The notes below the pieces were generated by a model. It saw only the letters and a list, made by a program, of their open reading frames with translations. It searched no databases and was not told where the DNA came from. Position numbers and translations under genes: made by a program. From assembly GCF_024055665.1 (NCBI RefSeq), contig NZ_JAMXMC010000006.1, positions 62,001-126,000 of the forward strand: a stretch of 64,000 bases of DNA. The letters run 5' to 3'. Shown here piece after piece: positions 1-64,000 of this stretch (within the stretch, counting starts at the first letter, position 1; every line of letters starts with the position of its first letter). The stretch comes from Ideonella oryzae (GTDB taxonomy: Bacteria; Pseudomonadota; Gammaproteobacteria; Burkholderiales; Burkholderiaceae_C).

Positions 1-2198
<2,198 letters not shown>

Positions 2199-2266
2199 GG
2201 CGCACTCCTTGGCAGAAAACGTGGAATTTCGCGAGTTTGCGCGTAAACCCGTGGGCCGACAAGTGG

Positions 2267-2295
2267 AATTAAATAGTGTCAGACACCATTTAATT
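2267..2295. repeat. 29-bp near-perfect palindrome (REP-like)
   Basis: AATTAAATA-GTGTC-A-GACAC-CATTTAATT is a 29-nt inverted repeat with one mismatched pair (a/c) around a single central base. It lies between the gltB start and the 3' end of a Y1-type transposase gene. RAYT transposases are known to be accompanied by short palindromic REP elements, so it may be the substrate of the adjacent enzyme. It could also act as a terminator or regulatory site. Only one copy was noticed in this window. Confidence 0.55.
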
Positions 2296-2318
2296 GCATC
2301 AACCTTTGATGAGGCAAA

Positions 2319-3017
2319 TTAATTAGTTCCAGAGTCGCTGGCGTGCTTTCTGCCACTTCCCTGCGGGCGCCCCCGGGGACGGGGACGCAGGGGGCGATGC
2401 AACTCGCGTTCCAAAGCCTGCCAGGCCGCGTCGTTGCCGAGCAGCAAGCCCTGACGCATCGCCTGCTCGATGGCCGTCCGTGTGGATGCAGACAGGCCCA
2501 GCTCGAGACGAGCTCGGTAGGCCGCCTCGCGTTCGAACGGTGTGTTCCCCAAAGCCCAAACCACCCTGTGGGGGGTGAGCAGGTGATCGTGCTGCAGTCC
2601 GAGATGGTGCGCTGCGCTCGACCAAGGCGTAGGCACCAAAGGTGCATCCTGCCCTTCGATGTAGCACTGACAGTCCAGCAGCGCCCCCTCGTCGACAAGG
2701 TGAGAGGCAAAACGCCCGGCCCACAGGGTGCCACTGCGCCCATGCCGGCGGTTGAAGGCCGCCACGTAGCGACGGCCCAGCGCCTGCATCATCCGGCTGA
2801 TCGCGCCGTCGGTTTGCGGGGTCAGCAGCAGGTGCACCCGGTCGTCCCGCAAGGCATAGGCATGCACCGCCACCCGCGATTCGCGGGCCACCTCGCCCAG
2901 GTGGTGCAGGTAGGCGCGACGGTCCTCATCGTCCAGGAAGATCGGCCCCTGGTTGTGACCGCGCTGGATGACGTGGTGGGGATGACCGGACAGGAAGAGA
3001 CGTTGAGGGCGCGCCAT
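2319..3017 (-). CDS. REP-associated tyrosine transposase-like (Y1_Tnp/IS200-like) protein
   Basis: A 232-aa protein of the Y1 transposase family that processes single-stranded palindromic DNA. Family marks are HHVIQRGHN near residue 14, VHLLLTPQ near 61, and the block MMQALGRRYVAAFNRR with the probable catalytic Tyr84, followed by RSGTLWAGRF. Family members usually carry HxH in the NHVHLLL motif. Here the first His is replaced (DRVHLL, Arg60), which would weaken the metal site. No inverted repeats or target duplication bound the gene, so it looks like a domesticated single-copy RAYT rather than an active IS. A REP-like palindrome lies just beyond its 3' end. Confidence 0.83.
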   Translation of the reverse strand: MARPQRLFLSGHPHHVIQRGHNQGPIFLDDEDRRAYLHHLGEVARESRVAVHAYALRDDRVHLLLTPQTDGAISRMMQALGRRYVAAFNRRHGRSGTLWAGRFASHLVDEGALLDCQCYIEGQDAPLVPTPWSSAAHHLGLQHDHLLTPHRVVWALGNTPFEREAAYRARLELGLSASTRTAIEQAMRQGLLLGNDAAWQALERELHRPLRPRPRGRPQGSGRKHASDSGTN

Positions 3018-3052
3018 GGCGCCAGTCTAGCCAAGCCAGGGAGCTGCGAAGA

Positions 3053-4204
3053 TCAGTCGGCGAGAGCGAACAGGTCCCGCCCGTAGAGCCGCCGATGTTC
3101 ACGGCAGGCAAAGCGGTCCGTCATGCCGGCGATGTAATCGGCGACCGCCCGCGCTGCATCTGATCCGCGATGCTCAGGTGGCAGTTCCATCGGTGCTGCC
3201 CGGTAGGCGGCGAACAGTTCCCGAACCATCGTCCGGCCGATCTCTGTCGTCGCCATCACCTGCGGGTGACGGTACAGGTGCCGAAAGAGGTACCGTTTGA
3301 GCTCAGCGCTGGCGCACTTCATGTCTTCGCTGAAGGACACCAGAGGCGAGGTCTGGCGCACGTCGTCCGCACTGCCCACGCCCGCCTTCGCGAGGGCAGT
3401 GCGGGTGGTGTCGATGACGTCATACACCTGCTGCGACAGCATGCGCCGGATGACCTCCGCCAGAAAGCGGCGGGGCTCGCCCGTCCTCAGTGTGGGATGC
3501 GCAGCATCCACCATGCCGGCAAACTGAGCGAACAGCGGCACGTCCTGCAACTGCTCGATTGAGAGCAGCCCGGAACGCACCCCGTCATCGATGTCGTGGG
3601 CGTTGTAGGCGATCTCGTCGGCCAGATTGGTCAGTTGCGCCTCCAGACTCGGCTGCTGCCCCCTCAGAAAGCGTCCCCCGACCCCACCCGGCTCCTCGGC
3701 CTCCAGGCGCTCGGCCAGGGCCAGGGGGCAGCGCTTCAAGATGCCCTCTCGCGTCTCGAAGCACAGGTTGAGTCCATCCCATTCGGGATACCGATGCTCC
3801 AGCCGATCCACCACCCACAGGCTCTGCAGGTTGTGTTCGAACCCGCCATGCCCCTGCATGCACTCGTCCAGCGCGTCCTGCCCGGCGTGTCCGAAAGGGG
3901 TGTGGCCCAGATCGTGCGCCAGTGCCACGGCCTCCACCAGGTCTTCGTTCAGCCCGAGGCTCCGCGCGATCGACCGCCCCAATTGCGCCACCTCCAACGA
4001 GTGGGTCAGCCGGGTGCGGAACAGGTCTCCCTCGTGGTTCAGGAAGACCTGTGTCTTGTAGACCAGGCGCCGAAAGGCGCTGCTGTGCACAATTCGATCA
4101 CGGTCGCGCTGGAACTCGGTGCGGGTGGGCGCAGGCGTCTCGGCCTGTCGCCGCCCGCGGGTGCGCGCCGGGTCCGAGGCGTAGGGCGCGAGATCCACCT
4201 TCAC
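3053..4204 (-). CDS. dgt: Deoxyguanosinetriphosphate triphosphohydrolase-like HD protein
   Basis: A 383-aa HD-domain dNTPase hydrolysing dGTP or other dNTPs to nucleoside and triphosphate. Visible motifs are RDRDRIVHSSAFRRLVYKTQV near residue 31, the first metal His in LTHSLEVAQ, and the HD pair in ALAHDLGHTPFGHAG followed by GGFEHNLQS. The length fits the shorter type-2 Dgt group. The start is GTG, directly abutting the TGA of aroB (TGAGTGAAGG), so translational coupling within an aroK-aroB-dgt operon is likely. This order is common in Burkholderiales. Confidence 0.93.
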   Translation of the reverse strand: MKVDLAPYASDPARTRGRRQAETPAPTRTEFQRDRDRIVHSSAFRRLVYKTQVFLNHEGDLFRTRLTHSLEVAQLGRSIARSLGLNEDLVEAVALAHDLGHTPFGHAGQDALDECMQGHGGFEHNLQSLWVVDRLEHRYPEWDGLNLCFETREGILKRCPLALAERLEAEEPGGVGGRFLRGQQPSLEAQLTNLADEIAYNAHDIDDGVRSGLLSIEQLQDVPLFAQFAGMVDAAHPTLRTGEPRRFLAEVIRRMLSQQVYDVIDTTRTALAKAGVGSADDVRQTSPLVSFSEDMKCASAELKRYLFRHLYRHPQVMATTEIGRTMVRELFAAYRAAPMELPPEHRGSDAARAVADYIAGMTDRFACREHRRLYGRDLFALAD

Positions 4205-5308
4205 TCAGGCCGTGCAGGCGGCAATCGTCTGACGCACCAGCGCTTCCGGCGCAGCACGCACCACAGCCCGGCCCACGCCATCAATGAGCACGAAGCGGAT
4301 GTCGCCCGCCTCGGCCTTCTTGTCCACACGCATGTGATGCAGGTACTCGTCTGCCGACAGTGTCGGCCCAGCCACTGGCAGGCCCGCGCGGCTCACCAGG
4401 TTCCGCAGACGGGTGACAAAGTCGGAGGGCACCAGGCCCAGGCGCGCCGACAGGTCGGCGGCCATCACCAGTCCGGCGCCCACCGCTTCACCGTGCAACC
4501 AGGTGCCAAAACCCAGTCCAGCTTCGATGGCATGGCCGAAGGTATGGCCGAAATTCAGGATGGCCCTCAGCCCCCCCTCGCGCTCGTCGGCGGACACCAC
4601 GGAAGCCTTGATCTCGCAGGACCGCCGCACGGCATGCACGATGGCCTGCGGTTCCAGCGCCACCAGGGCGTTCATGTTGGCCTCGATCCACGCCAGGAAC
4701 GACGCATCCGCAATCGGACCGTACTTGATGATCTCGGCCAGACCGGCCGAGACCTCCCGAGCAGGCAGAGTTTGCAGCGTGCTGATGTCGCAGAACACCC
4801 GCTGAGGCTGGTAGAACGCGCCGATCATGTTCTTGCCCAGCGGATGGTTGATGGCCGTCTTGCCACCCACCGAGGAATCCACCTGAGACAGCAAGGTGGT
4901 GGGCACCTGGATGAAGGGCACGCCCCGCATGTAGCAGGCGGCCGCAAATCCGGTCATGTCCCCGATCACTCCGCCACCGAGCGCCACCAGCACTGTCTTG
5001 CGATCACAGTGTTCGGCCAGCAGGTGGTCAAAGATCAGGTTCAGGGAAACCCAGTCCTTGTGGCTCTCGCCGTCTGGCAGCACCACACATTCCACCCGCG
5101 GATAGAGACGGCGCAGATGGCCGCAGAGGCGTTCCGCGTACAGAGGCGCGACCACGGTGTTGGTGACAACCACGGCGGCCGTGGCGGAAGGCAAACCCTG
5201 CCAGGCCACCTCCGAGGTCATCAGCCCCTCGCCAATCAGCACCTCGTAGCTGCGATCCCCCAACGCGATGGGCACTCGCGCTGCCACGCCCTCAATGACT
5301 TCCACCAT
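4205..5308 (-). CDS. aroB: 3-dehydroquinate synthase
   Basis: Second enzyme of the shikimate pathway, converting DAHP to 3-dehydroquinate; NAD- and metal-dependent, cytoplasmic. 367 aa from ATG ([11 protein letters not shown]), the family's usual length. The frame stays open upstream into the aroK region, but only this start gives a normal AroB N terminus. Motifs are the NAD-binding [13 protein letters not shown], the [18 protein letters not shown] segment, and the metal-binding [11 protein letters not shown] and LHGEAV histidines. It follows aroK by 10 nt and abuts dgt. Confidence 0.96.
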
Positions 5309-5318
5309 GGGTGGCAGT

Positions 5319-5906
5319 TTAAGCGGAGTCGGCGGGGTCGTCAGAGGAGCCAGGTTTATGAATGGCAGACGCCGCAGCGTTGCCGCCCAAATCTCCCAGT
5401 TCCAGCTGCATTGCCAGCAGATGAGCAATGGCCGACACCGAACTGCGGCCCGTGTCGACCACATGGTCAGCCACAGCCCGGTAGAGCGGGTCTCTCTGGG
5501 TGAACAACTGACGAAGACGGATGGCAGGATCGACATCCTGCAACAGGGGGCGCTGCGTATCGTGGCGCAGACGGCGCACGAGATCCTCCACCCCGGCCCG
5601 CAAATACACCACCGTATTGCCGTGGGCTCTGAGTGCCACACGGTTGGCCTCGCGCAGGACCGCGCCCCCGCCCGTGGCCAACACCACACCGGGCCGGGCC
5701 GCCAGCCGGGCAATCATGGCCTCTTCAAGCGCCCGAAAGCTCTCTTCGCCGTATTGCTCGAAATGAGAACGGATGCTGTGACCGAGCTCCCGCTCGATCT
5801 CAGCATCCGAATCCAGCAGTTGCCATCCCAACAGCCTGGCCAGTTGGCGCCCAACCGTGGACTTGCCACTGCCGGGCATGCCGACCAGAGCAACAGATCC
5901 GGTCAA
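5319..5906 (-). CDS. aroK: Shikimate kinase
   Basis: Phosphorylates shikimate at the 3-hydroxyl using ATP. The Walker A motif GMPGSGKST is at residues 9-17, the Asp-containing DSD about residue 33, the shikimate-binding GGGAV around 80, and the lid arginine within RPLLQD. At 195 aa it is slightly longer than usual because of a low-complexity tail ([10 protein letters not shown]). The first in-frame start leading directly into the fold is TTG at 5906, three nucleotides after the stop of the upstream lipoprotein gene. A later start would lose the P-loop strand. Confidence 0.94.
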
Positions 5907-5909
5907 CGC

Positions 5910-6629
5910 TCACAACCCGGAAGATGCAGACGCTGTGCTGGGCGTGACGCATGCCTCGGTTCCATAGGGGCTGTACTGGAAAGGCAGCGCGGTCGACACA
6001 TCCGTCACCTGTGCCGCTGGAATACCCAGCCAGTCGCTAAAGGTCGCCGAACCCTCCGTGGTGGACACCTTGGCTGTCACCTTCAGACCGTAGTACACCC
6101 AGCCTGCGGAACTCTGGAGATACTGGATCCGCAGCTTCACCTGCCCATTGGCATCGGTCTTCTGCGTGGTCTCCCAACTGACCGAAGCATCCGCGGCACG
6201 AGGATCCAACTGCCCGTTGTGGTTGGTGTCCTCGCCAGCATCCAACGAGTTGTTGCCATTGAGGTCTTCATTGGCGCAGGGATTGTCCGTGAGCGTTCTC
6301 GTCCAAGCCGAACTGCCTGCCGTCCAGTAGCCAACGGCAAAGTATGGCAACGACAATGTGGGCGTGACCGTCGCCCCCTGGACGGGGTAGCCCTTGGAAT
6401 CGACCACCTGCACAGTGAACTCTTGGGTGTAGGTCTCGGTCGTCTCTCCGTCCGTGATCTGGTCGCTGGCCCCGACGCTCACGGAGATGGCCGATCCCGC
6501 GTCTCCACTGGAGCCGGAATCCCCTCCCCCAATGACCGGAGTTCCGGCTGCGGAATCACTGCCACCACCGCACCCGGTGAACATCGTGCCCACAAGAATC
6601 ATCGTGGCGATTGAAATCGAATATCGCAT
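5910..6629 (-). CDS. Lipoprotein with Ig-like domain and EF-hand/dockerin-like Ca loop
   Basis: A 239-aa predicted outer-surface lipoprotein: signal sequence MRYSISIATMILVGTMFTGC with the lipobox FTGC, then a Gly/Ser-rich linker (residues 20-50). The body resembles a bacterial Ig-like domain (VQVVDSKGYPVQGATVTPTL). An insertion NGNNSLDAGEDTNHNGQLDP (about 120-145) has the Asp/Asn/Gly spacing of EF-hand or dockerin-type calcium loops. It sits between pilQ and aroK on the same strand. That suggests an association with the pilus/secretin operon or outer membrane, but no function is established. Confidence 0.72.
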   Translation of the reverse strand: MRYSISIATMILVGTMFTGCGGGSDSAAGTPVIGGGDSGSSGDAGSAISVSVGASDQITDGETTETYTQEFTVQVVDSKGYPVQGATVTPTLSLPYFAVGYWTAGSSAWTRTLTDNPCANEDLNGNNSLDAGEDTNHNGQLDPRAADASVSWETTQKTDANGQVKLRIQYLQSSAGWVYYGLKVTAKVSTTEGSATFSDWLGIPAAQVTDVSTALPFQYSPYGTEACVTPSTASASSGL

Positions 6630-6667
6630 AGCTGTTTCCCTGCCTGCCGCGGAGCAGTGCCTGTCTC

Positions 6668-8830
6668 TTATCGGGTGGCGGACCGGTCGGTCACGATCTT
6701 GGGCGTGATGAACACCAGCAACTCAGTGCGGGTGGTGTAGCGTGTGCGGTCCTTGAACAGGTAACCCAACACGGGGATGTCACCCAACAGAGGCACCTTG
6801 TTGACGTCATCACGATCCTGCTGCGTGAAGATGCCACCGATAACCACCGTGCCACCGTTTTCCACCAGCACCTGCGTCTTCACATGCTTGGTGTTGATGG
6901 CCGGACCGGCGGTGGTATCGGTGCCACGGCTGTCGTTGTTGACCTCCAGGGCCAGGATCACATTGCCTTCGGGCGTGATCTGCGGCGTGACTTCCAGACG
7001 CAGACTGGCCTTCTTGAAGCTCACCGAGGTCGCGCCACTGGACGTGGCTTGCTGGTAGGGAATCTCCACCCCCTGCTCCACCTCGGCCTTGGTCTGATCC
7101 GTCGTGATCACCCGCGGACTGGACACCACCTTGCCCCGCCCTTCGGATTCCAGAGCAGAAAGCTCCAGGTTCAGGAAGCGGTTGGCCGAAGCACTGAAGA
7201 GCGACAGGGCAAACGATGCCGCCGAGGAGGTGGTGAACGCACTGGTGTTGGCCGGCAGACTGACGAACTGGGTGTTGTTGTAGGCGGTATTGGTGGTCTG
7301 CTGCCCGGTCTGGTAGCCGATCTGGTTGTAGTTGCCGCCGACGGTCACATAGTTGCTGCCGCCCACCGAGTAGCCCGGAATGCCGCCATTGACGCCTCGC
7401 AGATCGCTGGCGCCCAGTTTCACCCCCAATGCACGCCCAAAGGTATCGTCAGCCTCGACGACACGGGCCTCGATCAACACCTGACGCACCGGGATGTCGA
7501 TCTTGTTGATCATCATCGTCACCTCTTCCAGCTTGGACGGGATGTCCGACACGAAAAGCTGGTTGGTGCGGGTTTCGTAGAGCACGGAACCGCGCTCCGT
7601 CAGGATGCGGGTGGCCTTGCCGCTGCTGGACCCGGTCGACGTGGAATCACCGATCAGGGCCTTGGCCACTTCCTCGGCCTTGGTGTAGTTCAGCTGGAAC
7701 GACTGGGTGCGGACCGGCTCAAGGTCAGCGATCTTCTTCTTGGCCTCCAGATCCGCCTGCTCCTTGGTGGCCAACTCTTCCTTCGGCGCAATCCACAGCA
7801 CATTGCCCGACTTGCGCATGCCCAGGCCCTTGGCCTGCAGGATGATGTCCAGCGCCTGATCCCAAGGCACATCCTTCAGACGCAGCGTGACATTGCCGGT
7901 CACGGTGTCACTCGTCACCACATTGAAATTGGTGAAATCAGCGATCACCTGCAACAAGGCACGGACTTCGATGTTCTGGAAATTCAGGGACAGCTTCTCA
8001 CCCTGGTAGCCCGGGCCCTGAACTGCCTTGTTCGGGTCCATGCGCACGGGGCGGACCTCCAGAACGAACTGGTTGTCCGTCTGGTAGGCGCTGTGCTCCC
8101 ACGCACCCGTGGGGTGCACCACCATCCGCACCCGATCCCCGCTCTGCGTCGTCGTGATGCTCTGCACAGGCGATCCGAAGTCGGACACATCCAGTTTTCG
8201 CCGCAGGCTCTCCGGCAAGGTCGACTTCAGGAAATCGACCACCAGATTCTGTCCCTGCTGACGCAGGTCAACACCGACCTGCGTGCTGGCCAGCCCCACG
8301 ATCACCCGACCGGAGCCATCGGCCCCCCTTCGGAAGTCGATATCGCGAATGGCCAGTTGGTCCGCATTCTGGCTGTTCGCGAAGTGAACCGGCTGCGATC
8401 CGCCACCCGCCGTCGACGACGCGACGGCATCCAGCGAAATGGTCAGGATATTGCCCTGAACACGGGTCTGGTAGGTGGCCGTCTGCTTCAAGTTGAGCAC
8501 CAGGCGGGTACGTTCCCCCGTGCTGGCCACACTGACGGACCGCACATTGCCCTGGTTGATTTCAACATTGCCCACACCCAGGCCGTTGCCGACCTGCGGC
8601 AGATCCACGGCCACGCGCGGCGGGGCCTGAATGACGAAGCCGGAAGGCTGCGTCGCCAAGGGTTGGCTGAGTTCAACCCGGACCACCTCGCCGTTGGCCT
8701 GCTGGCTGGCGGTCACGGAACGGATCATGTTCTGGCTCTGTGCCCATGCCGGGGCGATCACGCCTGCGGACAGCAACACGGCAGCGGCAATCCAAGCACG
8801 CATCTTGCGAGACTCCAACCTGTTGTTCAT
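6668..8830 (-). CDS. pilQ: Type IV pilus secretin PilQ
   Basis: Outer-membrane secretin channel through which type IV pili pass. 720 aa: an Ala-rich signal peptide ending APAWA|QS, two AMIN-type peptidoglycan-binding domains (about 35-135 and 150-260), STN/N0 and secretin N domains (about 290-470, NFNVVTSDTVTGNVTLRL and PWDQALDIIL), and the secretin core ending LLVFITPKIV. The ATG overlaps the pilP stop by 4 nt (ATGA). M10 is an alternative start that keeps the signal peptide. Confidence 0.96.
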   Translation of the reverse strand: MNNRLESRKMRAWIAAAVLLSAGVIAPAWAQSQNMIRSVTASQQANGEVVRVELSQPLATQPSGFVIQAPPRVAVDLPQVGNGLGVGNVEINQGNVRSVSVASTGERTRLVLNLKQTATYQTRVQGNILTISLDAVASSTAGGGSQPVHFANSQNADQLAIRDIDFRRGADGSGRVIVGLASTQVGVDLRQQGQNLVVDFLKSTLPESLRRKLDVSDFGSPVQSITTTQSGDRVRMVVHPTGAWEHSAYQTDNQFVLEVRPVRMDPNKAVQGPGYQGEKLSLNFQNIEVRALLQVIADFTNFNVVTSDTVTGNVTLRLKDVPWDQALDIILQAKGLGMRKSGNVLWIAPKEELATKEQADLEAKKKIADLEPVRTQSFQLNYTKAEEVAKALIGDSTSTGSSSGKATRILTERGSVLYETRTNQLFVSDIPSKLEEVTMMINKIDIPVRQVLIEARVVEADDTFGRALGVKLGASDLRGVNGGIPGYSVGGSNYVTVGGNYNQIGYQTGQQTTNTAYNNTQFVSLPANTSAFTTSSAASFALSLFSASANRFLNLELSALESEGRGKVVSSPRVITTDQTKAEVEQGVEIPYQQATSSGATSVSFKKASLRLEVTPQITPEGNVILALEVNNDSRGTDTTAGPAINTKHVKTQVLVENGGTVVIGGIFTQQDRDDVNKVPLLGDIPVLGYLFKDRTRYTTRTELLVFITPKIVTDRSATR

Positions 8831-9357
8831 TTCCCCGACTCCTGAAGCTGGAGGGTGCTGGTGCGTTCAATCCATTCACCGGAGGCGTCCTGCGCGATTT
8901 CCCGCAGATCGATTTCGGTTTCCGTGATTCGAGTGATCTTGCCGAAATTCTGACCAAGGTAGTCACCCACCTTGACATAGTGGAGCAGCCCATCCACGCG
9001 CAGCAAAGCATGGGGGGCCCCCTGCTTGATCACGGTACCCACCATGGTCATGGCATCGAGCGGATAGGCCTCCAGCGGCTCCTTGCGACGCTTCATCTCC
9101 GCACCCAGCAGCGCATTCGAGCTCGCGCTGTTGAGTCGCGTGCCAGCCACCAGCTTGCCAACGCCAAAGGGATCCTGCCCTGCCGCTCCTGCATAGGGCT
9201 CTGGCTCGAACTTGCGCGGAGGAGCGATGGGCTCGACATTGGGCTTGGCCGCCTGGGCTTGCTGGTCCATCCACGCCCGGAGGTCATCGTTTTCACCGCT
9301 GCAGGCGGTCAGCATCAGCGCGATGCAACCCAGCGGAATCAGCGAACGCGGGTTCAT
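8827..9357 (-). CDS. pilP: Type IV pilus assembly lipoprotein PilP
   Basis: Inner-membrane lipoprotein linking the PilMNO platform to PilQ. 176 aa with lipobox LTAC at residues 16-19, a disordered Pro-rich stretch, and the C-terminal beta fold (MTMVGTVIKQGAPHALLRVD, then YVKVGDYLGQNFGKI) that binds the secretin. It overlaps pilO upstream and pilQ downstream by 4 nt each, showing tight operon coupling. Confidence 0.94.
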   Translation of the reverse strand: MNPRSLIPLGCIALMLTACSGENDDLRAWMDQQAQAAKPNVEPIAPPRKFEPEPYAGAAGQDPFGVGKLVAGTRLNSASSNALLGAEMKRRKEPLEAYPLDAMTMVGTVIKQGAPHALLRVDGLLHYVKVGDYLGQNFGKITRITETEIDLREIAQDASGEWIERTSTLQLQESGK

Positions 9358-10064
9358 TTTTTGCCCTTCTTCGCGCCGTTCTTCTTCGCATCCGCGGCAC
9401 GCCTGACCTCCGCCACTTCGGCGGGATCGAGATAGCGGTAGGTACGGGCCGTGGCCTCCATCACCAGATTGCCCGAGGAGCCATCCTTGTCCTTCCCCGG
9501 CGGCGTGATGGCCAGATCGTGCAGGGTCACGATCCGGGACAGATTGGCAATGTCGCCAGCGAAGGCTCCAATGTCGTGATAACGACCCGACACCTTGATC
9601 GCGATCGGCAACTCGGCGTAGTAGTCTTTCACCGCCACCTGCCCCGGGCGGAACAGGTCGATCTGCAAACCACGGCCGATGCCAGCCTGGTTGATGTCGG
9701 AGAGCAGTGCATCCATTTCCGCCTTGCCCGGCAACTGCTTTTCCAGCTGGGTGACATATTCCTGGACCTGCTCCTTCTGCTTGCGCAGCTCACCCAGATT
9801 AACGGCCTGCGCCAGTTTTTGGCTGTACTCCGCCTTGAGCTTGGGCTCCTTGCCGCGCTCGGCCTGCAGCCGATCTGCCTCATCGCTGAGCAAGACCATC
9901 CACCCCAGCCCGATGACCAGCAGGGTCGCCAAAACCCAAACCACCACCTTCGGCAGGAAGGGCCACTGCCCCGGCTCTTTGGGATCCAGACCCTGGAACT
10001 GGGCCGCCGCCGTCTTGAAGACTGCCGCGAGGTCGATGTCGATCTTCTTACCTTTTGCCGCCAT
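9354..10064 (-). CDS. pilO: Type IV pilus alignment protein PilO
   Basis: Bitopic inner-membrane protein pairing with PilN. 236 aa from MAAKGKKIDIDL; a longer reading frame upstream runs into the pilN tail and is not needed. One membrane helix (VVVWVLATLLVIGLGWMVLL, about 43-62) is followed by a coiled coil and a periplasmic ferredoxin-like domain. The C terminus is Lys-rich (KKNGAKKGKK). Seven nucleotides separate it from pilN. Confidence 0.94.
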   Translation of the reverse strand: MAAKGKKIDIDLAAVFKTAAAQFQGLDPKEPGQWPFLPKVVVWVLATLLVIGLGWMVLLSDEADRLQAERGKEPKLKAEYSQKLAQAVNLGELRKQKEQVQEYVTQLEKQLPGKAEMDALLSDINQAGIGRGLQIDLFRPGQVAVKDYYAELPIAIKVSGRYHDIGAFAGDIANLSRIVTLHDLAITPPGKDKDGSSGNLVMEATARTYRYLDPAEVAEVRRAADAKKNGAKKGKK

Positions 10065-10071
10065 CACAACC

Positions 10072-10716
10072 TCACGATGCAGCCGGCTTGGGCGCCTGCT
10101 TGCCAGCAGCAGGCTTGCCGGCAGCGGGCTTGCTGGCCGCGTCAGCGGCACCGGCAGGCTGCTTGATGTAAACCTTCATGGAGAAATCGAACAGCCTGCG
10201 CGTGTCATTGCCCCGACCTGCGGTGCCAGTGGCCGCCTTGATTTCGACCAGTTCGGGCCGCTCGAGCCAAGGCGAGTTGTAAAGCGCATTCCGAAGGAAC
10301 TCGGACACCCTTTCGTTGGTCTCAGCCTTACCCGTCAACGTCACGACCGACCCCAATTGCCGAACCGCCGTCAGGTAGACCCCTTCGGGGGTCTGTTTCA
10401 CCAACTCGTTCAGCAGGTAGACCGGAACATTCCGGTCCGTCTGGAGGTTCTCGACCGCGCTCTGCCGCGCCTTGAGGGCTTCAATCTCGGCCTTCAGATC
10501 GGCAATGTCCTTGATCTTGAGGTCGAGTTGGGCAATTTCGGTTTTCAGGAACGTGTTTCGACCCTCCTGGGTCGAGATCATCTGCTGCAGCAGTCCGTAC
10601 CACAGCATCAGCACGCCGACGCCAATCAACGCAGCCAATCCAAGCGTCGAGAAGAAGGCTCGCTTGCGAGCTTGTCTCTTTGCCTCGCGGTGAGGCAACA
10701 GGTTGATGAGGATCAC
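10072..10716 (-). CDS. pilN: Type IV pilus assembly protein PilN
   Basis: 214 aa. The N-terminal motif INLLPHREAKRQARKR is the conserved PilM-binding sequence, followed by one membrane helix (about 24-45), a coiled coil (residues 50-90) and a periplasmic domain. The C-terminal tail is a low-complexity Ala/Lys/Pro stretch. It overlaps pilM by 4 nt. Confidence 0.95.
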   Translation of the reverse strand: MILINLLPHREAKRQARKRAFFSTLGLAALIGVGVLMLWYGLLQQMISTQEGRNTFLKTEIAQLDLKIKDIADLKAEIEALKARQSAVENLQTDRNVPVYLLNELVKQTPEGVYLTAVRQLGSVVTLTGKAETNERVSEFLRNALYNSPWLERPELVEIKAATGTAGRGNDTRRLFDFSMKVYIKQPAGAADAASKPAAGKPAAGKQAPKPAAS

Positions 10717-11792
10717 TGCACAAACCTCCGCATCGCAAGGCCACAGGCCGTCAGATAGGAGGGCGCTTCGCGCTTGAGCTTGGCTTCACGCACCGCTGGT
10801 CCCAGTTTCATACCTTCAAAGGGGTTGACCACGCGGCAATTGAAGCCTGTCACCTCCTTGACCCTGTCACTCAACCCCGGCATGGCGGCCGTTCCGCCAG
10901 CCAGCATCACCTGATGCACCTTGTGGTGGGGGGTGCTGGTGAAGAAGTACTGCAGCGCACGGCCGATCTCATGCGCCAGGCTGTCCACAAACGGAGTCAA
11001 CAGCGTGGGGCCGTAGTCGTCGGGCAAGTCACCACTGAGCTTCTTCTGCTCGGCCTCCTCATAGGAGAACCCATATTGTCGCGAGATGAGTTGCGTCAGT
11101 TGAGAGCCACCAAACGACTGGTCACGGTCGTAGAGAAGTTCTTCATCGCGCAGCACCTTGAGGCTGGTGGTGTCAGCGCCAAGTTCAAACAGCGCCACCA
11201 GGGCGTCCTTGCCCTTGTCAGGCAGCGCGGCAATGATCCGTCCGATGGCGAGGCGAGACGCATGCGACTCGATGTCCAGCACCACCGGCACCAGCCCCGC
11301 CGCTTCCGCCAGCCCCTGACGGTCCTGGACACGGTCCTTGCGGGAGGCAGCAATCAGGACATCGACATCGCCGGCGGAGTTCGCATTGGGACCGATGACG
11401 CAGAAATCCAGGCTGACTTCGTCCAAGGAGAACGGGATGTATTGGTGGGCCTCGGCCTCCACCTGCACTTCCATTTCCTCTTCCCTCAGGCCGGCAGGCA
11501 GCACAATCCGCTTTGTGATGACCGATGCGGCCGGCATGGCCAGAACCACCTGACGGTTGCGGCTCCCGCTGCGTGCCACCACACGGCGCACCGCGTCAGC
11601 AACCTCGTCAAACTTCTCGATCTGGCCATCCACGATCCAGCCCTTCTCAAAGGGCTCGCTGGCCAGCCGCTCGAGCACCAAGTCCCCCGATGCAGTCTGG
11701 CCCAACTCCACCAGCTTCACGCTGGAGGTGCTGACGTCCAGACCCATCATCTGAGGATGTTTCCGGCCTGCAAGGCGTTCTAGAAAACCCAC
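10713..11792 (-). CDS. pilM: Type IV pilus assembly ATPase-like protein PilM
   Basis: Cytoplasmic actin-like (FtsA fold) protein of the pilus inner-membrane platform, binding the PilN N terminus. 359 aa with MGLDVSTSSVKLVEL near the N terminus, phosphate-binding ELGADTTSLKVL about residue 205, and VMLAGGTAAMPGLSDRV near 305. First gene of pilMNOPQ. The 254-nt gap to divergent mrcA must hold its promoter, but no convincing -35/-10 pair was picked out on this strand. Confidence 0.95.
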   Translation of the reverse strand: MGFLERLAGRKHPQMMGLDVSTSSVKLVELGQTASGDLVLERLASEPFEKGWIVDGQIEKFDEVADAVRRVVARSGSRNRQVVLAMPAASVITKRIVLPAGLREEEMEVQVEAEAHQYIPFSLDEVSLDFCVIGPNANSAGDVDVLIAASRKDRVQDRQGLAEAAGLVPVVLDIESHASRLAIGRIIAALPDKGKDALVALFELGADTTSLKVLRDEELLYDRDQSFGGSQLTQLISRQYGFSYEEAEQKKLSGDLPDDYGPTLLTPFVDSLAHEIGRALQYFFTSTPHHKVHQVMLAGGTAAMPGLSDRVKEVTGFNCRVVNPFEGMKLGPAVREAKLKREAPSYLTACGLAMRRFVQ

Positions 11793-12017
11793 GAAAGACG
11801 GCTCCAGCGGCCAAGAATGGCCACGTTAAAGTTAAGAAGGCACTTCAATCCTAGCAGCAAGCCCGTTGACGCAACAAGGAATTCAGGTCAAGTCGAGCCA
11901 CCGATCGTTGCACCACCGACGCGTTTGGTAAGAAAACGCTACATCCCCCCCTGCACAGCCGACCCTCAGGCAGGCTTGAGACAGGGCTACTCGCCCTGGA
12001 ATTCGAACCGTGATTTT

Positions 12018-12023
12018 TATAAT
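12018..12023 (+). promoter_or_regulatory. Candidate -10 box for mrcA
   Basis: A perfect TATAAT lies 23 nt before the mrcA start codon, within the pilM-mrcA divergent gap. No good -35 hexamer stands 16-18 nt upstream (CCTGGA), so this is only a candidate. Confidence 0.33.
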
Positions 12024-12046
12024 CCCGCACGCCCGCCGGGATCTCC

Positions 12047-14407
12047 ATGACTGAGTCTGAACACACTCCCCCCAAGAAACTCCCCTCGACCAGCCTGGCC
12101 TCGCGGTCGGCCAGGCTGGCGGGCCGCGGTCTGCTCTGGCTGCTGGGCCTGATCGGTGCGCTGATCGCCACGGCAGCGCTGTGCGGCGGCATCGCCCTGG
12201 CAGTTGCCTATCCCGCCCTGCCCGAGCTGGACGCCATCACGGACTACCAGCCCAAGCTGCCACTCCGGGTCTATTCCGCGGACGGCGTGCTGATGGGTGA
12301 ATTTGGCGACGAGCGACGTCATTTCACGCCCATTGCGCAGATTCCCAAGGTCATGCGCGACGCGGTCCTGGCCATCGAGGATGCCCGCTTCTATCAGCAC
12401 AGTGGCGTCGACTACCTGGGCGTGCTTCGAGCAGGCGTGGCCCAGTTGGGCGCTGCTGGCAGCCAAGGCGCATCGACGATCACCATGCAGGTGGCACGCA
12501 ACTTCTACCTTTCCACCGAAAAGACACTGACTCGCAAGCTGTACGAAGTACTGCTGGCCTTGAAGATCGAGAGCCAACTCAGCAAGGATCAGATCCTTGA
12601 GATCTACATGAACCAGATCTACCTGGGGCAACGTGCTCACGGATTCGCCGCCGCCAGTGAGATCTATTTCGGCAAGCCACTGCAGAACCTGACGGTCGCA
12701 GAGGCCGCCATGCTGGCCGGCCTGCCCAAGGCCCCTTCGGCCTACAACCCCATTGCGAACCCGAAACGGGCCACCATCCGGCAGCGCTACATCATCGATC
12801 GCATGCTGGAGAACGGCTTCATCACACCCCAGGAGCGAGATGAGGCACTCGCCCAGAAGATGGTGTACCGCACGCCCAATAACATCCCGGTCCACGGCGA
12901 GTACGTGGCCGAGCTGGCCCGGCAGATGATCTTTGCCGAATACGGTCCGGACACCTACACCCGCGGCCTGCAGGTTCAACTGACCGTTCGATCCGACGAG
13001 CAGAACGTCGCCTACCGTGCCTTGCGCAAAGGACTGATGGACTATGAACAGCGGCAGCACTACCGAGGCCCGGAGTCCTTTGTCGACCTGCCCGCAGACC
13101 CCAAGGAACTGGACGCGCGCATCGCGGAGGCGCTGTCAGACCATCCGGACAATGACGAACTGAAGGCCGCGGTCGTTCTGGATGCGTCCCAACGCAAGGT
13201 GGTGGCCGCACTGCAGTCCGGTGAGACCGTGACCATCACCGGCGATGGCTTGAAGCCCGTGCAGTCCGGCCTCTCTGACAAGGCAGACCCCAAGATCCAG
13301 ATCCGCCGTGGGGCCGTCGTGCGCGTGCTGCAGGACGGGAAGGGACTGTGGACCTTGACCCAGCAGCCCGAGGTCGAGGGTGCGTTCGTGTCCATGGACC
13401 CCGGCACGGGCGCCATTCACGCCATGGTGGGCGGGTTCGACTTCAACAAGAACAAGTTCAACCATGTGACGCAGGCTTGGCGCCAACCCGGCTCCAGCTT
13501 CAAGCCCTTCATCTATTCGGCCGCACTGGAAAAAGGCTTCGGTCCGGCCACGGTGGTGAACGATGCGCCGCTGTTCTTCGATGCCGGCACGACGGGCAGC
13601 CAGCCCTGGGAACCCAAGAACTATGACGGGACCTTCGATGGCCCGATGACGCTTCGCCGCGCCCTGGCCAAGTCCAAGAACATGGTGTCCATCCGTGTGC
13701 TCCAGTCGATCGGGGTTCCTTACGCCAGAGACTGGATCACCCGCTTCGGGTTCGAGAAGGAGAAACACGACCCCTACCTGACCATGGCTCTGGGGGCCGG
13801 ATCCGTCACCCCCATGCAGATGGTAGTGGCCTACAGCGTGTTCGCCAACGGCGGCTACCGCGTGGATCCCGTGCTGATCGCCAAGGTCTCCGATGCCCGT
13901 GGGCGTGTTCTGCATGAAACCCGATTGACCGCACCGGGGGACAGTCTGCGGGTGATCGAACCCCGCAACGCCTTCATGATCGACAGCCTGTTGCAGGAGG
14001 TGGCCCGCTCCGGCACGGCCGCCAAGGCACAGGCCACACTGAAGCGCCCGGACCTGTTCGGCAAGACCGGCACGACCAACGATTCCATGGATGCCTGGTT
14101 TGCCGGGTTTCAACCCAGCCTGGCCGCCGTCGTGTGGATCGGCTATGACACCCCACGGAAACTGGGCTCCAGGGAAACGGGGGGCGGCCTTGCGTTGCCT
14201 GTCTGGATTCAGTACATGACCACAGCCATCAAGAGCGCCCCAGTGAGCGAGTACACGCCGCCCGCCGGTGTGGTCAATGTGAATGGGGAGTGGTACTACG
14301 AAGAATTCGCCAACGGACAGGGTGTGAGCGCGCTGAACGGCGACGAACACCTTCCGGCGCCCCCTTCACAGGACGAAAAGAAGGGCATTCTGGACCTGTT
14401 CCGCTGA
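12047..14407 (+). CDS. mrcA: Penicillin-binding protein 1A (transglycosylase/transpeptidase)
   Basis: Bifunctional class A PBP polymerising and crosslinking peptidoglycan. 786 aa: short cytoplasmic tail, one membrane helix (about 30-55), and a GT51 transglycosylase domain with catalytic Glu in AIEDARFYQHSGVDY plus GASTITMQVARN. An OB-like insert follows. The transpeptidase has SxxK within PGSSFKPF, SxN in KSKNMV and KTG in GKTGTTND. Divergent from pilMNOPQ, as in many beta- and gammaproteobacteria. Confidence 0.96.
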   Translation: MTESEHTPPKKLPSTSLASRSARLAGRGLLWLLGLIGALIATAALCGGIALAVAYPALPELDAITDYQPKLPLRVYSADGVLMGEFGDERRHFTPIAQIPKVMRDAVLAIEDARFYQHSGVDYLGVLRAGVAQLGAAGSQGASTITMQVARNFYLSTEKTLTRKLYEVLLALKIESQLSKDQILEIYMNQIYLGQRAHGFAAASEIYFGKPLQNLTVAEAAMLAGLPKAPSAYNPIANPKRATIRQRYIIDRMLENGFITPQERDEALAQKMVYRTPNNIPVHGEYVAELARQMIFAEYGPDTYTRGLQVQLTVRSDEQNVAYRALRKGLMDYEQRQHYRGPESFVDLPADPKELDARIAEALSDHPDNDELKAAVVLDASQRKVVAALQSGETVTITGDGLKPVQSGLSDKADPKIQIRRGAVVRVLQDGKGLWTLTQQPEVEGAFVSMDPGTGAIHAMVGGFDFNKNKFNHVTQAWRQPGSSFKPFIYSAALEKGFGPATVVNDAPLFFDAGTTGSQPWEPKNYDGTFDGPMTLRRALAKSKNMVSIRVLQSIGVPYARDWITRFGFEKEKHDPYLTMALGAGSVTPMQMVVAYSVFANGGYRVDPVLIAKVSDARGRVLHETRLTAPGDSLRVIEPRNAFMIDSLLQEVARSGTAAKAQATLKRPDLFGKTGTTNDSMDAWFAGFQPSLAAVVWIGYDTPRKLGSRETGGGLALPVWIQYMTTAIKSAPVSEYTPPAGVVNVNGEWYYEEFANGQGVSALNGDEHLPAPPSQDEKKGILDLFR

Positions 14408-14421
14408 TTTGCCCTCGAGGT

Positions 14422-14772
14422 TCACACGGGCTGGAGGAAGACGAGAGCACAGCCTGCCTGCGCGGAGACATGACGCGACAGGCTGGCGAAAAACTCCTGC
14501 CCATCCCGCGTGCCCACCCAGTGCATGCCATCGAATCGAAAATGGAAACCACCATCCCGCGCAGCCAGCCAGATTTCGTGCAGAGGCGGCTGCATATTCA
14601 GCACAATCTTGCTGCCATTGGGAAATGACAATTCCAGCAAACCGCCTGTGCGGTGCGTGTCGATGTCCACCACGTCCTGGTCCAGCCACTGATCGACCTG
14701 GGCTTCGACCGTACCGAGAACACCAGATGCCAAGCGGTGATAGTCCGAATCGGAAAGTACAGAAATGGTCAT
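14422..14772 (-). CDS. cyaY: Iron-sulfur cluster assembly protein CyaY (bacterial frataxin)
   Basis: Small acidic iron-binding protein that modulates IscS in Fe-S assembly. 116 aa from MTISVLSDSDYHR. Frataxin marks are the acidic first helix, GGLLELSFPNGSKIVLNMQPP, EIWLAARDGGFHF, and W in MHWVGTRDGQEF. The start codon overlaps, head to head, the start of the lptM gene on the other strand. Convergent with mrcA at 14 nt. Confidence 0.94.
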   Translation of the reverse strand: MTISVLSDSDYHRLASGVLGTVEAQVDQWLDQDVVDIDTHRTGGLLELSFPNGSKIVLNMQPPLHEIWLAARDGGFHFRFDGMHWVGTRDGQEFFASLSRHVSAQAGCALVFLQPV

Positions 14773-14986
14773 GACAAATCTTTCGGGCACATCCACCAGA
14801 GGACGTGACCTCAGTGTAGCCACGACAGGGTGCCTGCGCAGGCGATGGCCCCTGTTCCCGACCCTGTTGCTCTGCTGCGTGACGGGCTGCGGCTTGGGCG
14901 CATGCGGTCAACGGGCCCCCTTGGTGCTGCCTGACCAGACACCACCGCCGGCCATCCACTCCTCGGCCTCCTCACCACCTCCCTGA
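14765..14986 (+). CDS. lptM: LptM-like small lipoprotein (YifL family)
   Basis: Short lipoprotein (73 aa from this ATG; 71 from 14771) with hydrophobic segment LFPTLLLCCVTGC and lipobox LGAC followed by GQRAPLVLPD, matching the CGQxGPLxLP signature of LptM, which helps mature the LptD/LptE translocon. The N-terminal 20 residues before the hydrophobic core are unusual, so the start is uncertain. The cyaY-lptM pair often continues into lysA, but here a porin gene follows on the opposite strand. Confidence 0.75.
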   Translation: MVMTNLSGTSTRGRDLSVATTGCLRRRWPLFPTLLLCCVTGCGLGACGQRAPLVLPDQTPPPAIHSSASSPPP

Positions 14987-15000
14987 TTTCGGGAGTGGCG

Positions 15001-15025
15001 AGGTCTCCGCTGACAAGGGAGACCT
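15001..15025 (+). repeat. 8-bp inverted repeat after lptM
   Basis: AGGTCTCC and GGAGACCT separated by 9 nt form a perfect stem shortly after the lptM stop. There is no U tract, so it may be a weak terminator or mRNA-stabilising hairpin. Confidence 0.35.
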
Positions 15026-15045
15026 GCCACAAGCAGACAGGCATG

Positions 15046-15072
15046 AAAAAGCCGCCCCGAGGGGCGGCTTTC
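15046..15072 (-). terminator. Rho-independent terminator of the porin gene
   Basis: Stem AAAGCCGCCC / GGGCGGCTTT with loop CGAG. Read on the minus strand it is followed by TTTTT, 38 nt beyond the porin stop codon. Confidence 0.82.
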
Positions 15073-15109
15073 TGAAGCAGCGACCGGAAAGACCCGGTCA
15101 GCGCATCGA

Positions 15110-16090
15110 TCAGAACGAGTGACGGATACCGACGTCGTAGCCGTTCTTGTTCTTGTCGGCCGGGCCGTTGTCCACACCCACATCGCCAGCGATGCGGGCA
15201 TAGTCGGCGTACAGCTTGGTGCGCTTGGACAGGTTGTAGTCCACGCCCAGGCCACCCTTCTTGTAGGTACCGGCACCGTCCACCTTGGACTGGGCGTAGC
15301 CGGCCTTGAACAGCAGTGCGCCGTAGGGCACGGTCACGCCAGCCAGGAAGCCCTTCACATCATCGTCGGCCTTGGTCTTGCCGCCGGCGTAGTTGGCATA
15401 CAGCTTGGCCATGCCGAAGTCATAGGTGCCGCCGACAATCCACATCTTGGCCTTGTCGTCGGACAGCTTCTCATAGCCAGCACCGATGTACAGCGGGCCA
15501 GCAGTGTAGGAGCCACCCAGAGCGTAAGGCTTGTCTTCAGCAGTCGCTTCCGAGATGGAGGCGGAACCCTTGAAGCCTTGGTAAGCGATGTCGTAGCGGA
15601 CCGAGTTGTCCATGCGACGGCTGTCCAGCGTGCTGCCGAACGCACCTGCGTCCCAGTTCTTGATGCGCAGGGCAGAACCGGTGTCACGCAGTTCAGCACC
15701 AGTTTCACCACCGAACGGATCAAAGGAAGTGATCACATCCCAGGCGCCGTTTTCCAGACGACCCAGCGACAGGGTGCCGTACTTGGTCGACGACAGGCCC
15801 ACCATGGCATAGCGGTTCCAGAATTGGGTCGCGGCAGCGGTGCCAGTGTCAGGATTGAAGCCATGCTCGAAGCGGAACACGGCCGACAGGCCATTGCCCA
15901 GATCTTCGGTGCCCTTGAAGCCCAGGCGGCTACCACCAGCGCCGCCGTTGTCGGCGATCTGCTTGTCCTTGGTCACCACGGGCTTGGCGAACGACTCATC
16001 CACGCGGCCGTAGATGGTCACCGACGATTGGGCAGAAGCCACGCCGGCCAGAGTACCCAGAACGGCGAGAGCGAGGAAGGATTTTTTCAT
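15110..16090 (-). CDS. Gram-negative general porin (Burkholderiales type)
   Basis: A 326-aa outer-membrane beta-barrel protein. The signal peptide MKKSFLALAVLGTLAGVASA is cut before QSSVTIYGRVDESF, the canonical start of betaproteobacterial trimeric porins. Loop 3-like and GLSSTKYGTLSLGRLENG segments follow, and the last strand is NGYDVGIRHSF with the C-terminal Phe needed for assembly. The frame is open further upstream, but only this ATG gives a signal peptide, and GGAG precedes it. Substrate specificity cannot be read. Confidence 0.93.
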   Translation of the reverse strand: MKKSFLALAVLGTLAGVASAQSSVTIYGRVDESFAKPVVTKDKQIADNGGAGGSRLGFKGTEDLGNGLSAVFRFEHGFNPDTGTAAATQFWNRYAMVGLSSTKYGTLSLGRLENGAWDVITSFDPFGGETGAELRDTGSALRIKNWDAGAFGSTLDSRRMDNSVRYDIAYQGFKGSASISEATAEDKPYALGGSYTAGPLYIGAGYEKLSDDKAKMWIVGGTYDFGMAKLYANYAGGKTKADDDVKGFLAGVTVPYGALLFKAGYAQSKVDGAGTYKKGGLGVDYNLSKRTKLYADYARIAGDVGVDNGPADKNKNGYDVGIRHSF

Positions 16091-16169
16091 TGCAACTATC
16101 TCCAGTGTGAGAGAACGAGAGATTCCACCGGCATTCGTCGACACACCACAAAGAGGCTGAGAAACAGAG

Positions 16170-16188
16170 TCCGCAACACATTCGGTTG
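16170..16188. repeat. Inverted repeat in porin leader
   Basis: CGCAAC-N7-GTTGCG lies within the long untranslated leader of the porin gene and could be an operator or an mRNA hairpin. The rest of the 332-nt gap between porin and coq7 holds the porin promoter. Nothing else was recognised there. Confidence 0.35.
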
Positions 16189-16234
16189 CGAAACATCTCA
16201 GGTGGGTGAACGGCCCATCGCGGAAGCTGACGCT

Positions 16235-16264
16235 ATTGCACCAGAGCACAACGGCGTCTGGCAA
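16235..16264 (-). promoter_or_regulatory. Candidate sigma-70 promoter of the porin gene
   Basis: On the minus strand, TTGCCA (5/6 to consensus), 18-nt spacer, TGCAAT (4/6). The predicted start is near 16228, giving a leader of about 138 nt, a length typical of sRNA-regulated porin mRNAs (inference). Confidence 0.4.
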
Positions 16265-16422
16265 AGTCTTTCCACGGAAACGGGGCGCGGGCGTTGCCGA
16301 CACACAACGGGATCGGCCTGTAGCAGGATTGTCATAATCCTAGCCCAGGAATCAGTGTTTCCACCAGTCCCCTCCCTAGATTTTTGATCAGGCGCGGCGG
16401 CGCTGATCAAGACAGGCCAACG

Positions 16423-17052
16423 ATGAACACCACGATTGACGACTGGATCAGCACCGCAGACACCATGTTGCGGACCGTTTCAGGGGGTGCGAAGGCGCGT
16501 CGGACCAGCCCGGCTCTGGGTCTTCCCCCCGCCGTCCTGCCGCCAGAGGCTCAGCGCCTTTCCGGCGCCCTGATGCGGGTGAACCATGTGGGCGAGGTCT
16601 GCGCCCAGGCACTCTACGAAGCCCAGGCCCTGGGCAGCCGTTCTTCCGCGCAGCGCCAGCACCTGCGCGAAGCTGCGCAGGACGAGGTGGATCATCTGGC
16701 CTGGACCAGTCGCCGCCTGGACGAACTGGGAACGCATCGCAGCTGGCTGAACCCGCTCTGGTACGCCGGCGCCTTTGCCCTGGGCAGCCTGGCCGCCCGG
16801 GCCGGCGACCGCTGGAGCCTGGGTTTCGTGATCGAGACCGAGCGCCAGGTGGAGGCCCATCTGGCCGAGCACCTGTCACGCCTGCCGGAGGAAGACGCCG
16901 CCTCGCGGGCCATCGTGGCCCAGATGAAGGACGACGAAGTCCGGCACGCCGAGTCCGCCCAGGCGGCCGGTGGCCATGAACTGCCCTGGCCCATGCGTCA
17001 GGCCATGCGCCTGGCGGCCAAGGTCATGACCACCACCGCGCACTACATCTGA
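16423..17052 (+). CDS. coq7: 2-polyprenyl-3-methyl-6-methoxy-1,4-benzoquinone monooxygenase
   Basis: Di-iron hydroxylase of the penultimate ubiquinone step. 209 aa from MNTTIDDW. Carboxylate/His ligands are visible in [34 protein letters not shown] and [10 protein letters not shown]. Coq7 rather than UbiF is usual in Burkholderiales. The frame is open 13 codons upstream from a TTG, but the ATG gives the family's normal N terminus. Confidence 0.95.
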
Positions 17053-17067
17053 GGCAGCGCGGGCGGC

Positions 17068-17493
17068 TCAGGCCGCCTCCTTCACCTCGACACTGGTGGT
17101 GATCTCCGCGGTACGCCCCAGCATCGCAGTGGCCGAGCAGTACTTTTCGTGCGACAGCGCCACCGCGCGTTCCACCGCCACCTGCGGCAGGCCTTTGCCC
17201 GTCACCACGAAGTGCAGATGCAGCTTCGTGAACACCTTGGGGTCGGTCTCGGCCCGCTCGGCCTTGAGCTGCACGCGGCAGTCCCGCACGTCGTGCCGGC
17301 CACGCTTGAGGATCAGCACGACGTCATAGGCGGTGCAACCACCGGCACCAGCCAACAACGTCTCCATCGGACGTGGCGCCAAGTTACGTCCGCCACCTTC
17401 CGGCGCGCCATCCATCACCAGGGTGTGGCCACTGCCCGTCACCGCCATCATCGCCATGCCGGCATCCGGCACCCAGTGGATCGTGCACTCCAT
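17068..17493 (-). CDS. OsmC family protein
   Basis: A 141-aa OsmC-fold protein, related to thiol peroxidases acting on organic hydroperoxides. Two conserved cysteines are present, in GGCTAYDVVLIL (about residue 53) and EKYCSATAML (about 117), the expected redox pair. RPMETLLAGAGG precedes the first. Convergent with coq7. Confidence 0.9.
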   Translation of the reverse strand: MECTIHWVPDAGMAMMAVTGSGHTLVMDGAPEGGGRNLAPRPMETLLAGAGGCTAYDVVLILKRGRHDVRDCRVQLKAERAETDPKVFTKLHLHFVVTGKGLPQVAVERAVALSHEKYCSATAMLGRTAEITTSVEVKEAA

Positions 17494-17597
17494 CGTCGTT
17501 CCTCATGTTCAGCCGGGCACCAGCAGAGCCCCCGGGCCGGCGATTATCGGCAAGCCGGAATTGCGTCACATGCCGTATCCGGGAAAACACACCGTCA

Positions 17598-17627
17598 TTG
17601 CAGCGCAACATCCCACGGGTGTACACT
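17598..17627 (+). promoter_or_regulatory. Promoter of the putative sRNA
   Basis: TTGCAG, 18-nt spacer, TACACT. The predicted start falls at about 17634, just before the first hairpin of the putative small RNA. The hexamers are moderate matches, and the support comes mainly from their position. Confidence 0.45.
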
Positions 17628-17633
17628 GATTGC

Positions 17634-17730
17634 CATCGCATTGATGGTTTACCGATCAATGCCCCGGTTGTCTCCTCCACCTCCTCCATTGGTGGATTCA
17701 GCCCGGAGCTTCGCGGCTCCGGGCTTTTTT
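17634..17730 (+). ncRNA. Putative anti-Shine-Dalgarno small RNA (about 97 nt)
   Basis: Three ordered structures lie in the 337-nt gap between an OsmC gene and ilvA. First is a stem GCATTGAT/ATCAATGC (17638-17662) with a 9-nt loop. Next is a stretch TCTCCTCCACCTCCTCC, whose second half is displayed in the loop of CCACC/GGTGG (17677-17695). Last is a strong terminator (17700-17730). Exposed UCCUCC is complementary to Shine-Dalgarno sequences. Small RNAs with such motifs are known (CcsR/cuckoo-type in alphaproteobacteria; a toxic betaproteobacterial sRNA family, recalled and not checked). An alternative is a transcribed leader or attenuator of ilvA. Confidence 0.6.
17700..17730 (+). terminator. 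Rho-independent terminator
   Basis: A perfect 10-bp stem AGCCCGGAGC/GCTCCGGGCT with a 6-nt loop (TTCGCG), followed by six T. It ends the putative sRNA about 100 nt before ilvA. Confidence 0.88.
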
Positions 17731-17830
17731 CTGGGCGGTTCCGGCCGACTACCATGCGGTCCTTGGGCATCGCCTGGACACGCCGGGCGATGCGACATCC
17801 CTCGTCCCTCACCGCATCCAGGAGATTCCC

Positions 17831-19417
<1,587 letters not shown>

Positions 19418-19440
19418 GCGGCGCGGCGTCGGCACGGTAC

Positions 19441-19463
19441 CGGCAGGGGCTTCGGCCCCGCCG
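19441..19463 (+). terminator. Possible hairpin after ilvA
   Basis: CGGC(A)GGGGC/GCCCCGCCG stem with a short TTC-type loop just downstream of ilvA. It has no T tract, so it is a weak or Rho-assisted terminator at best. Confidence 0.3.
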
Positions 19464-19532
19464 GGCACTCGGGTGTCCGCGGCTCGCTAGACTGGCGTCC
19501 TGTTTGACCCACACCGCTGCGCACCCGACGCC

Positions 19533-20627
19533 ATGGCCCTGACCGAACCCGCCGTCCTCCAAGCCCTGCAAGCCGTCATCGACCCGTTGACCGGCAAGGA
19601 CTTCGTCAGCACCCGGCAGATCAAGAACCTGCGCCTGGGCGGCGAAGGCGCCAGCTTCGAGCTGGTGCTGGGCTACCCGGCCCGCAGCCTGCACGACAAC
19701 CTGCGCCAGCAACTGACCGGCGCCCTGCGCCAGGCCGGCCTCGCCGGCCCGGTCGAGATCGACATCCGCAGCGAAATCACCCCGCACCAGGTGCAGCGCG
19801 GCGTGGCCCTGCTGCCAGGCGTGAAGAACATCATCGCCGTGGCCTCCGGCAAGGGTGGCGTGGGCAAGAGCACCACCACCGTCAACCTGGCCCTGGCCCT
19901 GGCGGCCGAAGGCGCCCGCGTCGGCATCCTGGACGCCGACATCTACGGCCCCAGCCAGCCGATGATGATGGGCCTGTCGGGCCAGCGCCCCGAGACGCTG
20001 GACGGCCAGAGCATGGAGCCGCTGCAGAACCACGGCGTGCAGGTCAACTCCATCGGCTTCCTGGTGGCACAGGACGAGGCCATGATCTGGCGCGGCCCCA
20101 TGGCCACCCAAGCCCTGGACCAGCTGCTGCGCCAGACCAACTGGAAGGAGCTGGACTACCTGCTGGTGGACATGCCCCCGGGCACCGGCGACATCCAGCT
20201 GACCCTGAGCCAGCGCGTGCCCATCACCGGCGCGGTCATCGTCACCACGCCGCAGGACATCGCTCTGCTGGACGCCAAGAAGGGCCTGAAGATGTTCGAG
20301 AAGGTGGGCGTGCCCATCCTGGGCATCGTCGAGAACATGGCCGTTTACTGCTGCCCCAACTGCGGCCACACCGAGCACATCTTCGGCGCCGAGGGTGGCA
20401 AGAAGATGGCCACCGAGTACGGCGTGGACTACCTGGGCGCCCTGCCGCTGAACCTGTCCATCCGTGAGCAGGCTGACGCGGGCAACCCCACGGTAGTCGC
20501 CCAGCCCGACGGCGAAATCGCCGGCCTCTACAAGAGCGTGGCCCGCCAGGTGGCGGTCAAGGTGGCGCAGCGGGCCAAGGACTTCTCGTCCAAGTTCCCC
20601 ACCATCACCGTCTCGAAGAACACCTGA
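19533..20627 (+). CDS. apbC: Iron-sulfur cluster carrier ATPase Mrp/ApbC
   Basis: Scaffold/carrier of Fe-S clusters. 364 aa: an N-terminal MIP18/DUF59-like domain (1-85), then a deviant Walker A P-loop GKGGVGKST at 107-115, Walker B DADIYGPS and a CCPNCG motif about residue 273 that holds the bridging cluster. Followed 10 nt later by mobA. Confidence 0.95.
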   Translation: MALTEPAVLQALQAVIDPLTGKDFVSTRQIKNLRLGGEGASFELVLGYPARSLHDNLRQQLTGALRQAGLAGPVEIDIRSEITPHQVQRGVALLPGVKNIIAVASGKGGVGKSTTTVNLALALAAEGARVGILDADIYGPSQPMMMGLSGQRPETLDGQSMEPLQNHGVQVNSIGFLVAQDEAMIWRGPMATQALDQLLRQTNWKELDYLLVDMPPGTGDIQLTLSQRVPITGAVIVTTPQDIALLDAKKGLKMFEKVGVPILGIVENMAVYCCPNCGHTEHIFGAEGGKKMATEYGVDYLGALPLNLSIREQADAGNPTVVAQPDGEIAGLYKSVARQVAVKVAQRAKDFSSKFPTITVSKNT

Positions 20628-20637
20628 GCGAGCGCCT

Positions 20638-21258
20638 GTGCCGGATGCGATCGCCCGCGAGGCCATCACCGGCCTGGTGCTGGCCGGCGGCCAGGGGCGG
20701 CGCATGGGCGGGCAGGACAAGGGTCTGCTGACCCTGCACGGCCAGGCCCTGGCGGCCCGGGCGCTGCAGCGCCTGGCCCCGCAGGTGGGCGCCACCGCCC
20801 TGAGCGCCAACCGCCACCTGGCGCACTACCAGGCCCTGGGCGTGCCTGTGTGGCCCGACACCCTGCCCGACCAGCCCGGCCCCCTGGCCGGCCTGCTCAC
20901 CGGCATGACCCACGCGCAGACGCCCTGGCTGGCCAGCGTGCCCTGCGACTGCCCGGACTTTCCAACCGACCTGGTGGCCCGCCTGGCCGCCGCAGTCGCC
21001 GCGCAGCAGGCCGACCTGGCGGTGGCCGTGGCCCCGGCACCGGACGAGGCCGGCACCTGGGCCCCCAAGCTGCACCCGGTCTTCTGCCTGGCCCGCACCG
21101 CGCTGCGCGAGGACCTGGCCGCCTACCTGGGCCAGGGCGGCCGCCGCGTGCGCGACTGGCTGGGCCGCCACCGCACGGTGGAGGTCGCCTTCGACGACGG
21201 CGCCGCCTTCCTCAACGTCAACACCCCCGAGGACCTGGCCCGGCGCCACGCCGGCTGA
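20638..21258 (+). CDS. mobA: Molybdenum cofactor guanylyltransferase
   Basis: Transfers GMP from GTP to molybdopterin cofactor, making the bis-MGD form used by DMSO-reductase family enzymes. 206 aa, GTG start. The nucleotide-binding motif LAGGQGRRMGGQDKGLL is at 16-32, followed by VPCDCPDFPTDLV and FLNVNTPEDL. Not required for nitrogenase, whose Mo cofactor is different. Confidence 0.93.
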   Translation: MPDAIAREAITGLVLAGGQGRRMGGQDKGLLTLHGQALAARALQRLAPQVGATALSANRHLAHYQALGVPVWPDTLPDQPGPLAGLLTGMTHAQTPWLASVPCDCPDFPTDLVARLAAAVAAQQADLAVAVAPAPDEAGTWAPKLHPVFCLARTALREDLAAYLGQGGRRVRDWLGRHRTVEVAFDDGAAFLNVNTPEDLARRHAG

Positions 21259-21330
21259 CGCTGCGCAGCCCCCGGCCCGAGGGGACGTCGCACAATCGTC
21301 CGCATCCCTGCCCTGCCCGAGGTGCACACG

Positions 21331-22317
21331 ATGCTCGCGATGACGCTACCGGCCATCGGCCAACCCCTGGTCCCCCAGACCCGCCCCCGGCCCGAACCCG
21401 GCCCCGGTGAGGTGCGCCTGGCGGTGCGGGCCTGCGCCGTCTGCCGCACCGACCTGCACGTGGTCGACGGCGACCTGCCGCCCGGCCCCCTGCCCATCGT
21501 GCCCGGCCACGAGATCGTCGGCACGGTGGAGTCCCTCGGCCCGGGCGTGAGCGGCCTGGCGCTGGGCGAGCGGGTGGGCGTGCCCTGGCTGGGCGGCACC
21601 TGCGGCCACTGCTTCTACTGCGGGCGCGGCCAGGAGAACCTGTGCGACACGCCGGTCTTCACCGGCTACGGGCGCGACGGCGGCTTCGCCACCCATGTCG
21701 TGGCCCACGCGCAATATTGCTTTTCACTCGAAGGCCTGGCCCTGGACGACGTGCACGCCGCGCCGCTGATGTGCGCCGGACTGATCGGCTGGCGCGCGCT
21801 GCGCATGGCCGGCGATGCACAGGCGATCGGCCTGTACGGCTTCGGCGCCGCCGCCCATCTGATCGCCCAGGTGGCCCGCCAGCAGGGCCGCCGCGTGCTG
21901 GCCTTCACCCGGCCGGGCGACACGGCCGCGCAGGCCCTGGCGCGGTCGCTCGGCGCTGTCTGGGCCGGCGGTTCGGACGAACCCTCACCCGAGCCGCTGG
22001 ACGCCGCGCTGATCTTCGCCCCCGTGGGCGCGCTGGTGCCCATCTCGCTGGCCCAGCTGCGCAAGGGCGGCACGGTGGTCTGCGCCGGCATCCACATGAG
22101 CGAGATCCCGGCCTTCCGCTACCGCCTGCTGTGGGAAGAGCGGCAGATCCGCTCGGTGGCCAACCTCACCCGGGCCGATGGCGAGGAGTTCCTGGCCGCG
22201 GCCCGCACGCTGAAGCTGGACGTGACGACCACCGTCTTCCCGCTGACGCAGGCCAACGAGGCCCTGCGCCAGCTGCGCGCCGGTGAGCTGGTGGGCGCAG
22301 CGGTGCTGGTGCCCTGA
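21331..22317 (+). CDS. Zinc-dependent alcohol dehydrogenase
   Basis: A 328-aa medium-chain dehydrogenase. Catalytic zinc ligands are CRTDLH and the GHE of VPGHEIVG. The structural zinc lobe is CGHCFYCGRGQENLC. The coenzyme fold shows GLYGFGAAAH. The start ATG at 21331 follows GAGG; an in-frame GTG at 21322 and an ATG at 21340 are alternatives. It resembles the AdhA-type zinc alcohol dehydrogenase-like subgroup. Substrate unknown. Confidence 0.9.
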   Translation: MLAMTLPAIGQPLVPQTRPRPEPGPGEVRLAVRACAVCRTDLHVVDGDLPPGPLPIVPGHEIVGTVESLGPGVSGLALGERVGVPWLGGTCGHCFYCGRGQENLCDTPVFTGYGRDGGFATHVVAHAQYCFSLEGLALDDVHAAPLMCAGLIGWRALRMAGDAQAIGLYGFGAAAHLIAQVARQQGRRVLAFTRPGDTAAQALARSLGAVWAGGSDEPSPEPLDAALIFAPVGALVPISLAQLRKGGTVVCAGIHMSEIPAFRYRLLWEERQIRSVANLTRADGEEFLAAARTLKLDVTTTVFPLTQANEALRQLRAGELVGAAVLVP

Positions 22318-22327
22318 GCGGCTCCGC

Positions 22328-24229
22328 TCAGATCTGCACCCGGGTGCCCAGCTCCACCACCGCGTTGTCGGGCAGCTGGAAGAAACCGGCCGCATTGCCG
22401 GCATTGCGGCTCATCGCGGCGAACAGGCGTTCGCGCCAGGCCACCATGCCCTCGCCCGGCGTGGGCACCACCGTCTCGCGGCTCAGGAAGTAGCTGGTGT
22501 CGAACAGCGGCACGTCCAGGCCCTGGGCCGCGCAGGCCGCCAGGGCATGCGGCACGTCGGGCGTCTCCATGAAGCCGAACAGCAGCCGCACCCGCCAGAA
22601 GCCGGGCGCCAGCGCTTCCACCTCAGCGCGCTGCGCCGGGTCCACCCAGGGCTGGTCGGCAAAGCGCACGTTCAGGATGACGTTGCGCTCGTGCAGCACC
22701 TGGTTGTGCTTGAGGTTGTGCAGCAGAGCCTGCGGCACGGTGCTCGGGTCGGCCACCGCGTAGACGGCCACCCGGCTGGCCCGCGGCGTGGTGCTGGCGG
22801 CCAGCTCCTGCACGAAGGGCGCCAGCTCCAGGCCATCGCGGCGAATGGCCTCCAGCACCAGGGCACGGCCGTGGCGCCAGGTGCTCATCAGGGTGAAGAA
22901 CAGCGCCGCCATCGCCAGCGGGAACCAGCCCCCGTCGACGAACTTGATCGCGCAGCCAGCGAACAACGCCACGTCCACCACCAGGAACAGGGCCGTGACC
23001 GGCCCCACCACCCAGGCCGGCAGCCCCCAGGCCCGGCGCACCACCACGTAGGCCAGCACCGTGGTGATCAGCATGGTCAGCGTCACCGCCACGCCATAGG
23101 CCCCGGCCAGCGCGGCCGAGCTGCGGAAAGCCAGCACCGCCGCCAGCACCCCCACCAGCAGGGCCCAGTTCACCAGCGGCAGGTAAATCTGGCCCTGCTC
23201 ACGGGCCGAGGTGTGGCGCACCGCCATGCGCGGCAAAAAGCCCATCAGCATCGACTGCCGGGTCATCGAGAAAGCGCCCGAGATCACCGCCTGCGAGGCG
23301 ATGATCGCCGCCAGCGTGGCCAGCACCACCGCCGCGGGCTGCCAGGCCGGCGGGAACATGTGGAAGAACGGGTTGGCCAGGGCTGCCGGGTCCTGCAGCA
23401 GCAGCGCGCCCTGACCCAGGTAGTTCAGGGCCAGCGCGGGCAGCACCAGCCCAGTCCAGGCCAACTGGATGGGGCGGCGACCGAAGTGGCCCATGTCGGC
23501 ATAGAGGGCCTCGGCACCGGTCAGCGCCAGCACGATGGCCCCCAGCGCAGCGAACACATGCCAGCCCCGCTCCGCCAGAAAGCGGGCCGCGTGCAGCGGG
23601 TTGAGCGCGGCCAGGATGGCCGGCTCACGCAGGATCTGCCACAGGCCGGTGCCCCCCAGCGTCAGAAACCACAGCACGATGACCGGCCCGAACAGCCGCC
23701 CCACCGCGGCCGTGCCGTGCCGCTGCATGGCGAACAGAGCCACCAGCACCACCAGCGACAGCGGCAGGACCGCATGCGACAGGCCAGGCGCGACCACCAC
23801 CAGGCCCTCCACCGCACCCAGCACCGAGATGGCGGGGGTGATCACGCTGTCCCCGTAGAACAGGGTGGCGCCGAACACGCCCAGCATCAGCAGGGCCGCC
23901 CGCCGCCCCGGCCGGCCACCCGCCACCTGGGCCGCCAGCGCGGTCAGGGCCAGGATGCCGCCCTCGCCTCGGTTGTCGGCCCGCAGCACCAGCACCACGT
24001 ACTTGAGGGTGACGACGAACATCAGGGCCCAGAACAGGGTGGACACCGCGCCGGTCACGGCCTCGGCCGTCAGCGGCACGCCGTTGGCCGGCGAGAACAC
24101 CTCGGCCATGGTGTAGAGCGGGCTGGTGCCGATGTCGCCGTAGACGACGCCGATGGCGCTCAGCACCAGGGCGCCCAGCGGGCCATGCGCCGCAGGCGCG
24201 CCGGAGGAGGATCGTGGGTCGGAACTCAT
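22328..24229 (-). CDS. kup: Low-affinity potassium transporter Kup
   Basis: K+/H+ symporter of the KUP/HAK family. 633 aa with twelve predicted helices and the family signature [17 protein letters not shown] at 24-40, then a hydrophilic cytoplasmic C-terminal domain. It follows the KdpE-like regulator on the same strand with a 52-nt gap. That makes it a likely target or partner of that two-component system, since no kdpFABC genes are present. Confidence 0.95.
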
Positions 24230-24281
24230 GTCGGCAGTGTGGGCCGGCCGACATCAGGAACGCATAAGCGGCATCCGGGCC

Positions 24282-25025
24282 TCAGCCGGCGGCGGCGTCC
24301 TCGGCGGGCTCCGCCGGATCGGCCGGATCTGCCGGATCTGCCAGACGGTAGCCCACGCCGGGCTCGGTCAGCAGCCAGCGCGGGGCCGAGGGCTGGGCCT
24401 CCAGCTTGGCGCGCAGCTGGCCCATGTACAGGCGCAGGTACTGGGTCTGCTCCACCGCCTCGGGGCCCCACACATCGGCCAGCAGTTGCCGGTGGGTGAC
24501 GACCTGGCCGGCGCTGCGCACCAGCCGGGCCAGCAGGCCGAACTCGGTGGGCGTGAGCCGCACCGGCTCGCCGGCCCGGGTCACCCGCCGCTCGGTCAGG
24601 TCGATGCAGACCTCGCCGTGCCGGTAGTGCAGGGCCGCGGGGTTCACCGTGGTGCCGCGGTGGCGCCAGGCCACCCGCATGCGGGCCAGCAGCTCGCCCA
24701 CGCTGAAGGGCTTGACCAGGTAGTCGTCTGCCCCGGCGTCCAGCAGGCGGATCTTGTGGGCATCGGCCTGGCGCGCCGAGACGATCAGCACCGGCACCTG
24801 GCCCTGGCGGCGCACCTGGGCCAGGAAGTCCTCGCCCTCGCCATCGGGCAGGCCCAGGTCCAGGATGACCAGCTCGGGCGGCGCCTCACCGGCATGGCGC
24901 CACAGGGCCTGGGCCTCGGCCAGGCTGGCCGCGGTGCGCACCGCAAAGCCCTCCAGCGCCAGCGCGGCCTGCCAGGTGCTGCGCAGCTCGCGGTCGTCCT
25001 CCACCAGCAGCACGCGGCGGCTCAT
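24282..25025 (-). CDS. OmpR/KdpE-type response regulator
   Basis: 247 aa. Receiver domain with acidic pocket EDD (9-11), phosphoacceptor Asp56 in VILDLGLPDGEG, and conserved Thr/Ser and Lys (LIVSARQ, LVKPFSVGELLAR). The C-terminal winged helix ends in VGYRLADP, followed by repeated Asp-Pro-Ala units (DPADPADPAEPAE). A longer frame upstream belongs to the kinase. It overlaps the kinase stop by 4 nt. Closest to KdpE by neighbour and kinase type. Confidence 0.9.
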   Translation of the reverse strand: MSRRVLLVEDDRELRSTWQAALALEGFAVRTAASLAEAQALWRHAGEAPPELVILDLGLPDGEGEDFLAQVRRQGQVPVLIVSARQADAHKIRLLDAGADDYLVKPFSVGELLARMRVAWRHRGTTVNPAALHYRHGEVCIDLTERRVTRAGEPVRLTPTEFGLLARLVRSAGQVVTHRQLLADVWGPEAVEQTQYLRLYMGQLRAKLEAQPSAPRWLLTEPGVGYRLADPADPADPAEPAEDAAAG

Positions 25026-26620
25026 GCCGGGCCTCCGGCCTCGTTCGTCGCCATGGGTTCCGGCCCGGCCGGCTGCGGCTGCACCGGCAGCCAGCACTCG
25101 AAGGCGCTGCCGCCATGGGCGCGGGGCCGCACCCGCATCTCGCCACCATGCGCCCGGGCGATGGCCCGGCAGACGGCCAGCCCCAGGCCGGCCCCGGACC
25201 GGTGGCCCGCTGGCACGACCCCATCCGGGCCGCGCTGGAAGGGCTCGAAAACCTTGTCACGCCAGGCCGCGGGCACGCCGGGGCCACGGTCGCGCACCGC
25301 CAGCACGATGCGCCCCTCCTGCCGCCGCGCCAGCACCTCCACCGGGGCCTCCGGCGGGCTGTGGCGCAGCGCGTTGTCCAGCAGGTTGTCGAGCAGCTGC
25401 GCCAGCAGCAGCGCGTCGCAGTGCAGCAGGGGCAGATCGGGCTCGGTGCGGCCGCTCACCCGGGCCTCGGGCCAGCGGCGGCGCAGGCGGTGCAGGGCCG
25501 CGCCCACCACCTCCTCCGGAGATTCCCAGTCCAGGCGCAGCTGCAGGCCCGGGGCCTCCAGCCGGGCCAGCTGCAGGGTGTTGTCGGTCAGCCGGCCGAG
25601 CTGCTCGGTCTCCTCGACGATGGTGCGGGCCAGGCGCTGGCGCTGCGCCGGCGCCATGCGCTCGCCCTGGGTTTCCAGCGACGAGGCCGCGGCCAGGATG
25701 GTGGCCAGCGGCGTGCGGTGGTCGTGCGAGACCGCCGCCAGCAGGGCATTGCGCAGGCCCTGGGCCTGCTCGCGCCCCCGGGCGGCCTGCTCGTCGGCCG
25801 CCGCCTGGGCCCGCTGGCGGGCCGCACCCCACAGGTCGCACAGGGCCTGCAGGTGCAGGCGCAGCGCCTGGGCCTCGGCCTGCACGGCCTCGCCCCGCAG
25901 GGCCGCGGCGCCCCAGGCCTGGCGCGTGCCACGCAGGGGCAGCACCCAGAAGCCAAGCCCTTCGTGGTAGCCGGTGCCCGGCCCCATCGGGCGGGCTTCG
26001 GCCAGGGTGTGACGCAGGGCGGCGCGGGTTTCATCATCGCCGGCTTCGCCCGCGACGGCCCAGTCGCCCCCGGCCGGCTCCGCCCCTGGCGCCCGGGGCC
26101 CCGGCGGCCAGGCCATCACGCTCACAGCCGCCCCACAGGCCTGGTGCAGCTGATCGCCCAGCTCCGGCAGCAGGGACAGGGGTTCCTCGTCGCCCTCGCG
26201 CAGGCGCTCGCTCCAGCGGCGCAGGGCCTCGGCCTCGCGGGCATGGCGGCGGGCCCGCGCGGCTTCGCGTCGCTGCGCACCCAGCAGCAGGGCCACCTCG
26301 GCATGGATCAGCAGCATGCCCAGCAGCAGGCCCAGGTTCTGCCCCCCATCCACCCGGAAGGTGCCCTGCGGCGGCACGAAGCGCCAGTTGAACAGCAGCG
26401 TGCCCAGCCCACCCAGCGCAATGCTCAGGCCCACGGGCAGCCAGACGGCGGCCAGGGCCCCGCAGGCCAGCAGGATCAGCGCCTGGTTGGCCAGGTCCAG
26501 CCGGCCACCCCCCAGCAGCAAGGCGCCCCAGCCAGCCAGCCAAAGACCCAGTGCCGCCGCCAGGCGCCAGGCCGGGAGCGCCCCGGTGGGCCCCGGGTCG
26601 GAAGAAGGGGATGCGTGCAT
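25022..26620 (-). CDS. KdpD-like sensor histidine kinase (short form)
   Basis: 532 aa. Four membrane helices (about 20-115, a DUF4118 KdpD-type module), a GAF-like region (about 145-260), H-box AVSHDHRTPLATIL with His299, N-box LLDNLLDNALRHSP, and GxGLGL ATP-lid motifs. It lacks the long N-terminal KdpD-UspA cytoplasmic half found in full-length KdpD. Divergent from the Mo-responsive operon, whose promoter region starts just upstream. Confidence 0.88.
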   Translation of the reverse strand: MHASPSSDPGPTGALPAWRLAAALGLWLAGWGALLLGGGRLDLANQALILLACGALAAVWLPVGLSIALGGLGTLLFNWRFVPPQGTFRVDGGQNLGLLLGMLLIHAEVALLLGAQRREAARARRHAREAEALRRWSERLREGDEEPLSLLPELGDQLHQACGAAVSVMAWPPGPRAPGAEPAGGDWAVAGEAGDDETRAALRHTLAEARPMGPGTGYHEGLGFWVLPLRGTRQAWGAAALRGEAVQAEAQALRLHLQALCDLWGAARQRAQAAADEQAARGREQAQGLRNALLAAVSHDHRTPLATILAAASSLETQGERMAPAQRQRLARTIVEETEQLGRLTDNTLQLARLEAPGLQLRLDWESPEEVVGAALHRLRRRWPEARVSGRTEPDLPLLHCDALLLAQLLDNLLDNALRHSPPEAPVEVLARRQEGRIVLAVRDRGPGVPAAWRDKVFEPFQRGPDGVVPAGHRSGAGLGLAVCRAIARAHGGEMRVRPRAHGGSAFECWLPVQPQPAGPEPMATNEAGGPA

Positions 26621-26712
26621 GGCCTCAACGATAACGGCACCCCCGTCAGAAAGGCATCAGGAAGCAGGCGTCGGCGCGGTCCGCGATGGCGGCGACCACC
26701 TTCGACATCCAC

Positions 26713-26728
26713 TGGCACGGGCATTGCA
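26713..26728 (+). promoter_or_regulatory. Sigma-54 -24/-12 promoter
   Basis: TGGCACGGGCATTGCA is a perfect match to TGGCACG-N4-TTGCW with 10 nt between GG and GC. The inferred +1 is 26739. It drives the three-gene operon starting at 26778. No TGT-N10-ACA was seen in the preceding 150 nt. Confidence 0.85.
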
Positions 26729-26738
26729 TGATTCGTTT

Positions 26739-26762
26739 CGCTATAGTTTCATGTATATAACG
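26739..26762 (+). promoter_or_regulatory. ModE-type molybdate operator
   Basis: CGCTATAG-N7-TATATAACG matches the ModE box (CGnTATAT / TATATAACG inverted halves). It begins at the inferred +1 of the sigma-54 promoter, so Mo-ModE should block initiation or early elongation. A second box of the same layout precedes modB. Confidence 0.82.
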
Positions 26763-26777
26763 CGACAAGGAGGCCCC

Positions 26778-27005
26778 ATGCCCCAGGTCAGCTCCCTCCC
26801 CCGCTTGCAGACCGCCTGCCTGCGGGGCATCCACCCGCGCCCGGGCGGCGCCGAAGCCGTGCTGGCCCTGGCCGGCTGGCAGTTCCTGCGCCTGCCGCTG
26901 ACGGCCGGCGAGGCCGCACTCTGGCGCCCCTGCGTGGGGCAGGCTGTGCAGGTCGATCTGGAGGCCCGCCGGTTGCGGCCCGCGCAGGGGCCCCGTCATG
27001 CCTGA
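26778..27005 (+). CDS. Unknown small protein, first gene of Mo-responsive sigma-54 operon
   Basis: 75 aa, not recognised. It begins MPQVSSLPRLQTACLRG, has a hydrophobic centre (AVLALAGWQFLRLPLTAGEAALW) and a basic C terminus. No signal peptide and a single Cys. AAGGAGG stands 4 nt before the ATG. The next gene overlaps its stop by 8 nt (ATGCCTGA), supporting real translation. Its expression logic (sigma-54 plus ModE box) ties it to nitrogen fixation under molybdenum shortage; the function is open. Confidence 0.6.
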   Translation: MPQVSSLPRLQTACLRGIHPRPGGAEAVLALAGWQFLRLPLTAGEAALWRPCVGQAVQVDLEARRLRPAQGPRHA

Positions 27006-27369
27006 AACCGCCATCGACCCCCTGGCCTGGCTGGACGAATTGCCTGCGGACTACGCGGTGCAGGTGGTGCCGCCCATCCGTTACGAGAGCCACGAGGACG
27101 CGCCGGCCCATGCCCGCATGGTGGTGGGGCTGGATGCGCAAGGGCAGCGCTGCTACCTGCGTCACACCCACACCGTGACCGAAGACCGCTTCGACATCGA
27201 CGAGTTCCCGCTGGAGGTGGCGGTGCTGCGTGAGCGGCGCATCGCCTGGCGTCTGTCCAACGGCCAGTGGCTGACGCTGCTGGACCGGGCGGACCGGCTG
27301 GACAGCTGTCGCCCCCGGGTGGTGCGCGAAGGCCCCCATCCCGCCCCCAGCCCGCTGCCATCGGCCTGA
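26998..27369 (+). CDS. Unknown acidic protein in Mo-responsive operon
   Basis: 123 aa, not recognised. Soluble, no Cys motif beyond isolated residues, mixed beta-like pattern (MVVGLDAQGQRCYLRHTHTV, then DEFPLEVAVLRERRIAWRL). Overlaps the previous gene by 8 nt and precedes the globin-like gene by 39 nt. Probably cotranscribed with both. Confidence 0.6.
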   Translation: MPETAIDPLAWLDELPADYAVQVVPPIRYESHEDAPAHARMVVGLDAQGQRCYLRHTHTVTEDRFDIDEFPLEVAVLRERRIAWRLSNGQWLTLLDRADRLDSCRPRVVREGPHPAPSPLPSA

Positions 27370-27408
27370 GGCCTGCACCCAACCCGACAAACACGACACA
27401 CGCCCCCG

Positions 27409-28005
27409 ATGGCTTCGCAGTCTCCACCCGATCTCCCCGTCCCCGCACGCTGGCAGCCCTGTGACCACGTCTGCCAGCGCACGCTGCGGTGGCCGGTGCG
27501 GCAGGACGCCGGGCCCACCCGGCTCGCGGACGGCTTCGTCACGGCGGCCCCCTGCCTGCTGCCCGAGGTGCCCCTGCCCGCGCACAGCGTGCTGGCCCTG
27601 TGCGGCGAGGCGGGCATCCGCCGCCTGGTGCACCGCCACATGACCCGCCTGCGCCTGACCCCCTTGCTGGCCGACGTGCAGGACTGCTTCGACTGCGTGG
27701 CCGACCGGGTGGCCGATTTCGTGATCGAGTCCTGCGGCGGCCCGCTGTACTACAGCCAGCACCACAGCCGGCTGCAGGCCGGTGGCGGTCTGCCGGTGCT
27801 GCTGGACGAGGTGGGGCGCGAGATCTGGCTGGTGCAGCTCTGGCACAGCTTCGACGATGTGGGCTGGCCGCGCAGCCTGCGGGCCGATCTGTGGCGCTGG
27901 GCCGAGCCGCTGTCGCTGCATCTGCTGGCGCCCCGGGCCCGGCGCGCGCCGCTGCGCCGCTACCCCTTCGAGGAGGTGCGCGCCTGGTTCCGCACGCCGG
28001 CCTGA
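27409..28005 (+). CDS. Truncated-haemoglobin-like protein lacking the proximal His
   Basis: 198 aa. Residues 65-175 follow the truncated haemoglobin pattern: CGEAGIRRLVHRHM (helix A/B), CFDCVADRVADFVIESCGGPLYYS (helix E), and EIWLVQLWHSFDDVGWP with the conserved G-helix Trp140, then LWRWAEPLSL. In relatives the segment before the F/G turn reads RxRHxPF. Here it is LQAGGGLPV, so the proximal haem ligand is Gly127, with His118/His119 nearby. The N terminus is Cys-containing and extended. It lies in a sigma-54/ModE-controlled operon. It may bind haem differently or have lost haem binding. Confidence 0.68.
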   Translation: MASQSPPDLPVPARWQPCDHVCQRTLRWPVRQDAGPTRLADGFVTAAPCLLPEVPLPAHSVLALCGEAGIRRLVHRHMTRLRLTPLLADVQDCFDCVADRVADFVIESCGGPLYYSQHHSRLQAGGGLPVLLDEVGREIWLVQLWHSFDDVGWPRSLRADLWRWAEPLSLHLLAPRARRAPLRRYPFEEVRAWFRTPA

Positions 28006-28011
28006 GCGCCC

Positions 28012-28890
28012 TCAGGCCGCGTCAGCCGGGCCGATGTGCACCTGCACCTCGGCCGGCGGCGCGAAGTACGGCGCCGAACTGACCAGCAAATCGGCCCCGG
28101 CGCGGGCATAGGCCAGGGCGTTGCCCCGGTTCACGCCGCCGGCGGGCGCCAGGCGCGTGGCCAGGCCCTCGGCCCGCAGGGCCTGGTGCAGCCGGGCCAC
28201 CGCCTCGGGGGTGAAGCGTTCGAGCTGCAGCACATCCACGCCCAGCCGGGCCAGGGCCAGGGCCTCGTCCTCGTCCCCGGTCTCCACCACCAGGCGCTTT
28301 TCCGGCTGCTGATGGCGCAGGGCCTGCAGGCGCGCGCTCACCTCGCCGGCCGGCAGCAAGGCCCGGTGTTCCGGAAAGACCAACAGCGTTTCCGACAGCC
28401 CCAGCCGGTGCATCACCGCGCCCCCGGCCTCGATGGCCTGCGCCGCCCACCAGTGGGTGCCCGGCGGGGCCTTGCGGGTGCAGGCCAGCGGAATGTCCGA
28501 GCCCTCAGCCCGCAGGGCATCCACGATGGCAGCAGCGCCGCGCGCCATGCCGCTGGCCGCTTCCACCAGGTTCTGGGCCACCTTCCAGCCCAGCAGCACG
28601 CCCTCGGCCGGCCCCTGTCCGGCCAGCAGCAGCGCGCCATCGTCCACCCGCGCGCCGCTGGCCACGGCGGGCTGGGCGGCCACACCGCAGAGCTGCAGCA
28701 GGCGTGTGGCGGCCTCGATGGCGGCCACCACCCCCGGCCCTCGGGCGTGGAAGTGGATCTGTGCCGGCCGGCCAGCCAAGCCCAGCGACCGCGTGCTGAG
28801 GTCGCCGTGGGGCGCGTCCTCGCGCAGCAGGGCGCGCAGGCGCTCGTCCTCCAGTCCGCCGGCCCAGGGGCCTGCGAGGGCCGGGCTCAT
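28012..28890 (-). CDS. modD: ModD, quinolinate phosphoribosyltransferase-like molybdenum protein
   Basis: 292-aa member of the ModD family, homologous to NadC but encoded with molybdate transporters; its biochemical role is not settled. Marks include EDAPHGDLSTR, CTRKAPPGTHWWAAQAI with the His-rich substrate region, VETGDEDEALALA, and GGVNRGNALAYARAGADLLV. It overlaps modC by 4 nt and is the last gene of modBACD. Confidence 0.87.
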   Translation of the reverse strand: MSPALAGPWAGGLEDERLRALLREDAPHGDLSTRSLGLAGRPAQIHFHARGPGVVAAIEAATRLLQLCGVAAQPAVASGARVDDGALLLAGQGPAEGVLLGWKVAQNLVEAASGMARGAAAIVDALRAEGSDIPLACTRKAPPGTHWWAAQAIEAGGAVMHRLGLSETLLVFPEHRALLPAGEVSARLQALRHQQPEKRLVVETGDEDEALALARLGVDVLQLERFTPEAVARLHQALRAEGLATRLAPAGGVNRGNALAYARAGADLLVSSAPYFAPPAEVQVHIGPADAA

Positions 28891-29675
28891 GGTGGCCCCG
28901 CCTGCGCCAGCAAGCGGCGCACGGCACGGGTGCGGTCGTCTTCCACAGGGGGCGGTGACAGGCCGAGGCCGCCGTGCAGCACCTCGCGACTGATGCCCCG
29001 GTGGACGTTCACTTCGCGCACCACCCGCCCCTGCTCCAGCACGCAGGCCACGTCGGCCAGGGCCAGCACGTCCTCCACGTCGTGGGTGATCAGCAGCATC
29101 GGAACGCGCCAGCGCTCGCGCACCAGCGCCAGCTCCTGGCGCAGGCTCTGGCGCAGCATCGGGTTGAGTGCCGCGAAGGGTTCGTCCAGCAGCAGCAGCT
29201 CGGGCTCGCAGGCCAGGGCGCGGGCCAGGGCCACACGCTGCCGCTGGCCGCCCGAGAGCGCCCCCGGCCGGGCCTGGGCCAGACCCGTCAGGCCGAAGGT
29301 CTCCAGCAGGCCATCCACGCGCTCGGCGTCGGCCGGTCGCAGCCGGCGCTGGCGCCAGCTCGTCAGCCCGAAGCCCACGTTCTGCAGCACGGTGAGGTGG
29401 GGAAACAGTGCGTAGTCCTGGAACAGGTAGCCCACACGCCGCTGGGCGGCGGGCAGGTCCACGCGCGTCTGGGCATCGAACAGCGTGCGGCCACCGATGC
29501 GCACATGGCCGCCCTGCGGCTGGATCAGCCCGGCGATGGCCTGCAGAGTCAACGACTTGCCCGCGCCCGAGGGGCCGAACAGGGCCAGCACCGGCGCATC
29601 GCTGGCAAAGCGCACCGCCAGCTCGAAATGCCGGTGGCGGTCGGCCATGGCCAGCTGCAGGTCAACGTCGATCAT
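28887..29675 (-). CDS. modC: Molybdate ABC transporter ATPase ModC, without TOBE domain
   Basis: 262 aa. Walker A GPSGAGKS about residue 34, Q-loop FQDYALFPH, signature LSGGQRQRVALARAL, Walker B LLLLDEPFAAL and switch H in ITHDVED. ModC normally has about 350 residues with a C-terminal TOBE molybdate-binding domain. Here the chain ends about 30 residues after the ABC domain core, so that domain is absent. Assigned as ModC by its place between modA and modD. Confidence 0.9.
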   Translation of the reverse strand: MIDVDLQLAMADRHRHFELAVRFASDAPVLALFGPSGAGKSLTLQAIAGLIQPQGGHVRIGGRTLFDAQTRVDLPAAQRRVGYLFQDYALFPHLTVLQNVGFGLTSWRQRRLRPADAERVDGLLETFGLTGLAQARPGALSGGQRQRVALARALACEPELLLLDEPFAALNPMLRQSLRQELALVRERWRVPMLLITHDVEDVLALADVACVLEQGRVVREVNVHRGISREVLHGGLGLSPPPVEDDRTRAVRRLLAQAGPP

Positions 29676-29711
29676 GCGGGTACTGCCTCGGTCCGATCCG
29701 CCCTCGCGGCC

Positions 29712-30491
29712 TCAGGGCTTGCCAAAGCCCGCGGCAGCCAGCACCTTCTGGGCCGGCGGGCTCAGCAGATAGGCAGCGAACTTCTCGGTGGCGGCCTTCT
29801 GCTTGCTGTCGCTGACCAGGATCATCGGGTAGGTGACCGGCTTGTGGCCCCCCACCGTCATCACCACCTTGACCTTGTCGGGCATGATGGCCGCATCGGT
29901 CGAATAGACGAAACCGGCGTCCACTTCGCCGCGCGACACATAGTCCAGCACCTGGCGCACGCTGTCGGCAAAGACGAACTTCGGCTCCAGCGCGTTCCAC
30001 AGGTGCACCGACTCCAGCGATTCCTTGGTGTAGCGGCCCACCGGGACGCTCGCCAGCTTGCCCACGGCAATGCGCTTCACGCCGCTGCCGTACAGGTCGG
30101 CCAGACCGGTCACCGGCTTCGGGTCCTGGGCCGGCAGGATCAGCACCACCGTGTTGGTGGCCAGGGTTTTGCGGGACGGGGCATCGAACAGCTTCTGGCC
30201 GATGCCCTTGTCCACCGTCGCCTCGTCAGCGCTGATGAACAGGTCCACCGGCGCACCCTGGCTGATCTGCTGCAACAGCACGCCCGAAGCGGCGAAGTTG
30301 AACTGCAGCTTCACGCCCGGATGGGCAGCCTCGTACTTGGCTCCCAGGTCCTTGAGCACATTGGTCATGCTGGCCGCGGCCGAGACGGTGAGCTGCTGGG
30401 CCGAGGCCGCCAGGCTGGACAGGCCCAGGGCCAGCGCCCCCAGAGTGCTCACCAGGGAGCGGCGGCGCAGCGCGGTTTCACGGAATGACAT
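29712..30491 (-). CDS. modA: Molybdate-binding periplasmic protein ModA
   Basis: 259 aa from MSFRETALRRRSLV. Twin-basic/hydrophobic signal ending ASA|QQLTVSAAASM; the SAAASMTNVLKDL motif with the oxyanion-binding Ser is typical of ModA, as are FNFAASGVLLQQI and VDAGFVYSTDA. GGAGG lies 8 nt before this ATG; an earlier in-frame start would displace the signal. Confidence 0.93.
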   Translation of the reverse strand: MSFRETALRRRSLVSTLGALALGLSSLAASAQQLTVSAAASMTNVLKDLGAKYEAAHPGVKLQFNFAASGVLLQQISQGAPVDLFISADEATVDKGIGQKLFDAPSRKTLATNTVVLILPAQDPKPVTGLADLYGSGVKRIAVGKLASVPVGRYTKESLESVHLWNALEPKFVFADSVRQVLDYVSRGEVDAGFVYSTDAAIMPDKVKVVMTVGGHKPVTYPMILVSDSKQKAATEKFAAYLLSPPAQKVLAAAGFGKP

Positions 30492-30521
30492 GGACAACAC
30501 CTCCAGAAATGGAAAGGACAT

Positions 30522-31199
30522 TCAGTTCTTGCGGGCCAGCAACCCATTCGACAGCACCAGCACCGAGACCGACAGCACCGAGGTGACCAGCACCAGGGCC
30601 AGCGCGATGTCGTCCTCGCCGGCCTGCACCGAGTCGTAGATGGCCATCGACAGGGTCTGCGTCTTGCCCGGGATGGAGCCCGCCACCATCAGCGAGGCGC
30701 CGAACTCGCCCATCGCGCGGGCGAAAGCCAGCAGGGTGCCGGCGACGATGCCCGGCCCGGCCAGCGGCAGCGTCACGCGCAGGAAGACCGACCAGGGCGA
30801 CTGCCGCAGGGTGCGGGCCGCCGCCTCCAGTTGGTGGTCCACCTGGCCGAAGGCCGCGCTGGCCGACTTGAGCACCAGCGGCAGGGCCACGATGGCCGAG
30901 GCCACCACCGCCCCGTGCCAGCTGAAGATGATCGAGTAGTCGAGGTGCTCGTGCAGCCAGCTGCCCAACGGGCTGCGCCGGCCGGCGGCCAGCAGGATGG
31001 CGTAGCCGATCACCGTGGGCGGCAACACCAGCGGCAGCATGCAGATGGCTTCGAGCACGCCCCGCCCGGGCAGCTGGGTGCGGGCGAAGACCCAGCCCAG
31101 GCCCACCCCGAAGAACCAGGCCAGCGCCGTCGCCACGCCCGCCACCTTCAGCGAGAGCCAGAATGGGGCCCAGTCCAGGGTCTGTAGGGTTTGCCACAT
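30522..31199 (-). CDS. modB: Molybdate ABC transporter permease ModB
   Basis: 225 aa from MWQTLQTLDW, with about five membrane helices and the EAA-type loop EAAARTLRQSPWSVFLRVTLPLAGPGI-like segment, then RAMGEFGASLMVAG. Unusually it is the first gene of the operon. The ATG lies one nucleotide from the ModE-type box and has no Shine-Dalgarno sequence; an in-frame TTG at 31232 lies inside or upstream of the box. Initiation may therefore be leaderless or use a weak site. Confidence 0.9.
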   Translation of the reverse strand: MWQTLQTLDWAPFWLSLKVAGVATALAWFFGVGLGWVFARTQLPGRGVLEAICMLPLVLPPTVIGYAILLAAGRRSPLGSWLHEHLDYSIIFSWHGAVVASAIVALPLVLKSASAAFGQVDHQLEAAARTLRQSPWSVFLRVTLPLAGPGIVAGTLLAFARAMGEFGASLMVAGSIPGKTQTLSMAIYDSVQAGEDDIALALVLVTSVLSVSVLVLSNGLLARKN

Positions 31200-31200
31200 T

Positions 31201-31224
31201 CGCTGTATTTTGACGTATATAACG
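31201..31224 (-). promoter_or_regulatory. ModE-type molybdate operator before modBACD
   Basis: CGCTGTAT-N7-TATATAACG, the same 8-7-9 layout as the box at 26739 and 20 of 24 positions identical to it. It directly abuts the modB start, so Mo-ModE would repress the transporter when molybdate is plentiful. Confidence 0.85.
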
Positions 31225-31274
31225 AAGGACAAGCAAACCGCGGGCCAATGCCGACCCGCCGTCGGTCGATGGGG

Positions 31275-31727
31275 TCAGTGAGGGTGCACGCCCAGGCCAC
31301 CCACGGTGGCAGCCGGCAGCGGCATGGGGGCGGCCGCGGTGTCCTCGGGGGCCTCGAAGCACTGCGCGTGGTCCGAGCAGACGGCGCAGCTGGGCGACTT
31401 GCAGATCAGGATCTCGGCCTGCTGGCAGAGCTGGCGGTAGAAGAACTTCTTCCACTTCATGTCGCCGGTGTTCAGCGCCACCAGCGAGGGGAACCAGTGG
31501 CGCAGCAGGGCCCCCAGCTCGCCGCGGTGGGCCAGCTGCAGGTCCTGCCAGAGGTGGTCGTCGCCCAGGCAGGCCACGGCCACCGCCTGGGCCACCAGCC
31601 AGGCCATCTCGGCCGGGCCGGCTGCCGGGTCGGCATGGGCCAGCAGCAGGCCACGCACATCCTCCACCTCATCGCCCCGGCGGGCCAGGCGGTCAGCGAA
31701 GTCGGTGCGCAGTGCCGGCTGGGCCAT
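31275..31727 (-). CDS. nifQ: Nitrogen fixation protein NifQ
   Basis: 150 aa. NifQ donates molybdenum for FeMo-cofactor synthesis as a Mo-Fe-S carrier. Family marks are MKWKKFFYRQLC and the C-terminal Cys pattern C-x4-C-x2-C-x5-C (CKSPSCAVCSDHAQC). Last gene of the nifN operon, beside the molybdate transport genes. It starts 3 nt after fdxB ends. Confidence 0.92.
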   Translation of the reverse strand: MAQPALRTDFADRLARRGDEVEDVRGLLLAHADPAAGPAEMAWLVAQAVAVACLGDDHLWQDLQLAHRGELGALLRHWFPSLVALNTGDMKWKKFFYRQLCQQAEILICKSPSCAVCSDHAQCFEAPEDTAAAPMPLPAATVGGLGVHPH

Positions 31728-31730
31728 GGC

Positions 31731-32036
31731 TCAGACCTCGGCCGCGGCGTGCGTGTAGCACTTCTTGGGGCAGATCTTCGCGCAGGCGGTGCAGCCGATG
31801 CACAACTCCTGGTGCGCGATGGTCATCACCTTCTTCTCGTATTCCTCGTCCTCGTCGTCGTCCAGATCGACGTGGATGCGTTCGCCGTCCTCGGTCAGAC
31901 CGACCAGTTCCAGCACGCCACGGGGGCAGACCTTGAAGCAGCGGCCGCAGCCGATGCACTTGTCTTCGTTAAGTTCCTGCACAAAGGTGGGCGTCCATTC
32001 GGCGCCGCTGGGCAGGGTGACTTGAAAGGCGGACAT
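31731..32036 (-). CDS. fdxB: Nif-specific ferredoxin III (2x[4Fe-4S])
   Basis: 101 aa with two C-x2-C-x2-C-x3-C cluster motifs (CIGCGRCFKVCP at about 27-38, CIGCTACAKICP near 79-90), separated by a very acidic stretch (DLDDDEDEEYEKK). Typical of FdxB encoded downstream of nifENX, a probable electron donor to nitrogenase or FeMo-co assembly. Confidence 0.93.
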   Translation of the reverse strand: MSAFQVTLPSGAEWTPTFVQELNEDKCIGCGRCFKVCPRGVLELVGLTEDGERIHVDLDDDEDEEYEKKVMTIAHQELCIGCTACAKICPKKCYTHAAAEV

Positions 32037-32050
32037 GGTGGGGCTCCGGC

Positions 32051-32251
32051 TCAGGCGGGGGTGGCGTCGGCCAGCGCCTTGCGGGCGGCCATCAGCTTGG
32101 CGTGGGCATCGTGGGCGGTCTGCGCCACCTCGAGGATCTTTTCCCAGTTGGTGGGCAGTTCCTCGGACAGGTCGTGCAGATCCATCTTGGCCTGGGTGGC
32201 CTTGGCGTTGAGCTTCTTGACCTCGGTCTTGAGGGTGTCGATGTCAGCCAT
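32051..32251 (-). CDS. CCE_0567/DUF683-type nif-associated small protein
   Basis: 66 aa, almost entirely helical ([20 protein letters not shown]...), fitting the short two-helix proteins found after nifX-DUF269 in many diazotrophs. Function unknown; a structural relative was reported to bind metal (recalled). Overlaps the preceding gene by 8 nt. Confidence 0.85.
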
Positions 32252-32732
32252 AGGTGGCCACCTCCTTGTACTTCTCGACCATGCCGACGCCTTCGGCCAC
32301 CAGCTTGTTGCCGGCCTCGGCCAGCTTGGCCAGGCTGGCATAGCCGAAGCGGTGCACATCGCGCAGGTAGCGGTTCACGACGATCAGGCGCCCGGTGGTG
32401 AGCACCGCACGGCCGAAGCCCTCGTGGCTCATCTTCATCATCGGGCTGACCATGCAGCCGGTGGCCCGCTCGATGCACAGCCCAATGGCGTTGTGGAACA
32501 GGTCCACGCGCCAGAGGGTCTCGGGGTCCGGATCGCCCATCATCGGCAGCGCCTTGCGCTGCTCGGCGGTCAGGATGTAGGGCTCCAGCAGCTTGAGGTC
32601 GGGCTTGCCTTCCCAGGTGCCGTGGGTGTCCTGGGCGCGCAGCTGCTTGACCAGCTCGCGGATGAAGGGGTCCTGCTGCAGCAGGGCCTCGTCAGAGGCC
32701 TCCGCGGCGGGGGTCGCGACAGCGTCGTTCAT
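32244..32732 (-). CDS. NifX-associated nitrogen fixation protein (DUF269)
   Basis: 162 aa. DUF269 marks are [16 protein letters not shown], the Trp-containing [14 protein letters not shown], and [20 protein letters not shown]. Always found with nifX. Role in cofactor trafficking is suspected. Four nucleotides after nifX. Confidence 0.92.
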
Positions 32733-32736
32733 GGGT

Positions 32737-33132
32737 TCACTCCTCGAAGTCGTGGGTCACTTCCTGGCCCTTGACCAGCGCCTTGCGCAGCCAGGGCGGC
32801 GGGGTGCCCTTGAGCACCTCCTGCAGCTTCTCCAGGATGTCCAGGATGGGTTCAGGCTGGGGCACCTTGATCGGGTGGATCTTCATCGCCACCACACGCG
32901 CCGCGCCACTGCCGCCGATGGCCGCCACGTAGAGGATGGCGCAGTCGTGGATGGCATCCAGCTTGGGCGCGAGCTTGTCTTCGTTGCCGTCCTCGGCCAG
33001 GTCCTCGCCGAAGTGGAAGGTCTGCACGAAGCTGAAGCCCTCGGGCGTCACGTCGTAGATCGCCAGGTGCTTGGCCCAGCCGAAGTGGGCGTCGACACGC
33101 TGCTCGTCCTGGGTTGCGAAAGCCACTTTCAT
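32737..33132 (-). CDS. nifX: Nitrogen fixation protein NifX
   Basis: 131 aa from MKVAFATQD. NifX/NafY-type FeMo-cofactor and NifB-co binding domain with [16 protein letters not shown] near the N terminus and [15 protein letters not shown]. It shuttles cofactor precursors between NifB and NifEN. 31 nt after nifN; the frame upstream is not needed. Confidence 0.93.
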
Positions 33133-33163
33133 GGCAGGCTCCTCGGGTGGATGGAAGGGAGGG

Positions 33164-34597
33164 TCACACCGCCGCGTCGGCAGGCCGTGCACGGGGAATC
33201 TGGGCCGGCACATGGGCCACGCCGGGCATGGCCGCAGCCACCTGCCCCTGGGCGGCGGCCAGCGACAGCGCCGGCAGCGGCCAGTCGTCGGCGTGGTGGT
33301 GGTGGATCAGGTCGATGAACAGGTTGCCCAGCTCGTAGACGAAGTTGCGCGTGCCGCGGTAGCCAACGTGGCAGATGTGGGCATTGCCGATGCGGTCGAA
33401 CATGGGGATGCCCAGGCGGAACAGCGGCAGGCCCAGGCGCTCAGAGGCCTGGCGGCCGTGCGCGTGGGTGATCAGCACATCGCAGCCGGCCGCCTTGGCC
33501 GCCAGCTCCAGGTCTTCCAGGTCACCGATCACCACCTCGTTGGCGGGCATGCGTGCCAGCACCGGGCTCTGGGTGGTGGTGACGCAGACCGACAGCTCCA
33601 CGCCCATCTCGGCCAGGAAGCTGCCCGCGTCCCACAGCAGGTCGGGCTCGGCGCCGAGGGCCACCCGCTTGTTGCCAAAGTGGAAGTGGCCGTCCAGCAT
33701 CGCGTCGACCAGCTGGCCGCGCTGGCGCCGCCACTTGGCGGGCACCGGCCGGCCGGAGAGCTCGGACAGGCGCTGCATCAGCGCGTCGGTGGCGGTCAGG
33801 CCGGTCAGGCGGTCGAACAGGGTGAAGGGCACGCCGCAGCGCGCCTGCAGCTTCTCGGCAGCCTCGCGCATCTGCTCGCCCAGGGCCAGGCAGTGTTCGG
33901 CCGTGCCCAGGGCCTTCAGGTCGGCCAGCGGCGTGCCGCCCAAGGTGGTGCCCAGCCAGTCGTCCGGGATGTGGCCGTCCAGCGAGCCGGAGACGTCCGG
34001 GGCGATCAGCGGCGTCAGTCCGAAGGACTCGATGATCTCGCGCAGTTCTTCCAGGTCGCCCGGCGTCAGGTGGACGCCCGGCAGCACGGCCACGCGGCCG
34101 GCCACGGTGGGGCGGCCGGCTTCGGGCAGGTGCTTCACCAACGCTGTCACCGCGTGGGCCCAGCCATCCTGGAAGGCGCCCACGTAGTCGGGCGTGGAGA
34201 CGTAGACGATCTCGGTGTCGGCCAGTTCCGGGTGCTTCTGGCGGGCCAGCTCGATGTAGGCCTCCACATCGTCGCCCTTGGTCTCGGTCAGCCCAGTGGA
34301 GCAGATGGCGATCAGCTGCGGCTTGGCCCGCTGGCGGATGTTGAGGATGGCCTTCTCGATGTTCTCGTAGCCACCCAGGATGGTGGTGACCTCGTTCATC
34401 GCCGTGGTCTGCAGCGGGATGGCCTCTTTGAAGTGGCGCACCAGCAGCACCAGGCCGAAGGAGGTGCAACCCTGCGAGCCGTGCATGACGGGCATGCAGC
34501 TTTGCAGGCCCATGAAGGCGTAGCTCGCGCCCAGGGGCTGGCTCATCTTCAGCGGGTTGACCGCACACGCCTTCTTGGATTCGCTGACATGGGCCAT
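33164..34597 (-). CDS. nifN: Nitrogenase cofactor assembly scaffold NifN
   Basis: 477 aa, beta subunit of the NifEN scaffold on which the FeMo-cofactor precursor matures. Homology to NifK is seen in MSQPLGASYAFMGLQSC, MHGSQGCTSFGLVLLVRHFKE and ICSTGLTETKGDD. The ATG follows CAGGAG by a few nucleotides and lies 25 nt from the inferred sigma-54 start. Unlike the usual nifEN pair, it is separated from nifE by a diguanylate cyclase gene on the opposite strand and has its own promoter. Confidence 0.95.
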   Translation of the reverse strand: MAHVSESKKACAVNPLKMSQPLGASYAFMGLQSCMPVMHGSQGCTSFGLVLLVRHFKEAIPLQTTAMNEVTTILGGYENIEKAILNIRQRAKPQLIAICSTGLTETKGDDVEAYIELARQKHPELADTEIVYVSTPDYVGAFQDGWAHAVTALVKHLPEAGRPTVAGRVAVLPGVHLTPGDLEELREIIESFGLTPLIAPDVSGSLDGHIPDDWLGTTLGGTPLADLKALGTAEHCLALGEQMREAAEKLQARCGVPFTLFDRLTGLTATDALMQRLSELSGRPVPAKWRRQRGQLVDAMLDGHFHFGNKRVALGAEPDLLWDAGSFLAEMGVELSVCVTTTQSPVLARMPANEVVIGDLEDLELAAKAAGCDVLITHAHGRQASERLGLPLFRLGIPMFDRIGNAHICHVGYRGTRNFVYELGNLFIDLIHHHHADDWPLPALSLAAAQGQVAAAMPGVAHVPAQIPRARPADAAV

Positions 34598-34632
34598 GGG
34601 CACTCCTGCACAAGCGGGTTCAGACGCTGCAT

Positions 34633-34648
34633 CGCAGGTTTGGTGCCA
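34633..34648 (-). promoter_or_regulatory. Sigma-54 promoter of nifN operon
   Basis: On the minus strand TGGCACCAAACCTGCG has GG and GC separated by 10 nt; the -24 half is near consensus, the -12 half weaker. Inferred +1 at 34622. Confidence 0.75.
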
Positions 34649-34732
34649 GGCTCTGAAAGTGAGCAAAATCAATCACTTGGAAAACTGGGCGGCCCAGGAT
34701 GCCGCTGATCAGGCGAGCATGGAGCGAGGGAT

Positions 34733-34756
34733 TGGCGGATTTGAGACAAAGTCCAC
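34733..34756 (-). promoter_or_regulatory. NifA-type upstream activator site of nifN (variant)
   Basis: Plus-strand reading TGG-N10-ACAAAG followed by TCCAC; 20 of 24 positions are identical to a site before nifE. It lies 111 to 126 nt upstream of the inferred +1. It differs from TGT-N10-ACA by one base. Confidence 0.6.
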
Positions 34757-34838
34757 CTGTGCAGCCTCTGTCACGCCCCGACACCTTCAGTGACCCCCCA
34801 CCCTGCCGAAATAGGGTGAGATCGGAAAAAGACCCACC

Positions 34839-36014
34839 ATGCCCATCGAAGCCCTGTGCGGAATCCAGCTCGCGCTCTATGCCGCGGGATGGGCCCTGGC
34901 CGCCTGGCTGATCGTCGAGGAACGCCCGGCCATGCTGCACTGGATGGCCTATGGGGCCCTGCAGGCGGGTTCGGTGTTCCTGGCCCTGCCGGCCCTGAGC
35001 GCAGGCACGGCCCCGCCGGTGGCCGCCCTGCTGACCTCGGTGCTGGGTTTTGCCGCGGCGGTGAGGGGCCTGGACGTGTTCGTGTCGGGCCGGGCCCGCC
35101 TGGACCGCTGGGGTCTGCCCCTGCTGCTGGCCACGGGCACAGGCATCGCGGCGGTGGCCGTGCTGGGCCGGGGACCAGCCATCCAAGCCCGCTGGGAAGG
35201 CGTGCCCTACAGCCTGGGCCTGTCGCTGATGCTGCTGTCCTATGCGGCGCTCAGCTGGAATCCTTTGCGGCGCAGCCACCGCGCCTGGACCACCACGGTG
35301 CTGCTGGCGCCGCTGTGGAGCACCGCCCTGCTGGGCCTGCTCTCGCTGTGGGGCCGCACCGAGCTCGACGATGCCGACCTGCAGGCCATGCGGGCCGCGG
35401 CCCGCACGCCCAATGCCATTCTGACGATGGTGATGTCGGGCGTGTTCAACATCGCCTTCCTGGTGTTGCTGGTGGGCCGGCTGCTGACCCGACTGCGCGA
35501 AGGTGCCCGGGTGGATCACCTGACCGGGGTGCTCAATCGCCGCGCCATCGAGGAGCGGCTGGAAGCGGCCTGGGAGCAGCACCGGCGCACCGGCTGCGGC
35601 CTGGCCATCGCGATGATGGACCTGGACCATTTCAAGCGCATCAACGACCTGCAGGGCCATGAAGCCGGCGACCACGCCCTGGCCCTGGCTGGCGAGACCC
35701 TGCGCGAGCAGCTGCGCCCCTATGACAGCGTGGGCCGCTGGGGCGGCGAGGAATTCCTGCTGATCTGGCTGAGCCCGTCGGTGGAGGGCGTGCTGCGCAG
35801 CTGCGAACGGCTGCGCGAATCGCTGGCCCTGCGGGCACATGAGCAGCTGAAGACGCCACTGACCGCCAGTTTCGGTGTGGCCCTGCTGCGTCCCAGCGAC
35901 GTGGCCGAGGTGGACCTGGTGCGCCGCGCCGATGCGGCGCTCTACCAGGCCAAGCGCGAAGGGCGCGACCGGGTCTGCCTGGCGGGACCGGCGCCGGTGT
36001 TGCACGCGGCCTGA
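34839..36014 (+). CDS. Membrane diguanylate cyclase
   Basis: 391 aa. Six or so hydrophobic helices (about 8-215), then a GGDEF domain with DHLTGVLNRRAIEERL, DLDHFKRINDLQGHEAGD and active site GGEEF at 302-306. The RxxD inhibitory site (RPYD, 293-296) is intact five residues before. Makes c-di-GMP. Lies between nifN and nifE, transcribed opposite to both. No sigma-54 site was seen for it. Confidence 0.92.
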   Translation: MPIEALCGIQLALYAAGWALAAWLIVEERPAMLHWMAYGALQAGSVFLALPALSAGTAPPVAALLTSVLGFAAAVRGLDVFVSGRARLDRWGLPLLLATGTGIAAVAVLGRGPAIQARWEGVPYSLGLSLMLLSYAALSWNPLRRSHRAWTTTVLLAPLWSTALLGLLSLWGRTELDDADLQAMRAAARTPNAILTMVMSGVFNIAFLVLLVGRLLTRLREGARVDHLTGVLNRRAIEERLEAAWEQHRRTGCGLAIAMMDLDHFKRINDLQGHEAGDHALALAGETLREQLRPYDSVGRWGGEEFLLIWLSPSVEGVLRSCERLRESLALRAHEQLKTPLTASFGVALLRPSDVAEVDLVRRADAALYQAKREGRDRVCLAGPAPVLHAA

Positions 36015-36331
36015 GACGGTTCGATCGGGATCATCGGACTGCGGTCAGCGAACTGCGGTCATCGCACTGCAGACGTTGGACTGCGGAGAGGCTGACTGCG
36101 GAGTTGTCCGCGAGGGCGAGGACGCCAGGCACACGTATCTCACTGGCCCGGTCAACAGGGCACACCGATGGCCAGCGGCGGATGGGGCGTGTTCCGCCCG
36201 AAGTCAAGGAGGAGCCCTCGGACACCGTCCGGGGGCGGGGGACATGAGGGCGGGACATGCCCCATCCGCCGCCCCCGCCACTGCCCTGCGCAGGCAGCCC
36301 CTTCAACAGCCCACCACCAGCAACAAAGGCC
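36015..36331. other. Intergenic region between DGC and nifE ends
   Basis: 317 nt between convergent genes. The first third carries a 14-bp-period degenerate repeat. The remainder is GC-rich with inverted GC segments (around 36225-36290) that may form hairpins, but no clear terminator or gene was identified. Confidence 0.5.
36039..36109. repeat. Five-copy degenerate 14-bp direct repeat
   Basis: ACTGCGG occurs at 36039, 36053, 36081 and 36096, with ACTGCAG at 36067, so spacing is 14, 14, 14 and 15 nt. The first two units read ACTGCGGTCAGCGA and ACTGCGGTCATCGC. Iteron-like, but AT-poor and at a gene end. Confidence 0.6.
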
Positions 36332-37777
36332 TCAGCCCGCCGCCGCCTCGCTGGCCAGCTGCGCCGCGTCCTGCTCGCGCAGCAGCGGGTCTTCCAGCTC
36401 CCAGGGCGCCGGCGTGCGCACCTGCGCCCACATCGGGTTGAACAGGGCCTTCTCGATCTCGGCCACCATGGTCACCATGCCCTCGTAGCCGGCGAAGGCG
36501 TGGTGGCGCTCCTGGTTGATGTCCATCCAGGGCATGCGGGCCTTGAGGGCGATGAACTGGCTGCGCCCGCCGCTGAGCATGATGTCGGCCTTGGCCTCGC
36601 GCAGCATGGCGTACATCTGGCGCGGGGTCATGTCGTCGATCATGTGGGCATCGTCGCCCATGATCTCCTTGATCTTGTCCTTGTCTTCCTTGGTGGACTT
36701 CTTCACCGAGGTGCCCACCACCTGCAGGCCGGCCTCCTGCAGCGCCGAGACGACCGACCAGCTCTTCACGCCGCCGGTGATCAAGAGCACCTTCTTGCCG
36801 GCCAGGCGCTCGCGGTAGGCGCGGATGCGCTCCCAGGCCCGCGCTTCCTCGGCGGCGATCAGGGCCTCGGTGCGGTCCTTCAGCTCGGGGTCGGCACCGC
36901 GCTCCACCAGCAGCCGCGCGATCTCGCGCAGCGTGGTGCTCATGTCGGAGATGCCGTAGAACGAGCCCTCGAAGTACGGGATGCCGTAGCGGTCCTGCAT
37001 CCGCGTGGCGATGTTGATCATCGACTTGGAACAGACCATCATGTTGGCCTTGGCCCGGTGCGCGGTGGCGATCTCGTGGTAGCGGCCATCGCCCGAGATG
37101 CAGGACAGGATGCGCACGCCCAGCGCGTCCAGCAGCGGCTTGATCTGCCAGAGCTCGCCCGAGAGGTTGTACTCGCCGATGATGTTGATGTCGTAGGGCG
37201 TGGTGGTCGCCGGCTCTTCGGTGCCGATGACATAGTCCAGCACGCTCTCGGCGCCCAGCTTGTTGCCCAGGTTCTTCGGGCCCGCAAAGCCCGGCGCGTT
37301 GACCGGAATGACCGGCTTGCCGAACTTCTCGGTGGCGCGCTTGCAAACGGCCTCGATGTCGTCGCCGATCAGCGCGGTCACACAGGTCTGGTAGACGAAG
37401 ACGGCCGGCGGGTCGTACTTCTCGACGATCTCGCGGATGGACTTGAACAGGCGCTTCTCGCCGCCGTAGATCACGTCGAGCTCGTTGATGTCGGTGGTGA
37501 AGCCGGTGCGATAGACCTGCGAGCCGCTGGAGGCACTGTGCCGGTTGTCCCAGCTGTTGCCCTCGCAAGCGATGGGGCCGTGCACCAGGTGGGCCACGTC
37601 GACGATGGGCTGCAGCGCGATCTTGGCGCCGTCGAAGGCGCAACCGCCGGCCGCGGCCCCTGGCGTGAGCTGCTTGGTGCAGCCCTTCTTGCGCTCCTTC
37701 TCGCCCTTGCCCTGGTTCTTGTCGCAACCGGGTTCATCGAAGACCTGGGCGATCTTGGCTTTGAGCGACGCGGACAT
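36332..37777 (-). CDS. nifE: Nitrogenase cofactor assembly scaffold NifE
   Basis: 481 aa, alpha subunit of NifEN. MSASLKAKIAQVFDEPGC start with an N-terminal Cys-containing segment (GCDKNQ, KKGCTKQ), [35 protein letters not shown] and MPWMDINQERHHAFAGYEG are NifE-like. CAGGAGG precedes the ATG and the sigma-54 start is 37 nt upstream. Monocistronic here, because the DGC gene converges on it. Confidence 0.95.
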   Translation of the reverse strand: MSASLKAKIAQVFDEPGCDKNQGKGEKERKKGCTKQLTPGAAAGGCAFDGAKIALQPIVDVAHLVHGPIACEGNSWDNRHSASSGSQVYRTGFTTDINELDVIYGGEKRLFKSIREIVEKYDPPAVFVYQTCVTALIGDDIEAVCKRATEKFGKPVIPVNAPGFAGPKNLGNKLGAESVLDYVIGTEEPATTTPYDINIIGEYNLSGELWQIKPLLDALGVRILSCISGDGRYHEIATAHRAKANMMVCSKSMINIATRMQDRYGIPYFEGSFYGISDMSTTLREIARLLVERGADPELKDRTEALIAAEEARAWERIRAYRERLAGKKVLLITGGVKSWSVVSALQEAGLQVVGTSVKKSTKEDKDKIKEIMGDDAHMIDDMTPRQMYAMLREAKADIMLSGGRSQFIALKARMPWMDINQERHHAFAGYEGMVTMVAEIEKALFNPMWAQVRTPAPWELEDPLLREQDAAQLASEAAAG

Positions 37778-37824
37778 GGGGAGCCTCCTGACGCAGTGCA
37801 AGCGTGGTGCGGTGTCGGTCTCTA

Positions 37825-37840
37825 TGCAGCTTCGGTGCCA
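37825..37840 (-). promoter_or_regulatory. Sigma-54 promoter of nifE
   Basis: Minus-strand TGGCACCGAAGCTGCA with exact GG-N10-GC spacing. Inferred +1 at 37814. Confidence 0.82.
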
Positions 37841-37906
37841 GCCCCGCCGCGCCACGGAAGCCGTGGCAGATCAAGCACTTGGCGCCGTGGCGGGACGATC
37901 GCGCCT

Positions 37907-37930
37907 TGGCGTGTTTGCGACAAAGCCCAC
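37907..37930 (-). promoter_or_regulatory. NifA-type upstream activator site of nifE (variant)
   Basis: Plus-strand TGG-N10-ACAAAG then CCCAC, 93 to 108 nt upstream of the inferred nifE start and nearly identical to the nifN site. It lies between nifE and a divergent membrane-protein gene and might serve both. Confidence 0.62.
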
Positions 37931-38063
37931 ATCGGCGGCCTCACCGGGTTTGATCTGGCGCAGAGGCCCACCGGGTGCCACGCAGCCGTCATGCAGACGA
38001 CCCGCAACCGTCACAGCGCGTGGTCACGCTGGCGGGGTTTCAATCTCTGCGGAGCCACACACC

Positions 38064-38690
38064 GTGCATGACTTCCTCGACAAGGTGCGCACCCTGCGCT
38101 GGGACGACCACCGCTACTACCACCAGTGCCGCATCAACCAGACGCTGCACCTGATCAGCGCCTTCAGCTTCCTGCTGGCCTATGGCCTGCTGTTCGTGGA
38201 CCCGGCCGCCGCCGCCATCGTCGGCTGGTGCGTGGGCATGGTCAGCCGCCAGTCGGGCCACATCTTCTTCGAGCCCAAGGGCTACGACAGCATCAACGGC
38301 TGCAGCTACGCGGCCAAGGAAGGCTTCAAGGCCGGCTACAACATGCGGCGCAAGGCCATCCTGATCGGCGTGTGGCTGGCGCTGCCGCTGCTGCTGTGGG
38401 CCCGGCGCGACCTGTTCGGTCTGATCACGCCCAGCACCGGCACCGTCGGCGTGCTGGGCCTCAACGGCTACTGGCACGACCTGGGCCTGCTGTGGCTGGC
38501 CCTGGGCAGCGGCGGCGTGCTGCTGCGCACGCTGCAACTGTGCTTCCTGCGCAGCCCGGCCTGGGGCCTGGCCTGGATGACCAAGATCCTGACCGACCCG
38601 CTGCACAACATCGACGTCTACTGGCGCTCGCCCATCGCCCTGCTGCAGGGCCAGCGCTACGAGCCGATCGACCCGGCCACCGCGCACTGA
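38064..38690 (+). CDS. Membrane protein of unknown function, divergent from nifE
   Basis: 208 aa with GTG start (GGAG 9 nt before; the nearby ATG is out of frame). Begins MHDFLDKVRTLRWDDHRYYHQ. About four helices (37-65, 108-125, 140-165 and a weaker one). A conserved-looking polar loop QSGHIFFEPKGYDSINGCSY lies between the first two. The GHxFFEP string recalls Mpo1/DUF962 fatty-acid dioxygenase-like proteins, but this is weak. Likely nif-associated by position. Confidence 0.65.
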   Translation: MHDFLDKVRTLRWDDHRYYHQCRINQTLHLISAFSFLLAYGLLFVDPAAAAIVGWCVGMVSRQSGHIFFEPKGYDSINGCSYAAKEGFKAGYNMRRKAILIGVWLALPLLLWARRDLFGLITPSTGTVGVLGLNGYWHDLGLLWLALGSGGVLLRTLQLCFLRSPAWGLAWMTKILTDPLHNIDVYWRSPIALLQGQRYEPIDPATAH

Positions 38691-38716
38691 AGCACTGGCG
38701 GGGCCGGTGGGCAGGC

Positions 38717-40261
38717 TCAGGCCGGCAAGCGGAAGCCGCTGATGACCTGCGCGAGCTGACCGGCCTGCTGCCGCAGGCTTTCCGAGGCCGCGGCCGACTG
38801 TTCGACCAGGGCCGCGTTCTGCTGGGTCATCTGGTCCAGGTGGGACACGGCGGTGTTCATCTCGGCAATGCCGCGGCTCTGTTCGCTGGCCGCCACCGAG
38901 ATCTCGCTGACGATCTGGCGCACCTGCGCCACGCTGTCCACCACCTGGCGGATCGTCTGCCCCGCATCGCTGACCAGGCGTGAGCCACTGCCCACCTGCT
39001 CGACGCTGGCGCCGATCAGGGTCTTGATCTCCTTGGCGGCCTCGGCGCTGCGCTGGGCCAGGCTGCGCACCTCGCCGGCCACCACCGCGAAGCCGCGGCC
39101 CTGCTCGCCGGCGCGGGCGGCTTCCACCGCCGCGTTCAGGGCCAGGATGTTGGTCTGGAAGGCGATGCCGTCGATCACGCCGATGATGTCGGCGATCTTC
39201 TGGCTGGCCTGGTGGATGCCATCCATGGTGGCCACCACCTGCTGCATCACCGCCCCCCCCTGCTGGGCCACGGTTTCGGCGCCATCGGCCAGGCGGTTGG
39301 CGGTCTGGGCGGCCTCGGCGGTGTGCTTGACGGTGCCGGTGAGCTCCTCCATCGAGCTGGCACTCTCCTCCAGGCTGGAGGCGGCCTGTTCGGTGCGGGC
39401 GCTCAGGTCGGTGTTGCCGGCGGCCACCTCGCGGCTGGCCACCTCGATCGAATCGGTCGCCTGACGGGCCTGGCTGACCAGGTTGCGCAGCGCGACCTGC
39501 ATCTGCGCCACGTCCTGCATCAGGCGCGCAGCCTCGGAATCGCCCGCCAGGGTCGGCACTTCGCGGCTCAGGTCACCCTGGGCGATGGCCTGGGCGGCGT
39601 CCTGCAGCCGGGCCAGCGGCGTGGTGATGCTGCGCACCTGGCTCCAGCCCAGGGCCGCCGCCAGCAGTGCGCAAACCGCCGTCACCCCCCACAGGGTGTT
39701 GCGGGCGGCGGCCAGCTCGGCGTCGATCTGCCGGCCCAGCGCGGCGCTGCGGCCCAGCTGGAACTTCACCATCTCGGTGGCCTCGACGATGTAGCCGTCG
39801 GCCACCGCCCGGAACTTCTGGCCCGCGACCAGACGGACATCGGCATCGCCCTGGGCCTTGAGCACGGCGTCACGCTCGGCCAGGTACAGCTTGCGCGCCT
39901 CGCCCAACCGGGCTTGGACTTGCAGACCCTCGGGCGAGGTCTCCATCTCGGTGTAGCGCTTCTGGATCTCGGAAGTGCGCGTCGTGGTGGTCTTGACCGC
40001 ATCCTTGAAGAAATCGGCCAGGCGGGCGTCGGCGGTGACGCCGATGGCCAGGGCCCGCTGGGAGTTGACGACGATGTTCTCGCGCCACTCCTGGGCCAGG
40101 GCCAGGCGCTCGGCCTGCTCGGTCAGCAGCACATGGCTGTCCGCCTCCACCCTCAGCAGTTCGCGGAAGGTCAGGCCAGCCATGACGACCATCAGCAGGA
40201 TCACCAGCCCATAGCCCAGGGCAAGCTGTCGACCCACCTTCATCCGACTCAGCGCATTCAT
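38717..40261 (-). CDS. Methyl-accepting chemotaxis protein
   Basis: 514 aa. Helix 1 (about 13-33), a four-helix-bundle periplasmic sensor (34-190), helix 2 (191-212), HAMP ([20 protein letters not shown]), then the signalling domain with hairpin tip ([39 protein letters not shown]). No C-terminal NWETF pentapeptide. A sigma-28-like promoter lies upstream. The ligand is unknown. Confidence 0.94.
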
Positions 40262-40297
40262 TCGAGCGTCCTTCCACTGTTCACGTCACGTCTTCAG

Positions 40298-40325
40298 GTA
40301 TCGGAAAAAGACCCTGACAACTTGA
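40298..40325 (-). promoter_or_regulatory. Candidate sigma-28 promoter of the chemotaxis gene
   Basis: Minus-strand TCAA, 16 nt, TCCGATAC compares with TAAA-N15-GCCGATAA. One extra spacer base and two mismatches in the -10 half make it tentative. It fits flagellar-regulon control of receptors. Confidence 0.38.
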
Positions 40326-40360
40326 TGGTGACGCGCGGGGAAGCCGCCGATCGGGTGCCC

Positions 40361-43300
40361 TCAGTGGCCCGGGTCGGCCGACGCGAAACGCCAGGTGTTG
40401 CGCCCGGCGTCCTTGGCCTCGTACAGGGCCCGGTCGGCCTCGCGGGAGAGTTCGTCGAGCGTGCGCCCCTGCGTCGGATAACAGGCCACGCCAAAGCTCG
40501 GGCTGCTGCGCATGGCCTCGCCGTGGAACATGACCGGGGCCTCGAAGGCCTGGACGATGCGACGGCACACGGGCTCGATGGCCTGCGGCTCGGTCAGCCC
40601 GGAGAGCAGGATGGCGAACTCGTCGCCCCCGATGCGGGCCACGGTGTCCACCTCGCGCACGGCCTGGCGCAGGCGCTCGGCCGTGGCCTGCAGCAGCGCG
40701 TCCCCCGCGGCATGCCCGAGGCTGTCGTTGATCTGCTTGAAGCGGTCCATGTCCAGCAGCAGCAGGGCAAAGCCGCCCCGGCCCTCGCGCCGTGCGGCGC
40801 TGGCCAGACGCTCGAAGTGCTCGGCCAGCATGCGGCGGTTGGGCAGGCCGGTGAGCGCATCGAAATAGGCCATCTCCGCCAGCTTGGCCTGGCTGCGCTG
40901 CAGCTCGGCGGTGCGCTGCTGCAGCTCGGCCGTGCGTTCGGCCACCAGCTGTTCCAGCTCATGCTGCCGACGGGTCAGCCAGTGGGTGCGGGCCCGCAGC
41001 AGTCCCCACAGGGCCAGCAGCGCCAGCAGCCCCATCGCCACCCGGGCCGCAGCATGCTGGTACCAGGCGGGCTCCACATCCACCCGGATGGTCAGCGGCG
41101 GCTCGGTCCACAGCCCGTCGGCGTTGGAGGCGCGCAGCTCCAGCCGGTACTCGCCCGGCGGCAGGTTGGTGTAGGCCGCACGGCGCCGGCTGGCATCGGT
41201 GTTCACCCAGGTCTCGTCATAGCCGGTGAGCCGGTAGGCATAGCGGTTGGCCGACGGCGCCAGGAAGTCCAGCGCCGCAAACTCCACCGCCAGATCATGC
41301 ACCCCCGGCGGCAGGCGCAGCAGCCCGGGATGCCCGGGCTGGTTGAAGTCCCCCAGGGGCTGGGGCTTGCCCCCCACCCACACCTCGGTGGCCACCACCG
41401 GGGCCTGGAAGGCACGCCAACCCACCACCTGGGGCACCACCACGCTGACGCCGCCCAGGCCGCCGAAGATCATCTCGCCCTGCGCGGTGCGCCCGCCGGA
41501 GCCGCCCCAGTACAGGGCCAGCGACACACCGTCCTTGGCGCCGTAGCTGCGCACGCCCAGCGTGGCCGGGTCGATCTGGACGATGCCCTGGTCGGTGCTG
41601 GCCCAGATCTGGCCGCCATCGTCCTGCAGCACCTGGTTGACGAAGTCCTTGGGCAGGCCCTGGGCGGTGCCCAGATGCCGCACGCGCGGCGCCAGCCCCT
41701 CCGGGTCTTCGATGACGAACAGCCCGGTCCCTCCGGTGGCCACCCACAGCCAGCCCCGCCGGTCCACCAGCAGGGCCATCACATTGGCACTGGCCAGCGC
41801 CGGATTCAGGGCCGGCGCGCGGGTCCCGAGGTGACTCACCTCCCGCGTCACCTCATTGAGCAGGTTGATGCCGTTGGAGGTGCCGACCCAGAGGTGATGG
41901 GTCGAACCTCGGGTCAGGGCGCGCACCCGGCGATCACTCAGCGGCGGCTGGGCCTCGGGCGTGTCCGCACGCGCCGGCCCCCGGGGTGGCAGCGTCAGCC
42001 GCCACATGCCGTCGCCGCCGCCGACCCAGTAGCCGGTCCAGCCCGCCACCAGGTACTGCGCGTCCTCGGTGGCACGGCGCCCGGGCACCTCCAGGCGGCG
42101 CACCTGCCGGCCGTCCAGGGTGGCCGTGTACAGGCCCTTGCGGGTGCCCATCAGGGCCCGTCCTGCGGGCAAGGGCAGCACCGACGTGACCCACTCATTG
42201 GGCAAGGCGGTGCGGGGGCGCGAAGGATCGGCCCGGATGCGCCCGACCACACCGCGCGCCGGGTCCACGATGTCGACCCCCTCGGTGCCCACGCCCAGCC
42301 ACAGGCGCCCGTCGGGCATCTGGTTGACGGAGGGAACGTCCTCGCTGCGCAGCGTGTCCCGGGGGCCATCGCCACCGAGGATGGTGTGGACGAAACTGGT
42401 CTGCAGGTTGTGGCGCAGCAGGCTGCGGGCCGTGCCCACCCACAGCACATCGGAGCGGTCCTTGAAGAGCGACCAGATGCCGTCACTGTCCAGGCCGTAG
42501 GGGCTGCCGACGTTGCGGTGGATGCTGCGGGTGGCCAGCGTGGCCTCGTCCACCAGCAGCAGGCCCTTGGCCTGGGTGCCGACCCAGATCTGGCCGTGGC
42601 CGGGGTCGACCATGTCGCGGATGTTCTCGGCGCGCAGGCCCTGGCCTCGCAGTTCGGCGCCGTCCACCTGCTGGACCGTGTCGGCGACGGGGTCCAGCAC
42701 CTGCAAGCCGTGGTGGTCCACCGCCACCCAGAGGCGGCCCCGGCTGTCCTCGAGCAGGCGGCTGACCCGTCGGTCGCCTGCCGGGACGCCGGGCAGGCTG
42801 ACGGCCTGGAGGTCGGCGCCCTCGGCACTGCCCCGGAACAGGCCCTGCGCCGTGCCCACCCAGAGCCGACCGGCGCGGTCGGTCAGGATGGCGTTGACCT
42901 GTCCGATCTTCACCGTGCCGCCCAGGCTCACCGGCTGGGCGCGGCCGCTGACCGGATCCAGACGGTCCAGGCCCGCCTCGGTGCCGACCCAGAGCTGTCG
43001 GCCTGGGGCCCCGGCCAGTGCATTCACGCCCACATGGCGCAGGCCATCCGGCCCGCCGCCCACGGGTTGGAAGTCATCGGTCGCGGCCCGGTAACGCACC
43101 AGGCCATGGGAGGCCGTGCCCACCCAGAGCGTGCCGTCCGGCCCGACCCACAGCGACTGGATGTAACCATCGGGCAGGCCATGCGGGTCGTTCAGATCGG
43201 CGGAATAGGTGCGCAGGCGGTAACCATCCCAGCGCACCAGCCCCTGCTGCGTGCCCACCCACAGGAAGCCGGTGGTGTCCTGGGCCATGGTCATCACGCC

Positions 43301-43489
43301 CAGGTCGTTGGGCTCGCCATTGGTGTTGGCAATGCGCTGGAACAGGCGGTCGTCCCAGCTGTTCCAGCGCCCGAACGGCTCCGCCCGCGCCGTCAGACCA
43401 GACAGCGCGAGGCACAGGAACAGCAGGAGACCTCGGAGCATGCGGGAAACGATGGAAGGGGAACCGGCGTCCGCCATATGCGAACGCAC
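40361..43489 (-). CDS. Beta-propeller sensor diguanylate cyclase
   Basis: 1042 aa. Signal peptide (MLRGLLLFLCLALSGLTARA), then two seven-bladed periplasmic propellers built from Reg_prop repeats (many copies of LWVGT and similar, about 40-700), a Y_Y_Y domain (about 730-800, YRLTGYDETWVNTDASRR), one helix (about 805-830), a short coiled coil and a GGDEF domain with intact GGDEF and RxxD (REVD). Senses a periplasmic, perhaps polymeric, ligand and makes c-di-GMP. The start could be GTG 43489, ATG 43477 or ATG 43441; GGGAGG lies just before the first. Confidence 0.92.
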   Translation of the reverse strand: MRSHMADAGSPSIVSRMLRGLLLFLCLALSGLTARAEPFGRWNSWDDRLFQRIANTNGEPNDLGVMTMAQDTTGFLWVGTQQGLVRWDGYRLRTYSADLNDPHGLPDGYIQSLWVGPDGTLWVGTASHGLVRYRAATDDFQPVGGGPDGLRHVGVNALAGAPGRQLWVGTEAGLDRLDPVSGRAQPVSLGGTVKIGQVNAILTDRAGRLWVGTAQGLFRGSAEGADLQAVSLPGVPAGDRRVSRLLEDSRGRLWVAVDHHGLQVLDPVADTVQQVDGAELRGQGLRAENIRDMVDPGHGQIWVGTQAKGLLLVDEATLATRSIHRNVGSPYGLDSDGIWSLFKDRSDVLWVGTARSLLRHNLQTSFVHTILGGDGPRDTLRSEDVPSVNQMPDGRLWLGVGTEGVDIVDPARGVVGRIRADPSRPRTALPNEWVTSVLPLPAGRALMGTRKGLYTATLDGRQVRRLEVPGRRATEDAQYLVAGWTGYWVGGGDGMWRLTLPPRGPARADTPEAQPPLSDRRVRALTRGSTHHLWVGTSNGINLLNEVTREVSHLGTRAPALNPALASANVMALLVDRRGWLWVATGGTGLFVIEDPEGLAPRVRHLGTAQGLPKDFVNQVLQDDGGQIWASTDQGIVQIDPATLGVRSYGAKDGVSLALYWGGSGGRTAQGEMIFGGLGGVSVVVPQVVGWRAFQAPVVATEVWVGGKPQPLGDFNQPGHPGLLRLPPGVHDLAVEFAALDFLAPSANRYAYRLTGYDETWVNTDASRRRAAYTNLPPGEYRLELRASNADGLWTEPPLTIRVDVEPAWYQHAAARVAMGLLALLALWGLLRARTHWLTRRQHELEQLVAERTAELQQRTAELQRSQAKLAEMAYFDALTGLPNRRMLAEHFERLASAARREGRGGFALLLLDMDRFKQINDSLGHAAGDALLQATAERLRQAVREVDTVARIGGDEFAILLSGLTEPQAIEPVCRRIVQAFEAPVMFHGEAMRSSPSFGVACYPTQGRTLDELSREADRALYEAKDAGRNTWRFASADPGH

Positions 43490-43562
43490 GCACCTCCCGA
43501 CAGATTCGCGGGATTCTCCGTCCTATCGGCCCGCCAGCTGAAAACCTGAGCCCTGAAGAGCG

Positions 43563-44048
43563 TCAGTAGTCGTCGGCCAGCACTTCGACCGCGATCAATT
43601 GCTCGCGCAGGGCCCAGCGGGCGCGCCAGCCCCCGGGCGCATCGAACAGGGCGTCGGGGGCATCCACCGCCGCCAGGGCCACGTCCTCGTGGCCATAGAC
43701 CCGCCACTGACCGCCGCGGGCCTGCAGCGCGGCCAGGCCGGCGTCCAGCGGCGTCACCGGTTCGGGCCGCAGCTGGCCCAGCCCCAGCAGGTGGTCGGCC
43801 CGGTACAGCGGGGTGTCCCAGCCGTGGGTGTCGGCCAGGGCGCAGACGGCGGGGCAGGCGCTGCGGGCATCGGCGCTCTCGGGCGTGCGGTCGCTCAGGT
43901 CCAGCAGCTCGCGGGCGGTGATGACATCGTGCACGGCCCAGGGCTCCAGCGGATCCTGGGCGCAGACCTTGCGCAGAAAGTCGTCGGCGTCATAAGCGAA
44001 CCAGCAGTTCGCCGGTGCGGACTCGGGTTGTTCGACCACGAAGATCAT
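43563..44048 (-). CDS. Unknown protein at the end of the nifHDK operon
   Basis: 161 aa from MIFVVEQPESAPANCWFAYDADDF; not recognised. Acidic, soluble, with Cys in ANCW, KVCAQDP and the SACPAVCALAD pair. Preceded by GGGGAGG-like sequence. It follows the 106-aa gene by 13 nt and is presumably transcribed from the nifH promoter. A nif-specific accessory role is inferred from position only. Confidence 0.68.
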   Translation of the reverse strand: MIFVVEQPESAPANCWFAYDADDFLRKVCAQDPLEPWAVHDVITARELLDLSDRTPESADARSACPAVCALADTHGWDTPLYRADHLLGLGQLRPEPVTPLDAGLAALQARGGQWRVYGHEDVALAAVDAPDALFDAPGGWRARWALREQLIAVEVLADDY

Positions 44049-44061
44049 GGCCGGCCTCCCC

Positions 44062-44382
44062 TTATTCCACGCCTTCGGCGCAGGCCTTCTTCCAGACCGC
44101 CTGGCGCAGCCGCTCGGACACCGCCAGCGGCGTGCCGTCGAAGGAGTCATGGTGGCGCCGCAGCGCCGCCTGGGCCACCGAGGCCTCGGCCAGCGTCAGC
44201 GGCAGGCGGCCGGCCATGTGGGTGGCATTGGGCACGGCCTGGAGGATGGCCTGCCGGTTGGGATGCTCCTCCAGGACGACGATCTCGTCGGTCTCGGGCT
44301 GGCCAGCCAGGCAGATCCAGCCGTTGATCACCTCGACCGGACGGCCGTCCAGCGTGGTCTTGACCCAAACTCGTTCGGACAT
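44062..44382 (-). CDS. Unknown small protein downstream of nifK
   Basis: 106 aa (MSERVWVKTTLDGRPVEVIN...), not recognised. One Cys in NGWICLAGQ and one near the C terminus, no membrane segment. GGAG precedes its ATG. It lies after a strong hairpin following nifK, in the place where other diazotrophs often carry nifT/nifY-like genes, but no clear similarity to those was seen. Confidence 0.68.
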   Translation of the reverse strand: MSERVWVKTTLDGRPVEVINGWICLAGQPETDEIVVLEEHPNRQAILQAVPNATHMAGRLPLTLAEASVAQAALRRHHDSFDGTPLAVSERLRQAVWKKACAEGVE

Positions 44383-44415
44383 CGCGGGCTCCTTGGAGGG
44401 AAGCAGGAAAACGGG

Positions 44416-44443
44416 ACCGGCCCGCGGCAGGCCGCGGGCCGGT
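44416..44443 (-). other. Strong mRNA hairpin after nifK
   Basis: ACCGGCCCGCGGC/GCCGCGGGCCGGT, a perfect 13-bp inverted repeat around AG, just beyond the nifK stop. There is no U tract, so it is more likely a 3'-end stabiliser or partial attenuator than a full terminator. Confidence 0.65.
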
Positions 44444-44451
44444 GGGGGACA

Positions 44452-46011
44452 TCAGCGGATGATGTCGTAGCTGTAGTCCGTCTTGCCCGGGATGATGGTG
44501 TTGGCATCCAGGGTTTCGAAGTACTCGTCCAGGAACATCACCAGCGTGCGCAGGGCACCCTCGTAACCCCAGGTGGGGAAGCGGTGGTAGTGGTGACGGT
44601 CGAAGATCGGGAACACCATGCGGATCAGCGGGGTGCTGGTGTCACGTTCCAGGTACTTGCCGTAGGTGTTGCCGATCAGGAAGTCCACCGGCTCCACGTT
44701 CATCAGGCTGCGCATGTGCCACAGGTCGCGCTTCGGGTAGGCCTTGCAGCCGGCACCGTAGGGCGAGGCGTCGAACAGCTTCTGGACCTTGCCGGCCCAG
44801 TCCTCGGTGCCGTTGGTGGACAGCACATGGGCTGGCTCGGCGCCCAGTTCCAGGATGAACTCGGTCAGGCCCAGCAGCTGGTCCGGGTCGCCGTACATCG
44901 CGAAGCGCTTGCCGTGCAGGTGGGCCTGGCTGTCGGCCATCGCGTCCACCAAGCGGCCGCGTTCCTTGATCAGCTGCTCGGGCACGTCCTTGCCGGTCAG
45001 GTCGGCAATGGCCTGGATGAAGCGGTCGGTGCCGGCCACGCCCACCGGGCAGTTCAGCACGACAACTTCCTGGCCCTTTTCCTTCAGGTACTTGATCGTC
45101 TTCTCGGAGCAGTACTCCTGGAACACGATGGTGGCCTTGGCGTGCAGGGCCTTCTCGACGGTGTCCTTGGTCGTGCCGCCCTCGTACATCCGGAACTCGC
45201 CATCGGTGGGGGTGTCCCACACCTCGGACGGGTCGCAGATGATGTTGTAGCTGGCACCGAACAGATCGAAGATGCGCTTGATTTCGCGCATGTTGCCCAC
45301 GACGAAGCCGTCGAAGCCACCGATGAAGTTGATCGACGCATCGGGCACGCGGGTCAGCGGCGCGGTGGTGCCCGACTTGCCGTCCCAGAAGTGTTGGAGC
45401 ACGCCCAGCAGCGCGTTGTCGTAGCCGGTGATGTGGCTGCCGACGAAGGCCGGGGTGTGGGCGTACGGCACGTCGAATTCGGCCGGGATGCTGCCCTTCT
45501 CCTTCGAGGTCTTGATGAAGGCGTTCAGGTCGTCACCGATCACCTCGGCCATGCACGTCGTCGAGACGGCGATCATGTCCGGCTTGTACAGGTTGTAGGT
45601 GTTGGCCAGGCCGTCGATCATGTTGTTCAGGCCGCCGAACACGGCTGCGTCTTCCGTCATGGACGAAGACACGCAGCTGGTCGGCTCCTTGAAGTGGCGG
45701 CTGAAGTGCGAACGGTAGTACGCCACGCAGCCTTGCGAGCCGTGCACGAAGGACAGGGTCTTGTGGAAGCCATTGGCCACGTAGACCGCGCCCAGGGGCT
45801 GGCAAGCCTTCGCCGGGTTCACGACCAGGGAGTCGCGGGCGAAGTTCTTCTCCATGTACTCGCGGGACTTGGTCCAGTCGCGGATCTCCTGGACTTTGGT
45901 GTCGCTGTGGTTGAACTCGAAGTTCTCCTTCTTGTTCTTGAACAGCTCCTGGTATTCCGGCTCGCGGAACAGCATTTCGTGGTCAATGACCTTGTCGGCG
46001 TTTTGAGGCAT
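44452..46011 (-). CDS. nifK: Nitrogenase MoFe protein beta chain
   Basis: 519 aa. P-cluster cysteines are in [31 protein letters not shown] and [13 protein letters not shown]. The long N terminus ([21 protein letters not shown]) marks a Mo-type NifK of the longer group. Forms the alpha2-beta2 dinitrogenase with NifD. 50 nt after nifD. Confidence 0.97.
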
Positions 46012-46061
46012 GGTGGCGCTCCAGACGATTCAGGTTGGATGGGCAGGGGACGAGCCGGGCT

Positions 46062-47528
46062 TCAGGCCGCCTTCTTCTTGAAGGGCGACTTGGACAGACC
46101 CCAGATCGGGCTGGAGATGGCCATGTCCATGTCGCGGGCGAAGATGGCGAAGCCGTCGTAGCCGTGGTACGGGCCGGAGTAGTCCCAGCTGTGCATCTGA
46201 CGGAAGGGCACGCCCATCTTCTGGAAGACGTACTTCTCCTTGATGCCCGAGCCGACCAGGTCCGGCTGGACCTTCTCGACGAACTTCTCGAACTCGTAGC
46301 CGGTCACGTCGTCATAGATCAGCGTGCCGTCCTTGATGTAGTGGGTGGTGCGCTGGTAGTCGTCGTTGTGGGCGAATTCGTAGCCCGTGCCGACCACTTC
46401 CATGCCCAGGTCCTCGTAGGCGCCGATCACGTGACGCGGACGCAGGCCGCCCACATACAGCATGACCTTCTTGCCCTGCAGGCGCGGCTTGTACTTGGCG
46501 ATCACCGCCTCGACCATCGGCTTGTACTTGGCGATGACCGCTTCGGCGTTGGCCTTGATGGTGTCGTCGAAGTGGCTGGCGATCTCGCGCAGGCTCTTCT
46601 CGATCATGCTCGGGCCGAAGAAGTTGTATTCCACCCAGGGAATGCCGTACTTCTCTTCCATGTGCCGGCTGATGTAGTTCATCGAGCGGTAGCAGTGCAG
46701 CACGTTGAGCTTGGCCTTGGGGGTGTTCTCCAGCTCGGCGATGGTGCCGTCGCCAGACCACTGGGCGATCACGCGCAGACCCATCTCTTCGAGCAGGATG
46801 CGGCTGGACCAGGCGTCGCCACCGATGTTGTAGTCGCCGATGATGGCCACGTCGTAGGGGGTCGAGACGAAGTCCGGACGCTTGTTCGGATCGGTCTTGT
46901 CGAAGACCCAGTCGCGGATCGCGTCGTTGGCAATGTGGTGGCCCAGCGATTGGGACACGCCACGGAAGCCTTCGCAGCGCACCGGCACGATGGTCTTGCC
47001 TTCGTATTCCTTGGACTTCCTCTTCGAGACGGCTTCGATGTCGTCGCCGATCAGGCCGATCGGGCATTCCGACTGGATCGAGATGCCCTTGTTCAGCGGG
47101 AACAGGTCCTGGATCTCGTCGATGATCTTGTCGAGCTTCTTGTCACCGCCGAAGACGATGTCCTTCTCCTGGAAGTCGGAGGTGAACTGCATCGTCACGA
47201 AGGTGTCCACACCGGTCACGCCGATGTAGTAGTTGCGGCGGGCGGCCCAGCTGTACTGGCCGCAGCCCACCGGGCCGTGGGAGATGTGGATCATGTCCTT
47301 GATCGGACCCCACACCACGCCCTTGGAGCCGGCGTAGGCGCAGCCGCGGATGGTCATCACACCCGGCAGCGACTTGATGTTGGACTTCACGCCGCAGTCG
47401 GGCTTGCCTTCTTCGTAGGTGCCCAGGTGCTTGGCGCGACGCTTGGCCATCTTTTCGGGATAGGCCTTCAGGACTTCGTCGATCAGGGCCTTGTTCTCGG
47501 CCTTGCGGTCTTCAACAGTGATGCTCAT
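46062..47528 (-). CDS. nifD: Nitrogenase MoFe protein alpha chain
   Basis: 488 aa from [16 protein letters not shown]-cluster ligands are in [28 protein letters not shown] and [12 protein letters not shown]. FeMo-cofactor ligands are Cys in [11 protein letters not shown] and His in [12 protein letters not shown]. Mo-type rather than V- or Fe-only, since the length and the cofactor-pocket sequences match NifD. An in-frame upstream extension into the nifH-nifD gap has no ribosome site. Confidence 0.97.
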
Positions 47529-47566
47529 GGTGGATGCTCCGTCAGGTTCCAGCGCAGGGGTTTGGG

Positions 47567-47600
47567 GCACCGGGCGGCGGTGGACGCCGCCGCCCGGTGC
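47567..47600 (-). other. Strong mRNA hairpin between nifH and nifD
   Basis: GCACCGGGCGGCGG/CCGCCGCCCGGTGC, a perfect 14-bp stem with a 6-nt loop, 16 nt past the nifH stop. No U tract. Comparable nifH-nifD intercistronic stem-loops in other diazotrophs raise nifH mRNA over nifDK, giving the excess Fe protein needed (established for the class, inferred here). Confidence 0.75.
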
Positions 47601-47615
47601 GGGCCGGGGCCGTGA

Positions 47616-48518
<903 letters not shown>

Positions 48519-48640
48519 CTAGCGAAACCGAGGTTGAGGGCTCATGCTTTTGTCGCGATCTCGTTGCAGCCTTGGGTGCCTCTATGGTCTTCTTCTGAAG
48601 CCTCGTCGGGACGTACACGGGTGCCGCGCAGCCTCGTCAT

Positions 48641-48656
48641 TGCAACGGCCGTGCCA
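48641..48656 (-). promoter_or_regulatory. Sigma-54 promoter of nifHDK
   Basis: Minus-strand TGGCACGGCCGTTGCA is a perfect TGGCACG-N4-TTGCW. Inferred +1 at 48630. Confidence 0.93.
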
Positions 48657-48682
48657 TGTTTGCGCCGCATCGCCAAGTGCTT

Positions 48683-48699
48683 GTTTTTCCTGGGAAAAC
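48683..48699. repeat. Palindrome between nifH UAS and promoter
   Basis: GTTTTTCCTGGGAAAAC is a 17-nt near-perfect palindrome (one T-G pair) at about -53 to -69 of nifH, the place where IHF or another regulator might bind. Its core resembles the palindrome at 48841. Confidence 0.5.
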
Positions 48700-48736
48700 G
48701 CTGTCTTGACCGCGAACAAGCCAGCGCGACAGGGAA

Positions 48737-48752
48737 TGTTCGAAACCCGACA
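48737..48752. promoter_or_regulatory. NifA upstream activator site (TGT-N10-ACA)
   Basis: TGTTCGAAACCCGACA, exact to consensus and followed by AAG as in the nifE and nifN sites. It lies 107-122 nt upstream of the nifH start and about 200 nt from the divergent start. Confidence 0.82.
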
Positions 48753-48840
48753 AAGACAGGTTCGCGACGTGAGCCTGTCGGGCCTGTGACGCAGGCCCGA
48801 CGGCGGCCCTCGCGCGTGCGGGCCAACGCGCCGGGCGCGG

Positions 48841-48860
48841 GTGTTCTCCCAGGGAAACAC
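48841..48860. repeat. Palindrome upstream of trHb promoter (TGT-N12-ACA)
   Basis: GTGTTCTCCCAGGGAAACAC, 7 of 10 positions paired, at about -88 to -107 of the divergent sigma-54 promoter, where an activator site would be expected. It shares the CCnGGGAAA core with 48683. Confidence 0.5.
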
Positions 48861-48921
48861 AGGGGTTTGCGAATGCCGGACCCGGCCGCTGCGCACGTCC
48901 TTGGAACCTGGGTGGCGCAGG

Positions 48922-48937
48922 TGGTACGGGGTTTGCA
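48922..48937 (+). promoter_or_regulatory. Sigma-54 promoter of trHb-draTG operon
   Basis: TGGTACGGGGTTTGCA fits TGGYACR-N4-TTGCW with exact spacing. Inferred +1 at 48948, only 2 nt before the ATG of the first gene. Confidence 0.82.
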
Positions 48938-48949
48938 GTCTTCAGGGCC

Positions 48950-49510
48950 ATGAACACGCCCGCCCTCCCCGTTCGACCGGCTCCTCCCGCCAACCCGCAC
49001 TGGGCGCGTGTGGGCGGCCGTGCGGCCGTGGTGCGTCTGGTCGACGCCTTCTACCGCGCGATGGACAGCCGGCCCGATGCCGCCACCATCCGCGCGATGC
49101 ATGCGCCCGACCTGAGCCATACCAAGGCCGTGCTGGTGCAGTACCTGTGCGAATGGATGGGTGGCCCCAAGGACTACAGCGGCCAGCGGGGCAGCCCCAT
49201 GCTGCGCCGGCGCCACCAACCCTTTGCCATCGACAGCGCCGCGCGCGACGCCTGGATGGCTTGCATGCGCCAGGCTCTGGCCGAATGCATTGACGACGAA
49301 GGTCTGCGCGCCGAGCTGGACGCCGCCTTCTGGAAGATCGCCGACTTCATCCGCAACACCGAGGACGGCGGCGCCACGCGCCCGCACCCCGGCCGTCCGA
49401 TGGAAGTCGCCCCCCATGCCACCCCGGCCACGCATGCGTCGGCGGCCGCCGCCGGAGTGTCTGTTTCCCCTGCCGCAACCGTTCCACCCCCCACCCGGAG
49501 TTCGACATGA
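48950..49510 (+). CDS. Group II truncated haemoglobin
   Basis: 186 aa. Globin core about residues 15-137: Tyr35 at B10 (VDAFYRAMD), GGPKDYSG, proximal His89 in MLRRRHQPFAID, Trp102 in ARDAWMACM, and FIRNTEDG. Group II trHbs bind O2 and NO tightly. An Ala/Pro/Thr-rich tail of about 45 residues follows. It leads a probable 11-gene operon from a sigma-54 promoter and overlaps the next gene by 4 nt. A role in buffering O2 or removing NO for nitrogenase is inference. Confidence 0.9.
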   Translation: MNTPALPVRPAPPANPHWARVGGRAAVVRLVDAFYRAMDSRPDAATIRAMHAPDLSHTKAVLVQYLCEWMGGPKDYSGQRGSPMLRRRHQPFAIDSAARDAWMACMRQALAECIDDEGLRAELDAAFWKIADFIRNTEDGGATRPHPGRPMEVAPHATPATHASAAAAGVSVSPAATVPPPTRSST

Positions 49511-50097
49511 CCACCATCCAGGAAACCGCCCTCGCCCGCCTCGAGTCAGAAGGCCGCCTGCTCAACAGCGTGCTCAAGGCCGCGACCCACAAGCCCGGCC
49601 GCTTCGGCTTCCGCGGTGACATCGCCCTGAAGTTCCAGGTCAAGAAGGCCGACGAGGCCCGCCCGCCGGAGACGTCCTCCGACCAGGTCATCGCCGTGGC
49701 CCAGGCCGGCGAGAGCACCATCCCCTTCCTGACCGGCTTCCTGCTGAGCTTCGAGTACCTGAAGATGCTGGCCGAGGTGCTGGGCGACACCTTGTCACCC
49801 ACCGGCAAGTACTTCCTCTTCGTCGACAACATCGACATCTCGAAGAAATACCAGTGCGAGTACGGCGGTGCGACCTTCTACATCCTGCCGATCGACGAAT
49901 CCACCGTCTACAACGAGCTGCTGCAGCTGCTCTACATCAACAAGGGCGACCTCAAGAAGCTCGACACCGCCGGCAAGACCGACGCGGTGGCCGACAAGGC
50001 CCTGCAGTTCAACGACAGCTTCCCGAAGATCACCTACGAGGAAGGCCTGGCGCTGATGGGCCCGGTGCGCAACCTGTACGAGAACCGTCCGGTCTGA
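49507..50097 (+). CDS. Unknown nif-associated protein before draT
   Basis: 196 aa, not recognised. Soluble, mixed composition, one Cys (KKYQCEYGG). Ordered segments include FGFRGDIALKFQVKKADEA and YFLFVDNIDISKKYQ. ATG overlaps the trHb stop (ATGA), and 18 nt separate it from draT. Its position suggests a role with the Fe protein or DraT/DraG. Confidence 0.75.
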   Translation: MTTIQETALARLESEGRLLNSVLKAATHKPGRFGFRGDIALKFQVKKADEARPPETSSDQVIAVAQAGESTIPFLTGFLLSFEYLKMLAEVLGDTLSPTGKYFLFVDNIDISKKYQCEYGGATFYILPIDESTVYNELLQLLYINKGDLKKLDTAGKTDAVADKALQFNDSFPKITYEEGLALMGPVRNLYENRPV

Positions 50098-50115
50098 TGT
50101 CCCCGCAGGGCAGGC

Positions 50116-50964
50116 ATGGCCGAGGTGGACGATGAACAGCCGCACCGCTGGTACAGCACCAACCTGGTCGGCGTGCCCGCCCCGGTGCTGGCCAGCGTCG
50201 CCTTCCATGCGCATCCGCAGGCCCTGCACATCGCCGGCACGCGGGAGGCCCACCCGGGCCTCTTCGCGCTGCTGGCCCGCGCCGACAGCCTGAACGAGGC
50301 GCGCGAGATGTTCGACCACTACCTGGGCACCGCCTTCGGCCTGCGCAAGCCCGACCCGGCCGAGCTGGCCCGCCTGGGCCCGGCCGAACAGCGGCGCTGG
50401 CGCAGCAGCTGGCGCAAGCTGCTGCAGGGCTGGGGCATGGACGCCAACGGCCCGGCCGGCGCCGTGCTCAAGGGCTGGGTGGAAAGCCGCTTCGGCCTGG
50501 TGCCGCGCTTTCACCGCGCGCCGCTGGGCCGCTTTCCCTCCCCGGCCTGGGTGCGCTACCTGGAAGAGAAGGCCGCCAGCCGCTACCACAACAACAACAT
50601 CCACCAGCAGCTCGACCTGCTGTACGAGTTCTGCCAATGGGCCCTGGCGCGCTTCGGCATCCCGGGGCACAGCGCGCCCGGCGCGCGCCACATCACGCTC
50701 TGGCGCGGCACCCTGCTGAGCGAAGAGCAGCGCGTGGGCCCCGGCCCGCTGCGCCGCCCGGGCACGCTGCGCCTGAACAACCTGGTCTCCTTCAGCCTGG
50801 ATGCGACGGAGGCCGGCTGCTTCGGCGACACGGTCTTTCGCACCGCCCTGCCGGCCTGCAAGCTGCTGGTCTTTCCCGGCCTGCTGCCGGGCCAGGTGCT
50901 GCAGGGCGAACAGGAGGTGCTGGCCCTGGGCGGCGATGTCGAGGTGGAGATCGTCCATGTCTGA
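50116..50964 (+). CDS. draT: NAD+-dinitrogen-reductase ADP-ribosyltransferase
   Basis: 282 aa. DraT inactivates NifH by ADP-ribosylating Arg102 when ammonium or darkness/energy loss is sensed. Family marks are RWYSTNLVGVPAPVLAS at the N terminus, NNNIHQQLDLLYEFC, ITLWRGT and LNNLVSFSLD. Translationally coupled to draG by an 8-nt overlap. Confidence 0.94.
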   Translation: MAEVDDEQPHRWYSTNLVGVPAPVLASVAFHAHPQALHIAGTREAHPGLFALLARADSLNEAREMFDHYLGTAFGLRKPDPAELARLGPAEQRRWRSSWRKLLQGWGMDANGPAGAVLKGWVESRFGLVPRFHRAPLGRFPSPAWVRYLEEKAASRYHNNNIHQQLDLLYEFCQWALARFGIPGHSAPGARHITLWRGTLLSEEQRVGPGPLRRPGTLRLNNLVSFSLDATEAGCFGDTVFRTALPACKLLVFPGLLPGQVLQGEQEVLALGGDVEVEIVHV

Positions 50965-51907
50965 TACCGACAGCCGCTTCGCCCGGCTCTACGACAAGGC
51001 CCTGGGCGCCTACCTGGGCCTGGCCATCGGCGACGCCCTGGGCGCCACCGTCGAGTTCATGCGTCCGCGCGAGATCCAGGCCCAGTACGGTGTGCACCGC
51101 GACATCGTGGGCGGCGGCTGGCTGCGCCTGGCCCGCGGCCAGGTGACCGACGACACCACCATGAGCCTGGCCCTGGGCGACGCCCTGCTGCTGGGAAGCG
51201 AAGGCGCGCTGCGCGGCCTGGCCGCGGGCGACACCGCCCTCACCGAGGGCATCGCCCAGGCCTATGTGCGCTGGTGGCGTGGCAAGCCGGTGGACTGCGG
51301 CCACACCTGCCGCCGCGGCATCCTGCGCTATGTGAACGAGGGCACGCTGGCCGGCCCGCCCAACGAGGGCGATGGCGGCAACGGCGCGCTGATGCGCAAC
51401 CTGCCCGCCGCCCTGGCAACGCTGGGCGACGACGCGCTGTTCGAGCAGGTCTCGCTGGCCCAGGCCCGCATCACCCACCACCACCCGCTGTCCGACGCCG
51501 CCACGCTGGGCCTGGGCCAGCTGCTGCGCGCCCTGCTGCACAGCGAGGACCCGGCCCTGCCGGCCCGCTGGGCGGCGGCCTGGGTGCAGGCCCAGCCGGC
51601 CTTCCGCTTCACGCCCTACCCCGGCCGCGCCACCGCCTATGTGGTGGACACGGTGCAGACCGTGCTGCACCATCTGACCCAACACCCCTTCTTCGAGGAC
51701 GCGCTGGTGGCCACCGTGAACCAGGGCGACGACGCCGACACCACCGGCGCCCTGGTCGGCATGCTGGCCGGGGCCCGCTGCGGCGCCAGCGGCCTGCCGC
51801 CGCGCTGGCTGCAGCGCCTGCAGCCCGTCACCGTCCAGGCCATCACCGACCAGACCAGCGGCCTGCTGGCCCTGTCCCAGCGCGTGGCGGAGGTCCCCCA
51901 TGCCTGA
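50957..51907 (+). CDS. draG: ADP-ribosyl-dinitrogen reductase hydrolase
   Basis: 316 aa from MSDTDSRFARL. Removes ADP-ribose from NifH. Binuclear Mn site residues lie in GLAIGDALGATVEFM, TDDTTMSLALGD and NQGDDADTTGALVG. An open frame upstream overlaps draT and is not coding. It overlaps the following gene by 8 nt. Confidence 0.95.
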   Translation: MSDTDSRFARLYDKALGAYLGLAIGDALGATVEFMRPREIQAQYGVHRDIVGGGWLRLARGQVTDDTTMSLALGDALLLGSEGALRGLAAGDTALTEGIAQAYVRWWRGKPVDCGHTCRRGILRYVNEGTLAGPPNEGDGGNGALMRNLPAALATLGDDALFEQVSLAQARITHHHPLSDAATLGLGQLLRALLHSEDPALPARWAAAWVQAQPAFRFTPYPGRATAYVVDTVQTVLHHLTQHPFFEDALVATVNQGDDADTTGALVGMLAGARCGASGLPPRWLQRLQPVTVQAITDQTSGLLALSQRVAEVPHA

Positions 51908-53591
51908 CATCGTCTCAGCCGACGAAGCCCTGCGCGTGCAGCGCACGGCGCTAACCGCGGCCTACCACGAGCGCAGCAAGCACCGGCTGGAGCGCTATGC
52001 CAACGGCCCCGAGACCCTGGACTGGGACGCCCAGCCCGACCCCTTCCGCCGCTACCGCGGGGCCCCGCTGCAGGCCCTGCCCCTGCTCGCCCAGGACCCG
52101 GCCACGCCCTGGGACGCGCTGCACCGGCCCGGCGCCGTGGCGGCCCAACCCTTCGGCCTGGCCAGCCTGGGCGCGCTGTTCGAGCTGAGCCTGGCCCTGG
52201 CCGCCTGGAAGCAGGCCGGGCCGGACCGCTGGTCGGTGCGCATCAACCCCTCCAGCGGCAACCTGCACCCCACCGAAGGCTGGCTGCTGTGCCAGGGCGT
52301 GCCCGGCCTGGCCGATGGCGTGCACCACTACGCCCCGCACGAACACGCGCTGGAGCTGCGCGCCGCGCTGCCGGCCGGCCCGGCGCCCGCGCCAACACAG
52401 TCGCAGGCGCGGGTCTTCATCGCCCTGAGCAGCATCGCCTGGCGCGAGGCCTGGAAGTACGGCGAGCGCGCCCTGCGCTACTGCCTGCTGGACGCCGGCC
52501 ACGCCACCGGTGCCCTGGCCTATGCCGCCGCGCTGCAGGGCTGGCAGCTGCAGCCCCGCCCGGTGGCCGCGGCGGATCTGGCCGCCTGGCTGGGTCTGGA
52601 CCGCGACATGGACTTCCCCGGCGGCGCCGAGCGCGAGGAGCCCGAGCTGCTGTTCGAGCTGCGGCCACCCGACACCCCCGCTGCCCCCCTGCCGGGCGAC
52701 TGGCTGACCCAGCCGCTGTGGCAGGGCCAGGCCAACCGGCTGGACGCGCACCCGATGTACCGCTGGCCGGTGATCGACCAGACCCTGGCGGCCACCCGGC
52801 CCACGGCGGGCGCGGCCACTGCCGAGGGCCCCCTGCCGCCAGCCACCACCCCCTCGCCGCAGGCCGCACCCGAGCCGGCCGCCAGCCTGATCCGCCGGCG
52901 CCGCAGCGCCCAGCGCTTCGACGCCCAGGCCCGGCTGGACCTGCCGGCGCTGTGGCCCCTGCTGCGGGCCCTGCTGCCCGGGCGCCTGCCCTTTGCCGCC
53001 CTGCCGGGGGCCGACCATGTGCATGTGCTGCTGTTCGCCCACCGGGTGGACGGCCTGGAGCCGGGCGCCTACCTGCTGCCGCGCAGCGAAGCCGGGGCCA
53101 CACTGCTGCGCCGCCAGCTGCCGGTCTCGATGGACTGGGCCCCGGTGGCCGAGGCGCCGGCCGATGTGCCACTGTGGCGCCTGGCCCGCAACCCCGCCCT
53201 GGCCGGCACGCTGCGCACCCTGAACTGCCACCAGGCCCTGGGCTCGGACGCCATCCTGGGCCTGGCCCTGCTGGCCGAGTTCCAGCCCCTGCCCACGCCC
53301 TGGGCCTACCGCGAGCGCCTGATGGAAGCCGGCCTGCTGGGCCAGGCGCTCTATCTGCAGGCCGAGTCCCTGGGCCTGGCCGGCACGGGCATCGGCTGCT
53401 TTTTCGACGATGCCCTGCACCAGCTCATCGGCCTGACGCCCACCGCCGCGCCACAGGCCGCCCTGCAATCGGTCTACCACTTCACCATCGGCCGGGCGCT
53501 GACGGACAGCCGCATCGCCACCACCGCGCCCTACGCCCACCTGCCGGCCTGGCCCGAGCGCCTGGCCGACGCCTCCAGGAGCCCCGAATGA
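51900..53591 (+). CDS. SagB-type double nitroreductase-fold dehydrogenase
   Basis: 563 aa with two nitroreductase-like halves (about 10-250 and 325-545) joined by an Ala/Pro/Thr linker. The first half has RINPSSGNLHPTEGWL, EAWKYGERALRYCLLDAGH and the second TLNCHQALGSDAIL and LGLAGTGIGCFFDD. SagB/ThcOx enzymes are FMN oxidoreductases that often oxidise azoline rings, but no YcaO or precursor peptide gene is nearby. In this nif operon it is more likely a redox enzyme of unknown substrate. Confidence 0.82.
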   Translation: MPDIVSADEALRVQRTALTAAYHERSKHRLERYANGPETLDWDAQPDPFRRYRGAPLQALPLLAQDPATPWDALHRPGAVAAQPFGLASLGALFELSLALAAWKQAGPDRWSVRINPSSGNLHPTEGWLLCQGVPGLADGVHHYAPHEHALELRAALPAGPAPAPTQSQARVFIALSSIAWREAWKYGERALRYCLLDAGHATGALAYAAALQGWQLQPRPVAAADLAAWLGLDRDMDFPGGAEREEPELLFELRPPDTPAAPLPGDWLTQPLWQGQANRLDAHPMYRWPVIDQTLAATRPTAGAATAEGPLPPATTPSPQAAPEPAASLIRRRRSAQRFDAQARLDLPALWPLLRALLPGRLPFAALPGADHVHVLLFAHRVDGLEPGAYLLPRSEAGATLLRRQLPVSMDWAPVAEAPADVPLWRLARNPALAGTLRTLNCHQALGSDAILGLALLAEFQPLPTPWAYRERLMEAGLLGQALYLQAESLGLAGTGIGCFFDDALHQLIGLTPTAAPQAALQSVYHFTIGRALTDSRIATTAPYAHLPAWPERLADASRSPE

Positions 53592-54427
53592 ACGAGCGAT
53601 CTTTTCACCGCCTGACGGCGGCCCAGGCCGGTGCCTGGCTGGAGGCCCGGCCCGACGCCCTGCTGCTGGACGCTCGGGAGGCTCGGCATCACGCCATGAG
53701 CCACCTCGCCGGCTGCACGCGGCTGGACGGCCGCAACCACGAAGCCCTGCTGATGCGCGAGCGCAAGAGCCGGCCGGTCTTCATCTACTGCTACCACGGC
53801 AACGCCAGCCAGACCTGGGCCGGCATGTTCGCCGACTTCGGCTTCACCGAGGTGGCCGACCTGATCGGCGGCTGGAGCGCCGTGGATGGCGGGGGCCGGC
53901 TGTACGGCCCGCAGCCGCTGCAGGCCGTCTTTCCGCCGGCGCCGACCACGGCACCCACCCCGACCGCCACCCGCCCGGTGCCCGTGGGCCTGGCCGCCTG
54001 GCTCACGACTCAGGGCTTCGACCCGAGCGACCCCGCCGCGCCCGGGCCGCACGGCAACACCCCGCTGATGCACGCCGCCTGGCGCGGTGCCCACCATGTG
54101 CTGGACGAGCTGCTGGCCCTGGACGTGCCGCTGGACGCCACCAACGGCGACGGCAACAACGCCCTGTGGCTGGCCTGCGTGAACGGCGAGCCCGGGCTGA
54201 TCCGCGCGCTGGCCGCCCGCGGCGTGCCGCTGGACCACGCCAACCTGACCGGCGCCACCGCGCTGATGTACGCCGCCTCGGCCGGCAAGGCCGAGGTGGT
54301 GGCCACCCTGCTGGCCCTGGGCGCCGACCCGCACCAGCGCACCCAGGACGATTTCAGCGCCCTGGACATGGCCGCCACCCTCGAGTGCCTGCGCCTGCTG
54401 CGCCACGCCACCCGGCAGGCCGCCTGA
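53588..54427 (+). CDS. Rhodanese-ankyrin fusion protein
   Basis: 279 aa. Rhodanese domain (1-105) with active-site Cys in FIYCYHGNAS, a Pro/Thr-rich linker, then about four ankyrin repeats (150-275; HGNTPLMHAAWRGAHHVLDE, TALMYAASAGKAEVVATLL). Predicted sulfurtransferase presenting persulfide to a partner bound by the ankyrin part. Overlaps the previous gene by 4 nt. Confidence 0.86.
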   Translation: MNERSFHRLTAAQAGAWLEARPDALLLDAREARHHAMSHLAGCTRLDGRNHEALLMRERKSRPVFIYCYHGNASQTWAGMFADFGFTEVADLIGGWSAVDGGGRLYGPQPLQAVFPPAPTTAPTPTATRPVPVGLAAWLTTQGFDPSDPAAPGPHGNTPLMHAAWRGAHHVLDELLALDVPLDATNGDGNNALWLACVNGEPGLIRALAARGVPLDHANLTGATALMYAASAGKAEVVATLLALGADPHQRTQDDFSALDMAATLECLRLLRHATRQAA

Positions 54428-54438
54428 AGGAGACCCGC

Positions 54439-54903
54439 ATGACCGCCCTGCTCTTCTTTGAAAAGCCCGGCTGCGGCGGCAACGCCCGCCAGAAGGCCGC
54501 CCTGCTGGCCGCCGGCCACACCCTGCAGGTGCGCAGCCTGCTGGCCGAGCCCTGGACCCGCGAGCGCCTGCTGGCCTTTCTCGCCCCACTGCCGGTGGCC
54601 CAGTGGTTCAACCGGGCCGCCCCGCGCGTGAAGAACGGCGAGGTGCAGCCCGAGGCCCTGGGCGCCGACGCCGCCCTGGCCCTGCTGCTGGCCGAGCCGC
54701 TGCTGATCCGCCGCCCGCTGATGCAGCGCCTGGACAACGACAGCCGCTGCGTCGGCTTCGACACCGCCGAGGTCGATGCCTGGGTGGGCCTGACGCCCGC
54801 CAGCACCGCCCGCGCCAGCCTGGAGGGCTGCGCCTCGCCGCTCGAACACTGTGCCGCGCCCGCCGCGCAGCGCGTCCCATCCACCCCTGTTGCAGGAGCC
54901 TGA
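54439..54903 (+). CDS. Nitrogenase-associated ArsC/Spx-like protein
   Basis: 154 aa. Thioredoxin-fold ArsC family: FFEKPGCGGNARQKAAL with one Cys where glutaredoxins carry CxxC, WFNRAAPRVKNGEV and LIRRPLMQ. Matches the nitrogenase-associated subgroup found in nif clusters. The true role is unknown. The tail adds three further Cys residues. Confidence 0.88.
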   Translation: MTALLFFEKPGCGGNARQKAALLAAGHTLQVRSLLAEPWTRERLLAFLAPLPVAQWFNRAAPRVKNGEVQPEALGADAALALLLAEPLLIRRPLMQRLDNDSRCVGFDTAEVDAWVGLTPASTARASLEGCASPLEHCAAPAAQRVPSTPVAGA

Positions 54904-54906
54904 GCC

Positions 54907-55155
54907 ATGCCGCTTTTCGACTACCACTGCCCGCAATGCGGGTCGGACTTCGAGCTGCTGGTGCGCGCCAGCACCACCCCCACCTGCCCGCACTGCGGCA
55001 GCACCACGCTGGAGAAGACCGTCTCGCGCATCGCCCCGGCCGGCAAGATCGAGGCCATCCGCCTGTCCAACCGCCGCGCGGCCGACGCCCAGGGGCTGTT
55101 CAACCACTACTCGCCCAGCGAGCGGGCCCGCCTGCTCAAGGGCAAGACCGTCTGA
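54907..55155 (+). CDS. FmdB-type zinc ribbon protein
   Basis: 82 aa. Zn ribbon CPQCGSDFELL (9-19) and CPHCGST (35-41), preceded by MPLFDYHC. The FmdB family name is only historical; function unknown. Spacing of 3 nt from the previous gene supports cotranscription. Confidence 0.86.
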   Translation: MPLFDYHCPQCGSDFELLVRASTTPTCPHCGSTTLEKTVSRIAPAGKIEAIRLSNRRAADAQGLFNHYSPSERARLLKGKTV

Positions 55156-55167
55156 ACGGAGCACACC

Positions 55168-55608
55168 ATGGACCTTGTCTATGCCACCACCATGCTCAGC
55201 CAGGGCGGCCGCGGCGGCCAGATGCAGAGCGACGACGGCGCTTTCAAGCTCAAGCTGAGCGTGCCCCCCGAGATGGGCGGCGCCCCCGACGCCACCCCCG
55301 GCCCCAACCCCGAGATGCTGGTGGGCGGCGCGCTGGCCGCCGCGCTGGATCACTCGGTGCGCCACATCGCCCGCCAGGGCAGGCTGCCGGTCAAGGGCTG
55401 CTATGTGGAATCCAAGCTCTCGCAGTTCCAGGACTTCGAGGGCGGCTACCGCATGGCCCTGTCGATGGTGGTCTACCTGGCCGGCCCGCTGGACCAGCCC
55501 ACCGCCGACGACCTGGTGCAGCGCGCCCAGGGCATCTGCCCCTTCCAGGCCGCCATCAAGAACAACGTCACGGTCAACCTCAAGGCCGTGCTGGACACGC
55601 CGGCCTGA
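55168..55608 (+). CDS. OsmC-like protein lacking one redox cysteine
   Basis: 146 aa. OsmC fold with GPNPEMLVGGALAAALDHSV and GICPFQAAIKNNV. The second conserved Cys is present. The first, usually in the helix after the xxCF/GGCT motif, is replaced (AAALDHS). A Cys in VKGCYVESKL might compensate. Second OsmC protein in the window; the one at 17068 has both cysteines. Confidence 0.83.
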   Translation: MDLVYATTMLSQGGRGGQMQSDDGAFKLKLSVPPEMGGAPDATPGPNPEMLVGGALAAALDHSVRHIARQGRLPVKGCYVESKLSQFQDFEGGYRMALSMVVYLAGPLDQPTADDLVQRAQGICPFQAAIKNNVTVNLKAVLDTPA

Positions 55609-55631
55609 CACCGCCACCGAGCCCGCCCGCC

Positions 55632-57023
55632 ATGCAGGAACCCTCGCTCCAACTGGACTGGACGGCCTACGACGCCTACGGCGCCGGCGATGCCTATGCC
55701 CACTTGCCGGCCCACGGCGCGGGCTTCGGCAAGGCCGCGGCGGTGTGCATCGGCAGCCGCACCTGCCAGCGCGCCGACGCCAAGGGTGTGATGTGCCCCA
55801 GCTTCCGGGCCACGCAGGACGGCACCCACAGCACCCAGCACCGCGCGGCCATGCTGCGCGCCGCGTTGGACGGCGAGCTGGGCGAGCGCCCCTTCGAGGA
55901 CCCGCGCCTGCACGAGGCCCTGGACCTGTGCGTGGCCTGCAAGGGCTGCAAGCGCGAATGCCCCAACGGCGTGGACATGGCCCTGCTGCGCACCGAGGCC
56001 CTGGCCCAGCGCTGGGCCAGCACGCCCCGCCCGCTGCGCGAGCGCCTGATCGCCCAGCTGCCCCAGTGGCTGCCGCGGCTGCGCCGCTGGCGCGCGCTGC
56101 TGAACCCGCTGATGACCCTGCGTGAGCGCTGGCCCTGGCTGGCGCGCCAGGTGCAGGCCCGGCTGGGCCTGGCCGCCGACCGCAGCCTGCCCCGCCCGGC
56201 CGCGCAGGCCTTTCTGGACGGCGCGCCCACCGGCCCCGTCGGCACCGGCCCGCGCGAGGTGGTGCTGCTGGTGGACACCTTCCACAACCAGTTGGACCCG
56301 ACCACCGCCCAGGCTGCGCTGGAGGTGCTGCAGGCCATCGGCTGCCGCGTGCACGTGCTGCACCCGCCCGCTGGCGAAGAGCCCCTGTGCTGCGGCCGCA
56401 GCGCCCTGGCCGTGGGCGACGTGGCCACCGCCCGGGCCGCGGCCACCCGGCTGCAGCGCGCGCTGGCGCCCTATGTCGAGCGCGGCCTGCCCATCATCGG
56501 CCTGGAGCCCTCCTGCCTGCTGACCCTGCGCGACGAACACCTGGCCCTGGGTCTGGGCGAAGCGGCCGCCCGCACGGCCCGACAGGCCTGGCTGCTGGAG
56601 GAGTACCTGGCCCGCGAGTTCAAGCCTGGCGAACTGCCCTGGCAGGCCCTGCCCGAACCCAGCCCGCCGGTGCTGGTGCACGGCCACTGCCACCAGAAGG
56701 CCTTTGGCGCGATGAAGGCGCTGCGCAAGGTGCTGGGCGGGGTGCCGGGGTTGCAGGTGCAGTTCATCGACAGCAGCTGCTGCGGCATGGCCGGCGCCTT
56801 CGGCTACGAGGCCGAGCACCACGCCATCTCCATGACCATGGCCGAAGCCGAGCTGCTGCCCGCCGTGCGCGCCGCCACGCCTGACACCTGGCTGCTGGCC
56901 AACGGCACCAGCTGCCGCCACCAGATCCACGACGGCGCCGGCCGCCAGGCCCGTCACCTGGCCCAGCTGCTGCGCGCCGCCCTGCCGGCCACGCCCCCGA
57001 CCGAGAGAGCCCCCGCACCATGA
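55632..57023 (+). CDS. CCG-domain iron-sulfur oxidoreductase
   Basis: 463 aa. Ferredoxin motif CVACKGCKRECPNG near 100-113, with a further Cys pair upstream (CQRAD, VMCPS), then two CCG domains of the heterodisulfide reductase HdrB/GlpC type (EEPLCCGRSALA and DSSCCGMAGAFGYE), plus HGHCHQKA. No FAD domain. A likely electron-transfer subunit for thiol/disulfide or quinone chemistry. Substrate unknown. The start ATG at 55632 follows a 23-nt gap. Confidence 0.87.
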   Translation: MQEPSLQLDWTAYDAYGAGDAYAHLPAHGAGFGKAAAVCIGSRTCQRADAKGVMCPSFRATQDGTHSTQHRAAMLRAALDGELGERPFEDPRLHEALDLCVACKGCKRECPNGVDMALLRTEALAQRWASTPRPLRERLIAQLPQWLPRLRRWRALLNPLMTLRERWPWLARQVQARLGLAADRSLPRPAAQAFLDGAPTGPVGTGPREVVLLVDTFHNQLDPTTAQAALEVLQAIGCRVHVLHPPAGEEPLCCGRSALAVGDVATARAAATRLQRALAPYVERGLPIIGLEPSCLLTLRDEHLALGLGEAAARTARQAWLLEEYLAREFKPGELPWQALPEPSPPVLVHGHCHQKAFGAMKALRKVLGGVPGLQVQFIDSSCCGMAGAFGYEAEHHAISMTMAEAELLPAVRAATPDTWLLANGTSCRHQIHDGAGRQARHLAQLLRAALPATPPTERAPAP

Positions 57024-57286
57024 GCGACACGCTGCGCTACTTCCTCACCTACCGGGGCGCCGGCCTGCCACTGACGCTGACCGAGGAACTGGCCGAAGCC
57101 GACCTGCGCCATCGCAACACCTGGTTCGAGGCCCGCTACAACGGTGCCGGCCAGTTGGTCGCCATCGACAAGCGCGTCTATGGGGACATCGAGATGCAGC
57201 ACCGCTACGACTACGACGCCGATGGCCGCCTGTGGCGCGCCACCGTCACCCTCGGTGAGGACGAACCGGTGGTGCGGACGTTCTGA
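57020..57286 (+). CDS. Small unknown protein ending the draTG operon
   Basis: 88 aa, acidic, not recognised (MSDTLRYFLTYRGAGLPL..., WFEARYNGAGQLVAIDKRVYG, HRYDYDADGRLWRA). The last part resembles a single RHS/YD-like beta hairpin. Overlaps the previous stop by 4 nt. No terminator with a U tract was found after it. Confidence 0.75.
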   Translation: MSDTLRYFLTYRGAGLPLTLTEELAEADLRHRNTWFEARYNGAGQLVAIDKRVYGDIEMQHRYDYDADGRLWRATVTLGEDEPVVRTF

Positions 57287-57362
57287 GCGACTTGGCGCAA
57301 GCCCGCCCCCCGGCCCGCGGGGGTAACCTCGGGAAATCCGTCGCTACCCCCCGATCCCACCC

Positions 57363-57923
57363 ATGTCCGCCCTGAAAGTCCTGCCCCTGTTCGCCCTCAC
57401 GGCCCTGGTCGCGGCCTGCGCATCGACGCCCAGCCACCCGGCTTCGTCGGGCCCGGCCCCCGCCACCCCCGCGGAGCCCGGGGCGGACACCCGGCTGACC
57501 CAGGCCGCCGTCGCCCCCTTGAGCGACCTGAACCTGGTCAAGGACAAGATCCCGGCACTGCTGCAGGCGGCCCAGAAGGCGCCTTACGCGCTGCCGGCCG
57601 ACCGGTCCTGCCCAGCCCTGGCCGCCGACGTCCAGGCCCTGGACGCGGTGCTGGGCGCCGACCTGGACGCCCCCCGCAGCGAAGACGACCCCAGCCTGCT
57701 CGAGCAAGGCACCGGGGCCGCCGGCGACGCGGCCATCAGCGCAGTGCGCAACACAACCGAAGGTGTCATCCCCTTCCGGGGCTGGGTGCGTAAGCTCACC
57801 GGCGCCGAGCGCCATGCCCGCGAGGTCGCGTCGGCCATCGTCGCCGGCACCGTCCGGCGCGCCTACCTCAAGGGCCTGGGTCAGTCCGCCGGCTGCCAGG
57901 CCCCGGCAGCGCCGAGGTCCTGA
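57363..57923 (+). CDS. Lipoprotein of unknown function
   Basis: 186 aa. Signal MSALKVLPLFALTALVAAC with lipobox VAAC, a Pro/Ala linker, then LNLVKDKIPALLQAAQKAPY and IPFRGWVRKLTGAERH. Similar small lipoproteins occur in Burkholderiales; no function is known. Probably outside the nif operon because of the 76-nt gap and GC-rich hairpin. Confidence 0.8.
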   Translation: MSALKVLPLFALTALVAACASTPSHPASSGPAPATPAEPGADTRLTQAAVAPLSDLNLVKDKIPALLQAAQKAPYALPADRSCPALAADVQALDAVLGADLDAPRSEDDPSLLEQGTGAAGDAAISAVRNTTEGVIPFRGWVRKLTGAERHAREVASAIVAGTVRRAYLKGLGQSAGCQAPAAPRS

Positions 57924-57951
57924 CACCCCACAGACACAGGGCCAGCCAGCC

Positions 57952-58347
57952 GTGAAGACCTATCCACCATCGCCCTTCTCCATCGCCTCCGAGCAGGTGG
58001 TCCAGGCCCAGCTCGACGCCTACAACGCCCGGAACCTGGAGGCCTGGCTCGACACCTACAGCGAAGATGCCGAGCAGTTCATGCTGCACATGGGCTCGCT
58101 GGCCAAGGGCCGCGAGGCCATCCGCCAACGCATGGAGGAGCGCTTCCGCGATCCCCATCTGCATGCCCGGCTGGTGCACCGGACCACGATGGAGAACATC
58201 GTGGTCGACCATGAACTGGTGACGCGCACCTTCCCCGACGGCCTGGCCGTCGTCGAGATGATCTGCATCTACGAGGTTCAGGCTGGCAAGATCATCAAGG
58301 CCAGCTTCGCCATCGGGCAGGCGCGGCCCTTGCCATCGAAGCCATGA
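57952..58347 (+). CDS. NTF2/SnoaL-like protein
   Basis: 131 aa with GTG start (MKTYPPSPFSIAS). NTF2-like fold: QAQLDAYNARNLEAWLDTYSEDAEQF, GREAIRQRMEERF, VEMICIYEVQAGKI. Resembles the steroid delta-isomerase/SnoaL group; substrate unknown. Overlaps the next gene by 4 nt. Confidence 0.82.
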   Translation: MKTYPPSPFSIASEQVVQAQLDAYNARNLEAWLDTYSEDAEQFMLHMGSLAKGREAIRQRMEERFRDPHLHARLVHRTTMENIVVDHELVTRTFPDGLAVVEMICIYEVQAGKIIKASFAIGQARPLPSKP

Positions 58348-58808
58348 CCGATGCCGAACTGGCCGACTTCTTTTGCAAGGGGATCGAAACAGGGCTGCTG
58401 ACACCCGAGCATGCGCGTCAATGGGCCGAAGCCGTGATTGCAAAGGAAGATCAGCCCGCGTCAGCCTTCATCGACATGGCGCTGAACCGAACCACTCCGG
58501 CGCTGATCTGTGCACTCCGCGATCTGACCGAAGGTGCCGGCTTCCCGTCCGCGGGACCCGGACTTTTGGCCTTGCTGCTGGAAGCAGACATTGCCTCCAC
58601 AGAGGATCTGGCGCGCTGCATTCAAACAGCGCTGCGCGTATGCCGCCATTGCGCCATGACCGAGGACGCGTGCTACGCGTTTGATGAGCTGGACGACGCC
58701 CTCTATTTGGCGCGACACGATGTCTATGGCAGCGTCCCGGACTGTCGGGACGCATTCATCGAAGCACTGCGGCAGTACGCACGCCCTGTGATCTGGCCTG
58801 CGAAGTAA
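58344..58808 (+). CDS. Hypothetical helical protein
   Basis: 154 aa, not recognised; largely helical (MTDAELADFFCKGIETGLLT...) with a Cys cluster CRHCAMTEDACYAF about 108-121. Its lower local GC and more varied codons differ from the very GC-rich neighbours. Coupled by ATGA to the preceding gene. Confidence 0.65.
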   Translation: MTDAELADFFCKGIETGLLTPEHARQWAEAVIAKEDQPASAFIDMALNRTTPALICALRDLTEGAGFPSAGPGLLALLLEADIASTEDLARCIQTALRVCRHCAMTEDACYAFDELDDALYLARHDVYGSVPDCRDAFIEALRQYARPVIWPAK

Positions 58809-58827
58809 TCGCCACACTGACGCCCCG

Positions 58828-59244
58828 TCAACTCGCCTCCGGCGGATCCTCATCCACCGGCAGCTCCTCCGCCACATGCACCCAGTCCACATGGCTGGCG
58901 TGGAAGGCGTGGGATTCGGGGGGGCGGTCCAGCGGGCCGTCGAACAGGGCGCGGGCCAGGTGCAGCTCACCCGGGTAGCGCGGTGAGCGGAAGGCCATGG
59001 GGCTGCCGCAGTGGCGGCAGAAGCCGCGCTCGGCACCGGTGGCCTCCGCCAGGTACCAGTGCAGGGCCTGCTGCGGATCCTGCCAAGTCACCTGCGCCGT
59101 CGTCCAGCCCACCCACGTGACAAAGGCCGCGCCATGCGCGCGCTGGCAGCGCTGGCAATGGCAATGCGCCATCCACAGGCTGGGACCCTGGGCACGGAAG
59201 CCCACCGCGCCGCACAGGCAGTGGCCGCTGAACGAAAGAGGCAT
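58828..59244 (-). CDS. GFA/CENP-V family zinc protein
   Basis: 138 aa. Zinc-binding CLCGAVGF (9-16), [15 protein letters not shown] (32-46) and [10 protein letters not shown] define the glutathione-dependent formaldehyde-activating family; most members are not proven to act on formaldehyde. Divergent from the chemotaxis gene. Confidence 0.9.
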
Positions 59245-59426
59245 GCGTGCTCCTGGATTCCCGTTGGGGCACCGTGAATTCCATCAACCCGAGCGACACA
59301 ACTGACCGGCGCGCAGGCGCTTTTCCAGAGGCTGAGAGGATGACGCCTGCCTCAGACTTCCCTGAGGTCCGTGGTCCCCCCACCCGCCAGGTGGCGGCTT
59401 GGCGGCCGCATGGAGGGACGACGAAC

Positions 59427-60962
59427 ATGACGATTCTGCGCGAGATGAGCATCCGCCACCGGCTGTACACCCTGGTGGCGCTGGCCGTGATGGCCACCCT
59501 GAGCGTGGCCACCCTGGCCCACCGCAATGCGGAGCAGGCCCGGCACGCCACGCTGGCCCTGCAGCAGACGGCCGATGCGGTGCGCGACGCGATGGTCGCG
59601 GACATGATGCACGACGCCATCCGGGCGGACGTGATGGGGGCTTCGGACGCCCAGGGCAAGGGCGAGGCCGACGCACTGAAGGAGGCGCGGGCCGATGGCG
59701 AACGCCACATGGCCACGTTGCAGAAGAGCCTGGCGGCCGCCCGGATCGACGCCCTGCCCCCGACCGCGCTGACGGCGCTGGACACGGCCCGGGCCGACGC
59801 GGAGCGCTACCTGGCCGCAGCCCGCACGGCGCTGGCGCAACCGGATCAGGCGCCCGCGCAAGCGGCCTTCGCCAAGGCCTTTGCCGCGCTGGAGACCTCG
59901 ATGGGTGCGGCGGGCGATGCCATCGAAGCCACGGCCGGCAGCCTGCGCACCGAGACCGAGGCCCAGCTGGCCCAGGGCCAGCACCTGACCTGGGGCGTGA
60001 TCGCCGCCAGCCTGGGCCTGCTACTGGGCCTGGGTGCCGTGACGGTGCGGGCCATCCTGCAGCCGCTGGACCGCATGCAGCAGGCGGTGCATGAGCTCAA
60101 TGCCGAGAACGGCAACTTGTCGCGCCGGCTGCCGCCCGCCCAGGCCGAGTTGCACGAGGTCACCGCGGTGTTCAACAGCTTCCTGGACAAGGTCGCGGGC
60201 CTGGTCGGCGGGGTGCAGTCGGTGGCCCGGCAGATCTCCTCCACCAGCCAAGAGATCGCCACCGGCAACATGGACCTGAGCCAGCGCACCGAGAAAACCT
60301 CGGCCAGCCTGCAGCAGGCCGCCGCCAGCGTGAGCCAGATCGCCTCCACGGTGCAGCAGAGCAGCGAATCGGCCCACCATGCGCGCGAGTACGCCACCGA
60401 GGTCACCGGCGTGGCCGCCCGCGGCGGCGAGGTGGTGTCGCAGGTGGTGGTGACGATGGAGGAGATCAACCAGTCGGCCCGCAAGATCAGCGAGATCACC
60501 GGCGTGATCGATGGCATCGCCTTTCAGACCAACATCCTGGCGCTCAATGCCGCGGTGGAGGCCGCCCGCGCGGGTGAGCAGGGCCGCGGCTTCGCGGTGG
60601 TGGCCGCCGAGGTGCGCAGCCTGGCCAAGCGCAGCGGCGAGGCCGCCAAGGAGATCAAGACCCTGATCGACACCAGCGTGGCCAAGGCCGAGACCGGCAG
60701 CACGCTGGTGGGCCACGCCCGCCAGGCCATGGACGAGATCGTGGCCAGCGTGGACCGCATCCACGGCATGATCGAGGACATCACCCAGGTCACCACCTCG
60801 CAGAGCGAGGGCATCCTGATGGTCAACGGCTTCATGACCGAGATCGAGCACGCCACCCAGCAGAACACCGCGCTGGTGGAGGAGACGGCCTCGGTGGCGC
60901 AGGAGATGTCCAGCCAGGCCGCCAACCTCTCGCGCACGGTCAACGTGTTCCAGGTGGGCTGA
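59427..60962 (+). CDS. Methyl-accepting chemotaxis protein
   Basis: 511 aa from [14 protein letters not shown], with GGAGGG at good spacing; the longer frame upstream lacks a ribosome site. Helix 1 (about 13-30), a periplasmic helical bundle, helix 2 (about 187-210), HAMP, and a signalling domain with the tip [20 protein letters not shown]-type sequence and [13 protein letters not shown]. Same tip class as the receptor at 38717, with a different sensor domain. Confidence 0.93.
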
Positions 60963-61002
60963 GGGCCCGCACAGGCCCTCCCCCACCCGGCGCGCCGGCT
61001 GC

Positions 61003-61998
61003 TCAGTACTTGCCGTAGTTGGCCATCACCCGCTGGGTCAGGAATTCGCCCGCGGTGATGGGCGCGTGCCGGTGCTGCGGCCCGTCGACCACCACGCCCT
61101 GGTTGGCCTGGGCGAAGTAGGCGATGCTGTAGCGCGCGCCCTGGTATTCGTCCGGGCGCGGGTTGCGCACGCGGTGGAAGTTGGAGGGCAGGCGGTCGTC
61201 GCTCCAGCGCATCAGCATGTCGCCGATGTTGCAGGTGATGACCTCGTCGGCGGGCTCCACCTCGGTCCAGGCCTGGCCCTCGGCCTCCTTGCCCGGCAGC
61301 ACCTGCAGGCCACCCTGGCCGCTGCGCTGGAACAGCAGCGTCAGGCAGTTGAAGTCGGTGTGGGCGCCACCGCGCCACACGCCCTCGGGCAGGGCCTCGC
61401 CTTCGGGCACCGCGAAGTAGTGCAGCAGGCGCAGGGTGCTCTGGTAGTCGGGCGCATCGTAGGCATGGGCACGGGCGAAGAAGTCGCGCGCGAAGCCCAG
61501 CTTGTCGGCAAAGCAGGACAGCACCTGCATGGCCAGCGTCCAGCAGCGCTGCTCGAAGTCCAGCGCCGCGGCCTGGAAGCCCGGCAGCTCGGCCTCGCTG
61601 GGCCAGAGCTGGGCCATGCGCGGGCGGGTGATCTGGTAGCTCTCCTTCTGGTCCGGCGTGCCGGTGGACGGCCGCACCTGGGCGCGGTATTCCCAGCCGG
61701 CGTTGGTGCCCTTGGCCATCGGGTACCGGGCTTTCACGTCCTGCGGCAGGGCGAAAAAGCGGGCCGAATCGGCGAACATCTGGCGCACGCGGGCCACGTC
61801 GATGCCGTGGTTCACCAGCTGGAAGAAGCCCACCTCCACCGCGGCCGACCAGAGCTGCTCGGTGATCTCGGCGCGGCGGGCCTCGAAGTCGCTCACATCG
61901 ATGCGGCGCACCTCGCGCGCCTGCAGGCTGCCGGTGCCGCCCATGCGGGCTTCCAGCTTCAGTTCGTCCAGGGTGTCGTTGTTGACTCGATCGTTCAT
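61003..61998 (-). CDS. Isopenicillin N synthase-like 2-oxoglutarate/Fe(II) oxygenase
   Basis: 331 aa from MNDRVNNDTLDEL. N-terminal DIOX_N (VGFFQLVNHGI), metal triad HTD in GGAHTDFNCLTLLFQ and His in SNFHRVRNP, 2-oxoglutarate Arg in RYSIAYF. Such enzymes hydroxylate small molecules or make ethylene; substrate not deducible. A palindromic candidate operator lies 46 nt upstream of the start. Confidence 0.9.
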   Translation of the reverse strand: MNDRVNNDTLDELKLEARMGGTGSLQAREVRRIDVSDFEARRAEITEQLWSAAVEVGFFQLVNHGIDVARVRQMFADSARFFALPQDVKARYPMAKGTNAGWEYRAQVRPSTGTPDQKESYQITRPRMAQLWPSEAELPGFQAAALDFEQRCWTLAMQVLSCFADKLGFARDFFARAHAYDAPDYQSTLRLLHYFAVPEGEALPEGVWRGGAHTDFNCLTLLFQRSGQGGLQVLPGKEAEGQAWTEVEPADEVITCNIGDMLMRWSDDRLPSNFHRVRNPRPDEYQGARYSIAYFAQANQGVVVDGPQHRHAPITAGEFLTQRVMANYGKY

Positions 61999-62314
61999 CT
62001 CGGTGCTCCTGGGCCCGGGGTGCGGGCCGTGATGGGAGGCACGGTGCCGATCGGCACGTCCACCGCCCCCGGGAATGGGGACAGGGGGTCGCGTCCACCG
62101 GCAGGTGGCCTCTTGAAGTGTTTGGCCGGGGCCCGAAGGACCCTGCCGCTCCAAGAGCAATGACCCGCCGGCCGCCGCCTCCGGGGAGGACGGCTGCGCG
62201 ACTGAACGCTTCTACTCTTGACCGGAATCTAGCAGGAACCGGGCCATGGCCCGCGGGCCGCCCGGCGGCTGAAAAGGCACTGCGGCAGTGCGGGCGCCGC
62301 GGCCGCGGGCCGGG
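61999..62314. other. Gap between TfoX-like gene end and 2OG oxygenase
   Basis: 316 nt upstream of the oxygenase, holding its promoter region and the palindrome at 62044. No gene and no convincing -35/-10 pair seen. Confidence 0.5.
62044..62057. promoter_or_regulatory. Perfect palindrome, candidate operator
   Basis: GTGCCGATCGGCAC, a perfect 14-bp palindrome 46 nt before the oxygenase start, the expected position for a repressor of a small-molecule-responsive gene. Confidence 0.42.
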
Positions 62315-62680
62315 TCAGCGCGCCGGCTTGGGGCGTTGCCCCGTGGCGGCGCGCGGCTGGCGGGCGGGCCGGGGCTTCGGTTCGGGCAGCGCGTCGGCCG
62401 TGGCGCAGATCAGCTGGGCCAGGCGCTGCCGGTCCTCCAGCTCGTCGCTCAGCAGGAAGTGCGGCTTGGCCCCGGGGTAGGGAAAGCCGTCCACCACCGG
62501 GTCCAGCAGGGCGCGGCCGGCCTCGGTGGGCTTGAGGAAGCACTGGTTGTCGCACAGAAAGGCCACCACCTTGCCGTGCCGGTAGAGCGCGTACTCGCCG
62601 AACATCTTGCGGTGGGTGATGCCCGGCGTGCCCGCCAGCTGGTCCAGCACGAACTGGAGGAAATCGACATCGGTGGCCAT
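62315..62680 (-). CDS. TfoX N-terminal domain protein
   Basis: 121 aa. TfoX/Sxy N-terminal domain (KMFGEYALYRHGKVVAFLCDNQCFLKP) followed by a basic Pro-rich tail. Lacks the C-terminal TfoX domain of competence regulators, so competence control should not be assumed. Confidence 0.85.
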   Translation of the reverse strand: MATDVDFLQFVLDQLAGTPGITHRKMFGEYALYRHGKVVAFLCDNQCFLKPTEAGRALLDPVVDGFPYPGAKPHFLLSDELEDRQRLAQLICATADALPEPKPRPARQPRAATGQRPKPAR

Positions 62681-62712
62681 GGCGGCATGCTAAGCCGGCT
62701 GCAGCCCCCCGC

Positions 62713-64000
<1,288 letters not shown>

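Follow-up and report, generated by a model that had tools for sequence, protein, structure and literature searches.

The closest described precedents for the locus reported here combine a sigma-54 (RpoN) promoter with a site for a ModE-type regulator. In Rhodobacter capsulatus, the molybdate-transporter-like operon morAB is NifA/RpoN-dependent and Mo-repressed, and the ModE-type proteins MopA and MopB repress it via Mo-boxes, as stated in the available excerpt of that report (PMC6925177). In Azotobacter vinelandii, a putative ModE site accompanies the sigma-54 promoter of anfA, the gene for an alternative-nitrogenase activator (excerpt of PMC9542535). A globin gene beside molybdenum transport genes has also been described: the truncated globin gene gloA of Acidithiobacillus ferrooxidans is part of an Fe-Mo transport cluster adjoining nif, its authors proposed an oxygen sensor, and the excerpt of the paper mentions no ModE or sigma-54 promoter (PMC2631029).

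The Ideonella oryzae locus resembles morAB in joining an RpoN promoter to a ModE-type box. Unlike morAB, the arrangement stands here before a globin-fold operon and before modBACD in a member of the Betaproteobacteria, with no NifA site found upstream and no AnfG/VnfG. The anfA promoter likewise pairs a sigma-54 element with a putative ModE site but controls an alternative-nitrogenase activator, and no alternative-nitrogenase G subunit was found here. By its description gloA is similar in being a truncated globin gene that adjoins nif within a TonB/ABC cluster, where a molybdate-type binding protein is also encoded. The initial annotation had proposed an undescribed kind of switch; given morAB and anfA as precedents this was not borne out, and the switch logic is of a known kind. 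Two things are new as far as our searches show: that such a switch stands before a gene for a globin fold, and the altered branch of globins involved. Among titles and opening lines of abstracts in the open-licence literature, none dealt with this operon or with a globin under ModE control.

Results

A sigma-54 element and a ModE box precede the globin operon

The window, i.e. the whole 64-kb stretch of DNA that was analysed, carries three open reading frames behind a sigma-54 -24/-12 element with spacer GGCA (TGGCACG-GGCA-TTGCA) and a ModE box (CGCTATAGT-TTCATG-TATATAACG), scored against the published consensus CGNTATATA-N6-TATATANCG (excerpt of PMC545781). Both elements had been claimed in the initial annotation, and both were found as described (Table 1). 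The perfect -24/-12 string occurs three times across the 4.70-Mb genome and, inside the window, only at the globin operon and nifH. Sites matching at least 11 of the 16 ModE consensus letters number two in the 64-kb window, this one and the one upstream of modB, both 14/16; first-order Markov simulations (n = 60) gave means of 0.4 sites at 11/16 and 0.03 at 12/16, and none at 13/16 or better. When 399 genomes of the order were scanned for the sigma-54 plus ModE composite, three matched. The I. oryzae genome had two matches; the other two genomes, which share a different genus, had a single match each, in both cases ahead of a gene labelled modA-like by eye. The reversed-pattern control matched 1 of 399 genomes.

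Table 1. Features of the globin operon and the adjoining mod and nif genes, with positions in the window.
Feature	Position	Strand	Evidence
sigma-54 -24/-12 element, TGGCACG-N4-TTGCA	26713..26728	+	12/12; GG-N10-GC kept in L004, L005, L014, L006
ModE box CGCTATAGT-N6-TATATAACG, overlaps inferred transcription start	26739..26762	+	14/16
ribosome-binding-site-like AAGGAGG	26767..26773	+	read directly
P1, 75 aa	26778..27005	+	no Pfam/NCBIfam match at E<=1
P2, 123 aa	26998..27369	+	no Pfam/NCBIfam match at E<=1
P3, 198 aa, Hell's-gate-globin-IV-type truncated globin fold	27409..28005	+	no His at aligned F8; cysteines 18, 22, 65, 93, 96, 109
modD	28012..28890	-	TIGR01334 248.7 bits, over cut-off
modC	28887..29675	-	TIGR02142 best match 200.8 bits, below cut-off 285
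modA	29712..30521	-	TIGR01256 over cut-off
modB	30522..31199	-	TIGR02141 over cut-off
second ModE box CGTTATATA-N6-AATACAGCG, upstream of modB	31201..31224	-	14/16
second -24/-12 element TGGCCCG-N4-TTGCT	31232..31247	-	10/12
nifQ	31275..31727	-	PF04891 E=9.2e-43
fdxB-type nif-specific ferredoxin III	31731..32036	-	TIGR02936 over cut-off

A gene for the globin, P3, was present in 3 of 15 other genomes of the genus searched: Ideonella sp. B508-1 (genome G406, locus L004), I. benzenivorans (G411, L005) and G404 (L014). All three keep the composite, with ModE boxes scoring 14, 14 and 15 of 16 in L004, L005 and L014; the L014 promoter reads TGGCACA-N4-ATGCT followed by its 15/16 box. The GG and GC 10 nt apart are kept in all four genus members with the globin and also on the Paraburkholderia aromaticivorans plasmid pBN1 (L006). 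In the comparison with L004 and L005, the box was kept and the sequence upstream of -24 was more variable.

That transcription starts at the first letter of the box had been derived solely from spacing. The distance from the -12 GC to the box is 11 nt in the window, but among relatives it varies from 7 to 14 nt (11, 12, 7 and 14 nt in L004, L005, L014 and L006). A box overlapping the inferred start occupies a repressor position, which suggests repression when Mo is present.

No exact TGT-N10-ACA, the NifA site, was found within 400 nt upstream in five globin-gene and four modB promoters, while a similar scan did find the NifA site at nifH; an upstream NifA site for these promoters was therefore rejected. 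One TGT-N10-ACA overlaps the ModE box itself (26752–26767); it is kept in L004 and L005 and not in L014, i.e. it is present in three of the four genus members, window included, and we give it little weight. The genome does encode the regulators concerned: rpoN (TIGR02395, 451 bits, over cut-off), a ModE gene (TIGR00637, 96.4 bits, just under the 98.5 cut-off, in a frame that continues through a region resembling two TOBE repeats by eye), and NifA. The NifA model matches 20 times in the genome, once over cut-off, so that other enhancer-binding proteins are available. The switch originally predicted, on with NifA and off with molybdate, thus stands in its conserved sigma-54/ModE composite and its RpoN, NifA and ModE genes, but not in specific control by NifA. 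Sigma-54 activation combined with ModE repression is very probably the correct reading of this promoter.

A facing promoter of the same build precedes modBACD

The second ModE box lies 4.5 kb from the first and abuts the modB ATG at 31199, the start that we prefer although the listed open reading frame extends to a TTG at 31232. Together with the second -24/-12 element it forms a composite promoter that faces the first across modBACD and the globin operon. In L004, L005 and L014, the modB box scores 14, 13 and 14 of 16 and the -24/-12 element 10, 10 and 9 of 12; both composites thus recur in the three same-genus relatives examined. The initial annotation had mentioned neither the modB composite, nor that globins of this family are linked to Mo-uptake loci, nor the missing haem-ligand histidine described below. 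The window also contains nifH, nifD, nifK, nifE and nifN.

ModE boxes with at most three mismatches number five at four places in the I. oryzae genome, and two in the reversed-pattern control. The places are the globin operon, modB, a ModA-like binding-protein gene (two boxes) and a TonB-dependent receptor gene with binding-protein and di-haem peroxidase genes downstream. AnfG/VnfG was not found in the genome (99% complete, 31 contigs), and a link to an alternative nitrogenase was rejected for that reason. Taken with the RpoN, NifA and ModE genes, the negative search for AnfG/VnfG and the four boxed places, the operon is consistent with a molybdenum regulon in a diazotroph that uses Mo-nitrogenase. 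The build of these promoters, their conservation and the set of boxed genes can be read off the sequences; we infer that the operon is transcribed as such and that Mo and nitrogen do control it.

Two of the boxed loci lie largely or wholly outside the window. The ModA-like gene (L055:6457-7398) has its boxes (15/16 and 13/16) at 7534-7691. The TonB locus (L056:714-9024; own genome C28:124713-133023), whose first gene overlaps window positions 62713-64000, comprises the ModE-boxed TonB receptor, a binding protein, a di-haem peroxidase (DHOR) and a CxxCxxCC-domain protein, and is, judged from its genes, a candidate outer-membrane Mo uptake system.

P1 and P2 accompany the globin in part of the genus

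The three open reading frames had been described as two unrecognised small proteins and a globin-like protein in tight overlap. The protein assignments agree with our searches, in which P1 and P2 had no family match and P3 was globin-like. The overlap applies to genes 1 and 2 (8 bp); gene 3 follows gene 2 after a gap of 39 bp. The trio was seen in three of the four genus members with the globin, being present in L004 and L005, with identities to the two copies of 76% and 65% for P1, 94% and 83% for P2, and 89% and 80% for P3. Pairwise dN/dS in three comparisons each was 0.44–0.58 for P1 (the L005 copy taken from three codons before its ATG), 0.09–0.33 for P2 and 0.23–0.28 for P3, and P1 and P2 are therefore considered to be coding. 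A P2 profile had no match in the PDB at E<=10, and its structure prediction was poor (pLDDT 41) and was not used.

In G404 the globin is 67% identical over 186 residues, and the 19 kb around it contain no P1 or P2. No homologues were found on plasmids at E<=0.1 for P1 or E<=0.01 for P2. Among 88 loci, which include G404, the two Paraburkholderia plasmids and three TonB loci, P1 and P2 matched solely in those from G406, G411 and the genome of the window. The trio is thus not supported as the conserved unit; provisionally, P1 and P2 are additions restricted so far to this genus, and the conserved product of the operon, as the homologue searches have it, is P3.

P3 is a Hell's gate globin IV-type protein with no histidine at the aligned F8 position

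P3 matches Hell's gate globin IV (HGbIV; 4nk1/4nk2) of Methylacidiphilum infernorum both by sequence and by predicted fold. The P3 model has a mean pLDDT of 71, with residues 1–45 and 116–129 below 50, and its F region is unreliable. The Pfam Bac_globin model does not recognise P3 (no family at E<=1); the relatives in genome G196 and the first of two in G577 do pass it. Searches of P3 against Pfam and NCBIfam gave 0 families each, so that no domain for DNA binding or signalling was recognised.

At the aligned F8 position the six nif-linked members carry G (five) or K (one); the histidine of 4nk1, His124 by counting, aligns with P3 Gly127, and the F8 histidine is retained by alignment in the relatives from G196 and G577 (H in the G196 alignment). 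P3 thus seems to be without the usual haem anchor, judged from these alignments. Given that the F region of the model is unreliable and that histidines at 118–121 vary, the haem ligand may instead have shifted to that region. Cysteines 18, 22, 65, 96 and 109 are present in 6/6 nif-linked members and cysteine 93 in 5/6. Cysteines 65, 93 and 96 are without counterpart in the alignment with HGbIV, and in the G196 relative a CxC lies close to the N-terminus and position 109 is a cysteine, but 65, 93 and 96 are not. On the distal side, a 2014 J Biochem paper is said to place His70, His71, Ser97 and Trp137 in the HGbIV pocket; P3 keeps two of these, as His77 and Trp140, in one alignment, in which HGbIV His71 aligns with P3 Met78, and the other alignment shifts the gap. 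The title of the HGbIV PDB entry reads 'phosphate-bound'. The fold relation and the residue changes are plain from sequence comparison; the apparent loss of the haem anchor hints that this globin may serve the handling of molybdenum rather than oxygen.

The P3 family is tied to nif/mod or metal-uptake loci

Beyond the genus, P. aromaticivorans pBN1 and P. sprentiae pl2WSM5005 (L007) carry the globin gene directly after nifQ, followed by a DUF2325 gene. The pBN1 globin intergenic region has a 9/12 -24/-12 element and a 12/16 ModE box, against an expectation of 0.04 sites of at least 12/16 in 21 kb. The co-directional run there is globin-DUF2325-LLM-modB-modA-ATPase-TOBE gene, with the DUF2325 and LLM flavin-oxidoreductase genes between globin and modB at L006:9330-10963. 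On pl2WSM5005 the box scores 11/16 (expected 1.5, not significant alone), and nod genes on the other strand come next, not mod genes.

The relatives in G196, G577 and G205 lie directly behind binding-protein genes with TonB-receptor-like open reading frames nearby. G196 additionally has a ModE gene nearby, and G577 a two-TOBE protein. In G205 the additional neighbour is an SBP_bac_11 (molybdate-type) binding protein; the globin copy there is a fragment that shares 57% identity over 84 residues with that of G196. Boxes of 13/16 and 12/16 lie at the start of the G205 TonB-receptor-like frame, ~2.6 kb before the binding-protein gene (expected 0.00 and 0.05, 150 simulations). At the G196 globin, sites of 12/16 and 11/16 are at chance level (expected 0.32 for at least 12 and 2.9 for at least 11 in 19 kb), and the best site at the G577 globin is 11/16. 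The L056 locus of I. oryzae contains homologues of four genes found at the G196 globin locus, namely those for the TonB receptor, the binding protein, the di-haem peroxidase and the CxxCxxCC protein.

Altogether, strong family members were found at nif/mod or TonB/binding-protein (metal-uptake) loci in 9/9 genomes or records: the window, G406/L004, G411/L005, G404, pBN1, pl2WSM5005, G196, G205 (the fragment) and G577 (two copies). These nine are not independent, four being of one genus and two of another; the search in the order of G577 covered one genome; and the TonB loci are called Mo loci from their neighbours only, TonB and binding-protein genes also serving iron. Weak globin matches (11 of 13 genomes of one search, 29 non-window genomes of another) and the second globin of the window's genome stand outside this count. 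Thirty of the 40 weak-match genomes were checked as loci, and their best matches to the G196/G577 globin were E=8.6e-15 or weaker, as compared with 6e-27 or stronger for the strong copies in G196, G577, G404 and G205; a weak Nonomuraea match reached 32% over half the protein. Neighbours within ~1.5 kb were queried with mod, nifQ, fdxB, kdp, ModE, TonB, binding-protein and permease proteins. One of the 30 had a ModE gene (G600) and the others had no query match; wider neighbourhoods (4.5–16 kb) had such a gene in 0/8, save one weak TonB-receptor match 7 kb away, and three further weak-match loci (L041-L043) were read by eye only. Judged from its neighbours, the P3 family is linked beyond nif, too, to uptake loci that carry Mo-type genes.

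Discussion

In the explanation that we favour, positions 26713-28005 would form a transcription unit of the molybdenum regulon in a Mo-nitrogenase diazotroph of the Ideonella group. Sigma-54 RNA polymerase would start near 26739 under nitrogen limitation, via some active enhancer-binding protein, and molybdate-loaded ModE on 26739-26762 would block transcription. A facing promoter of the same build would drive modBACD, so that the two units should respond in concert and be expressed when neither fixed nitrogen nor Mo is plentiful. P1-P2-P3 and ModBACD would then be made only when Mo is short, and P3 may help acquire, hold or pass on the scarce Mo. Since its family adjoins molybdate or TonB/binding-protein uptake genes and nif genes, we infer for P3 an accessory role in the cytoplasm, in Mo acquisition or in delivery towards NifQ and FeMo-cofactor. 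Taken as a whole, this explanation is the best available and probably correct, if by no wide measure, and a Mo role for P3, considered separately, is rated about as probable. A much more specific proposal, that the nif-linked HGbIV-type branch, with its proximal ligand lost and its cysteines invariant, binds, reduces or carries Mo or a Mo-Fe-S unit between ModABC and NifQ, off with Mo and on with nitrogen limitation, is speculative and on balance unlikely.

Gene neighbourhood does not show function, and oxygen or NO handling would also suit the vicinity of nif. P3 might thus be a globin that handles oxygen or NO and shields nitrogenase or its assembly, its Mo control arising from co-production with mod and nif genes. 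The globin fold, the nif neighbourhood and the F8 histidine kept in the G196 and G577 relatives are all consistent with such a shield. However, all six nif-linked members lack the aligned F8 histidine. Moreover, protection would be needed with Mo present, when Mo-nitrogenase is most active, yet the position of the box suggests repression at that time. We consider a shielding role unlikely. A sensor of oxygen or redox state for the Mo-uptake genes, as proposed for gloA (excerpt of PMC2631029), would agree with the association of strong members with uptake or nif loci in every genome or record; given that P3 contains no recognised DNA-binding or signalling domain and that the nif-linked subgroup is missing the F8 histidine, this role is quite improbable. 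It is equally doubtful that the -24/-12 element is real but ModE activates, or NtrC or another enhancer-binding protein mainly drives transcription in place of a NifA AND-NOT Mo switch: this would suit the lack of an upstream NifA site and the other enhancer-binding proteins in the genome, but the box overlaps the inferred start in a repressor position and Mop proteins repress morAB via Mo-boxes (excerpt of PMC6925177).

If P3 is an accessory of Mo acquisition, its place would be at a step that to our knowledge is poorly resolved, the route by which Mo, when scarce, passes from ModABC to NifQ and FeMo-cofactor. P3 is a testable candidate for Mo transfer, with a promoter that matches the transporter's, conservation beside nifQ and mod, and an unexpected fold. 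We also know of no clear physiological role for the HGbIV globin family, which the nine loci above now tie to nif/mod or metal uptake.

Several further features of these loci were observed. In G577, two tandem HGbIV-type globin genes (L040:9078-10219; 53% identical over 145 residues) lie behind binding-protein genes and TonB-receptor-like open reading frames, of which two were recognised by similarity and one by eye, with the two-TOBE (molbindin-like) protein adjoining. In G600, a more ordinary truncated globin gene precedes a ModE gene by ~0.3 kb (L032:1504-2911); this ModE is 44% identical to that of G196, so that a globin-ModE neighbourhood occurs outside the HGbIV type as well. Within the window, nifH has its perfect -24/-12 element at 48641-48656 (-) with the NifA site 96 nt upstream, and a divergent 11/12 element at 48922-48937 (+) appears to share that site. 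The nif region also includes a methyl-accepting chemotaxis protein gene (38717-40261, -), located between nifE and nifK.
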